A DNA stretch of 64,000 nt from Heliocidaris erythrogramma. Taxonomy: Eukaryota > Echinodermata > Echinoidea > Camarodonta > Echinometridae. Shown piece after piece: positions 1 to 64,000 of the stretch. Position 1 is the first letter of the stretch; each line of letters begins with the position of its first letter. Position numbers and translations under genes: made by a program. The notes under the pieces were generated by a model. It did not search any database, had not been told where the DNA came from, and was given only the letters and a program-made list of their open reading frames with translations. The DNA lies in assembly GCA_025617745.1 (NCBI GenBank), contig CM046867.1, forward strand, positions 28,574,705-28,638,704. Reading direction: 5' to 3'.

Positions 1-94
1 AATAGAAAGAGGGTATTAATTCATACAAAAGAGTAATTATAAATGTATAAAATAATAGCGAAGTTGCTATGCAATAGCACTTACACAAATTATT

Positions 95-297
95 ACACTG
101 TAAAAAATATCTGTATTTTTACAGGGGAAAAAATACAGATTAATTCTGTATTTACTCATAACAGCTAATCTGATATTATTTGTACATCAATGTCATAGGA
201 AAAAGTTACAACTAATCTGTATTTTTACAGAAGTTATGGCGACTCTGCTGACACCAGATTTGCTGTAAAATTACAGACAGTTTTTTTTTACAGTGTA
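95..297. mobile_element. Short inverted-repeat element (MITE-like)
   Basis: The left end (ACACTGTAAAAAATATCTGT) pairs with the right end of the segment, which closes with ACAGTGTA. Internal motifs of the CTGTAtTTTTACAG type repeat. It sits in the kinase-gene intron between the 379-575 exon and the next exon outside the window. Confidence 0.5.
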
Positions 298-378
298 CGA
301 TTGGATTAAGAGCACACACATAGAAACTTTTTTTTTTATTTTAAAGACTTGGGTTTAAAAGAAGTCATCTGTACTCAC

Positions 379-3300
379 CAGTCATGTTGACTCAGGGCAA
401 GCTCTCGCATGCCACGGCTCAGAGTCCAGGACTCCCCAGTACTTACGTCACCGATAAAGTCCATTGCAAGCCCGATGTTACCTGAGCTGATCTCGATGCA
501 ACCATGGAAGCTGGGGAAGCAGTCCTCCCTGCCGAGAACGTCAAGGATGAAGGCTTCCACTTCGATGGCGTTCACCTGTCAGGTTAAACAAGTTACACAA
601 CATTTAAGCTATGACGGTAGTTACAAGTTCATGATTCTCTTTCCTCTGTCATTGTCTGTCGCTAGTATACAATGCCAATCAATATTATCTTTGATATATA
701 TCGTCAGCTAAAAGCCAGACAGACGTTAATCTTTGCAAAATTGTTATGAATTAATACCCTTTATTGATCAAATTTCTCATCTACGAGTAATGATTGCATC
801 AGTGCCTAATTTCAATTGTGTTGTCTGAACATCTCTCTTATGCTACTGATTTACGACATAATTAGAATAATACCAACCTTCGATGTCATCTTCTGGGGCC
901 GTATTCTGAAAACGGTGTTATCTTTTGTGTTAAGGAAAACTGTGTTAATTGCCATAACAAATTGAAATTGCGCGCAATAAACACTAATCATTGGTGCTTG
1001 CGCAGATGTCTCTGTTAACTATACGCGGCACAGCCATTTTTGCGCAATCATTAACCAATGACCTGTCCTGATTTTGATTTGTTATGACAATTAACATCGT
1101 TTTACTAACATAAAAGATAACACCGTTTTCAGAATACGGCCACTGGATGTCATTCGGAAGTACGAAGGTTTTCAGAGCGATGGGCTGATCGGTGACGCGA
1201 TGACGGAACAGATAGACAGTTCCGTGGACCCCGCTGCCCAAGACGACATCGCCACCTCCTTGGTGGAATGACTTCAGGTCACCCATTCCCCACACGTAGG
1301 AGGAGGCTGGGGCTGGGGCTGGGGCAGCTGCTCTGCTCGAAGGCGAGGTGGCTCCACCAACAGCCGCACTCACTGATGGAGATCTAGAAATAGAGAGAAA
1401 TAGGTGTAAGTTTGAAAGTAGAATTTAGTGCTTTCGAATCAACTGACAATTAGTTGGCACAAGAAGTTATATATATTTTTTATTATTGTAGTATATGGTG
1501 TTGGATCAAATTTGCCAACAAGTTTGCCAAAGATTTTTTGAAGCTCTAAAAGAATAAAATTTCAAATTCGCCGACAATAGGAGAAAAAAATACTAAAAAC
1601 AAAAACGATTGTTGGATTTGCTCACTAAGGTTAAATTTGGCCAATGTGATTTTAGAATCTGCTACCTATGGGGTAAGGAAGGTTTTCCAATTAGTCAAAT
1701 TCAGAACCAAAAAAGGGGGAAGGGTAAAGTTTGTCTTACCGTGAATTGCGTGGTGTATGATGGGGAACCACAGGGGCTTGAGCAGAAAGGGGCACGGTGG
1801 GAGGGGTACCAGTTGGAAGGGTACCAGGACCACTAGCCTGTGGGCTGGGGCTCGGTAGTCTAATAAGAGAAAAGAGGAACAACTCATAATGTCCCTCCTA
1901 CACGTATCATTAGTTTTTCTTATATTTCAGACCATACCATTAGCGGGTTCAAGGGGGCACAAACAATTTAGTGAGTGCCTCTCTCTACCTCTTTTATCCC
2001 CTTTGGAAATTTTCGCCGAGACATTTTTTTAGACGGCTTCTGCCACTATGTTGCACTATCATGCTTCATCATTGAAACTGACTGAAATTAAAGAGCTGTT
2101 AAAGTAGGCTTATTTTTACTAGATATTTCCTTCGGTTGTTTTCATGTACATTTATTTATAAAGTAGCGATATATTTGGATTAAGGTTTAGAATGGTTGTT
2201 GTTGGATTTTTATTTATTTATTTACTTTTTTTTTTAATTCTTACGGGAGGGGTAATGGGGTGGTGTCGATTGGGGCTGTGTCTGGGGTAGATGGAAGGTA
2301 TGGTGCTGTATCTGGTGTAGATGGGTTGTATGGTGCTGTGTCTGGTGTAGATGGATGGTATGGTGCTGTGTCCGGTATAGATGGGCGGTATGGTGCTGTG
2401 TCTGGTGTAGATGGGTGGTATGGTGCTGTGTCTGGTGTAGATGGATGGTATGGTGCTGTGTCTGGTGTAGATGGGTAAGTGGTGGGTGCTACTCGGTTGT
2501 CTAAAGGTGCTGTAGAGGGTGTTTCGGGATTATCTCTAGAACACCTGTTCGACAAGGACAAAAACAACATTATAATACTTCCATAAAGATAATGTGTGAG
2601 TGTGTATCTCATCTGCATGTCTTGATATTGATTGTATGAAACATTACAAGGGAAATTGGGATTTTCCTTCAAATATATTATGAGGGTTTGAATTATAACT
2701 ACCCTGTACTTTTAATGTTAAGAGCTTTTGCAGTAAAATACTTTCAAAAGCGTATGATTTTTTGTTGTTGATATTTACCAAGAGACACGAGAAGTCAGCC
2801 CGCCAGCGGCAGGAGGAGAGAGGACGGTTGGCTGCCAAGTCAGGTCCTGAAAAGAGTTTAGAAGACAAACTTATAAACAATTAGGCCTATGTTTTACTTA
2901 TGAACATAAGTGATTAAAAATTCGACAACATGAAAAGAGAGTAAATTACGATGGATATTCATGCTTGTATTTATACATTATTTTGCCCTGTATCATTCAT
3001 ATTCATTTTATCTCAGAACAAAAGAAAAACAATGGAAAAAATATACAAATTGGGCCATTATTATTTTCAAACTAAATACAAAAAATGTATAAAAATAACG
3101 ATAATATTTAAAAGTAAATAGTATACTTGGAGATTCTGAACAGCATCATCACGTTGCTGTCTGGCCTGGGCCAGCTCAGTCTTCAAGTCCTGGATCTTCT
3201 TGGCCTGGTCCAGGAACTTCTCCTGGAGAGCCTTGGTCCTCTTCTCTGCTGCCTGAGTTCTTCTCTGCGACTCCTTCACCTGAGAACTGATGTTGGTAAT

Positions 3301-4520
3301 GAGTTCTGCAGCGTCCCCGTCGGCCCTAAGACCGAGGTGGGAAGCCAAGCCCTGTTATGACAAAAGAAAACAATTGAAAATAAAAAGTTTTTAAAAATCT
3401 TATCTCAAACCTGTGTTTATGATTATGATAATGGTACAAAATATATGTCTATATCTAGATTGTAAGTGAATGAAGGAATATCGTATTTTTAATACTATCA
3501 CCTATAATCACATAATGGAAAATATACTCAGAGCATACATAAAGAAAAAAAAAGAGAGAAGCTACAATTAAATTGCTTGCTTGCTATGGTGCCTTGTCTG
3601 TTCCTCCAGTCATTGGTGATCATGGCTCTGCATCTACATGTACTTATTATCTCTCGTTATAAATAACCAAAGATGGAAATAAATAATTATTATATTTATC
3701 ATACGTTTTCACAGTCATTATTACTGCATGCGACAAAATATTTTTTCTATTTCTAATTGTTATTACTATTGTCATTATCATTACCATCATCATTGCCATC
3801 ATTATTATGAGATTTTACTGGTTGTTTTCCTATCACTATAATAATTTCAATCATTGAAACAATTTCACGTGCAAGACAAACTGAAGTTGAAATGGTATAG
3901 ATTGGTATTAATCAATAATATTGATTGTTGCATGATTGGGAATAAGATGAGGACTTACAGCAAGCCTTTCCTGGAGTTGCTCTTTCTCCAAGTTGTTCTG
4001 CAAGCATTGCAGAAGGAGCTTGCCTGACATAGCTGGTGGGGGCGAGGCGGGTGAAGTCAGAGAGAAGCTAGGATCTTGGTATGACCTGCACAGTTCCTGT
4101 TTGTGTTAAGGTTGGGAAAAATTATCTTTTTATTTTCCTTCCTTTAATTTAATATTGGTGAACTGACTTCACTTTTCATTTTTCACACTTTTATAGGCTA
4201 CTCCCTTTCATTACACAATTTAGTGACGATCATAATCATGAATTAAACTCTTCAATTTTAGTTAATAGACTATTTGTGAAATTTTCACATTTTCTTCCAT
4301 TAAAAAAAAAATCATAAATGCATTGTTTATACCGGATTTATTTATTTATCTTTTAAAGTTTTGTTTTGTTTTGTTTCATTTAGGTGATTTTCTGTGCTTA
4401 CATCCAGGGAGTTGGCCATTGCTGGTTTGATGGCAACAGCTGGAGAACCTGACCCGATGCAGGGTATAGGTCTTCCCAGGACCCAGGGGTGGGGGGAGCG
4501 AATACGACCGATGCAAAACA
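379..4520 (-). CDS. Protein kinase with N-terminal coiled coil and Pro-rich repeat linker (3' part outside window)
   Basis: Exons on the minus strand, read right to left: about 4520-4402 (5' UTR and first two bases of the start codon), 4085-3959, 3351-3127, 2846-2779, 2544-2245, 1859-1740, 1383-878 (with an inserted element at 897-1142) and 575-379. All junctions are GT-AG. With the insert and one flanking CTGG removed the phases close, giving 431 codons plus two bases. The start ATG is split across the first intron and begins MSYQDPSF. Residues about 20-118 form a Lys/Glu/Gln-rich coiled coil. Next come a Pro/Thr decapeptide repeat and a Pro/Ala linker. The kinase N-lobe follows: glycine loop GSGVHGTV (about 330), the Lys of ALKTF (about 352), an alpha-C-like segment (EVEAFILDVLG) and a hinge-like LAMDFIG. 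The catalytic loop lies beyond the left edge, so activity and subfamily cannot be judged. A signalling Ser/Thr or Tyr kinase is inferred from the N-lobe only. Confidence 0.7.
897..1142. mobile_element. MITE-like inverted-repeat element inserted in a kinase exon
   Basis: The ends are inverted: GGCCGTATTCTGAAAACGG on the left matches the reverse complement of the right end, with similarity continuing for about 40 bases. CTGG flanks it on both sides (893-896 and 1143-1146), consistent with a 4-bp target duplication. A second copy in opposite orientation is at 33120-33336. There is no transposase, so it is non-autonomous. Read in the kinase frame it brings a stop near 984. Confidence 0.8.
2245..2480 (-). 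repeat. Coding 30-bp minisatellite in the kinase gene
   Basis: Seven near-identical 30-bp units encode the decapeptide PSTPDTAPYH, with variation at the last positions (H, R, N, L) and one Thr to Ile change. The unit length keeps the frame. It lies in the linker between the coiled coil and the kinase domain. Confidence 0.85.
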
Positions 4521-6178
4521 TCGCCTAAATCTCTATTTCAAGTGATATTATATAGAAACTGTGATCTAAATTAAGGGGATAAAGTGGGGAGATAAGAGAA
4601 GAAAAGATAACAGGAGATGAAATAGAAATAGCGGTTTGCGGAAGACTAGCAACGGTGGCAGGGTGTATGACCCACCTCCCCCCCCCCCCCCCTACACGGA
4701 AAGAAAGATATGGGGGGATGAAATGTAAAGAGGAGATTATACCTCCCGGCCCCTCCCTTACCCTCCCCGCACATTTGGCATTGTTCTTTATTTCGCCCCC
4801 CCCCCCCCCCCCCCCCCCACCTCCACCACGGCATGACAGTAGCTGAAACTACGTTGAGCCCCTGAAGACTAGTGATAAGGAAAGGACATTGCTGCTAATG
4901 TCTTCTGTAGAAGCTTAACTACCGACTTTCTTTCTTTTCTCCCCCCCCCCTTTTTTTTTTTGGGGGGGGGGGCAAATTATTATAATCATTAATAAACATC
5001 TTTCACATGCGTTATATCCGGTACCGGTACCGCATAAGTTAACATTTCCCTGAGTTAACGTTGAAATCTACGGCCATACGAGTAATGTTGTGTGCATGTT
5101 TGGAAAAATATCAACATATTATTTGGTTATAAAATGTGGAATATTTATCCGATTTTATCCAAACTTGCTCAAGTTATTCAATAATGATTAAGAATAAAAT
5201 ACTGACCTGGCGATTGGATATGAGAGCTTTCGAAAGCAAGCAAAATAGTCAAAAACCGTCAAAAAATTTGGCAGTAAGATCTCTAGATCGCATAAGTTGC
5301 AAGAATGTGGTTTGTTTACATTTTTGTTACCAGGCAGGGCGTTAGGGTATAGGGCGCGGTCACTGAAATATGGGTGCGCGCAAAATAAAGTATACAAAGC
5401 GCAGCGCGTTCATTGTCATTGTCATTGTCATTGGTCCACGTTGGCGTCAAACGCTTCAACCACGCCCTTCCACGCCCTGCCACGCCCTGTGGTAAGCGCA
5501 ATACGCAGCTAAGCCAGTGCATGGTGATGAGCCTGGCATTGACACTTGCCAATGTCAATGTTATTACGTCATCGCAGAGCAACATAACCAACCAATAGTG
5601 GAGCTTAAATCTTGCTTATTTTGAATATTCATGACTTTAGTCGCCAATGAATATACTTTCTGAAATAACCATAGTTCCAATTTTGTTTTGCGATATGTTT
5701 TATCCCGGGGGGGGGGGGGGGGGGGGTACTCACATATATTGGGTATACGGGGACGTGCCGCTGGGAAGGGTGACTTTTTGAAGAAAAATCCTTAGACATG
5801 GGTCCCCTTTTCATTAAAAAGACCCTTAGACATGGGTCCCATTATCCCCCCAAAAAATCCTTAGACATGGGTCCCCTTTTCATTAAAAAGATCCTTAGAC
5901 ATGGGTCCCATTTTCCGGAAGAAAATCCTTAGACATGGGTCCCATTTTCCCAAAAAAATGTTGTCCCTTTATTTTCTCCAAAGTCCTGTGTGAGTGCTTC
6001 TTATTTCTTTCTTCTTCTTTTTTTTAGCTAAATGAAAATAAAAGGAATAAAACTTAATTGTTTTCTAAAGGAAAAGAAAATTTATCCCACATTTACCCAA
6101 TCACAAAACGCCTAATATTCATTGGTGGTGCATCGTTTTTAACCAGTCAGAACTGGTTTCTTTTATTCTTTATTGCAG
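4521..6178. other. Intergenic region with simple repeats
   Basis: It holds C/G homopolymer runs (about 4679, 4798, 4941-4972, 5706-5726), a CATTGT microsatellite near 5412-5432, and a minisatellite at about 5783-5950. No convincing coding exon was seen. The kinase-gene promoter should lie near the right of 4520, but no core element is recognisable. Confidence 0.5.
5783..5950. repeat. Tandem minisatellite (CCTTAGACATGGGTCCC units)
   Basis: CCTTAGACATGGGTCCC recurs five times at roughly 32-35 bp spacing. The spacers alternate between CCTTTTCATTAAAAAG-like and CATTTTCC-like sequence. Confidence 0.8.
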
Positions 6179-7609
6179 TTGGAAAAATGGAAGTGAAGTT
6201 TGTTGTGACGTCAACAAGACAGGTATGGTATCCCTATGTGTTGGCTATTCCTTCACCTATGGCATGCAAGCGGATATTGGGGGGGGGGGTTACAGTGTTT
6301 TCCATATACCTACTTGTTCCCCCCCCCCAATCCCGCCCTCCTCTATCTCTCTCTCCCTCTCCGATCTATCTCTCTCTCTCACTATCTCTCTCTCTCTCTA
6401 TTTCACTGTCTATTCTCCATATATATATCTAAAGTTCCGATATTCGGGCAACCACCACTTCATATTCGGGCAGCGAGGAGAAAGAATATCCACATATTTA
6501 GGCAGCGAGGTTCCCATATAATTATGTAACTTCTGTATGTAACCTCTGTACATTTTCACTACGAAAAGTTTTTTTAAAAATTGCTCGCTCGCTTCGCTCG
6601 CTCGTAAAAATTAAAAAACTGAAAAGTTGATATTCCGGCAAAAGGTGTCAGCCCCTCCTTGCGAAAATGGGCCTGCATGATCAAGATCTCTACATCTGTG
6701 ATTTTCTTATTATTGGGGGAGATTAGGCTGCAGCATATTTGGCGGCAAATTTTGGTGTCACACCCTAGAAATTTGTCCCCCATTCAAAATATTCTAGCAC
6801 CGCCCCTGCATTTTGACTAGGATTCTGATGACTTTTACTAGGATTCTGTTCATTTTTACTATAGGATTCCGCTCACTTCAAACCCGAAGCTGGTATACTA
6901 GAATAGTGCAGGTGCCCGTGGGAATATTTATTCTGACTAGATTATAGATATATTGACTAGATTGTGGTGTGTTTTTCAAGAGTGTAATCCGTCGGACAAC
7001 CCCCTCCCTTGAGAATGGCATATAGTAAAGCAGGAAGAGATAAGGAGATCATATACATGAGCAGTCAGAATTGACATTAATAATAATATGAGGCATCAAA
7101 AGAAGAATACATTATTCAATATTTTCAAAATCGTCTCCTGTGTGCGGTTAACTCACACAATGATGAATCCATAAATTATCTAACTTTTTAGGCGTAAAAA
7201 AGTGATTATCAATTAATTCGTTTACTACTTATGTTCATAATATCTTACATGACTTCGCCAAAACAAACGTAAAGACGTATAACATTTCCCGTTTGACCTA
7301 TACTTCCAAAACTATAATTAGAAACCTCTACCAAGGTTATATTTTGAGGGAGAGCTTGGGCATAAAAACTGAGTGAAGCTTTAGGAACACAAATTGTGAA
7401 ATGAAAAGATACAAAGAGATACGAAACATATACAAACCTTAAGCACAGTCAGAAAAATCTTTCCCCCTCTTTTACAAAATCCTGGATCTGCCCCTGTTAT
7501 AATGAGGGTACATCAATAGAGACAGACAAATATTGTGACAGACAGACGATCAGACAGACAAACAGAGAGACATAAAAGAAAGACGGGGAGGGGTGGGCCT
7601 TGACTGAGA

Positions 7610-7649
<40 letters not shown>

Positions 7650-7873
7650 AACAAGAAATACATGCTTGCTTTTTTTTTCTTCATATTTTGAAGTTGAGTT
7701 AAAAACTGAATGATTTTTTAGTGTCCAGAACCATTAAAATCAACGGAAGCCAGCGCAGCATTGCGCTAACAGACGAAGGAGACTGTGATACGACTCGAAA
7801 GCCAGAGGAAGACGACCTATATGTTGGAGCTTGGAAGAAGACATGGTTTGGGGATCATTCCCGTATCAACTGA
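6179..7873 (+). CDS. Possible last two exons of an unidentified gene
   Basis: This is a weak call. A 44-nt segment at 6179-6222 follows TATTGCAG and precedes GTATGG. Its open frame reads WKNGSEVCCDVNKT and ends in phase 1. A segment at 7722-7873 follows TTTTTAG, enters in phase 1, and reads SRTIKINGSQRS and onward for 49 codons to TGA, ending WFGDHSRIN. The phases match and the composition looks protein-like, with paired Cys and a charged, aromatic C-terminus. No upstream exon or start codon was found in 4.5-6.2 kb and no family was recognised. The match could be chance, or the tail of a gene whose front has been broken by repeats. Confidence 0.3.
6290..6430 (+). repeat. G/C homopolymer and (CT)n low-complexity tract
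   Basis: A G run, a C run and CT-rich simple sequence. The overlapping open frames here are Ser/Leu low complexity and are not genes. Confidence 0.8.
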
Positions 7874-9154
7874 CATTGTCCATTAATCAACTGAATTTAA
7901 GCATTTCCTTAAACCCATCAACGCGACGAACGGTAAGGCTATATGTATATACGTGAGTAATTAGACCTGCCATTTTCGGCTTCTGTTAAAGTTACGACTT
8001 AACATAATATCAGTCCAACGATTGACTAGTTTAAAACATCAAGAAAAGTAATGAAAATAGGATATTTGACTAAAAAGTTGTCCCTATATGGCTTGTTTAC
8101 CTCAGGTATATAATTATGTTTTCAACAGTTTGCGAAAGTCATTAAAAAAATAACGGCAGTTCTATAAGAGTAATTATTTTGAGCACTTGTTTAACAATTT
8201 TCTGTTTTGTTTTAAAAAAATGTATGCGATAGTACCTCCCGATGGTACCTCCCGATGGTGACATTTTCAACATATTTATTTGTTAGGTGACTTGAATTTT
8301 ATATCCCAACGATTTCATATTTTCACACTGAGACAAGAAAATGTCGTGGTATGGCGACTGCCCCTAAACAATGATGGTGTAAAAACCTATAGTTTGATAT
8401 TTTGTTACTTTTCAACAACAGAGAAAATCAGTGTAATTGTGTAAGCTTGATATAAACCAGATAAAAGAAATTTCAATATGGAAACTAGTTTCCTTCTTTC
8501 AAACTTATGACGTCCTGCAAACAAATTTATACTGGACTAACCTCACAGATTATTATATCTAGATCGCCTCTAGGGGCACCGCTATGGATTATGGTGCATG
8601 CGACACCCCTTCCTCGATCCTTCACGATCCCCCTCGATCTTCATCCTCGATCTTTCTCCTCGTCCTACATTATATTCAGGCTCCTCCATGCACCCACGTC
8701 TCTATATCTCCTTCTCTTCACTCCCTCTTCCTTCTTTTCTCTAACCACTGGCGTAAATCCTGGGGGATGGGGGTATATATACCCCTACTTTTCGGAGAGG
8801 GGGGATGGCCTGTACAAATATACCCCCCCACACACACACACACGCACATACACACACTTTTCAAGGAAAAAATAATTTCTATATCAATCAGTTATTGATA
8901 AAATTGATAAAATTAGTATAAAAGATAAAGATAGAGATATGATTTGAATGTCCCGATATTTCCGAGTTTATATATCAACATCTCTCATCCATGTACATTA
9001 CTAATATGTTTTCCATTGCTACTAATGAGCATTACATCCCCGCCTCTTTAATGCACAGTTAATGCGAAATGTAACCTAATAAAACATGGTACTGTATTAT
9101 AAACAAAGTGTAGAAAACAAGCTCAGATATTTTCACGTCATGCTGAGGACACCA

Positions 9155-9292
9155 GGGGAGTGTTTCATCAAGTGTCTTGTCAGTGATTTTTACCGACAAA
9201 TTTGCTCTCAGCCAATCAGATGCAAGGATTTCAGTAGCTTATAACAGTTGTCGGTAAAAATCACTGACAAAACGCTTGATGAAACGCTCCCC
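9155..9292. mobile_element. MITE-like element, GGGGAGYGTTTCATCAAGTG family, copy 1
   Basis: The terminal inverted repeats pair the left end (GGGGAGTGTTTCATCAAG) with the right end (CTTGATGAAACGCTCCCC). The core contains CAGCCAATCAGATGCAAGG. Copies 2 and 3 lie at 33607-33747 and 60165-60312. Confidence 0.85.
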
Positions 9293-9399
9293 AGGAGACT
9301 TCTCGGAACTGTACAGTATTCTCCAAAATGAAAGTCTATCTGATACATCTTCTACAAGGTCATGAGTCTTCTTTCAGGATTCAGAATGACGCATCAACT

Positions 9400-10560
9400 C
9401 TTTAGAGAAATTTTAGGATTATTCAAAAGTTTGTCCCCAGTATTTCAGGAATTTGGGCATCCCAGAAGTTCCCCTTTTTACATAGGAAAGTGTTCCTTTT
9501 ATTTTGGTTCGCGGTTCGAATCCCGCCGCGGCGCTAATGTCCTTTGGCAAGACATTCATCTACATTTGCCACTCTCCACCCAGGTGAAGTGAATGGGTAC
9601 CCGGTAGGAAGTAATTGCTTGAATGCCTTAGCGCCTATCATGATGATGGCAGCTCGGCTAAAGCCGGGGTAATAATGTGATACTTTGTATTAAGCGCAGT
9701 AGAGTATATCTGTATAGTAGCTGCGCTATATAAATGGACATATATTATTATTATTATTATTTCAGATAAGTGCCCCCTTTCCTTTATATTCCTGCCTGTT
9801 CCACATTCTTACAATTGATTCTATTACCATTGATAATTGCCAGAGGCCTATTAAATTCTGAGAGGTGCCCCTTCTTCCTTGGCAACTGTTCCTTTTCCTT
9901 TGTAAGAAATGCCCCTTCTCCTTTACATTATAACAACTGCCCTTTTCCAATCTTATAATTGCCCCTAAATTTCTAAAAACGATCCTCTTTCCTTTTCACC
10001 TCTCGTAAAACCTCTAATAAAATCTTTTCTTCGACAGTTCCCTTTAAAATCAATTGCATCAAAAAGTAATGTACCTATCAATCCCTTTCAATAACTTTTT
10101 TTGTTTTCCATTCTCACTTTTCAGATACAAGAATCACTCCCTTTCCATCTGATAAGCGCATCTTCACCTGTGCCAATGGCCTCTATTCAAATCTGAGAGG
10201 TGCCCGTTCTCATTTGACAAATGCGCCTTCCGCCTTCTGTTAAATGACACTTGTCATCTCTGATAAGTTCTCCTTAATTCATTTTGATACGGGCTCCTTT
10301 TCTTTCTAAGAAGTACACTTATTACTTCAGATAAGAGTCCCTATTCCTTTATTTAAAAAAACGCCCCTCTTCCATTCTTATAAGAGCCTTTTTCACGTCT
10401 GATAAAGTTCCAATATTCACGTGCAACAAATACCACATGTTTCATCCTCTGATAATTGTTCTTTTTAATATGACACATTCCTGCTCCTTTTGTTTTCCGA
10501 TAAGTTCCATTTTCGTTCTTGATTAGCGCCTCTTTTTCTCCCTCCATAATTTGTGCCCCT
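9400..10560 (+). repeat. Degenerate TGCCCCTTTTCC / TGATAAG minisatellite, interrupted by a SINE
   Basis: Short phrases like GTGCCCCTTTTCCTTTCTGATAA recur with heavy divergence at about 27-35 bp spacing, on both sides of the SINE at 9508-9757. Confidence 0.55.
9508..9757 (+). mobile_element. tRNA-derived SINE (5' truncated)
   Basis: It begins at a pol III B-box-like GGTTCGAATCCC. It shares the body CTTTGGCAAGACATTCATCT, CCACTCTCCACCCAGGTG and GGGTACCCGGTAGGA with the fuller copy at 31945-32310. It ends in (TTA)n. Confidence 0.8.
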
Positions 10561-12154
10561 AATTTATAGCGATTTAGAGCAAGTTTACTTTAATTTGGTC
10601 AAGGCTCGCTCGCTACGCTCGCTCACATTTATTTTGATATAGTATATCTCATGCCGAGACTGTGTTTAAAAACCTTTTAGAATTGGGTTTTTCCTCTTTA
10701 TAAGATGATATTGATCACCATGCCGCCTCACAGATCTTTTAAAAATTATATGTAGGTCATCAAACCCAACTGCAAACTTTGATGCGTAAGTAAATTATAT
10801 TAGAGCATGTAACAGAGAAACATATTTGAAAAAAAATGTAATCACAATGCAGGGTATATATGCCAACGCTTAGAGATGGTATATTTTTCCCGTTGTACGT
10901 AAAAGAATAAAATACACGGATATCCATTATATCGTGAAAAATTAATATCAGAAAAAGAACGAAGAAATATATTTATAAACATTACTTTTCCCGAACACAG
11001 GATTCGAAAGTTCAGTATCTTACAGCAGAAGCTAAATATTAAATCAAATTGTGGAGGTGATAATGTTCACCCCCAGTATTGCCTCTTTTTATCTGTTTTA
11101 TTTTTTTGTGTGTGTTTATTGTTCTAAGTCGAATGGCTCCGATTCCCCTGCTATGTACAGAGCCCCACCCCGCTCTGCACCATGATGGACTACCTTTGGT
11201 TTGCCAACTGTTCCATCTCCGAATATTATATCTAACCAATAAAGTATTGTCAACTGAATTTCTCTTTCAACTAATCAATGAGTGAAAAAAGTTGTGAATA
11301 ATTTATTGCAATAACCTGGACCTCTTTTAATCTAAATGCTTTTTTTCGACTGATTTGATTTCATTCAATTTTACCGATTTAGCTCATTCGTAATCCAATA
11401 TTGGCGTTTGCAAAGTAACATGATTACGATATAATCGCTTCCATTGAAGATTTGAAAATTAAATCTTGAATTCCGTTTATCCAAATGATTTTAGTTTTGA
11501 TTTTGGTGGAGCCGGAATCCTTCCAATGAGCAGGATAATTTGCCAAGAACATGTCTTACGAAATATATCCAAAACATTTTTCAAGTTGATATAATAACTT
11601 CTTGTTTTTTCGTTGTTTGTCACATAATTGTAATATAGCAAATTCATATAAATAGATTTTCATGGCAATCATATTACGTTACAGAGAGCCCCACCCCGCT
11701 CTCCACGGTGATGGACTACCTTCGGTTTACCGCTTATTCCATCTCCGAATGTTCACGTATTTGACCATGTTGTCCAGCAATTTGAAACAAAACTTGCGCA
11801 TTGTGTTTTCTTCATAATTTCGATGATTTCTTTAGTTCTTTCATGTTTTAGGTCTAATAACAGGTGCCTGCATGGGAGCCGGGATGCGGGGGTGCTGCAG
11901 CACCCCTTGGAAAAAATCAGGGGGTGCGCACTGCGCAGCACCCCTGCAATTTGTTTTTTCTTTAAAAAGTAGTCAAAGTAGTAGTTTGCTTGTCAGAGAT
12001 TTTTGGACTTAAAAAGAGACACTAAAAATGCCTAAAATGCTGAGGACGTTTTTTAATATTTTTTTTTTTGTTGCTTGTCACACATTTTGGCTCACAGCAC
12101 CCCAAGCCACAAAATCGTTCCCAGGCGCCTGGTGCAGTATAGGCCTATACGTCT

Positions 12155-12480
12155 AAATAATTGAAAAACAGTCAGGTCGTCGAACTAACTTTCCGCCAAA
12201 GAAAAGGGTTTCCCATAAACAAGCCGTTATCTTTCTCTCAAATTTGTTATAAAAGGTCAAAGTTTTCGCACTGTGCGCGGGAAGGGGGAAACTCCCCCCT
12301 CCCTGCACCCACCCCTGATACGTACAGCTCAGTATATTGTGTCCAAATAATCGAAAAGCAGTCAGGGCGTCGATCTAACTATCCGCCTAAAAAAAAAGGT
12401 TTGCTACGAGCTGTTATCTTTTTTCTCAAATTTGCTAAAACGTCAGAGCTTTCGCGCTTCGCGCGGGAAGAGGGAAACCT
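12155..12480 (+). repeat. Direct duplication just upstream of NARS2
   Basis: A segment starting AATAATTGAAAAACAGTCAGG (about 12155-12300) is repeated with substitutions at about 12342-12478. Both copies end in GCGCGGGAAG. The second copy ends about 45 bases before the NARS2 start codon, so it probably lies in the promoter or 5' UTR. Confidence 0.75.
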
Positions 12481-12523
12481 CTTTGTAATTTTTCGTATCC
12501 TTTCAAAGATACCTTACGAGAAA

Positions 12524-15500
12524 ATGGCAGCGCCCATGGTCTGCAATCAACGGAGGCAGTTTTTGAAAATATTAACCCTTTTGCAGGGAAGATCATATTT
12601 AAACAGGAAGTTTTGTGACTCCTTTATTACTACGAGTATCAAAGACTTGATTTGTGGTGTTGAAAATGTCGGGAAAAATGTTGAAACAAAGGTTAGTGAC
12701 CAAGACTATAGACGAATTAGTTGATCTTAACTCCACGCAGAGTCCAGCAGAATTTCACGGGACTGCGCCGGGGGCGGGCCGGTGCTGGGCGGGGCAGTTC
12801 ATCCCTATCGTGACTATCGGCCGTGCTGGGCTTGGGACTGGGAGAATCATTTTCTATTGTTTGTAGTCACTGTTTTCTGGTACAAAGTGAGACTTTGTAT
12901 TACTATTAATACACTTAATAATGATAATAATTGTTGGCGATATCGTGAAATAGCCCCCCCCCCCCCCCTTCACTCCACCCACTATTACTATTTATTAGCA
13001 ATGATTAGGCCTAGTATTACAGTGACAGTGTGTGACTGTGTCCCATCTAGTCTCTGTTCGTCGGGTGTTCCACTGGACTACGTCTTGCTTCACTACACCT
13101 CCTTACATAGACTGAACTCGGTCTCTCACTCTGTACCAGGGACTAAGGACGAATTTTCATTTTCAAATGAATACATTATTTTATTAAAATAAACAACTCA
13201 GAATGAGAACAACGGTAATATAATATGCTTGAATAAATTTCTTACCCCAAATTCCTCGTCTGGTACACGAATCTGATCATTTGAAGCATGGAAGTTGCAC
13301 GTCAGTAGCGAGTCGCTGACAGCCTTCTTGGTTATAATCACATGACCCGGAAGTAGGCCGCGTATAGAGATTGTGTAGTAAAACGCAGCGAATACACAGT
13401 CAGTCAGTGCGAAGCTTGAGTTCAAACCAGAGTAAGTCCCAAATTTTGTTAATTATCTGTATTTTTATCGGGGTTTTTTGTGATGTATTGAAATATGAGA
13501 ATACTAGCACCATCTATGTGAATTTTTAGAGAAAGGGGATGGCTTATAGGGATGGAAAATCAGATCCCCCCTTTTGGGGGGATTTGCTCATAGGCCATGT
13601 ATTGTAAGATCTCCTTATCTACCGTGAAGGTTGGGTAGCCGTCTGTGTAGGAGGAGAAGGTAAAAATAAGAAAATGTTAAAGACTCCTCCGAAACAGACG
13701 GTTTTCAGCTGTCTATGTCCCATCCCACTCCCAGAAAAAGTGAAACTGAAAAGTGAGATTTGAATTTTAATAATAATATTGACATTTAAAATTTAGTGAT
13801 TATATCGGCAATATCGTGAAATAAGCCCCGCTTATCTACCAATGTTCAAATGACCATTTAAAAAATGGCCATGTAATTATTATTTTTTAATTAAAGTATC
13901 ATATATACGATGCCACTTACCTAAACAGACTTTACGCAAATCAGCTTTTCCTAAAAAATGTGTAGAATCGATGAATGTCACTTTTTACTCTCAATTTTCG
14001 AAACCAGTCCCATTCGCCATGTTGTTAAAGCCAAATTGAAAATAGGCACTTGCGCATGCGCCTATGAATGTTTATTACAATGACGGCATAGTTTTCGTCA
14101 ATGGAATAATGAATATTCATATACCCACTGTAATCCGCCGATCGCTAGCGTATACTAGTAGATCTAGCGCTCTCGCTCAAGCTCGTCTTAATGAATATTC
14201 ATAATCCTCCCTTCTTGTCTGTATTATAATTGGAGCTGCTGACGCATGCGCATTGCAAGCAAAACACCGACCTTCGGAAGTTTTTACTACAGGCTCTTGG
14301 AGATAAATATGCCTTTTTTGTATCATCCTCATTGAAAAGAAAGACGACAGTCAATCGTAAAGTATTGTAAGTACCTAAAATAGCCTAAAATCAACTGATT
14401 TCATGTTTCATGGCTATCATTTTGACAAACGACCTTGTAATTATGTGACATCCATGCGATCAAAGGACTGCGAAGCGCAGCCCGAACACTACGTGTTCGG
14501 GCTGCCGCAGTAAGGTTAGGGTATGCTGGGGCCTATATCACGAGTATGCCATCATATCTTAATCACAATTATGATTAATAAATGACATATATTTGTAAAG
14601 TTTGGATCCTCTTCTTTCATTTGATTCCACACATACGATCCGATACATCATGCATGAGTGAATAAAGACAATATGAAGCAGGACTACCCAAACAAAATTT
14701 CAAAGAGATAATCACATTTCTAGAAAGTTCATTTTCTGCCCTTTCATATGACACCTCAATCGGGAAAATAAGCCCGGAATGACAAAGCTCTGTTGGTGTT
14801 AAAATTGATGCTTACTTTTCCATGATTTATTAAAGGTTTCCAGATCGTCCCCATTCTGTTACCAGAAATACTCGTTGCTCTGTTGGTAGAAGTTTTTGAC
14901 TGCATGGTCAAAAAGGTTTAATAATGAAAACGTACCTCACTATCAATCACCTTTTATCATTTTGTACTCACCACTCCATTTTGTTGACGATCAGCTTTGC
15001 ATGAAGTCTTTTGTCTTGTTTATTTATTGCTAGGACAGGCAGCCAGTGCAAATGAATTTGTTTAATAAATCATGGAAATGCAAGCATCATTTTACACCAA
15101 TAGAGCTTTGTCATGCCTGGCTCATTTTTCCCGATTGAGGTGTCATATGGAAGGGCAGAAAATTAAATATTTATTGACAGTGATACTATAGGCATTATGA
15201 TCATCTGCTGAGAGTCGGAAAGGTATTGCCACCTCTGGTTACTACAAAAATTGAGTTTTCTTCTGGTACAAAGTGAGACTTTGTATTAAATTTAATAATA
15301 ATGATAATCTTTTCTTATTAAGCGCTTTTACAGAAAACTGATCTGAGCGTTATTACAGCAGAAAAAAAACATACATAAATATAACAGGAAATAGTAATCG
15401 AAATAGTAATCATAATAATAATGGAAATAGTACTTAACATATTGGGCATTATTGTGAAATAAGTCTCCCTCATTCACTCTGCACAGTCGTGGTTTGTTTG

Positions 15501-18500
15501 TTGCATGCAAATAATGCAAACTTCATTCCACATCAATCACTCACACGTATGCGAGGTTATATATTATGTTTGTTAAATCTAAAACATAAAAAGAAAATTG
15601 GCACAGCTGTTAAAGATGAGGATTTATAAATAAGCTGTGAAATAATGTAAAACACATAAATTTGTGATGATTTTTTGATGAGTTATTAATGGACACTTTG
15701 TTGGAATACTTTCTTTCGTATTTTTGCAGGCATGGATCAGAGGTTTGAGACAACACAAAGGAGTTACCTTCTTGGATGTCAATGATGGTTCATGTGCTCA
15801 GGATCTACAAGTTGTAGTTAAAGCACAAACCATCCATGATAACAGGTAGATCTGTAAAGTGATATCAAAAGTTATGATGTTAACAATTAGTAGTATAGTA
15901 AAGATAGTGGTATCATAGTAGGAAATGTATGGTCTTCATCAATGTATGATATTCAGCCTGCAGCACCTATATTCTGGGATCTAATAATTTTTCTACATAA
16001 ACTGAATTTCTTTATCATACTGTTGGCAAAAGACCATCCCTCTATGGGAGTATAGTTCATTTACTTTCCTGTAAATCAAGCAGTTAAAAGTTTTAATACT
16101 TAAATAGTCCATGAATCCTTAGCAGGGCATTTTATTTAAAGTTACCAGTCATAACCCAGGAGTAATAATGGGTACCTGATGCGTGTGTAGGATTTACTTC
16201 TTGTGAAGCACTATACACTGAGGTGGTGGAGTTAAAGTTGGTATGATTTCCAGTATTGCATAGAGACATTATTTCAATGTTTTTGCTTTAAAAATGAATT
16301 ATGAAAATTCATCATGTTCATTATTATTAGTAAAGTCATGGGGTGATCATACAAGCAAAAGCTAGTACATGCAATTACTTATTAATGATGCTAATAATGA
16401 TCCATTACTGGTAAATGTCATATAACAAGATAACACTAATACATTTATTTTCATTTTTAAGATGGAATTCAGTTTATCGATGTTGACTTTCTTTCCTTAC
16501 AGCTTTCAAGCCTTTTCTCCCTTATGTTTACTTGTACAGTGAATTTACATTTGGTAGTGCTATAGAGGTCAAAGGTCAGATTGTGGAGAGTCAGTCTAAA
16601 GGTCAACCAACAGAACTACGAGCATCTTCACTTCGTGTAACGGGTCCATGTGAAGCAGAGGTAGGCATTTTGTTTTATGAAGCATTTCTTTGCTGAAAGA
16701 TGCTATACTACTAAATATAATTTTGATGATGGCTTCTTGTGTATAGCAGCAGTATCCACCTTTGCTGGGTGCTTGCTCTAAAATGTCTCACAAAATTGTA
16801 AGTTCTTGGTCAGTGAATCAATTAACCTGTTGACTACTGAAATCTCTCATTCCCATTAGCTTAACACAGTGATTACCCGGTTCCCGTAGGCAACGGGTTA
16901 AAGGTTATTGTTCATTATTCTCTGTTGACAATAGTTGCTTCGATGTTGCAGCCTGGCCCAGATAGGTCTTTAGAGTTGACATGAAAGTTGAAATGGCCTC
17001 AGCACCTCTGATAGATTGCTGAAGGCTGTTCCAAAGCCCAGGTCCAGAGAAGCAGAAAGCTCTATCACCTGAAGCTGTGTGACTGAGAGTTTCTGTCAGT
17101 TAAGCTTGGTTCGATTGATTTTAGAATGCGTGCTGGTTTATTCTTTGTCAGGAGCTCTGAGAAGTAGAATAGGGATTCATAATTAAAGTGTACCAACCAC
17201 CAAAAAAATAATTTGTGAACAGCTAGAAGGTATAAAATCATCCTCAAAACACTTTACCTGGGTTCTTATGGGTTAACGGTGAAGGAGTATGAAGAAAATG
17301 AAGGATAACATAAAACACCCTCATGCTGAACCGAACTCTGAGTTGGGTTCCACATGGGTCTTTATTCTATGCAATGGGTGCATCGACTAGTCTCCTCACA
17401 AGTCCCTGTATTGTTTAATAGGAGTGTATTTCAACTTGCAATATCTCTTTATAGAATCAACATTTGAAGCTCATATTTTGAATATAAGTATATCGAGATA
17501 GAACCCCTAACATCCAGAGCAAAATAATTTTTGGTGAATGGTACACTTTTGAACACCAGAACTATGTTTATTGACAATCCTCTGTAGATGATGTGGTTCT
17601 ACCAAATTTAACAATGAACCACTTGACCTCTCCTCTCTAGGCTTATCCTTTCAAAGCCAAGGTCAGGCATCCCTTAGAGTACACAAGGCAATATCCCCAT
17701 CTTCGCTCAAGGACACCTATCAATGGCGCCCTCACAAGGTTGCGAAGCTCTGCGACGTTAGCAGTCCACAATTTCTTCCAAGAAGAGGGTTACGTCAACG
17801 TCCACACACCAGTACTGACCTCTAATGACTGTGAAGGGGGAGGGAATCTCTTCAGAGTAAAAGTGAGTGAGTGATATTAAAGAGCAAAGTTGTTTAGAAT
17901 GTTTTATTATTCTATTTGATGATTAGTCTTGTGGAAAAGATTCCTGTAATTTCCAGAAGTACATGAAAATGACAAACAAGTATAATTATATATGAATATC
18001 TTTTTTTGTGTGTGCATCCTAAATTATGTGGATATGGTCAATTAGTCATCCCCATATGTAAAACAAATGAAGAAAATTTATAACAGATTTCTCAGTATGC
18101 CGAAGTTCAAAGGGAGAAAATATATAAATATAATATCTGCATCACCATTGTTGTTACAGATCTTGTTTATGACTTGCAGAGATTGTTATTTTTTTTAATC
18201 AAACTGCATTTCTGTAACATAATACAGTCAAACCTGTCTTAGTGGCCACCTGTCTATAGCGGTCACCTGTCTATAGTGATCACTTATATTGCCTCCCTAT
18301 ATTGCTTCCCTGTAGCAAAAAATATGTGCCTTAGAACCCGTCTGCAGTGGCCACTTTTTCTGTTTCCCTTGGGTGGCCTTAATAGACAGGTTTGACTGTA
18401 TAAGCATTATACATAGTAATAGACCTTCTAATTATGTTTCTGTATTCTGTATCGTAGATGAACGTAATCATTTAATTTTTTTAGAATTCAATTATCATAC

Positions 18501-21500
18501 TTATTGTAGTTTCTAATTCATTTGTGATACCAAGCCTTCAGGTGATGAAAAAGATGATGATGATCATTTCTTTGGAACTCCTGTCTACCTCTTGGTTTCT
18601 GGACAACTGCAACTGGAAACCATAGCATGGTAAGGTCATGTGACTGCATTAAAGGGGGTGATGCAACTTGATATCAACTTTGTGCTAATACCATCATTTG
18701 CAAAAGTTTAAGACCACTATTCCAAAATGCAATAAAGTCAAAGAAAGAAAAATAAATAAAAAAATTATTTTTCAGACATACAATTATTTTCATGGCATAA
18801 CCTATGTATCATACTTGAACTATAGGCTTATACCATTACTCTTGTGCTACTGATCACTGTAGTAAATATGTTATGTAATCATTCAATGAGACAAATGAAA
18901 GTATCCCAAATTATTGAAATACCCACAATCCCGAGGTGGTCTTAAACTTTTGTAAATGATGGTAAAACTAAAAAAATTTGGAAATAAAGATCAGTGCAAT
19001 TTATGTGGAAAATCTGATAAAGGGTAAACAAAAATATGGTTTCAATTTTAAAAGTGGAATTGATTAAAGACAAATTTACTTGCAAGCAGCTCTTCATTTG
19101 CTTTGTATTATGAATAAACAGGAAAAAAAATCCTTTTCTTGTTGATGAGGAAGGAGTGTATTGATTTTATAGGTGGGATGTTTAAAAACTGGCATCCAAC
19201 GATATATCTAGGGCTGGGAAAAACTGTATCCTCTGTAGGGAAATGAAATGTAGAATTATTACAGTCAAACCTGCTTTAGCGACCACCTGTATAGAAAGAC
19301 CACCTGTCTATAAAGACCATAATTTTCGCATCCCTTGAAAAGTGTTTCTCATTCAAACATGTATTAAAGGAACCTGTACATAAAGACCACCTGCTCATAA
19401 AGACTGCTTTTCTTGTCTCCCTTGAGTGGTCTTTATGTACAGGTTTCACTGTAGTACAAAACAAATGTAGAGCTTATGATGCTAGTGCATTTTAAACCAT
19501 AATTTGACATAATATGAATGAAAATTTCAGTACTATTTAGCTAAATCAAGATAATAGGTGTAAATGCTAGCTCTTAATATTGTAGTTCTGGCTTTATGAT
19601 TGCAATGCAAAAAATTATGATTGTGTGATATATTTATAGAATTATGATTTTGAACAATGTTCATTTTGCTAAGCTACTTTATTCCCATTTATTTCAGGGT
19701 AGAACATAAGACAGTTATTCTAAAGTTCATTGATTCCAGTACACAATTAAGTTTTTTTCATGTGAAGTGATAATTTTCCCATTGTTCCTTACTCTTTCTC
19801 CCAGTTCTCATACAAAGGCATACACGTTTGGCCCAACTTTCAGGGCCGAGAATTCAAGGACGAGACGTCACTTGGCAGAATTCTACATGGTGGAGGGAGA
19901 GATAGCTTTCACTGAATCATTACAAGATGTAACAGAGGTAATTGATTTCCTCGTCTGATCTATAATTTCCACAACATCAAACTTCTCACCGTAAAGCCAT
20001 GATATTTAGACCAACTAAAACAAAAACACTTTGTGCAAACAAAAGTTAAGGGTTACGCTTGCCAGACTAGAAGCCGTCCATTTAATTACAAAATATTGAA
20101 TCACATGATACCAATATCTATAACATTAACAAACTTCAGTGTTGACTGTTCCCATGAACAAACTACAATGAACAAGATGCGTGTTTATAATAAATTACGT
20201 CGAGGATAAACAACCAGAGATAAAACTCAATGCGCAAAAACTCTGGAAAACCTTTGGACCGCCCTTTAGCAAAACCAACAATAGCTCATAAAATTCATAA
20301 AACCATTTCTCATTAAATTTTTATAAATTTATTGTGCGTCGAAGAAAGCAAGCTAGAATGACACGCCCAAGGCGTCTCCACTCTACACGAGACATCATGT
20401 CTCATGCTTCAATGCTCCAGCGCATTCTTAACCACATTCCCCGAAAGCTTCCAACCCGTTCGAGCATTGACCACGCATCTCCATAATGTATGCGCACATA
20501 AATGAAACAAACAACATTTACCTGCTATACAAACGTACCGCAGGTAAATAATAGTCTGATCTATAATTTCCACAACATCAAACTTCTCACCATAAAGCCA
20601 TATTTAGACCAACTAAAACAAAAACACTTTGTGCAAGCAAAAGTTAAGGTGTGTGTAATTGGGTTTTTACAGACGTGTATCAATCAGATATGATTATTTA
20701 CGTCTGGGACCGACCTTTAACGTCACCATCCGAAATAAGGGTTACGCTTGCCCGACTAGATTCCAAAGAAGGGGGACAAAGCGAAAAGTATAAGAATCTG
20801 ATGTTGCTTGGTATTCTTTTTTTTTTTTTTTTTTTTCAATTTAAAATACAATGTTGACTTTACTTACATACTTCTTCATTTATATTTATTAAGACTGCTC
20901 TTAGATCGAAATCAATTTCTGACACAATGGTTTCAATATAATAAACTTAACTACGTAAATACACTACATCAGGTAAAAACAATTCAATTTTAATATCCCT
21001 ATGCATAATATTTAGCGCAACTGCACTAAAACGAATATGATTTCCCATGTATTTTCCAGCTCAAATACGAACAAATGAGTATAATCTAATTTCCAAAATA
21101 ATATAAATATCAAATACTCACTTCAAACACGTCACTATAATTAACACCGTTACGATCAACCTCGCACAACTCAATATCGCAAAAGCCGAATTTTACAAAA
21201 TCCAAATAAAAAAGGAATTTGTCCCATTAATAAAAAATGACAATTCCACCTCGTGAATAAATTTTCATTAATAACTCAACTCTCAACAGATCCGACTTGT
21301 GCGGAGTTCGCTGTTTTATCAAATTTTGAATTAAATGAACGTACGCATCCATTACTAATACTTGTGTGACCGCAAGGCAGTCGAAAACAAATAGTAAGAC
21401 CTTTATTATTCTTACTATACTTGCATTTTTTTTTTCTGCACCTTATACCTCCAACGTATTAATGCTTGATTCACTCAGGATTTTAAACAAAAGACTTCAA

Positions 21501-24500
21501 GAAAACAAAAACCTAATCATGCATCCGAGCTTTACAAATTTAGCGATTTTGTTACTAGCAGCTTATGACTAATGCTATCGTCTACATATCCATCCTTCGC
21601 ATTCTCACTTCTCCACCTTCCATGCCTCTTCCATAATCTGTCCGGCACAGATACCCTAGCAGCAGCCGTAGCACCTCCGGCCCTGAGTGAATGTAACCCC
21701 AAATTAGCTTGACCACATACTTCTCCCAACCTTTTTACTACCGTTTCACAAGCCCTTGAATAACTGATTTGCTTATTTTTCTTTATCAAATTTCTTTTCC
21801 CTTTATTGCTATAGGCAGGCTTAAATAAATAATGCTCTGAACCCTCTACACTGCCGGCTAACTCAATGTACTTCTTCAATACCTTAACAGGGCAGGCACT
21901 AGAATGCCCTTCACTTATCAGAACAGTATTACCTTTTCTATACTGATCCGTTTTACTCTTTCGGATATTAACTGAAACAAAAGAATCATGAAATTCAATA
22001 TCTGAAACCCTGAGAGATTGAACCTCATCAAATCTTAGAAAACCTGCGTAACTGATTACAATGAAAGCTAAATCCCTCCAAATCAGTATGTCTGACGACT
22101 CCTGATATTTGTCACAAAGCTCAGTTATCTGATCGTTTGTTACTATATCCTTCTTGACCACTGGCCTCGAGTTCAGCCTTTTCGCACTCTCAATAAGATT
22201 TTTCACGAATGCGTTGCCAGTGGGATCCGACATACCTGAAATGCTGTGAGCCCACTTAATGCTGTAGAGAGCTGATTGAAAATCGAACCTTGAAAGCTAC
22301 GAGATTAAATCCTCTTGTACCCTTTCCAAAAATCCCGTTTTTGCCTTTACCACCATTTACCATCTTTGAGGAGAAAATTTCATATTCCTTAATAAAGGCA
22401 TGAAACTTGTTGCCATCCCAAACCTTTGGCCAGAAATTTGCAGATTTCCATAAAGGTACACTAAACGTGCCACTTGCCTTTTCTCATACGATCTTATTCA
22501 CTACTTTTGCGATCAGACGATGCGGTGGAACCCACCAATTTATAGTTCCATTCCAATTTTGTGAGAATGCATCAACAACGCTTGTTCCTATGCACCACCA
22601 TCTAGAATTAAACATTTCACACTTCGTATTGTAATTGCTAGCGAACCTGTCGCACACATGGTGACCCCATTTCTCCTCTAACCGAAAGAAAATCGACCAA
22701 CTGATATGCCAGTCGTCACTATCACCGACTCGACTGAGTCTATCTGCTGTCTTATTCTCGTTTCTTGGAATCTACACTGATTCCATCTTCACATTCTTGT
22801 GTTCACAAATATCACTTATTACCATAGCTTTCCTCTGAAGCTCAGGGTTTCCACTCCCTGCTCTCACTATTCTCATAGCATTTTTGTTATCTGTATACCA
22901 CCGTACGTGAAGCCCTTCTAGGCAAGATTCTGGAGTCATCACCAATCTCACACAAGCCTCTAACTCTCTCCACGTAGAGCTCTGAACCTTTTCTGAATCT
23001 GACCAGGTTCCAACAATTTCTATGTCACAACCATCCACATATCTCATCATCCGAATCTTCAGCCAGGTCGTTTCTAACATATTCGTCCACCGTTGCCCAG
23101 CCTCCCTCCGAACTATCCGCTAATTTGATTAACTTTTGCGTAGAATCAACCAACTCCATACCTTCAGCCAGCTTGGCCCTCGCTTCCTCCTTGGCGCCAA
23201 CCTGCTCTTCTCTCAAGAGGACGTCAGCCTCCTTCATTTTTCGGTAAACCTTCGCGTTGACTTTGTATTGTTCCTCGTGCCCACGACGTCGAAATTTATA
23301 CTCATCTTTGTTAACTTCCTCTATTTTTGCTAACTGCATATCACTCAGTTCACGCTGGTTCTTTTGGAAGTCCCCAAGCTTTGCTGATATCAAATTATCG
23401 AGCTTGTTTAATAAACCAGGCTGGCTCTCCCTAATTTTACTATCCACCAGGTCTTCGAAGTCGGACGGCTCCATTGTGCGTCGAAGAAAGCAAGCTAGAA
23501 TGACATGCCCAAGGCGTCTCCACTCTACACGAGACATCATGTCTCATGCTTCAATGCTCCAGCGCATTCTTAACCACATTCCCCGAAAGCTTTGAACCTG
23601 TTCGAGCATTGACCACGCATCTCCATAATGTATGCGCACATAAACGAAACAAACAACATTTACCTGCTATACAAACGTACCGTAGGTAAATAATATTCCT
23701 CTGTCTTTATTCAATACGGTTCAAGTCCATTCAAAACAACTTATTGGTAAAAAAAGATACCTTTCGCAGACCTGATGGGGCCAAATTACAGATTTTTGTT
23801 ACAAAGGAAAAAACATTCATCATACACAGAATACAAAACTTTAGTGATACATTTTTACATAAACAAGAGAGAGAAATTTATATATGAAAAATTAAGTATT
23901 AATTCTATTGAAATTATATTAGTATTTTGATAATCTTACGATTAATTAGAATTAAAGATTGAATACAGTTAACCTTGCATAATTCAAAGTTGCATTATGT
24001 CTTATTTTGTTATTTTTGTACTTTTTTATGAGGGCTTCTGTGCTGAGTGGGATATATTGTGCCACTTTGCAGGAATAAAACACATGAATGTGACATAATA
24101 CTAATTGTACAGTGATAATCATAATAATAATATACCACCTTTCCAGTTAAGTAAGTGATCAGAACACTTTACAGTGTATTATTATCTCCGTCATTGGATT
24201 CAAGTACGATTCTGCACACATAGTGCACATTCGCCACATGACTTGGGAGCAATCCGACGTAGCAACCATTTTACAGGCGCACATAAGCTATTCAAGCCAC
24301 ATTGACGTTTGCATCCCACTGGGTACCCATTTAACACCTGTGTGGAGAGAAGCAATGCAATCGCCTTGCTCAAGGACAAACAGTTTACACTAACATGTAT
24401 GACATTACCTCAAAATGAACTGCTAGAGCTTTAATGCTTTGAAACGGGTCAACCTGGCCCAGTCAATCTGTAGCACTAGCAAACCACATTTCCCTTACAT

Positions 24501-27500
24501 TCTCTCTTGGACTGCCATGGCATATCTGAAAATCGATTTGTCCAGTTGATCTGCGTTTTATTCCTAAAATGCTAATGTTGGTGAGCAGAAATATTTTTAT
24601 ATAAAATTTTGATTGAAATCACATTTTCCTGAAATATGAGTACATTTGAGGGGAGAGTCGTATGCAAAAATTGTTTCATTTATGGGATTTTACTCCAGGA
24701 TGATGGTATTGTTCAGTTACCACCAAAATAAAGGCGATTTGAAGTCCACTCTGTATCTCATGTATTTCCCCAGGTAATGGAACAGTTTGTTAAATCTGTT
24801 GCCAATGCTGTCTATACGAAGTGTTCAGAAGATGTTCAGATCGTCAGTCATCGAAATATCGAGGGCAGTAGACACGTGGTGAGTCTGCAATAATCTTGTC
24901 TTTGGCTGATACTTATCACCTTGATTACAAAGTAACTAAGTAACGATGAAAGTAATTATATAAATATAAATATTGGTTATCTATAGGAGTACACGTACGT
25001 GTACTGGCATGGCAATTGTGGTTAAATACGTTACACAAAATTGTATAAATATTCAACTTCTCAGTATAGGATGTGTAGATTTAGAAACATTAAATTTGTT
25101 TTGTATGTATTGAAAAATAGAGGGGGCTGACAGTGATACAGCCATGGAAAAAAATTATTAGACCAAGAATGGTTACTGAAAGTGTTATATTTGTGGTAAG
25201 AAGGAAATAAAATATCATAAAAGCAAGGTACAATTGCTGGAATTTGTTATTCATTCAATGAAATACAAAGACAAATCATTTTCATTAGTTTGAATGCATA
25301 TTATAGTACCTTTATTACAGAAGCGTGGTCTAATAATTTTTTCCAGGGCTGTATATCCTGTAAAAAAAGGTGACTTTTGTTTATTACATTGTTTCAATCA
25401 ATGTTGCATTCTCTCCACATGGATGAATAGTTATTTCTCAAAGAACTGTTGTAGACTGGTGTTTGTTGTTTGTTTTCTTTTAGGGGAAACGTTTCTAAGC
25501 TTTTGGTCTTTAATAATGATTAAAAGCAAAAATTGTCTTCATTGTCAATTATGATCAAATCAAATCTTTATCTTTAATCTAGTGTGATTAACATTTTTAA
25601 ATCTTCAGTGATATTTTGATCAAATAAAATTGTATTTTATCTAACTCTTATTTGACCTTGAGTAGTCATTGAAGTTTTAAAGTCTACAGTTTATGAAATG
25701 TAACTTCATGTATTTTTTTAAGTAGGCGTCCATGTTCATGGTGAATTCATATCACTGTTCGTTTTTATTTTGCAGGAAGAAGTACAAACCGCATTGCAGA
25801 AACCGTTTAAGATGTAAGTATTTGAATTCAGTCACTTCCTCCATCATCTTTTACAAAAAATTTTTTTTTTAATTTTTTGTTTGTACTCTAAATCTCTAAT
25901 GTAAATGCAGGAAAATGATACATGTTTTTAAAAGGAATACTATAATCTTATCATAATTTGAGTAAGGCCAAAGTGCGCTGGTATTGAAAAACCTTTTGCC
26001 GCTTGCATAAATGATGGCTTAAGAAATACCAACGTCATTGTTGTCACACATATATCCATCTAAAGGTCTTCTTCTTCTTTTATTAAATTGTTTAAAATTT
26101 CGAAAAAGAATGAATGACATTTTAATAACACACACATTCTGTAATAAAGGTACTATAATATGCATTCAAACTATTGAAAAAATGATTTGCCTTTGTATTT
26201 CATATTATTTCCTTCTTACCACAAATATAACACTTGGGCAATTCCACGGTAACTCACGTTACACATAATGGGTACATTTACAGGATAATGTGCCCATATC
26301 TTTTTAATTGTTACGATCTACAAGTTACTATTTCCAACATGGGTAGGGTAGACATAGACCATCTAATCAAATCAAACAAGAAAAACAAAGGACAAACATA
26401 TTGAGATTCTGGAATCATTTAATTTTGGTAACTCACGTTACAAAAAAGGACATGGTCAATTCTATGAGAGCCTCTTTTGGCAAAGTCTCCTCATACTAGA
26501 CAATCTTGATAAAACTTTCCCTACCTTGAATTGATAGGAGGTTATGACTTATAAACTAACAATATAAAGGTTGAGAAATAATGAACTGGTAAAATGCAGG
26601 AAGCATATATATCGGTAACTCGTGTTACATTTTGTCCATTCAAAAAGCCTGGCACAAATTGATGGCATACAACTATTCTGTTGGCACTGTATCTTGTTTT
26701 AAGTATTTTTACAAATGCACAATTTTGCAGATAGTAAAATAAAGACATCTACAGCATGTATTATTGTTGTGGTAACTTACGTTACATGGCTCTAGTGGGT
26801 AACTTTTATGTGATGCTGAAACATTTTGGAAGGTAGTGTAGAAATTTCCTCTTAAGGACTGGAGTAGACCCAGTTTGCTTTTTTAAATTGAATTAATAGA
26901 AGTGTTAACAATATTCATCCATTGAAGAAATACAAACTTAGTTTATTAAGCACATAAATTTTAGCAGTTTGGAGCACTAAAAATCTCTTTAATGTTTGTG
27001 GCTGTATGTCGGAAAATATTCAACCAATGGATGTAATTCTTTTTGTTTCTTTGATTTCAACATATGGATAAATCATAATAAACGATTTCTTTGCAATGTG
27101 ATAAACTTGAAATTTTAGTGTCATGCCCACCTTCCCATGGAATTGCCCACTTTCAGTAACCATTCTTGGTCTACTAATTTTTTTCCTTGGCTGTATTTAC
27201 ATTGGGTGATTTCACGGTCGGTGTTGATACTTGGTATTGGTGTTTACAGATAAAATTCTGCTAAAATGGATCTCTAAAACTGTTGCTCAGATTAAGAAAA
27301 CAATATCGATATCCTAACAAAGCAGAGCGATAGCTAGATAAGATTTGAATTCATGTCCACATGAAAAACACACTATCATAGTTTGGATACATATGTGTGT
27401 ATAACATTGGGCGATGAAATACTACTACCTTCCACTCCAAAAGAAAAGTTGTGTTCTTTTCAGCCAGCATTTTTTGTCATGTTATGTTTTATAATATACA

Positions 27501-27874
27501 CACAACTGCTTTAAATACTCCCATTTTGGTCTTCCCATCCCCTTGTCTTTCATTCTTGTCTATCATTCTCTTTCCTTCTCTCCACTTTTTTCTCCTTCGC
27601 TCCCATTTTTTCTCCTTTTCTCTCCCCCTCCATGCTCTCTCTCTTTCTCTCTCACTCATTCTCTTTCCTTCTCTCCTTCGCTCCCATTTTTTCTCCTTTT
27701 CTCTCCCCCTCCCCTGCTCTTTCTCTCTCTCACTATCTCTGTCTTCTAGGCTCTCCTATACAGAAGCCATCTTGATACTGGAAAGACATAGAGATCAATT
27801 TGAATTCTCTCCATCAGTAAGTACCTACAATAAAAATGTAGCTTAGATTCTCCATCTTACTCATTCTCCCAGTC

Positions 27875-27909
<35 letters not shown>

Positions 27910-30900
27910 CTCTCTCTCTTTCTCATCCTCTGCACTTGTCTTAAAGGGAAAGTCCACCCTAGAATTAAGTTGATTTGAATAAAAGAAGCAAAATGAGAGA
28001 AACAGATTAGTGAATGTTTGAGCGAAATAAGTAAGTTATGAATTTTTGAAGTTGTAATCAATCAAACACAAATTGGCAACTCCGTGACGTACACGTAGCT
28101 TGCGGCTCCTCTCCCATTTTCTCAGTACAGAAATTCTCATAAATTTTTTTCTTAGTGTTTGATGAAGGAATAGATTAGTTTCATACAGGTTTTGTTTAAA
28201 AACGTATGAGCAATGATGATATCAAAAGTGCATAAATGATTGAATATTTTCTTTAGAGAAAATGGTAATTAATGATTTCGGGGGTACAGGGCAAATGGGA
28301 GAGGAGCTCACAAGATATGTCACGGAGTTGCCAATTTGTGTTTGATTGATTTACAACTTCAAAAATTCATAACTTTCTTATTTTTTATCGTATCTTGCTC
28401 AAACCTTCACTGATCTGTTTAATTTTTATTCTTCTTTTGAAACAAACTTGTAATCAGGGTGGACTTTCTATTTCATAAAAAAATTACAGTAATAATAATG
28501 TGTCCATGCATACAAATATACTCTACTGAGCTTTTTATAATAGCTGTAGCAAGCTCTCATGACAAGGCAACTCGAGCCTTCCACAAATTTATTCCTACTG
28601 AGTACCCATTTTCTTACCTGGGTTGAGAGCAGAAAATCTAGAGAAATGACTTGCCAATGGACATTAGTGCCTTGACAGGGATTCAAATCTTACCTCTGCC
28701 TTCCTTTCACAATCTTCTTAGAACAATATAAACAAAGAAAAGATTCTTTTTAAAAAACAGTTCTTTAACCCTAAAAAGGCCGGGATATTTTGGCGCTCTC
28801 TGAGCCGGGGGGGATGGAATCCCCCCCCCCCCCCCCCGGATCTCGGTCGTGGAGTGATGAAAATGTCTGCAACTTGGCACACAGATATAATATCTTATAA
28901 AGAATAACCGTGTAAAGTTTCATATCTATATCTCATATGGTTTTTTGATTATCGCTAATTGATTATTTACATTTTCGCGAATTGAAAATGCTGCATTGTG
29001 TACAATGCACATTGAGAAATTGTCATTTTGGCTGTGTGCAGCGCAGCGATTTTTAATGCTGCGCTGTACCCGTTATTCAAAATTTTATAAATTTGGTATC
29101 AAAGGATGCGTAAGACTGTAGGCAATAAAGTCCTGAAAGCTTGTGGCGCAAAACAAATTATCCTCAAACATATCGCGCAAACATCCAGGGGGGGATTCCA
29201 CCCCCCCCCCCTGGCCCTTTTAGGGTTAACACAAATGATATTGATATTGTTTTCTGTCTTATGTTTTTTTTTTATCCTACTAGTGGGGCATTGACTTGCA
29301 ATCTGAGCATGAAGCCTTCTTAGTTCGTCACTGTGGAAACATCCCAGTCTTCGTCGTAGACTATCCCAAGGATATAAAACCCTTCTATGCCAGACAGAAT
29401 AGTGATGATAAAACGGTAAGTACAAATAAAAGCATCCCTGTCTTGTTAGAAGACTGTCTCAATGATTTTTAGCCCCTAATACTGAAGGCAGTGGTGGCCT
29501 TAGAGAATATTAAAGTAAGAGGATGATTCTGGATCACAGGAAATACTTAGAAGTTATTCTACACCCTTAGTTAAAGGTATTTTTATGTTGATACTGCATT
29601 TATCTTTTGATAAAATGATGAACAAAGAAAGATGCATTACCCGATTGATAAGAATGTAGTACATGTCTGAATACACTATGTTATTCATACTTGGCACCAA
29701 TATGCATCTCCAAAGAGAGCGGATGGAGTTATGGTCAATCCTATCTATTAACTCTTTCAGGACAGGAATTATTTAAGGGCTAAAATGATCACATTTTGTT
29801 CTTCAAATTGGCAATTTTTCTTTTAGTGCTATAGGGTTTTAATAAGGTGTAATGTCTTTGAAAACAATATACAGGTTCAAAATTTTGATTAAAAAACAAT
29901 GATTTTGAACCTCTCAAAGTGTTGCCAATTTAAGGATTTTAAAGCTTATTCTCGTTTTTAAAATTCCTGGCATCAACGCAATATGGTCTGGTAACAAAAA
30001 TGGACAAAGTATATGCAGAAATTTTTGCTCTTTCCGCTCATGCATCTTGTATATTTTTTAGAGCTCTAAATCAAAAGTTATTCAGCCAAACCACAAAATG
30101 TGGTTAATTGTCTTGAAAGGGTTAAAGCTACCCACAGGAATTAGAAAAGTGACCACTGTAGACAGGTGGCCTTTGTAGACAGGTCCTGTATCACACATTT
30201 CTTCCTAGAGGGGACATGGAAGGTGGCCACTGCAGACAGGTGGCCTTTCTATACAGGTCCTATATCACACTTTTTTCCTAAAGGGGACATAAAACGTGGC
30301 CACTGTAGACAAGTGGCCTTTGTAGACAAGTGGCCTTTGTAGACAGGTCCTATATCACACGTTTTTTTCCTAAAGGGGACATGAAAGGTGGCCACTGTAT
30401 ACAGGTGGCCTTTCTATACAGGTCCTATATCACACGTTTTTTTCCTAAAGGGGACATGAAAGGTGGCCACTGTATACAGGTGGCCTTTCTATACAGGTCC
30501 TATATCACACATTTCTTCCGAGAGGGGACATGGAAGTTGGCCACTGCAGACAGGTGGCCTTTCTATACAGGTCCTATATCACATGTTTTTCCTAAAGGGG
30601 ACATAGAGGTGGCCACTGTATACAGGTGGCCTTTGTAGACAGGTCCTATATCACACATTTTTCCTAAAGGGGACATAGAAGGTGGCCACTGTATATAGGT
30701 GGCCTTTCTATACAGGTCCTATATCACATGTTTTTCCTAGAGGGGACATGGAAGGTGGCCACTGTAGACAGGTGGCCTTTGTAGACAGGTCCTATATCAT
30801 ACGTTGTTTCCTAAAGGGGACATAGAAGGTGGCCACTGTATACAGGTGGCCTTTCTATACAGGTCCTATATCACACATTTTTTCCTAAAGGGGTCATGAA

Positions 30901-32967
30901 AGGTGGCCACTGTAGATAGGTCCTATATCACATTTTTTTTTCCTAAAGGGGACATAGAAGGTGGCCACTGTAGACAGGTGGCCTTTCTATACAGGTCCTA
31001 TATCACACTTTTTTTCGTAAAGGGGACATGAAAGGTGGCCACAGTAGACAGGTGGCCTTTCTATACAGGTCCTATATCACACTTTTTTTCGTAAAGGGGA
31101 CAAAAGGTGGCCACTGTAGACAGGTGGCCTTTCTATACAGGTCCTATAATCACACATTTTTCCTAAAGGGGACATGGAAGGTGACTACTATAGACAGGAG
31201 GCTTTTAAAGAGATGGCCACTAAAGACAGGTTTTACTTTATACTGAGTGAAGAAGGTCATGAGAAGTAATTCCTGTGATTTGTAATTGACTATGGCAGGC
31301 AGCAGCTGTAGATCTGCTAGTTCCTGGAGTAGGTGAGCTGATTGGTGGTAGTTTGAGAGAAGAACGTCTAGACATACTCCAACACAGAATACAACACTTC
31401 GGACTACAGGATGATTACCAGTGGTATGTAGAAGACAATGTATGTCAAAATCAGTACGAATTAGTTGAAAAGGTGTTGTTCTGTGATGGTATCCATGTCT
31501 ATGGTTCAGACACATTCCTAAAAAAGAAAATAAATTAATGTTCTTACTCAAGTATTACATGACATAAAAATGAAGGAAAGCAAACTTGATTTTTAGATAA
31601 GTAGTATACATGTAAGGTTTCCTTCTGAGCTTGATCAGTTAGTCACAGACGGACATTTGACAAATTCTGAAAGTTTGAAGGCCTGTAGAAAATAAGTATT
31701 TAATTGAAGAGAGCTATTTTATGTTTCATTGCGAAGGGCAACGCTGAAGGAGTTGAAATTTGATAAAATTTTGGTTGCCATGGTCGCGTACTAAAATTAT
31801 AATCCATAAAATATTCAATGTCACGGACGGACAAAATTCCTACTCTTAACCGATCAGGCTCTTCTACATGTATCAGAGACAGTTTGTACATGTGTAGTAA
31901 TCTGAAAAGGCATAGACTACACGAATGTTGTCTACACGAATGTAGAGGTGTTGTGGATCAGTGGATAAGTCCCCGGACTGTGAACCACCAGGTCCAGGGT
32001 TCGAATCCCACCGCAACACTAGCGTCCTTTGGCAAGACGTTAATCTACATTTGCCACTCTCCACCCAGGTGTTAAATGGGTACCCGGTAGGATGGCGAAA
32101 GGTGATGTCCTTTGCTTAGCATGTGTGCGCTTTACAGACGCCTGGCTGGAATGCTCCCCAGGGAGTGGAGAATGTGCATACACTGTGTGCAGGCGTGCCA
32201 GAATCCAATGACCGGGGGTAATAATATATACCTATCTATACAGCGCCATGAGCGTCGAAAGGCGGACCTGTGCGCTATACAAGTAGCCACTATTATTATT
32301 ATTATTATTTTGCTTTTACCAAAATCCCAGAGATAGCAAAATATTCCATCATTTTCATAATCCACTCTGTTATGTTTTGTGTAGTCCTGTGATCTTTGTT
32401 TTTTGCTGGAGTGGGTGGGGGGGGGGGGGGAATGTAGTCATATTATCTTGTTCTATGAGTTTACTCCCTTTAGTGGTTATCCAGCATTTGCTCCTGGCGA
32501 CATTTTGCTCCGGCTATATGTCATCAAAGATGTAGGGTTAGTGTTAGGGTTGCTATTGGTTTTAAGGTTAGGTTTAGATATCGTCTGTTGAGAGCCAGAA
32601 GGGCCTTAACTCATATGTTTTAACACAGAGTTCACGCCCTTCTGGCTCTGAACACATGATATAGTCTTTGTTCTAGGGTTGAAGTTAAGAATTCATTTAG
32701 TGTAGGACCATCTAGATATTGTCACCAGAGTATGTGTTGTACAATCCCTTTAGAAAATTAAATGCAAACCAAAAATGAAGAGAATTAGAGATGTTACATT
32801 TTCTTTGCTGTATTTTTAACAGGTATCTAGATTTAAGACGCTTTGGAACGGTTCCCCATGGTGGATTTGGTCTCGGTTTTGAGCGACTGCTACAATTCTT
32901 GCTCGGTGTGGACCATATACGAGACGTCATACCCTTCCCGCGATTCCCTGGCTCTTGTCTTCTCTGA
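12524..32967 (+). CDS. NARS2: Asparaginyl-tRNA synthetase, mitochondrial
   Basis: Charges mitochondrial tRNA-Asn with asparagine using ATP, in the matrix. Twelve exons: 12524-12691, 15730-15845, 16540-16660, 17641-17866, 18542-18629, 19805-19937, 24774-24878, 25776-25813, 27750-27816, 29284-29415, 31299-31423 and 32823-32967. All junctions are GT-AG and the phases close to 1464 nt, or 487 residues, close to the roughly 477 of vertebrate NARS2. Residues 1-40 are basic and lack acidic residues up to the first Asp, like a mitochondrial presequence. The OB-fold anticodon domain (about 57-135) has AWIRGLRQ and VNDGS. The class II catalytic domain follows: [12 protein letters not shown], motif 2 in [37 protein letters not shown], and motif 3 in [16 protein letters not shown]. 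The frame is also open upstream of 12524; this ATG was chosen because it sits before the presequence-like stretch. No frameshift or missing motif was seen. Confidence 0.93.
14478..14506. repeat. Perfect hairpin
   Basis: GCAGCCCGAACAC is followed by TAC and GTGTTCGGGCTGC: a 13-bp stem with a 3-base loop. Confidence 0.7.
14729..15166. mobile_element. Foldback element with arms of about 110 bp
   Basis: The left arm (14729-14840, starting near TTTCTGCCCTTTCATATGAC) is the inverted match of the right arm (about 15057-15166). Both arms include the AAAGCTCT / AGAGCTTT and CCCGATTGAGGTGTCATATG segments. Confidence 0.8.
18223..18400. mobile_element. Inverted-repeat element, TACAGTCAAACCTGTCT family
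   Basis: It starts TACAGTCAAACCTGTCTTA and ends with its inverse (AGACAGGTTTGACTGTA). The inside holds repeated CACCTGTCTATAG phrases. It lies in NARS2 intron 4. Confidence 0.8.
19260..19453. mobile_element. Inverted-repeat element, same family, second copy
   Basis: It starts TACAGTCAAACCTGCTTTAG and ends GTACAGGTTTCACTGTA. ACCACCTGT phrases recur inside. It lies in NARS2 intron 5. Confidence 0.75.
20334..20549 (-). repeat. Split direct repeat A2 of the retroelement
   Basis: Nearly identical to 23475-23690 (A1) over about 215 bases, with only a few substitutions, and in direct orientation. Confidence 0.9.
21532..22233 (-). CDS. Tyrosine recombinase (integrase) of the DIRS/Ngaro-like element
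   Basis: An intact 233-residue ORF. It carries the lambda-integrase-type signature: an Arg in [12 protein letters not shown], the HxxR box in [14 protein letters not shown], and the presumed Tyr nucleophile in DGYVDD. In DIRS-type elements this enzyme integrates a circular DNA copy by site-specific recombination, in place of a DDE integrase. The ORF is open although the upstream pol is broken. It starts at the ATG directly after the upstream remnant, and expression from here is not expected without the element's promoter. Confidence 0.85.
   Translation of the reverse strand: MSDPTGNAFVKNLIESAKRLNSRPVVKKDIVTNDQITELCDKYQESSDILIWRDLAFIVISYAGFLRFDEVQSLRVSDIEFHDSFVSVNIRKSKTDQYRKGNTVLISEGHSSACPVKVLKKYIELAGSVEGSEHYLFKPAYSNKGKRNLIKKNKQISYSRACETVVKRLGEVCGQANLGLHSLRAGGATAAARVSVPDRLWKRHGRWRSENAKDGYVDDSISHKLLVTKSLNL
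22240..23080 (-). pseudogene. RNase H and downstream remnant of the DIRS-type pol
   Basis: The RNase H-like stretch has STWRELEA and WYTDNKNAM. Further on come KTADRLSR and then [10 protein letters not shown] and FNSRWWCIG, typical of the region after RNase H in DIRS-type pols. In-frame stops at about 22772-22774 (TAG) and 22484-22486 (TGA) break it. The reverse transcriptase that should precede RNase H is absent. Confidence 0.7.
23025..23474 (-). pseudogene. Gag-like ORF of the retroelement (C-terminus affected by deletion)
   Basis: The ATG immediately follows repeat A1. The protein of about 150 residues is rich in Lys, Glu and Asp, with a central coiled coil. It ends with a [19 protein letters not shown]-like segment, familiar from ORF1 proteins of DIRS-type elements (family resemblance recalled, not searched). 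Its end overlaps the start of the RNase H remnant in another frame, where an internal deletion appears to have joined them. Confidence 0.65.
23475..23690 (-). repeat. Split direct repeat A1 of the retroelement
   Basis: The 5' end of the element. It stops exactly at the gag-like start codon. Confidence 0.9.
24125..24385 (-). mobile_element. tRNA-derived SINE fragment, reverse orientation
   Basis: The reverse complement carries TCCTTGAGCAAGGCGATT, the GTTAAATGGGTACCCAG block and a TTATTATTAT tail. It lies in NARS2 intron 6, to the right of the retrotransposon. Confidence 0.65.
25138..25353. mobile_element. Inverted-repeat element, TACAGCCATGGAAAAAAATT family
   Basis: It starts TACAGCCATGGAAAAAAATT and ends with the inverse (AATTTTTTCCAGGGCTGTA). 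A third, longer inverted match to the left end lies at 27147-27195. It is in NARS2 intron 7. Confidence 0.7.
26248..26785. repeat. Four spaced GGTAACTCACGTTAC motifs
   Basis: The imperfect palindrome GGTAACTCACGTTAC (variants CTCGTGTTAC and CTTACGTTAC) occurs at 26248, 26427, 26614 and 26771, 157-187 bases apart, in NARS2 intron 8. The sequence between them is not obviously repeated. Confidence 0.75.
27566..27749 (+). repeat. Duplicated CT-rich tract abutting the NARS2 exon 9 acceptor
   Basis: A segment of about 95 bases, with CTTCGCTCCCATTTTTTCTC followed by CTTTTCTCTCCCC, occurs twice in tandem and runs into the TCTTCTAG acceptor. It greatly lengthens the polypyrimidine tract. Confidence 0.75.
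27942..28471. mobile_element. Foldback element with long arms
   Basis: The left end (AAAGGGAAAGTCCACCCT) is the inverse of the right end (AGGGTGGACTTTCTATTT). The arms, nearly 200 bp, share ACAAATTGGCAACTCCGTGAC in inverted orientation. It lies in NARS2 intron 9. Confidence 0.85.
28484..28690 (-). mobile_element. SINE fragment, reverse orientation
   Basis: On the minus strand it reads GGATTTGAATCCCTGTCAAG, then a diverged CCACCCAGGTAAG / ATGGGTACTC block and a TTATTATTA tail. The order matches the other SINE copies. Confidence 0.5.
28765..29229. mobile_element. Inverted-repeat element just upstream of NARS2 exon 10
   Basis: It starts TTAACCCTAAAAAGGCC and ends GGCCCTTTTAGGGTTAA. GGGGGGGAT(G)GAATCCCCC-type inner arms follow the ends. 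It finishes 54 bases before exon 10. Confidence 0.8.
30138..31235 (+). repeat. 75-bp tandem array in NARS2 intron 10
   Basis: About 14 copies of a roughly 75-bp unit contain GGTGGCCACTGTAGACAGG, TGGCCTTTCTATACAGGTCC and CCTAAAGGGGACAT. Adjacent units are exactly 75 bp apart at 30378 and 30453. Because 75 is a multiple of three, spurious open frames arise (30330-30638, 31028-31246). The unit resembles the inside of the inverted-repeat elements at 18223 and 19260. Confidence 0.9.
31945..32310 (+). mobile_element. tRNA-derived SINE, near full length
   Basis: A tRNA-like head has an A-box-like GTGGATCAGTGGATAAG and a B-box GGTTCGAATCCC about 40 bases later. The conserved body and a terminal (TTA)n follow. 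It lies in the last intron of NARS2. It does not fold as an intact tRNA. Confidence 0.8.
32480..32665. repeat. Dispersed repeat with GGGTTAG phrases and adjacent hairpin
   Basis: It shares TTGCTCC.GGC.ACATTTTG..AAAGAT.TAGGGTTAG with about 40850-40890. A hairpin follows, with GAGAGCCAGAAGGGC paired with GCCCTTCTGGCTCT (about 32590-32652). A relative of the hairpin is at 57775-57825. Confidence 0.55.
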
Positions 32968-33119
32968 CGGAATGGCCACAAACAGTAGTTAGATTTGAAA
33001 CTGAGCCCTGCCATAATCATATGTCGAAATTCCATGGATAAAGTTACTGGTACAGTGAAAACTTGTTATAAAGAGCTCAGATATAACAAGATTCCTTAGG
33101 TAAATTTGCTGGTCCCTCT

Positions 33120-33336
33120 GGCCGTATTCTGAAAACTATGTCAACTTTTATGTTAGTAAAATGATGTTAATTGTCATAACAAATCAAAATCAGGACAAGT
33201 TATTGGTTAATGATTGCGCAAAGATGGCTGTGCCCGCGTAAAGTTAACAGAGACATGCGCGCAATTGCAATTTGTTATGACAATTAACATAGTTTTCCAT
33301 AACATAAAAGATAACATAGTTTTCAGAATACTGCCC
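33120..33336. mobile_element. MITE-like element, second copy of the family inserted in the kinase exon
   Basis: It starts GGCCGTATTCTGAAAAC and ends TTTTCAGAATACTGCC. The inside matches the reverse complement of 897-1142, including TTAATTGTCATAACAAATC. Confidence 0.85.
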
Positions 33337-33606
33337 CAAGTCTTTATGTTCTTTTGTCTGTTTTTACCCTGATATAAGGAGATTCCTGATATTAACAAGG
33401 TAGTATTCATGGTCCCAAGGTCCTCGTTATAGCTAGTTTCCACTGTAAAAGTTGGTTACAGTCAGGGTAGGGTCTGAATCCCTCCAAAATGGGAATGGAA
33501 TATGTTGCAAAACGACATACTGGAGCACTTGAAACATGACTATGGACAATCTCCTTGAAACACCTCTTTCCCTTTTGCATGTGAGAAAATGTGGTGGAAG
33601 AGACCT

Positions 33607-33747
33607 GGGGGGGGTGTTTCACGACAGGACTTGTCAGATATTTCATCCGACAAATTTGCTCTCAGCCAATCAGATGCAAGGATTTCAGTAGCTTATAACA
33701 GTTGTCGGATAAAATTTCTGACAACTTCCTTTCATGAAACGCTCCCC
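33607..33747. mobile_element. MITE-like element, same family, copy 2
   Basis: It has the same core (CAGCCAATCAGATGCAAGG) and the same right end (CATGAAACGCTCCCC). The left end carries a few changes (GGGGGTGTTTCACGACAGG). Confidence 0.8.
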
Positions 33748-36730
33748 AGAGGCTCACAGTACCATCACCATGCTCCTGTCACCCTCAAGGGAATAATTTG
33801 CAAAGATAAGTCATGGTTTGTACAGCTCTGGTTTTCTTTCTGTTTTATATAGATATACAACTATTTTGACAATTAGCCACATGTATAAACTAACAAAAGC
33901 ATAGAGAAGGAAATTGCTGGTTGACCCAGCTTGACATCAAGTTTCTTGAAATCTGGGAAGTGTCGTATGAAGTGTCTTTGGTTTATATAACAAATTATCA
34001 AGTATGTTCAGACAATTAGGGTGTCAAATGTTTAAAGCACAATCAGAAAAAAGAGAGTTGGGAAATATTCTTGCATTTTCTACACAGTGTTCAATGTGTT
34101 CCAAAGCTTATAGCATTCTATATACTAGTATCTTACAGTAAACATAATTGGAGAATCCAAACCACAAAGTTATATTCGGTAATGCTGGTGTGTTTGAGAA
34201 AATTCACATTTAGAACTGAAACTGCTCTTAACTATTTTCTACACTTTCAATATTTTTTACTTGCTTGGTCAAAGGTATTCCCAGAATATGATGAGTGAAT
34301 TCTTTTAAGAAATGAGATATGGAATAGAATCAACAACATTACTTTCTCTCCCAAACCCCACCCCCCCCAGAATTTATGGCAGAACCGGCCTCAATGGGCG
34401 TGAACACATTTCTTTCTTTTATTAAACAAAATGGATTGATGCCCTTATATGACCTTTATGTCTTTGAGAACTTCTTTCATTTTGCTCTTACCTAGCACCT
34501 CACTTGTAGGAATGCCTGATTGGGAACAATATTATTCATATCCATGCTGTGTCTATGTTCCTAATCTGAACTGTGATGATGAACTGGGTGGCATGACAAA
34601 ATATTTGCCATGTTATCGAAAGAAAGAAAAAACTGGAAATTTACTGTGAAAACAGTTTTCTGTTCAATATTTTCCTCTTATTAATGTAAGCAGAATTGAC
34701 TCGTTGCTGCAAACTGCTTCAAGACATGTTATCTTTTTGTACAATGAGAATACCCAGGATCAAATTTAACAAATTTTGGGATGCAAAGCCTGAAGTGATA
34801 ATTACTTGAAGTTTTCTAAATACAAATAAATAGAAATATGAACGCATATGTATGAATGTGTATTTCAATTTATTTCAGCGTTCTTTGTATCTTTCTCATT
34901 ATGTTTTGTCCATATTGTCATTTCAAAACTTACCCCCCCCCCCTCTTTTCTTTATTGATTCTCTCACTCATATTCTTTCTTTCTCTCTCTTTCTTTCTCT
35001 CTCTTTCTCTCTCTCCCTTTTTCCCTCTCTTCACCCCTCTCCCCTCTTCTCCTTTTTCTTCCTTGCAGACTTAGTCCCCCTTTTCTCTATAGTATGGCTC
35101 ACTATTTCTCTTTCATCTCTGTGTTTCTCTCTCCTATGCTTTATCCATTTCTCTCACTATCTGTTTCTTTTGTTGCATTTATATGTTTGGTATAATTATT
35201 TAACTTTTCTAGTTTTGCAGCATTACATTGATAAATATGAAAGGAGGGAGAGAGAGAGAGTGGGGGCAGAAAAAAAATATATTAGGTAGACAAATAAGGG
35301 AGATAGAGATGAGAGAAATGTAGGAGACATGAATAGATAAATATGAGAGGTGAGAGATGAGGATAGAGATTAGGAGAGATATGTTATAGAGACAGCACGG
35401 AGAGATAGAAGAGAAACAGATACAGATGGAGAGGGAGAGAGATAGATAAAGATAGAAAGGAGAAATAGAGAGAGTCTTATAAATACATGTATATTTAGAG
35501 CGAGAGAGATGTGCATGATTGTACATAGAGAGGGGAGAGACAAAATTAATAGAAATAGAGGGAGATGAAAGAGGGAGAGAGATGGATGAAGTTAGAAAAT
35601 AGAAATAGACGGAGAAAGAGAGGGAGAGGGGAGAGAAATAAAGATAGAGTGAGATAGAGATATCCATACATAAAGAGAATTAGAATGAGGAAAGAGAGGA
35701 GAAATACACAACCAACTCTGCTGTTTTACATGTATAAAAGAGATGGGTTTAAACCAACTGGATTTTAGTCAATGTGAAATCATGTTCAAATCTATATGAA
35801 GTAACATTTATAAGCCATGAAATCAATATTTTATTGTGATATAAAACCGACGCTAGGCTAGAACTTTGTCTAAAGAGTCAACGTTAATTACTAATCAGTG
35901 AATTTATGAAAGAGACAACTTCGCTTCAAAATGCCTTCCAGCCTAAACTCGACTCTGACCAAGGTTAAAATCTGCATTGCGTTTGATTTTTAGTAACATT
36001 CGGAGCCAAACAGTCTACAATGCACAGTGGCGTGGCTGGGGGAGGGGGGGGGGTGCACATGCCCTTTCTAATCGAATGGGCAAAAAATGAAAATAAAATG
36101 AAAGGGGAGATGGAGATAGAGAAAGACGGGGATAAGGAAAACTTAAAATGACAGAAAGATTATAGGAACTCCTGTCATATCACCCTCCCCCTTATTGTTG
36201 ACCTTGTTAGTCGTTTATCTACCTGGTGAGTCCCGTGGCCCCCACCCCCATACAAGCGCCCCTTCATTGGCTGGATCCACCCTACGCCACTGACCAAGTA
36301 TATGCTTGGTCTCATTAATACTCAAAGTATGGGCGGCGATGACGGGGGACGTCCCCCCCCCCCCCCGAAAATTGTGAATATTGTACAGCAACCAATGGTA
36401 AAGAATATTCGCCCCCCCCCCCCCCCCCCCGGCAGTGACTAGAAATCGCCGCGCATGTCTCAAACCTCTGTAAATGAGCTTGTTCTTACTGTATGAAGCA
36501 ATTATGTTTGAGGAAAAAACACAATAACCGGGAAAAAAAACTTTTTATATCCGCCGAACCAGACGCTTATCCTGACTGCATCTATCAGATCATTCTAAAT
36601 TCATTTCATTCTAAATAATCATGACCTGCACTGCACTGAACTTAACCCAGTATTTTCAGTATAAATACCGTTAACGTGATATTTTACTCTCATAATATAC
36701 GGTGTAACAATGGATCCACAAACTGTAGTA

Positions 36731-36845
36731 GACATGGGCGTTAATCGTTACGTAACTCTATTCATCATGGGGGGGGGGGGGGGGGGACGACACAATAGCT
36801 GTCCCCCCATGATGAATAGAATTACGTAACGATTAACGCCCATGG
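36731..36845. repeat. Near-perfect inverted repeat around a G run
   Basis: Arms of about 42 bp, ATGGGCGTTAATCGTTACGT on the left and its inverse on the right, differ by one base in the compared part. They flank a G homopolymer and a spacer of about 25 bp. Confidence 0.85.
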
Positions 36846-38189
36846 TAGTAGATAATTAGTGTAAGTTAAAGGCACAAAGGCGTATCCAGACTGTCAAAAA
36901 AGCGGGTGGGCAAAACTTTAGAAAACCCCGAAAGTCCAAGATGTCTGGGTAGCATAAATTATAGTACCCATATATTCGATTCAATTCAGTTCAATTCAAT
37001 CTTTATTGTCCATAAATCATACATGTAATTTTTTTGTTCACATGCATATTACATATATAAATACGAAAGCAGATACAGATATAGATTAAAAGAAGAAGAA
37101 GAATATATATGTAACTTTGTTTGATTCAAGGGGCGGCCGGGTGGCGGTTTGTTTTTATATATATCGGCTCTGGTCAGAATAAAACACATGCTGACATCAT
37201 ATCTATTCTCATTTGCTTTTTCATTGATCTGAACAGTCATAACAGACCTGAAACTATTATCACTCCTTATCCCGAATCCTTGCTCTATTTATGATTAAAG
37301 GTAAAGTTCAAAATTTCCTTACATAAGAGTCTCCTTGTTTTAATTACACACAAATATGATTGTATACGTCTTCTTTTTGAGATGTTGAAGAAACCTACTG
37401 AAAGTATGAAGCTAAATCCTATCCGTTAATTGGTCTTGACAGATTTTTTTTCTTTTGTTCATCAGTTGAATTCTATACACCTTTTAAATACTGTTATTCA
37501 TTATTGCCCATGAAATGCCTTTATATTGTAGTTAATCAAAGCAATATGTTACATACGGTTTAAACAGACCTTCCCTGTACCATGTGTACTAACAAATCTT
37601 CTCAAAGGTAATTTTCTTCATGTTCTTAGCATAAAGTTGAATGACTATATATTTTCTCTTCATTATCCCCCTTTTAAGGCATAATATTATAACTTCCTGT
37701 AGATAGAATACGTGAAAGGAAAGTGGTTCCATTTATTTTTCCTGTCCACAGTCTACTGTGTACAGAGAATTTAACAGGAAGCACGCCATACAGCAGAACT
37801 GGGTGACCTGTAAGCGAACGTCAGGAATCCCAGAAGTCGAATTACTCTTATACATTTGGATGTTTATAATAAGTACAGCTGTATTAATTTCGTAAACTCT
37901 GCCCGTTTGCTTACGCTTTATCCATCTCGACCTGAATGTGAACACAGTATGTTAGAAATTGTATCAACTGTTGCATAATTATCGAAGGACTCATCTGATG
38001 TGCCTTGTACTGTTATTCTGCATAATCGTTTTTGTTGTGATCTGATGAAGGAACAAGCGATGACGGATTGTTCGAAGTGGTAGGCCTATACAGTCGCTTT
38101 GCCTACATCCAGCAATTAGATTTTCTTAAATTCCGTTTGTTTAAAACTGCTTACAACTGCTCATAAATACGAGATCGAGCCAATTCGAT

Positions 38190-41100
38190 ATGCCACTACT
38201 GATACAAACTGCTGTCGTCTGTCTGGTTTCTGTGTTAAGTTTTCCCGCCACTTCTGCGACGGCAAACTCGGGATTGCAGTCCTACCGATGCGGGTCCCCT
38301 AATCCCATCAAACATGGCTCTATGTCCATCATGGGGGAAGGGGCATATGCCTCCTTCTTATGCAACCAAGGATTTGCCTTGTATGGGTCAAGGAAGTTGC
38401 GTTGCCTGGGCAACGGGGAGTGGTCAGCCGAAAGTCCTTTATGCGTAGGTAAGATATTCAATCATTGTGCTTGCCGGCTTTTGGTCCCTAAGATAATTGG
38501 TCAATTCAAACAGATGTATAGTACCCGTGCCCTCTCCCCACTGAAATCCGAGTGCCCTCCCCCTTCTTTAAAATCCTAGCTGATAAAAACGTTGATGACA
38601 GTGATTCTTCTTATGTAAACACAATTTTAAATTATGACTTACTTTATCATCACGGAAAAGCCCCAGCAAATAAGAATTACTTCTATATATTATATATATA
38701 GAAAACCAGTGAAGTGAAAATATGATTCTAATCTCCGCTCCACAATAAATAGAATAGAGAAAGTAACGGAGCGTACAATAGAATCTACACTGACGTATCA
38801 GACAAATTACATATAGGGAATAAACTTTATTTACTTATTGGATTCCCTCTCATGCATACTATAATACTGGTAATGTACATTGTTTTATAAAATGTACACA
38901 AAAGTCTTTAAAATTCGCAGATTTTGCATTTGATATTCAGTGCGTGTCCATGATATTAAATTCCCCGTTGCATAAACCTTACCATTAATGGTAACTCTGC
39001 TATCAATGGTAACTACCATGGTAACATCACTCAACAGCCAATCAAAATCAAGGTTTCCATGGAAGTTACCATTGATGGCAAAGTTACCATTAATGGTAAG
39101 TTTTATGCAACGGGGCAGATTTTTATGTAATAACATAATATTCAATAATATGCACTATTGATTGTCATGTATGATTTATTGTAATTTTGTTCAAGAAAAA
39201 CAAGAGTGGAAAATTAAATTCAAATCAAATCAAATCAATATTTCATGATTTGTTGAAATGGAATATAATCATCTACTTTATTATGAAAAGGAAAGATTTA
39301 TAAACACAATGGGAATCAAGGTAATAGCAATATTTAGTGTTTTGGTTATACATATCTCCATTTAATAATACATTGCGTCTTAAGAAAAAAGTTAACAGAT
39401 GGAAAAAGTCTCCCCAAATAAATATTTTAAAATATTTGTATAAAATTTTAATACCTGTGTATTAGCTTCTCTTCTATCATGTGACAGCAAAATATCTGGC
39501 TATATTTTAAGCTCAAGCGAGCAAAAGCGAAATTGCGAAAGCACATACAGAGAACAAAAACTGTTCTTTCATAAAATTGTCTATTATTGATGGAAATATA
39601 GCTAAGCCTTTTCGTGACTCTCAACTTTGCTGATACCAGCCAGAACAAATACCAATTCTTGTCAAGTCTGGATTTTGCACCTTTTTAACAAAAGTGGCCA
39701 TTGCTCACTCGAGCGTAAAATATCGCCAGATGTTTAGATGTCATTTAATGTAGCCGCCTTGAGCATCCTCTGGGGTGGATACGTGCGCAGTATAAATGTA
39801 GCTATTATTATTATTATTATTAATAGAAGAGACCCATAGTTATCCACAGGTATTAAATTTTGCTTCAAGTACTTTGAAATATTTATTTATGGAGGCATTT
39901 TCCAACTGCAGTTGTAACCTTTTTTTGTGGGATGCACTGTAGACATGCAGAGATAGTAGATATCAAGTGTATTTTGCACTTTCCCTTAATCCTTATTTCT
40001 TATCTCATCTGTTTGGCTTCAAATATTTCGAAATATTTATTTTTTTTCTGGGACGCACTGGATATGACTAAATTACAGGGTATGACCAATGAACGAGAGT
40101 TCATATGATTTATTGTTCTGCTCTAGAAATGATAGGAAGTATAACAGGTGCAGCAAAGCGGAAGGGATGACTGGAAACTACAAGGTGACGAGATTGATCT
40201 CACGCTTTCGCTTTTTATGGATTGATATTTCTAGTCAGCAAATGCATCGCAATCATCACTTTCACTTATCTTTCATAATAACTGTCGATCTCTGACATCG
40301 TGTGCCTTCATCCATTTTTCGTTATTTATAATTATAATCACTGTCTCGATCCCAATCACCTTGCATCTGCGTTTTCATAACAAACTATCTACATAGAAAG
40401 TGTTCTTGATCACAAGCCAAACTTATTGATAGGATGAAAAGTATGTAATATTATTTATTGTAGCACTTCGAACTTCGATGTTTATATACTAATGGGGTGT
40501 TGCAAGAAAGTTGCGATTGATTGCAAGTTGCAACTGATCAGTACTGACCAATCAAAATCATTGTTGCAAGCGCATCTTCTTGAATGGGCAGACCCTGGCA
40601 GACCCTGAACCATTCAGAATGGTTGTTCTAATTTGCTTTACAATTTGCAACTGATTGCAACTTTCTTGCAACACCGCATAAATCAGGCAATGATAGAATA
40701 ATCTTAACTTCCGAGAAGGGGTGAAGAAGCATTATGTTGCATTTCATGGGGTTAACATGGCCAACATAATGGAAACTCTAATGATTCCAAAAATGGAATT
40801 GGTTTGACCTTATGGCTTGACCTGGTCTTGAGCTGTTGTAGTGATCCACCTGTTGCTCCAGGCTTCATTTTGTCAAAGATATAGGGTTAGATTGCGATTT
40901 GGTTTGGGTTAGGGTTAGGGTTAGGGTTAGGGTTAGGGTTAAGTATAATGTTTGGTCCAAGGTTGAAGGTCGGAATTAGGATAGCGTAGGTCATTGACCG
41001 TGGAACAATTGTTTCCGGGCATGCGTCATAAGACCGTTGTTGTTGCTATTGTTGGTTTATACAGCCCTTGGTTGTCGTCCGCTACCCAAGTTCCCGAAAG

Positions 41101-43739
41101 GACGCAGCTCGATCCGAATGAACGGTGCTGTCGTGGTCTACAAATGTCCCAAGGGAACATGGATCCAGGGTTCTAAGACCATCTTCTGCAACGGCGATCG
41201 CTGGAACGACACGGTCCCGACCTGCAGGGGTAATCCTTCCTCTTCAGACTTCCTACCCATCTCCAACTGCCCGTTGCCTCCCAAAGTACATGGTGCCGTT
41301 GCGGTGAGGGGGTTCGAATACGTGACCTACACATGCGTCAACCGTACTGTATCCACAATCGGCTCAAGAATACTAAGGTGTTTATCAACAGGCCAGTGGG
41401 ATCGACGACCCGTGGTCTGTGCAAGTAGGTTACACCTTTAATGCTGTCATCTATCTCTCTCTTTCTCTCCCTCCAGTTTTTTCTCTCTCCCTCCCTCAAG
41501 AACTTTCTCTCTCTTTCTCGCTCTCCTTTTCACACATCATCTGTTTCTGGTATTTCTTTCTGATCAGGAAATAAAGATGCCATGTGTTTGAAATGGTGAA
41601 AAGATACTGACGATGACGATATCTGTTTTGATGTCGATATGAATAGTGATGAGAATAACAGAGATGGTGATGATGATGATGGTGGTGGAGAAGATGAAGA
41701 TGATGACAATGAAGAAGTTAATGTATACATTTACAATGATAATGATGATTATGATGATGATGATGATGATCGTGGTGATATAGATGGCAAAGATGATGAA
41801 GAAGATGGCATGGCTAATGAAGACGATGATGAAGTTAATGATAAAGCTAAATTAGACAATTATAATGATGTTGACGATGGTGGTGATGATGTTGATGATG
41901 ATGATACAGATGCAGATAATGATACAGATAATGATGACGAAGAGGATAATGTCGATGTGGTGATGATGATAACAAAAGTAATATTGAGAATGTCGAAGAA
42001 GATGATGACCATAATAACATAGATGACGACGGCGACGACGAAGATTACAATGACGATTGCGAGGAAGTTGATAAAGCTGAGTATTGTGACGATGATGACA
42101 GAGATGAGATGATGATGTTGATGACATGTCCCCTTCGTCTCTCGATTGAAATGTTTTCAGGGCCTGGATGCCCCCGGCTGTCGGAGCCTACCAATGGTCT
42201 GATCATCGAGATGTACGGTCTCTCCGTTATCGAGTTCCGCTGCTTCCTCAACTTTCACCTCCTTGGCTCCCCAATCCTCTTCTGTGACGGCCAGCGCTGG
42301 AACGGAACAGTTCCATCCTGCGTCCAAGAACTCTCTCCTGATCCCTCGTCCACCGGTCCTGGAGGTGGACCCTGGCCGGGGTTCACGGTCCAGGATGGGA
42401 CGAGCTGTGGTCAGTCTCGTGCCATTAGACATGGACAACCCAGTTACTCGACCGAGCTGGATGACCGAGGCAACACGTACTGGGCCGTGGAATACCTATG
42501 TGATCCTGGCTACAGGGTGTTGAGGAACGACAGACTGTTTTGCTCTAGTGGTGTCTGGATTGGAGAAGTACCTCAGTGTGTTGGTAGGTATATGATTGTA
42601 ATGGTCCTTTCCAGTACTTGGCTTTGAGCCATGCACAGTTAATAAATCCATGAATAGTTACGTGTGTAGATTAAACTACTTCACTTTGTAGAACACGTAA
42701 CGAGAAGAGAATTAAGTGAAATTATTAATTATTGAAATATAGAGAAAAAAAAATCAGTTTGACATTGTTGTTATTGATTAAAATACATCCTTCTCTTCTA
42801 GCTTTCTGTGGCATTAATAATGGAGGCTGTTCACATAACTGCCTCAGTATCAACGGGCGAGCCACGTGTACATGTAGGCCAGGATATAGACTTCACATCA
42901 ACGGCAGGAGCTGTAATGGTGGGTATGAACGCATAGGAGTATGCATGCACGAGGAGCTATGATGAGGAATATAATGGCTTAGAAATAAGCACACTTTTCA
43001 TTATACCGTTCATCCCTTATAAAAAAAATACCATGGTAATTCTACGTATTTCATGGTATTACCGCCATAATACCACGAAAACATGGTAAATCCGTGGTAC
43101 ACATCGTATTGCCACAGTATTACTACGAAAAACATTGTATGATTTGATTTCGTATCACTTTATTGTCTTCAATAAAGGAACATAGTATAAACATAATAAG
43201 AGTTGCACATTCACAAATATAGCGGTAAGAGTAATCCAGGTCCTAGCACATTACTGCCAAGGCAGGACATACAATACAAAACATACAAAAGAATACAAGT
43301 CATAGTATCACAAAACATGATTGGCGAGATAGATCTTATTATAGTTATTATTATGTATTCAGGTATATCAGTTTAAGTTTTATATTAAGGGAAATATTAT
43401 AATTTAAGTATAATTTCAGTTACTCAATAGTATACATGCTTAATTGTTACGAAGGCATAGACTTTCTTTTTTGACGTCCACGTGAAGCGCTCGGACATGG
43501 ACGACCCCACCCGCCCGCCACGAACAATCGCGCTCCGGCAGTCGGAACACGAATCGCACACATCAAGTGCCGCTAGGTCGGACAAATACTATGGCCTGTC
43601 CGTCCCAGCAGCACACAACCCACACAACTCGCACTCCGACCACCGAAGCACAACTATCCGCGACAGGCGAATGGAATCATCCACATCCAGGCACCCATGC
43701 ATGCAGCCTGGCTGCCTTATTATTACTGTTATAATAATA

Positions 43740-43789
<50 letters not shown>

Positions 43790-46700
43790 TATTATTATCA
43801 TCATTAGTACTATTATTATTATTATTATTATTATTTCGATAATTATTTGCATCGTGTACCATGAAAAGCATGGTACATTCATAGTATTTTCATCTTGACA
43901 ATGGGTAACGCGGTAAATTCATGGTACTTTCACAGTAATATCGTCCCAGTTTACCGCGGTATTACCATGGTATTACCATGGTACTTTTTTGTAAGGGATA
44001 ATATAAATACCATGATGTTTCAGAATTCAGTACTTATGGTGTTTACAAGCTACATAAGTACTGCTATATGTCATCGAAAAGAACGTCGTTAGCGTTTGTA
44101 ATGTCAACGTTATTCAAAGGATGCTTAAAACGGTTGTTTACTGGACGAAGTAACTAGTCATTACCTTGACCGTAGCCGAACTCAGTTTGATGCATAAAAT
44201 CATCCAAGAAACTTCTTATCAGGCATCCGTTTTCTACAATCCGTCACAATGTAGCGAATGATAATGATTATCGGTCTTCGTTATTTTGTTCTGTATTCAT
44301 ATGTTTCTCTAACACCGCTTTTAAAGTCACTTCCAGTGATAAAGAAAGAGTAAGAAAAGTAACTAATAACTTTCAGTTGAGATAACACTAACAAAATCTT
44401 GCAAAAGGGTTGAGTCACTAATCGGAAGAGAAAAATCCACCATTAACAAGAATAAAGAAAAATGGTTATCACAGTGTCACGTGGGCACGTTTTGAGGCGT
44501 TGTGTACTTATGTTTTTCCACTTGGGTTTCCAAAGAGGACACGGGCCGGATATACCCTCTAAATCCGCCAGTGAAATATATCTCTTTGCAAAGCAATAGT
44601 TAAGTAGTCAGTTGTCTAAACTCAAAACCTCTTGATAGTTTTTTATCTTCATTCGCTGTTTATATTAGTTTAGTTGTCTAAAAAAAATTACGAGTATTTC
44701 TATAGATTTGATAGATGTTATCTTCCATAGATGTGAATGAATGTGCTCCGAACAGTGGGCGTGGACCGTGCTCTGAGTTCTGCAGTAATCTGGCCGGTAG
44801 CTACGAATGTAGGTGCCAGAGAGGATACAGACTGAACGCTGATGGACACTCATGCTCATGTATGTAGCTGTATCTATATATATTATACTGTTTACTGAGA
44901 ATGAATATCTTGGTGTTATGATATCACGTGTGTAGATGAAGAGTTAGAAGTTAGCTTTATGTTAGTTTCATGGCAAAACATTAGTTGTGGAATCTCTGTC
45001 ATTAAAAATTACATGCATATAGTAATATAGTAAAGTTAGAAAGATATTTGGCTCCAAAGCTTTTAGCAGAGTCTACACATACTACCAGTCATTTCCAGAA
45101 TAGAATTTCCTGAGAATAAAAGCAATTAGCAAATGCATTACACTGCCGCCATGTACGTGTAAAATATGTAGAAATTAAACATAAATACAATACAATTATC
45201 ATGCATCAAGTATCAAGTGTACACATACTGGACTTTTACACTTAGTGCTGGAATTTCATGATGCGATTATATGTATGAATATGAATATTAAGCACAGATA
45301 AGAAATATGCTAATGGAGAATGATTTCTTTTAAAAAACACTGTTCTGTTGGATATGAATATAAAACTGAAACTGAATGAACCCCTTATGAATTAAGTTTA
45401 GTTTATTGAATAGACAGTAAAATACAATAAGCCCTACTGAAACTTGATCAGGTTGACAAACTCACAGAATCAACCACGTCCAGTTTGCTGAAGAAGCTAC
45501 TATGTATTTTGACTTGACAAATACATGCACATGTTAAATAACTAATCAAGTAAAAAAAAAAACCTTGAAACTTAACCAAGTTGACAATTTGTCTTAGATG
45601 CAGCACCATCAACATTGGCATTCGGTTGAATGTAAACAACCATGACATAGATGTAAACAAATTTTTAGGCATTTTACTCCCAGTGTTAAAGATCGTATGC
45701 TCGATCTGTAATGAAAAAAAGTAAAATGCCTAAAAATTTGTTTACAAATTAAAATTCCTCCCATCGAGCTTCTTCGTTTACTAACCATGACATAGATGTT
45801 TGAAAATTCTCGTGGTAGGTAGTGTGGTCTGGCTGAAAAGCACAATAGTTCAATATTTTCAGAACAGAAACTATCTTTGATCTTAATATTGTTTTCATCA
45901 CACCACCTTTCATTGATATATGCACAGAATCATGTGAGCTTCCCAAATGCTTCTGTACGCTCTCCCCTAACACACACAAAACCATGCATTCCCGTATTGG
46001 ATGAGAACCCAGTTTCAGTAAAGCACAGTAAACAGCTTTCACGGTATTCGTAACCTTAATGCTTATCACCCAAGTATTAGACTCGTCACCCTCTCATTAC
46101 ATATGGTATGAGACTCGTCACCCTCACTCTCATTACACAAGTATTAGACTCGTCACCTTGGTGCTTATCACTCAAGTATTTGACTTGTCACCCTTCATTT
46201 TACTACACAAGTATCAGACTCGTCACCCTCCCTGTTACTACACAATTATTAGACTCGTCAACCTCACTCTCATCACATAAGTATTCGACTCGTCACCTAG
46301 GCTTTTCACTCTCAAGTATTCGACTCGTCACCCTCCCTTTCACTACACGAGTATCAAACTCGTCACCCCTCTCTCATTACACAAGTATTAAACTCGTCGC
46401 CCTCTCATTTCACTCAAGTTTTCGAATAGTCACTCTCCCTTTCTCTCCACGAGTATTAGACTCGTCACCCTCATTTTTACTACACAAATAATAGACTCGT
46501 CACCCCCTTCGACCTCTCATGGTATTAGTGCAAGTCATGTGTTGTTATTTATGTGAATTTGACGCTTACACTCTATCAGAACTGAGTCTACGACTGAAAG
46601 CGCTCACGGCTACACGTGTGTTATAATTATAATACATATAGTTAATTTTATTCAATCTCTACTAATTCAGATCAGCCAACGGATCCGTGTTCCCGCATTC

Positions 46701-49700
46701 GTTGTGCTTACGGATCATGTGTGTCCTTGAATGGTTCTGCGTCGTGTCAGTGCGCAAGAGGATTTGTGCTTTCCCGAGACTTGCGGACTTGTCAAGGTAA
46801 TTTTGGAATGTGCATTCATTGATCACTTTAACTTGCGCCTTGTAGTTAAGTGGCACCAAAGCGGAGTTGTGAGTGGACGTTGTTCTATGCTGATTTATAT
46901 TTAGAGGGAAGCGGCGCCGACATATAGACGGATGACATTGGCATGAATTACTCAGAGATGTTTTGGTGATGATGTAACAGTAGATGACAGGGCCGCAAAT
47001 TTGTAGGTAATCGATATTGTCAATGAACTTATGGGTAGATGCCATCGTCACTCACTTATGACTAGATAATATCAGACCCCCTGTAGGTGACGGTGGCACC
47101 GAATTGGGGGGGGGGGGGGGGGGTAATGGTATCACGCCACTTCTTTGATTCAATCGTATCGGTGCCGATTTACGGGTATAAATTACGACCACACTCACAG
47201 AAATTTGGTGCCGACAGCATGGCATACCATCGCCAACCTTTACGCCTGTGTTGTTGTTTTTTCTAGTAAATGGTGTTCTTGTATCCAGGATCATTTTCAT
47301 GTAAACGAACTTGATTTACAGTTGAACCTGTTCCACGTTGTGATATCGTGCCTCTTTAACAAGCATTTACCATTCAATAAATCTTTAGAATCGTTGAATC
47401 CACTCACCTATCCATTCATCTACTCATCCTTTCATCCCATTCATCCATTGTTCACACATCTTTCCATCCATCTTTCAATCCATTTCTCTCAGACATTGAT
47501 GAATGTAAGACTATGAGAACGAGGTGTGAGTACGAGTGTCGGAACACGTACGGGAGCTTCCAGTGTCTGTGCCCAACGGGCTGGGCCTTGACCGACGGGG
47601 GAAGATGCCAAGGTAGGCTTTTTTTATGGTCGTCCATTCAAGTTCAGGATTGTAGGGTGGGGTGAAAAAGGATGAATTAGTAACCTTGAGATTGATGAGA
47701 CTTTTACGAGGAGGAGGGGGGGGGGGGGGGGTGTGGTTAAGATTTTATTATGACTTCAGTGTCGGTCGATTTGTTGATGGTTGATAGATCATTTAGTAGA
47801 GTGGAAAAGATGGCCGCGGTATTAATATATCTGTAAAGTGCTTAAAAACATCGTAGATGCATTAGGCGCTATATAAAACCAGAATATTATTATATTTTAT
47901 GGGGGAGGGCAAATTCATTGATCACAACCATGGATTGGGGTGGGGAAGACCTTCAACACAGTATCAATGCACCTGATACAAAAAATAATCAACTATTTAT
48001 GTCAATATACCCTCGATATCACATTGTTCTGAAAAAGAAGAGTTTAATGTTGCAAAGTTAACATTATAGCAGAGGAATGTGTGAATGGGTATATTGATAT
48101 GACAATGCCCCGCCATTGACGAAGGCTATTATAATGAGAAAAATAACAGCAAGAATAGCAACTGTCTTGGTGTGTTCGTGCAGTCTTATTCTTTCATCTC
48201 TGTCATTGTCAATAAAACATACATCGCATTTTACGACATTAAATTCTACAATACACTTAGATTAGACTCAAACTTTGATGGACGTACAGTTGTTTTTTCT
48301 GACTTCAGAGGTTTGAAGATAGTTATACCGGACGTTTAACTGTTCCAAGTTGTGAACTTTCGTGCCTTTTTTCCCCCTCTGCGCATGTCAACCCTTAATC
48401 AATGTGATAATTTCACTTTCACAGAATGTGTTATCAATACCTTTGTGAGTTCGAATGGGAAGCGTTGCTTGGCCTGCCCTGAGAACTCGAGTACCCGTGG
48501 CCCTCGTCAGACGTCTATTGTAGCTTGTGTCTGTGATGAAGGATTTGAGAAAAACCCGGGAACAAGATCATGTGATGGTAAGATCTCAAAAGAGCATTTC
48601 AGTGGCGTATCTAGGGATTCTGGCGCCCGGGGCAAATAAAGAAGTTGCCCCCACCTGCTTGTACAAGCGATGGAGCAACGCGACTGAGCGGCAATTTTTT
48701 TTGCATTTTAACCCTAAAAAGCACAATTTCTTGTGCAATTTTACTGCAACTATGCGGCAGAGAAGTTCGCATTTTGTACATTGATAAACGGTTTTATATT
48801 CACATAATTATGCGAGGGAGCAAAGCGAATGAGCTTTAAAAAGTTTTCGCATTTAAGCCCCCCCAAAAATGTATTTCTAATGTATTTACCATCCCGATTG
48901 GGGGGGCGTATAATCCTTAAGGATTGTGTTTTTTCTTCATTTTCCCTCCATTTTTTCCTTCTATCTTTTGCGTTTTTGCGCCCACTCCAAGTGTCACCCG
49001 GGGCACGTGCCCCCCTACCCCCCCCCCTAGATACGCCACTGGAGCATTTGTGATATTAATCTACACCGCCTTCAGGAATATAGGCACGGGTAATACGTAG
49101 TAAATCTTCAACAGTATTAGAGGCTTTGATTGTTTCCCACTCACCTCCCCTTGTATTTTTTATCTTATGTAAAAATGATTAGTTTTTGTTTCATGAATCA
49201 GACTAAAGCGAGTTCTTTTAACTCGAAACTAAACTAATCAAAGACCATCTTACCTAGAGGTGTACCCAGAACATTTTAAATGAGGGGGTATGGGGAGATG
49301 AACGGACAAATTCGCCAAAATGTTAGCAGTAAATTTCCGACAAGCAAGAAAAGAGGACCCTTAGATTATTTCATGTATCGACAAGGATAACAATTGGTCT
49401 TCGGATTTTCGAATTATACGACGACGGAGGTTTCTACTTTCCTTCAAACACAAAAAGAAGAAAGAAGAAAAAATGTCCATAATATTTACCATTTGAGGGG
49501 CTCACGTTGACCTTTTGGAACGTTTACATTGCTATATTTACTTATGGTTTTATTGATTTAACCAGTTTCGTACGTGTGTGCTAGGTCTCGTGGACCTTTT
49601 GGAACTTCGGTCTCGTGACCTGTCGGTGTTGTGGGTCGTCGGTCACTTACGTTGTCGGTCTGTTTGGATGTCCTCCATAAATTCATTAATAAAACTTAAC

Positions 49701-52700
49701 CCAATCCTTCTTTCTTTCTATCCTGCTGCCTTTAGATATTAACGAATGCACCACACGTAATGGAGGATGCCAGCAGTTATGTGAGAATACAGATGGATCA
49801 TACTTCTGCAAATGTAGACCGGGTTATACATTAGATACAAGCGACCAACATTCGTGTATAGGTAAGCAGTCATCTTGATAACGTGGGTGCATATCCCACC
49901 GCTGCCGTCACGCCACGTGATCGTTGATTGCACGACACGATTCAAGACATCGGTACAACTAACACGGTTGCAAAGACTTTGAAGAACTTCACTAATCAAG
50001 GCAATTTCATATTTTGCGAACACTATATTGATTTCTATACTGGTCTCTTTTGGCAATACATGACATTTCTCATGAGTTAATTTCTTGAAAGACTTTGCGA
50101 TCGTGTTAGTGATAATAACTTTTGTAAGCAAATCATGGTTTGGTTCCATCGAAGAATGTTTTCCCTTATGAGGCAAAGAGCAAAAGACTGTGAAACTTTT
50201 TATTTGCTTATACATTGTTTTCTTGCATTCTTCTTTGGCAAAAATTTACATATGGGAAAATTTGTGCAATTTATCCTTGATAGATTAAAGAATAAACTCT
50301 AATCATTTCCACTGGCACAACACTGTCACATTCGGATTTTGAAAATTAGTGAACTATGGGTACTTTTAATAGTGAGGAAGAGGAATTTGATGGAAATAAA
50401 CTTAGGGTTAGGAGGAGCTATCTCATTGTAAGCTGTAAATGATGAATTTCTGGGCAATGTTCATTCCAAGAATTATTGTTTTTACTCTTTCATCAATAAT
50501 TCAATTTTCAAGTTGGGGAAAGGAATTCTTTCAATCATGAACGATTACAAAATATACCTCCCTCTCTCTGCTTTTCTTACTCCATCCCTTTCTCTCTCTC
50601 TCTCTCTCTCTCAGTCTCTCTCTCTCTAAGTCGGTAGAGTTTTTAATTTGAATAATAGATGTATTGATAAGATAAAGAGGCACACATTGTGATTAAGATA
50701 GATTCAGTCATAGATATCATTTATGAGCTACCCTTGATGTGAAAGGTTTCTCTCAGATCCCATTTATTATTGATCGATTTACAGAGATAGACGAGTGTGC
50801 TCTAATGAACAATGGAGGTTGCCAGCATGAATGCAGGAATTCACCCGGAAGCTATTCATGTACGTGTATGGAAGGTTATGCAGTGGATCCGTATGATCGC
50901 TATAGATGCACAGGTATGATCAGTTTTTAAAAATTATTTTTACTATTATTTTAAGATCATTGTTTCGCCCCGGTACCCCCCCCCCCCCCACTCTCTCTCT
51001 CTCTCTCTTTCTCTTTCTTCCCCAATAATATCCAATGCAGTGCATGCTTCTATGTTTGCATTCTTCCACTTCTCTACTCTCTTTTCATATCAGACCTAAT
51101 AATGAAGTACCCCTGAAACTCCCCCAAAGTATGTCAAAACGTGGTTTCACATAAAGATTATAGCCATTTATTGAGTTCGGCATTCTCCGTTTGAAATTAA
51201 TTCCGTATAACTGTGCAATCTTGCTTCTCCTGTCTAAATAAATATCGTCCTCCTTCAAATTTTACTCTATTTCTACATTTGATTTTTTTTTTAAAATTAT
51301 GTTCTCCACTTCATTATCCATTAATACTTGAGCATTATTACGAAGCTGTTCTACGGCTCCCAGATATATCCTTTTCACGTGACTTTATATTTCAGAGAAT
51401 AGTAGAAAGGTATCATTCAATTATCACTAGATCTGCTTTCGTTGACCTTAGCCTCTTAGCCTCTTGTCTACTTCCCGGAATGTCATCGAATACCGCTTCA
51501 GCTAATTCCGAAGGAATCCATTTATGTGCCATCGTGACTTGTGCTCAATTGTGTCTATTCTCATAGTCTTTTTCTCCATCCGCTACCTTCCCCCTGAAAA
51601 GTGCAAAATCGTCAAGCTGGCCCCATCATCCAGTTTGGTCCGGCTTCATCTATTTTCTCTGCTGTCCAGTGTTTGTTTCAGTTTACTTCCCTACGTCATC
51701 GTCATCGAACTACAGTAATTTCCTGCGCACTACAGAGTTCAGTATTTCTGGAGTATCTTCCTCAACTATCCACTTGTGTCTCCTAGCCCATCTCCTTCTC
51801 TAAAAGGGTTCATAGTTACGGAGTTCATTATTATGTTCCTTTCCTCCTGAATTGTCGACCTCTGTCTCCCAAGTCTCCTCGACTAAAATGTATCATGTCC
51901 ATAATTATTTTGATCCTTTCTTCCTTTATCGTAAAAACATTGTCTACCTCTTCCTGTCTCGTACCCCCACCCATCCCCTCGTAGTCTAAGGGCAACTGTT
52001 GCTTTATCTACCGCCTCCAGAAGCAGCAGAAAAGTATATTTGACCAATTCTGCCTACTTTTCTCCGTTCCCTCGTCGAATTCAACATTCCTGTTGACTTT
52101 AACATCGTCCTTCTCTGTTGTCATCTCATCTTCCTCAATTTCCTCCTCGACTGGTCCGCCCTCCTCAATGACTGTCTCCTCTGGACTTCAACTTCCTCTG
52201 GCCCTTCACCCATACGATCTTTCATAACAAACTCTTCTTTCGCGAATGATGACTCCAGTATCCTTTCCCAACTCCTCATCGTCCTCCTCGAAAAGTGTAA
52301 TATCTTCTTCCTCCATCTTGCTCTTTCTGCTCTCTCCTCTCCTGTTCTGCGACTATATAAGTCGTCTTCAACCTCAATCCCTCGTCGTCCAGGTTAATAT
52401 CCAACTTCTTTACATTTTAGTTTCAGCCGAGTCTTTATCCTCCCATTTCAGCGCAATTTCATATGCCCTCTCTGTGAATTTAATCTGGTCAAACCCCTCC
52501 TCCGTCAACTTTTTCTCTTCAGTATCCTCTACCAATTTCTTCACCTTTTCTTCCTCCATAACTTCGGACTTCTCAATCTTTTCTCCGTCTTTTATGATTT
52601 CGATCTGTTCAATGTTGTTAGCCTCCTCTTTAATAACCTCCTCTTTCGGTATCTTCCTCCAGGTTATTCTCCGTCTCTCCTTCTTCTCCTCCTCTTCGTA

Positions 52701-55700
52701 TTCTTCATCCGGTCTCTTTTCTACTTCTTCCTTGCCTTCCCTCTCATTGTCTTCCCCTGAGACGTTCTCCTGGTTCCCTCCTTCTCATCCATCTTCTGGT
52801 ATTCCTCCTCCATAATTTCAGCATCCTACCCAAACACCTCTTCCTTTTGGAATATCCTATTTCTCCTCCCGTACCTCTTGCTCCTTCTCCACATTTTCAT
52901 CATCTTCTAATTCCTTCTTTTCATCTGAGACGTTATCCATTTCCATCAGCACCATCATCAATTCGCCCACCTGTTTTTCTCCTTCCGCGTAAACAGTTAC
53001 TTTAATTTCTCCCTCTCCTGACGTTTCAGATTAGCCCTCCTTCACTGAGTTTTTACTTTTAGCTCTCCGAATCCAATTCGGTATTCTCCGACTCCATTTT
53101 TGTATTAGTCGACTCCATTTCGGTATTCTTCGACTCACTTTCGGTATTCTCGATCCGTCTTCATTTCGGTATTTTTTTCTCGACTCCACAAATCAAACTC
53201 AATGTCAATTTCTCACGAATCAGGAGACATGCTAGATGACATCATGTAAATGCATCTATTTGTTCAACTTTGATGTCATTTAGAAAGAAAAAATACATTA
53301 ACGGCATTAAAAATGAGCCAACTGGTGGGCAAAGATGGGCAGAACACGATTTACTGATTAAGAATGCAAAATGACGAACTTGAATACACTTTGCATGATT
53401 AATTACATGAAAATTGTATATAAACGTTTCATTCATTTTCATAGCTGAATTATTCATAAATTAAGGTTTGTTGCACGTTGACTTATTTATGCAATGCTTC
53501 ATTTTTATTAAACAAAATTCTAACCTGGGTACATGATCACAGTATTAATCGTGTTAGGCTATTAAAAATCACTTACGTTCGTCACTCAAGAGGAAGGATT
53601 TGAATCAATTCAAAGATATCTGAAGAAATGCAACGTAGCCAGAATAGCATCAGGTGCATATTAATAATGATAACAGTTTTAAGAGTATTATTACAGAAAC
53701 TTTGTAACTATGCGAGGGCTACGCATGCGTACCACATCATCTTGTCTTACGTCACAATCAAACGCTTGGATTACGTCACAATTAAACGCTGTAAGTTCTG
53801 CAGGAGAATAATGATCATGCATACTTACTTTCATCATGGTATAATGTGAACTTTACTGCAAACTTGCAACTCCACGGAAAAGAAATATGATAATAATAAA
53901 TAATCAAATACCGTATAGCTTACCAATTCGATCTCTTCACGCAAGATATCCTTTTTTATCATTTTCCTCCAATGATAAAAAAAATTCTATTCATGTTTTA
54001 AGCCTCTTTCGATAATTACGAATTCCTCCTCCATTGTAGATGTGGATGAATGCTCGTTTGATAGCTCCAGATGCCAGCAAGTTTGTATCAATGTTGAGGG
54101 AGGGTTTCACTGCGAATGTTATCCTGGTTTCACACTCAACACAGACGGGAGAACTTGTACAGGTGAGACATACTAAGACATTTTTTTTTTAAATCCCAAC
54201 TTTTTTATTTTGTTCTTATGTGATTATATTTGTAAACCTATTTAATGAATGTATATTGTCTATATCGATATTCTGTGTATTCAGTATTGCATGATTGTAC
54301 TGTACATTCACTTCGAGAACCCAAAACTTTAGCTTCGGTGAAATTTTGATAACCATTTCAATTCAGTTCAAAAGAGTACGGCATATACGCCAAATAGATT
54401 TTGAGGGTTATAACGGGGGAGAGAGAAGGAGGAGGGGAGAAATAGAGAGAGAGAGAGAGAGAGACATAGAGACATAGAGATATGGAGAGAGAGAGGGGAA
54501 GGAGGGAAGAAAGAGGGGAGAGACGGGAAAAGAAAGAGAGAGAGAGAAAGAGGGAGAGAGAAAGAGAGAGAGAGAGAAAGAGGGAGAAAGAGAGAGAGAG
54601 AGGCATTTCACTGAGTGGAAACTTTAGCGAGGACACCATCGCGAAATTAGCGAAAATTAAACCACTGCGAAATTTCAGCTTATACAGTATTGAAAATTAG
54701 ATTAGATAATATCGTATGAATTCAGCCTTGATCAAATTGTCAATAATCTTCTGTTGGTTCATAGCTGCTGTTCAATGTACACGTATTTGTGAATGATCTT
54801 CTTTATTTCTGGCCATGAAAATGAATGGACAATTGAATATCACATTTCCATTAAAAAAGGAAATGAATATTATGTGAGATATACACTTTTTAAGTGAATT
54901 TCTTCAACAGAAGGTCTTGCAATAAATGTAAACGATATGATGTCTCAAACTTTCCTTCCTCTTTTGACAGCTGATGTTTGCCCGCCAATTTCACCTCCAG
55001 ACAATGGTCGAGTCAACAGATCGTGTAGTGTGGTTGAAAATGGAGAGGGTTTGCCTGGTGTGTATACATACTCCTTTTAAAATAAACCATGAATGTAACA
55101 ACCCTGTAGTAGGCCACAGATTTTCAAACCGTATTCAATTAATTCAATCAGAAAATCTTTTTAGACCCGTTGTCCTCTTAAGAGTAAACACGGAGTCCAC
55201 TAAATTATACAAGCTATTGCCAAGGGGAGGGGGGAGAAAGAGTCAGAAAAACAAAGGAAAAGGAGTGGGAAACATGAAATACTAAAAGAAGACACTAATA
55301 CACACTCCCGACGAACTCGCATGCTTGGTTGCTTTGCTCCCTCGCATTTTGTCCACCTAGTACGACCAGTCCCCCCACCCCCGCCCCGATAATGATGTCC
55401 GGATCCACGCTTTGCCACTGGTGGTAACAAAAAAAAATCACCAATATTGCCTATAACAGCTCTTCTTATAATACTATATTTCATATTTCCTCGTGTTTAT
55501 ATAGATATTTCCCATCATTGTAATCCATGTCGTTCTCAATTATGATTTTCTTCCTATATTTTCCAAACAGTTGGATCGACATGTGTTTACGAGTGTAGTG
55601 CTGGATTCGGCCTTACAGGAGATACGGAACGGTCATGCTTGTCGGGTGGCCAGTGGTCAGGCGTTACTCCGATGTGTGTCCGTAAGTTTGGGATTTTAAC

Positions 55701-58570
55701 CAGGGACGCACACGACGCACGTCTAGGGTCTTTTTATGTGTTGAGCAGTGGTAACCAATGTACTCTCCTTATAAATTTATTGACAACAAAATGAAGGAGG
55801 TACGGGTTTGACAGGAATGGGGCACACCGTGCACCCTGCATGGCACCTGCAAACTCCTTATTTTCATGATCCTAAATATGACATTCTAGGCACTTTATAA
55901 ACATTTTTGATTGCATATATAGGAAACAAGTTGAATGTTCTTGTGCGTAGATGATATCTCGATGCTTGAAAATAAACACAACAGAATTGTTGGCTTTCTT
56001 TGATACACTGCACCCCTGATGCAGTAAGGCGACCCCGCTCGACGAAGTACATGTAGTACGATATAGCCCCTCCCCTGGCCCTCTCGTCAGTAACTTACTG
56101 GCCCATGCTACGGCATTATTTAATGTTAGCAGCTCCCAGTAACATATTTTGAAGTTACTCTTCCAGTTTTTGGTCTGAAATAGGTATACAATGCCCAACA
56201 CTGTCGGCACCGGAGTTTGGTTTAATGACACCAGAAGTTTGCCAGCAGGGTCCCAGTACATCAGGTGCAGTCTGCCGCTTCTCGTGTGGCAGTGGGTATA
56301 ACCTGCTCGGACGCCGTACACTGAGGTGTAACAAGAAAGGGGTGTGGTCAAACAGATCCCCCATTTGTTCTAGAGGTGAGATCAAGTTAAAATAGTTTCT
56401 CAAAGCAGTTTTTCCGGAAAGCAGTTTTATCATTATTACCAAAGAAGTCTCATGAGAGTTTTTGTTTATTTGTTTTGTTTTGTTCGTTTGTTTGTTGTTG
56501 ATGTTGTCGTTGTATTTGGTTATTCTTGGTGGCTTTTTTGTTGGGGTGGGGGTGGAGGGATGTGAAGAAGTTTTTAATGAAAATTGGCTTAACAATTGAA
56601 ATAAATTTGTACTTCTGATCGGTCACTCCATTTCCAACACTATAACGATAAGGTGTTTGTTATATATAAAGTATAGCCGTATGTATCGACATGCCAAAAT
56701 AAGTAATTTGTTTAAACATAAAGCATGAATGAAAACAATCATGACTCATTAGCTCTTGTCAAATGACGTTCCGACAGAGTGTTAGGTGGGATAACAGTAG
56801 TATGTGATTCGTTTATTTGTTTACTTATTCATTTCAGTTTCATGAAAATACAGTTAAAGTAAATAAACTTTTATTCACACAGCACAACGAAGTAATTCAA
56901 AGTAAGTGATATAATTGCCAAAGTATAACAATATTTCAATTTACAATTTATATAAGATGAAACAGGCCTGGAAAACTTAGAAAAAATCCATGGGAGTCGC
57001 CCCTTGTCCTCCCTACCCTATAATAAAGGTAGGATGGAAGTATTTCTATGTGAACCATCAGCATACGCACCCATAAATCATTAATAAAATTGTGTAGGAC
57101 ATTATGTCTTGTCTCGTTATGTCGCCCCATCACAAGCCCTGTGTTGTTAGAGAATCTCGCTTACCTCCCATATACTTATTCAAAATGTGTAAGCATTGAT
57201 TTTTATATTCATTCAAGAAAAAATAAATGTGTTTTGAATTTCATTCTGAATATGAAATCAATATTTCACCTCTGCCCTGTGTTCTGTTACTAAGATACCC
57301 AAATACGATGTCCCGATGACGTCACAACTCGTCTACCCCGTGGTGCTTCTGCGATGGTCATTGATCTGCCCGAAGCTGACCATCTCCTGGACATAGTAAA
57401 TGCCACTCATGCGTTGACTGGACAGTCATTTAGTGTAGGTCAAACGCCGGTCACTTTTACAGCCTACACGCGGGACGGCAGTATCCAGGTGTCCTGCACA
57501 ATGACAGTGACTGTTGTGGGTAATGTCAAAAAAATTCTTATTCCAATAGCGAAATACTGTTATGGTATTTACTGCCATGTTATAATAAACCTAATTTGTG
57601 TGTACTTTACACCAAGCGATCCATCCAGGATTTTGTAAAGAGGGGCACATTAGTGCAAATTGGGAATGTGTTTACACTCTGACAACAAGGGGGAAAAAAG
57701 CAGAAGAAAGGCATCGGCTTAAGAAAACAGGGGGAAAATCTTGGAGTTTGCATTAAAGTTATGCCACTTGGGTTTCATATACTCTAACACAGAGTTGATG
57801 CCTCTCTGGCTCTCAACACGCTATATATATGGCGCATTTTTAATCAGTCTGAATAAAATTAATTCCCAGTTTCTAACCCCCTCTTCCATCTTTTTCCAAC
57901 CCGCCTCAATTTGTTTGTGTTAGACATGAAATACAGAAACATCTCATGAAACCTAGAAAATTAGAATCACAAATATCATTCAATAAGTGCAGTTTGAACT
58001 TTCACCCCCCCCCCCAAAAAAAACCGCAAAAATACAGAACCTGTTTGTACGATATAATAGTTTGAAATACCAGGGGGTTTTGTACATCAGTGCATGCATG
58101 TGTCTAAAATGAACTACTGCATGCTGCGACAGTGTTACGTCTTCAAACCTGGATCCATATTGTACAGCTCGCTGCAAGGCATCGAATGAATGAATGAATT
58201 GTCTTTTAAACTTAGAGTACAGGAGACAGGACTGAGGCCCCTTGAAATTTTGAAAGGCTTATTTGTATAATTATGAAAAAATAAAACAGAGTTGTTTCCC
58301 TTTCTTTTAAAATTCGACACCAACAGACAAAGAACCACCAAGGGTTGTAGAATGCCCACAGACACATACTATGAAGGTTGAACAACGTTATCTGACGTCA
58401 CTAGATGTACCACAGCCTGTCTTCAGTGACAATGATGGCGTTATCAACGTTACAAGGACTATCGTGAGTTTCGATACTATAATCATGATAATATAAGCGA
58501 GTTGATGAGAGTAGAGGAAAGAGTGAGATGAAAGACAGGGACAGAAAGATGGTGCGTGTGGGGTGGGTGG

Positions 58571-58640
<70 letters not shown>

Positions 58641-58667
58641 TTAGTGTGAGAGAGGGAGAGGAGATCA

Positions 58668-58703
<36 letters not shown>

Positions 58704-61500
58704 CGGGTGAGCTAAGAGAATGAGAAAGGGAGAGAAAGAAAATGCGAGAAATTATACAGTTGGAGAAACATGAAAGTAGAAAGAAAAAGGAAGAGGGAAG
58801 GAGGGGGAGGGTGTAGAGACACAAAGAGTGAGACAAGGCAGACTGAGGAAGAGAGAGAGGGAGGCGGGAGCCATTCCGGAGCCATTCCAATTGAGTATTA
58901 TCCAGTCTTTTGGATAGAAATGAAATCCGTTTCCATGTTGCTTTTCCATTAGCCAATACCTTGCTTACTTCACACACCGAAAACAACTTATGTTATATGA
59001 TAATGGTGTTCATAATTATGTAATTATTTTATTATTTTTAGGAACCTGCTGGTCGCATAACATGGGGTACTTATACGATACAGCATGTAGCATCAGACAG
59101 CAGTGGTAACACTGTTTCTTGCACCACAACTGTTACAATACAACGTAAGTGAATCTATGAGAGATATAGGTACTGGCAAAACTGAATTTTTAATAAGGAA
59201 TTCATTAAACATTGGTATGACGGGCCCTTTTGAACCAAACAGCTTTTGGAGGGACAACTCCCCGTGACCCTTCATGGATTTCCGACGGCACTAGCGAAGC
59301 CGAATTGGTTAGAAAGTTTCGCATGCAGACATGTTTTATTCTGTAATTCTTTAAAACATAAAGGACAATTCACGTTGTAAACTTAGCCAATGTTTGTCTC
59401 GATTTTTATTCGATGGGGGTATATGGTGAAAATCCGAATCTTCCAAAGGTCTTTTACACCATGTTGCGGGCTTTTAGTCCCTAAATGAAAGGACATATAG
59501 CATTTCTACAATAAAATAAAATTCTATTTACTTCGAAGATACAGAAAACATACAATAACTGTAACTTAATCATGAATTTACAGCTCTGTCTGAGGACTGC
59601 GGGATCCTTGATGGTCCTTTAAACGGCAACCATTTCTGCACGTCATGGCTCAACGGACAGATATGTCAGCCCACCTGCATGCCAGGGTATTTTTTCTTCG
59701 ATGGTCCTTTGACTACACCGACCTATATTTGTGGTCGTGATGGGCAATGGGACCCAGCGAAAAAGGCGCCAGATTGCACGGCGTTTACATTGGCTGGGAA
59801 CTCATCGGTACCCTGTGCGCCAGGGAAGGAGATGAAAAATTATCCCGCCATGGGTGGATTGGCATGCAGTGAGAACATTTTTCATTATCATTTTGAAAAT
59901 AAATTTATCTTTACTTTTTGATTCATGAAGGCCCCCTTGAAGAAAGCCACACCTCCTAGCCCCCCGAAAAAGATGGGCCATGAGCAGGGGCGTCGATCCG
60001 TTTCTTGTTTGGATTGGGGGGGGGGGGCGGCGGCATGTCAGCCTAACGACCGTACAATGTTCATTTCGTACATGATATATGTTAATGCCTTCTTCTCCCC
60101 GGTTACATGAGGCAGGGAAAATGAGAGAATTTGCGCGCCGCGGAGTGCGCGGCAAAACTGAAGTCGGGGGAGCGTTTCATCAAGTGATTTGTCAGTGATT
60201 TTTTTACTGACAAATTTTTGCTCTCAGCCAATCAGATGCAAGGATTTCAGTAGCTTATAACAGTTGTCGGTAAAAATTACTGACAAAACAAACACTTGAT
60301 GAAACACTTCCCTGATCGTCTAATACCTTTTGTATTTCATTGTTTGGAAGGTTTCATTTCCCGAGTTTTGAATAATATTTTATTTTACGCCTCCGGAATT
60401 AATTTGGGAGGGGGGGGGGGGGGGCCAAAACGATATGTTCCCCCACCTGCCCCCTAGGATCGACGCCCCTGGCCATTGATACTCCAGACTAAATTAAAGT
60501 TTTGAGTGATGTGCTGTGGAAAATAAATAACCTTGTTACTATTTGAAAATCTTCATATATGATGAAATTATTCATTGCATCATTTTTGTCCTGTTCGTCT
60601 AAGGTAGATGTTGAACTAGAGCTGATAAAAATCCTATTCAATCTATATTGTTCACACCGCATTCTGTCCCATATCATTACTTTTTTGTTTTTTTCGTTTG
60701 TTGTTGTGGGTTTTTTGTTGTTTTTTGTTTTGGTTTTGGGGGCGTTTTTATTTTGCTCCTCCCTTACCCCCTCTTTTTTCTATCTCCTGTACTTTTGCAG
60801 TATTCTAGTATTCTTATATTTTCACATTGCTCGCCTGCACTTTTCTGTGCTTTCTATCTCCATCTCACATATTATTTTGTGATGGAAATCTTTCTTCCGG
60901 GCTATTTCCCACTTCTAAAATTCCATTTTTTTTCTCAAAGAGAGACCATGATCGTCATTAAATGTGCAAACACAAAATCTAAACTGTACATCTCAGTTTC
61001 AACGCAGCTGTTAGATATAAAGACAGAGAGAGTCCATTATTGTCTCCCTTCTTCCCTTTTATGCCTCTCTTTCCTGATTTTCGTATTTCATTCTTTGTTT
61101 CCGTCTCCCCCTCCCCCTCTCTCCATTCTATTCTTCCCAGCTTTGATGAATTTCCTCATATTTATCATTATGTCAGTAATATTACTGTTTCTCAATCCAA
61201 TACGATTATGTAGATTCATTCACCGTTTCCATCTTCAGTAGACATGAAATCACAATTCATCAAGATCACCCTGCATGCTGTCTGCAATTCTCTCTCTCTC
61301 TCTCTCTCTCTTTATATTCGACAGTGGATTGTCCTCGTGGTATGTACTCTTCGGACCTCGGACCAGCCACCCAGCCCATCTGTAAGCCATGTCCCCAGGG
61401 CCTCTATCAAGATAGACCGGGTCAAATTTCATGCCTCGTATGCCCCACCGGTACCACCACCATCTCTACGGGAGCCACCAACGTGAGGCAGTGTATATAG
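38190..61500 (+). CDS. Secreted multidomain CCP/EGF/HYR protein, SVEP1 (polydom)-like
   Basis: Nineteen exons: 38190-38448, 41065-41424, 42161-42583, 42802-42918, 44731-44859, 46671-46796, 47493-47612, 48425-48577, 49736-49861, 50785-50913, 54040-54162, 54971-55057, 55571-55681, 56184-56375, 57295-57519, 58327-58463, 59042-59144, 59584-59868 and 61325-61500. They total 3381 nt, or 1126 residues, with an intact frame to TAG. Every junction is GT-AG. All introns are phase 1 except the one inside the second HYR (phase 0), the signature of module shuffling. The first ATG opens a hydrophobic signal peptide ([16 protein letters not shown]). Order: 5 CCP, 4 EGF, a GCC2/GCC3-like module, 3 EGF, 2 CCP, 2 HYR, CCP-like, GCC2/GCC3. 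No transmembrane segment was seen. A role in extracellular matrix, adhesion or humoral recognition is inferred from the family only. The CCP-HYR-HYR-CCP-GCC2/GCC3 end resembles part of SVEP1, but VWA and pentraxin domains are absent. Confidence 0.87.
38963..39115. mobile_element. MITE-like element, CCCCGTTGCATAAA family
   Basis: The ends pair as CCCCGTTGCATAAACCTTAC and its near-inverse. The inside is built of ACCATTAATGGTAA-type palindromes. Confidence 0.85.
39752..39825 (+). mobile_element. SINE 3' tail fragment
   Basis: It has CGCCTTGAGC, GCGCAGTATAAATGTAGC and (TTA)n, as in the 3' end of the other SINEs. Confidence 0.5.
40494..40677. mobile_element. MITE-like element, GTGTTGCAAGAAAGTTGC family
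   Basis: GGTGTTGCAAGAAAGTTGCG on the left pairs with GCAACTTTCTTGCAACACCG on the right. The inside contains TGACCAATCAAAATCA. Confidence 0.85.
40906..40944 (+). repeat. Telomere-like (GGGTTA)n array
   Basis: About six uninterrupted TTAGGG units inside a dispersed repeat that also occurs near 32490-32580. Confidence 0.9.
41636..42125 (+). repeat. (GAT)n-rich low-complexity tract
   Basis: GAT/GAC/AAT triplets dominate intron 2 right up to exon 3. They create a long Asp/Asn open frame on the plus strand, which is an artefact of the triplet repeat. Confidence 0.85.
43011..44001. mobile_element. Inverted-repeat element of about 1 kb
   Basis: It starts ATCCCTTATAAAAAAAATACC and ends with the inverse (GGTACTTTTTTGTAAGGGAT). 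ACCATGGTA-type palindromes lie near both ends. The interior holds a CTTTATTGTCTTCAATAAAGG patch, a GC-richer piece and a (TTA)n run (about 43735-43840). Confidence 0.75.
45653..45746. repeat. Hairpin in intron 5
   Basis: TGTAAACAAATTTTTAGGCA TTTTAC pairs with its inverse about 40 bases on. Confidence 0.7.
46070..46506 (+). repeat. Minisatellite, about 12 units of TATTAGACTCGTCACCCTC
   Basis: AGACTCGTCACCCTC-like cores with ATTACACAAG-like spacers recur at about 33-37 bp. It ends about 165 bases before exon 6. Spurious Ser/Leu/Thr open frames arise from it. Confidence 0.85.
47803..47897 (+). mobile_element. SINE 3' tail fragment
   Basis: It contains CTGTAAAGTGCTTAAA, GGCGCTATATAAAACCAG and a TTATTAT tail, a layout typical of the SINE 3' ends here. 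Confidence 0.4.
48601..49040. mobile_element. Inverted-repeat element, AGTGGCGTATCTAGGG family
   Basis: It starts AGTGGCGTATCTAGGG and ends CCCTAGATACGCCACT, followed by a duplicate-like G. It sits 24 bases after exon 8. Confidence 0.8.
51400..53180 (-). pseudogene. Decayed Glu/Lys-rich coding sequence, intronless, antisense to the host gene
   Basis: The plus strand is C/T-rich, but the minus strand is not simple repeat. Read from 53180 leftwards it gives short open stretches with protein-like content: NTEMES-type repeats (about 53170-53050), [20 protein letters not shown] (about 53010), then after stops and frame changes [13 protein letters not shown] and [12 protein letters not shown] (about 52500-52440), [19 protein letters not shown] (about 52390) and [17 protein letters not shown] (about 52110). 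Several stops and frameshifts separate them, and no splice sites explain the breaks. A processed pseudogene of an acidic coiled-coil protein is the simplest reading. The family was not recognised. Confidence 0.45.
54410..54610 (+). repeat. (GA)n low-complexity tract
   Basis: GAGAGA and GGGAGA purine repeats in intron 11. Charged and Ser/Leu open frames on the two strands are artefacts. Confidence 0.9.
58500..58860 (+). repeat. (GT)n and (GA)n microsatellites in intron 16
   Basis: A (GT)n run near 58575-58600 is followed by GAGAGA tracts, inside the phase 0 intron that splits HYR2. Confidence 0.9.
59986..60470. mobile_element. Inverted-repeat element, AGGGGCGTCGATCC family, carrying a nested MITE
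   Basis: It starts AGGGGCGTCGATCCG and ends GGATCGACGCCCCT, with inner G runs near both ends. The MITE at 60165-60312 is inserted inside. It lies in intron 18. Confidence 0.8.
60165..60312. mobile_element. MITE-like element, same family, copy 3 (nested)
   Basis: It has the same core and ends, starting GGGGGAGCGTTTCATCAAG and closing CTTGATGAAACACTTCCC. It lies inside the larger inverted-repeat element at 59986-60470. Confidence 0.8.
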
Positions 61501-61851
61501 AAGTAAGAATTCTGTTTCATTTTAATGTAACCCGGCCTGTGTTTTAGTCTAATAATTTTAAACAATTTTTTTGAATTGTGTCCCCCCCCCCCCCTCCAAT
61601 AGAAATCTACAAAGTACTAGATCTGCCCCTCATAACACCTGAAGATGTTTTCTCAGGTTATGACAATCAAGATAATGTTCTATAATATAGCTCTTGGTTG
61701 TATAATGTATACTGTTTCTGTATTTGGCTAATATATATTTATATTCTTTCCTTGTCAGAATACTAGTAGTCTGTGAGAAATGTGATAACGCTCTGCTCTT
61801 TTCACTTTTAACATGATTAATAGGAACGGGATTCTCATATGATAAATAACA

Positions 61852-61857
61852 AATAAA
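61852..61857 (+). terminator. Possible polyadenylation signal of the CCP/EGF/HYR gene
   Basis: An AATAAA about 350 bases after the TAG, in AT-rich sequence. This hexamer is common in such DNA, so the call is weak. Confidence 0.25.
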
Positions 61858-62022
61858 ATTGTAATTTGCTTGCAAAATGACGTTGGAAAAGAAGATGAAT
61901 GTATATTTAGGTGTTTGATGTGTATATATATTTTTAATTGCAATTACCAATATTTTTATGAAGGGATTTACATAGCTTTCTCTCTCTCTCTCTCTCTTTC
62001 TTTTCACTCTGCATCCTTACAC

Positions 62023-62184
62023 TCTCAGAAATGTTGGTTAAAAATAATTAGGTTGGTTAAAATATGAACCTACCAACTGTTGGTTAAAAAGAAATTTGTG
62101 TGTAAAACATATGGGGATTTTTTTAAACCAACAGTCGGTAGGTTCATATTTTATTCAACCTAAAAACTTTTCTCAGAGTGTACA
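62023..62184. mobile_element. MITE-like element, ACACTCTSAGAAA family
   Basis: ACACTCTCAGAAATGTTGG on the left and TTTTCTCAGAGTGTAC on the right are inverted. Both arms include ATATGAACCTACC. Confidence 0.8.
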
Positions 62185-62580
62185 TTACATTATTAGACAC
62201 TTAGTAAATTTCATTTCTCCCACGCAATTGGCACTATGAGCATGCTAAATGTAAAATCTATTTCGCTGATTGATTTTTATTTTTGCCTTTCTCCCCTCTT
62301 CTCACCAAGGCAGGTCTCTCTGCAGTGTAAGCTATTGAAGCAGAACCACAGCCCTAATAACTGCACTGCCTTTGAAGGCTAGAGACTCTCCATATCTTTG
62401 CTTTGAGTGAAACTGTAGCAGAGGATTATGTACCTTCATTCTGGCAATGAATTTGAAGATAATTATGCACATATTTGTTTTAATGAGACATCTCAACAGA
62501 TCGAGAATTTGAAATAGCAGAACTCTTTCTTTCGTTCTATAACTGCGAGTAGTGTTTGAATTGTCACTTTTCAAATTCAG

Positions 62581-62816
62581 GATCGAACAAGACAAATGCG
62601 ACTGTGTCTCCAATATGCCTCCCCCTATATCCAGCTGATTCATTATTACCATTCTTAACTCTTTGTGAAACACCCCCTGGACATGTATATTGTACCGTTT
62701 TCACTAATCGGCAATTCCACAGAAAATGTTCACTTGCCAAAGGTCACAGAATTTGCGATAACTCCAGAAATGTTTGTGCTACCTTGACAAATTTAGTATC
62801 AATCAAAACATCTTAA
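62581..62816 (+). CDS. Possible alternative terminal exon, Cys-rich
   Basis: Weak call. After an AAATTCAG acceptor, a phase 1 frame stays open for 78 codons to TAA. It contains CETPPGHVYC, KCSLAKGHRIC and NVCATLTN, and looks protein-like. Phase 1 entry fits the phase 1 exit of exon 18 (59868) of the gene upstream, so it could replace exon 19. It could also be chance or belong to another gene. Confidence 0.2.
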
Positions 62817-62984
62817 CACGCTCTTTAATTTGATTGACAAATCAATAGGATTATAAAATTACATTTAGGCATAATTTCTTCTGTAAAAACTCACTTTGTG
62901 GGCGAAATTTGTTGACAATTTCAGTCAAAACATCTTATATTTGGGTCTCATTATTTCACACCATAAGCATTTCAGATTTGATTT

Positions 62985-63066
62985 TTCTGGTGTAAATAGT
63001 GATGATTGGAATAAAGATTACTGACAGTAGGTAATCTTTGTTCCATTCATCACCATTTACACCAGA
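62985..63066. repeat. Hairpin-forming inverted repeat
   Basis: TCTGGTGTAAATAGTGATGA on the left pairs with its near-inverse on the right (TCATCACCATTTACACCAGA). Confidence 0.8.
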
Positions 63067-64000
63067 AGATTACTGATAATAGGTTTGCATGAGCCACTGA
63101 ATATTTTAAAGCAAAGCTACATGAGAGGGGTTTAAAAAATGCGGACAAAAGTGTCATTTCCCTTGCGCTACTTTTTAGCTCTGACGTGGAAATGTGTATG
63201 TAGTCTTATGGTTATACAACACATATTTATGTTTATAGTATGATTATAAGCTTCTGTTAATACCTAAATTAGACTCATTAAATTTTTCAAGCTGTTCACC
63301 GGAGTGAAAAATCTTGGTCCATTTTGTCTCATGTCCTGTACGGTTACAAAGAGTTCATTTTCTCTCCAACTATTCATTGAAATACATGTACTATGAAATT
63401 GGCTGTGTGTGTCCTTAATAGTCTAATGCAGGCCCGTAACTAGGGGGGGGTTCAGGGGGTTCGAACGAACCCCCCCCCCCCCCCCCCCCGTTGGCGAGCA
63501 GAGGTCCGCTAAAAAAAAAAAAATAAAAAAAAAAAAGAAGCGAGGGGAGAGATGATGGAAAGGGAAAAATAAAGTGATAAAATGTCGGTCTTTCCATCTA
63601 TTTCATACATTTTATTTTGATTTTGTCCCGTAACTTCCTAATCTGGCAAATCTATAATTAATCAATGTCGTCTTTCACCATTCATTTTCGAATTTTGTAC
63701 ATTATGCCATGTTGCAATCGATTTTCTTTCAAAGCGTCGTTCAAAGAATTATTCAAATTCGTTTGCAGTATCGCCCCCAAACTGGCGAGCAGAAATCTGC
63801 TTCAACAACAACAACAACAAAAAGAATCATTAGGCGAAAAAAATTATCCAAAGTGACATCAGAATAGTGATTTTTTAGGTTAAATTATTAAAAACATTTC
63901 CATACCAACTGGAGAGGCGCACAAGGGGGTCACGTGAAAGGGGAGAGAGGAAGGAAAGTGGAAAATAATGTGAGATAATAACGTTTCCAGTCGGGTTTCC
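63067..64000. other. Right-end intergenic sequence
   Basis: It holds G/C homopolymers (about 63443-63450 and 63470-63489), an A-rich run (about 63510-63537) and a short CAA repeat (about 63800-63820). No gene was seen. Confidence 0.5.

Follow-up and report, generated by a model that had tools for sequence, protein, structure and literature searches.

How did a short foldback sequence come to lie inside the coding exon of a kinase-like gene, and what may be left of that gene once it is transcribed? The question is raised by a locus close to one edge of a 64-kb stretch of Heliocidaris erythrogramma DNA, the whole of which is referred to here as the window. A preliminary description of this stretch had proposed that a MITE interrupts a protein-kinase coding exon and that the affected allele is null, polymorphic or rescued by splicing.

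The interrupted gene and its reading frame

The interrupted gene is located on the minus strand, a point which had not been made in the preliminary description, and extends past the edge of the window at position 1. With exon boundaries placed by eye at splice-like sites, four minus-strand exons are visible. Exon D (2245..2544) precedes exon E (1740..1859), the upstream neighbour of the interrupted exon, the final two bases of which belong to a split codon that is completed by exon F. The 5' part of the interrupted exon F (1143..1383) encodes a serine/proline/alanine-rich linker, the glycine-rich loop LGSGVHGTVYL and an ALK lysine and continues to NDIQ, and its 3' part (878..892) encodes KMTSK and is followed by the donor AAG/GTTGGT. 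Exon G (379..575; VNAIEVEAFILDVLG...) starts in phase 0 and is presumed to cover the region from alpha-C to the hinge, including the presumed alpha-C glutamate. Exon D also harbors a coding minisatellite, a 30-nt tandem repeat (positions 2271-2474; 6.8 copies, 90%) that encodes an in-frame 10-residue repeat of the STPDTAPYHP type.

Removal of the element together with one copy of the flanking CTGG yields an exon F of 256 nt (1383..1143 plus 892..878), and exons D-E-F-G, when joined in this way, are open over 290 codons in one of the three frames, the remaining two containing several stops each. The proposal that the shortened exon would be in phase with both of its neighbours is thereby borne out, and the joined translation reads NDIQKMTSK at the junction, just as had been predicted. 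If the element is kept in, the frame ends at a TAG at 984..986 on the minus strand, after 52 element-derived residues and before exon G is reached, in agreement with the stop that had been expected near position 984 ahead of the alpha-C helix.

The gene is likely to encode a kinase, an assignment that draws mainly on exon F, in which the glycine-rich loop and a VAIK-type lysine (IALK) are recognized by inspection. Compared to the Pfam Pkinase profile, the joined reading gave E=0.0088 (15.9 bits, residues 47-87; below the curated cut-off of 31.7), a longer joined protein gave E=0.027, and the reading with the element gave E=0.04 (13.8 bits, residues 47-78). With the 118 joined residues as query, phmmer returned 31 PDB sequences at E<=1, of which 28 are kinases and three are ATC/carbamoyl-phosphate-synthase chains. 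The best match was MAP3K2 (9p6a; E=0.024, 17.9 bits), which aligned with query residues 14-81, from the glycine-rich loop across the junction to past the alpha-C glutamate, with a single gap at query residue 71 and none at the junction. When the left half was used alone, CDK9 was the best match (E=0.068) and MAP3K2 was not found in the best 60 of 84 matches. The reading with the element, in which residue 48 is the first to be element-derived, gave 27 matches, again lacking MAP3K2; the kinase alignments terminate between residues 40 and 52, at most five residues into the element-derived part, and three ATC/carbamoyl-phosphate-synthase chains align as far as residue 61. Exon G alone retrieved four PDB matches at E<=10, none of them a kinase.

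The joined reading resembles the MAP3K2/MEKK2 kinase domain in its glycine-rich loop, its AxK lysine and the ungapped spacing across the junction to the presumed alpha-C glutamate, but with only 17.9 bits and an E-value of 0.024 the alignment is suggestive rather than strong support for the junction, and two exons are too few to assign a family within the kinase superfamily. The kinase C-lobe would be located beyond the window edge, as would the HRD and DFG motifs. That part of the earlier claim which concerned a MITE in a coding exon is supported by the inverted repeats, the second copy described below, the restored frame and a weak protein alignment that is ungapped at the junction, whereas the term 'protein kinase' is to be read as probable, given 15.9 bits compared to a cut-off of 31.7.

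Structure of the element and its probable insertion site

The MITE-like foldback element occupies positions 897..1142 (246 nt). Its left terminal inverted repeat (897..932, plus strand, 36 nt) pairs with the right one (1106..1141, minus strand), 35 of the 36 positions (97%) being complementary, and a second inverted pair with 83% complementarity is present further inside (933-968 and 1071-1106). The symmetric inverted repeat comprises 245 nt (897-1141), A1142 being needed only for CTGG to flank the element flush. Folded as single-stranded DNA, the element forms a near-complete hairpin (z = -13.8) of a stability which was equalled in none of 200 shuffles. Its longest open stretch in six frames measures 52 codons. 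Hence, the element is short and non-coding and ends in terminal inverted repeats, as is characteristic of MITEs, and the earlier observation of inverted ends with CTGG on both sides is confirmed.

The two CTGG copies (893..896 and 1143..1146; CCAG on the gene strand) are a putative target-site duplication. In 20000 random placements, a flush 4-mer repeat arose by chance in 399 cases (about 2%, allowing 0-1 nt slack on each side), and the CTGG pair taken by itself is therefore modest evidence, which favors a target-site duplication without establishing it. Another direct repeat, the 8-mer ATGACATC on the gene strand (minus), flanks the element at 1153-1146 and 889-882, with a spacing of 264 nt. 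A shared 8-mer within 22-nt flanks was found in 228 of 20000 random placements, and this pair is probably a coincidence. An alternative empty site bounded by the two ATGACATC copies was rejected by exon-length arithmetic, since exon F would then no longer be in phase with exon G and since KMTSK, which aligns with MAP3K2, would be lost.

A BLAST search of the window with the element identified a second copy at 33119..33335 on the minus strand, which is 80.6% identical and in opposite orientation to the first, indicating that the element is a repeat. This copy lies about 32 kb from the first, has unlike flanks and, relative to the first copy, exhibits a 30-nt gap in the left half/arm. It is not bordered by a clean four-base target-site duplication, as one side has TTGG and the other has A and then GAGG. 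These two copies within the 64-kb window have their ends in common, and a 17-nt end motif occurs four times in the window at <=3 mismatches compared to 0.17 expected occurrences. The end pattern had no match in viral_contigs or genome_contigs; a shorter version produced a single viral_contigs match (L001), which showed no further likeness in 401 bases and was taken as chance. Rfam at gathering thresholds gave no match in the window, and ARAGORN predicted no tRNA or tmRNA genes there. In the literature searched, the end motif did not occur, and no published account of this element was found at the level of listings.

Can splicing remove the element?

Exact removal of the 250 nt by splicing was rejected, as none of the five possible registers has canonical intron ends (CC-CC, CA-CC, AG-CC, GT-CA and TG-AG). 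Imprecise removal is offered more opportunities: the interrupted exon contains 99 in-frame stop-free GT-AG pairs, and 30 such pairs are confined to the element and the CTGG copies. On the minus strand, a candidate intron 1109-893 (TAT/GTTAGT ... CCCCAG/A), the acceptor AG of which is supplied by the duplicated target, would add the 11 residues WPYSENGVIFY. A candidate intron 1062-906 (CAG/GTCATT ... TTTTCAG/A) would add 31 residues, and a third one, 1143-906, would add four residues from a very weak donor. Scored with a donor matrix, the three candidate donors reach 3.0 (1109), 4.9 (1062) and -1.2 (1143), whereas three of the donors used by the gene itself reach 5.2, 8.9 and 10.1. In the shuffle test, the best in-frame pair within the element was 1109-893, while 1062-906 was marginally best under a slightly different acceptor score. 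Of 1000 dinucleotide-shuffled versions of the element, 192 had a pair that scored as high as 1109-893 or higher, and 769 contained at least one in-frame stop-free pair. If the top-scoring pair of the entire exon, 1373-893, were used, both the glycine loop and the lysine would be removed. Skipping of exon F would also lose the ATP-binding lysine, and dropping only the original 256 bases would be out of frame. Hence, in-frame pairs exist, but they are no better than shuffle level; together with the weak donors this leaves no above-chance reason in the sequence to expect splicing to rescue the gene, and a rescue is not supported.

Possible explanations and consequences for the gene

The loop between beta3 and alpha-C varies in length among kinases. 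It might be speculated that the spliceosome removes most of the element imprecisely and that the element is tolerated because only an in-frame peptide is left in this loop, for which the pairs available within the element would provide the sites. There is a precedent for this reading in the introners of other eukaryotes which, according to the available portion of PMC9860276, carry splice sites in their target-site duplications and in some cases add 12 bp. However, the frequency of equally good pairs among the shuffles, donors that score below those of the gene, the cost of the highest-scoring pair to the glycine loop and lysine, the lack of canonical ends for exact removal and the loss of the same lysine upon exon skipping all argue against it, and we regard such a rescue as unlikely. 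Even further from what we expect is the related notion of an incipient animal introner, in which the downstream end of the element brings a usable 3' splice site and the upstream half lends a donor. In that case, the 3' splice site would be either the AG within the duplicated CCAG or the TTTTCAG in the terminal repeat, a new intron would have been gained directly from a MITE, and the kinase would tolerate a short in-frame peptide between beta3 and alpha-C. The same portion of PMC9860276 describes introners with terminal inverted repeats and 4-bp target-site duplications, e.g. in Symbiodinium, and introners of Aureococcus that add 12 bp; their splice sites come from either the element or the duplication, and among animals and land plants introners are reported there in only two groups, both of them animals. 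The locus is similar in that an element with terminal inverted repeats is located in coding sequence between the copies of a putative 4-bp duplication, one of which could supply the AG, and differs from the introners as described there in having no above-chance splice sites, no exact in-frame intron and a single known genic copy.

A conserved intron of the ordinary kind, which resembles a foldback repeat by accident, would fit the location of the element inside a multi-exon gene. This explanation is exceedingly improbable, as exact removal lacks canonical ends, the sequence is a repeat with another copy in the window, and a short direct repeat bounds it. Expanded kinase families occur in many lineages, and the locus might instead be a decaying paralogue or pseudogene within a multi-copy kinase family, in which the insertion is fixed and neutral. 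The divergent kinase match (15.9 bits for Pfam Pkinase) and the partial view of the gene are compatible with this idea, but the 290 codons over four exons without any other stop or frame break, the conventional splice sites and the failure to find the kinase exons a second time within the 64-kb window (E<=1) render it improbable. Such a further copy might also have served as a witness of the empty site.

We thus consider it quite probable that a MITE has inserted into the coding exon of a kinase-like gene and that the result is most likely a loss-of-function haplotype, with truncation and probably mRNA decay and segregation. A non-autonomous terminal-inverted-repeat DNA transposon (MITE), its transposase presumably supplied in trans, would have inserted at a CTGG/CCAG site in the minus-strand gene and duplicated this 4-bp target. 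Transcripts of the haplotype would read through 52 element codons into the stop ahead of the alpha-C helix, the truncated product would be left with almost none of the catalytic domain, and the mRNA might be subject to nonsense-mediated decay; in combination, truncation and candidate decay make loss of function the most likely outcome. No other damage is seen in the visible exons and splice-like sites, and the coding frame, preserved elsewhere in the visible part, leads us to infer that the insertion is recent or is carried as one allele; the interrupted haplotype probably segregates with an uninterrupted one. With regard to the outcomes proposed earlier for this allele, the null state is what the stop at 986-984 directly predicts, while the rescue by splicing finds no backing in the canonical ends, which are missing, or in the candidate pairs, which remain at shuffle level.

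Insertion of a MITE into an exon is an ordinary and well-known kind of mutation, which is cleanly visible here. Similarly, exon 6 of a wheat 5-formyltetrahydrofolate-related gene contains a miniature TE-like sequence of 307 bp in two accessions, as stated in the available portion of PMC6824096. Both cases have a short TE-like element inside an exon, and compared to that portion of the wheat account the present one differs in concerning an animal kinase-like gene and a 4-bp CTGG duplication. The locus is a naturally occurring candidate for loss of function, the empty site of which can be predicted, the interrupted exon may be used as a presence/absence marker, and the site represents a test of how the animal spliceosome responds to the insertion of terminal inverted repeats into an exon.

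Other features of the window

Several further features were noted in the window. A tandem array at 5780-5949 has a 34/69-nt unit containing CCTTAGACATGGGTCCC. On the minus strand, an open reading frame at 21532-22296 matches a tyrosine recombinase (Pfam Phage_integrase, E=2.9e-11) and lies beside two more minus-strand open reading frames of >100 aa (22772-23119 and 23025-23543); the arrangement of this group (21532-23543) is one that we take to be that of a DIRS/Ngaro- or Crypton-type element. Finally, the plus strand between about 41950 and 61500 contains open reading frame pieces, three of which were scanned, with Sushi, HYR and ephrin-receptor-like domains. Such domains, like the intron-exon structure, give the window an animal-like character, and the pieces suggest the presence of one or more genes for extracellular mosaic proteins.
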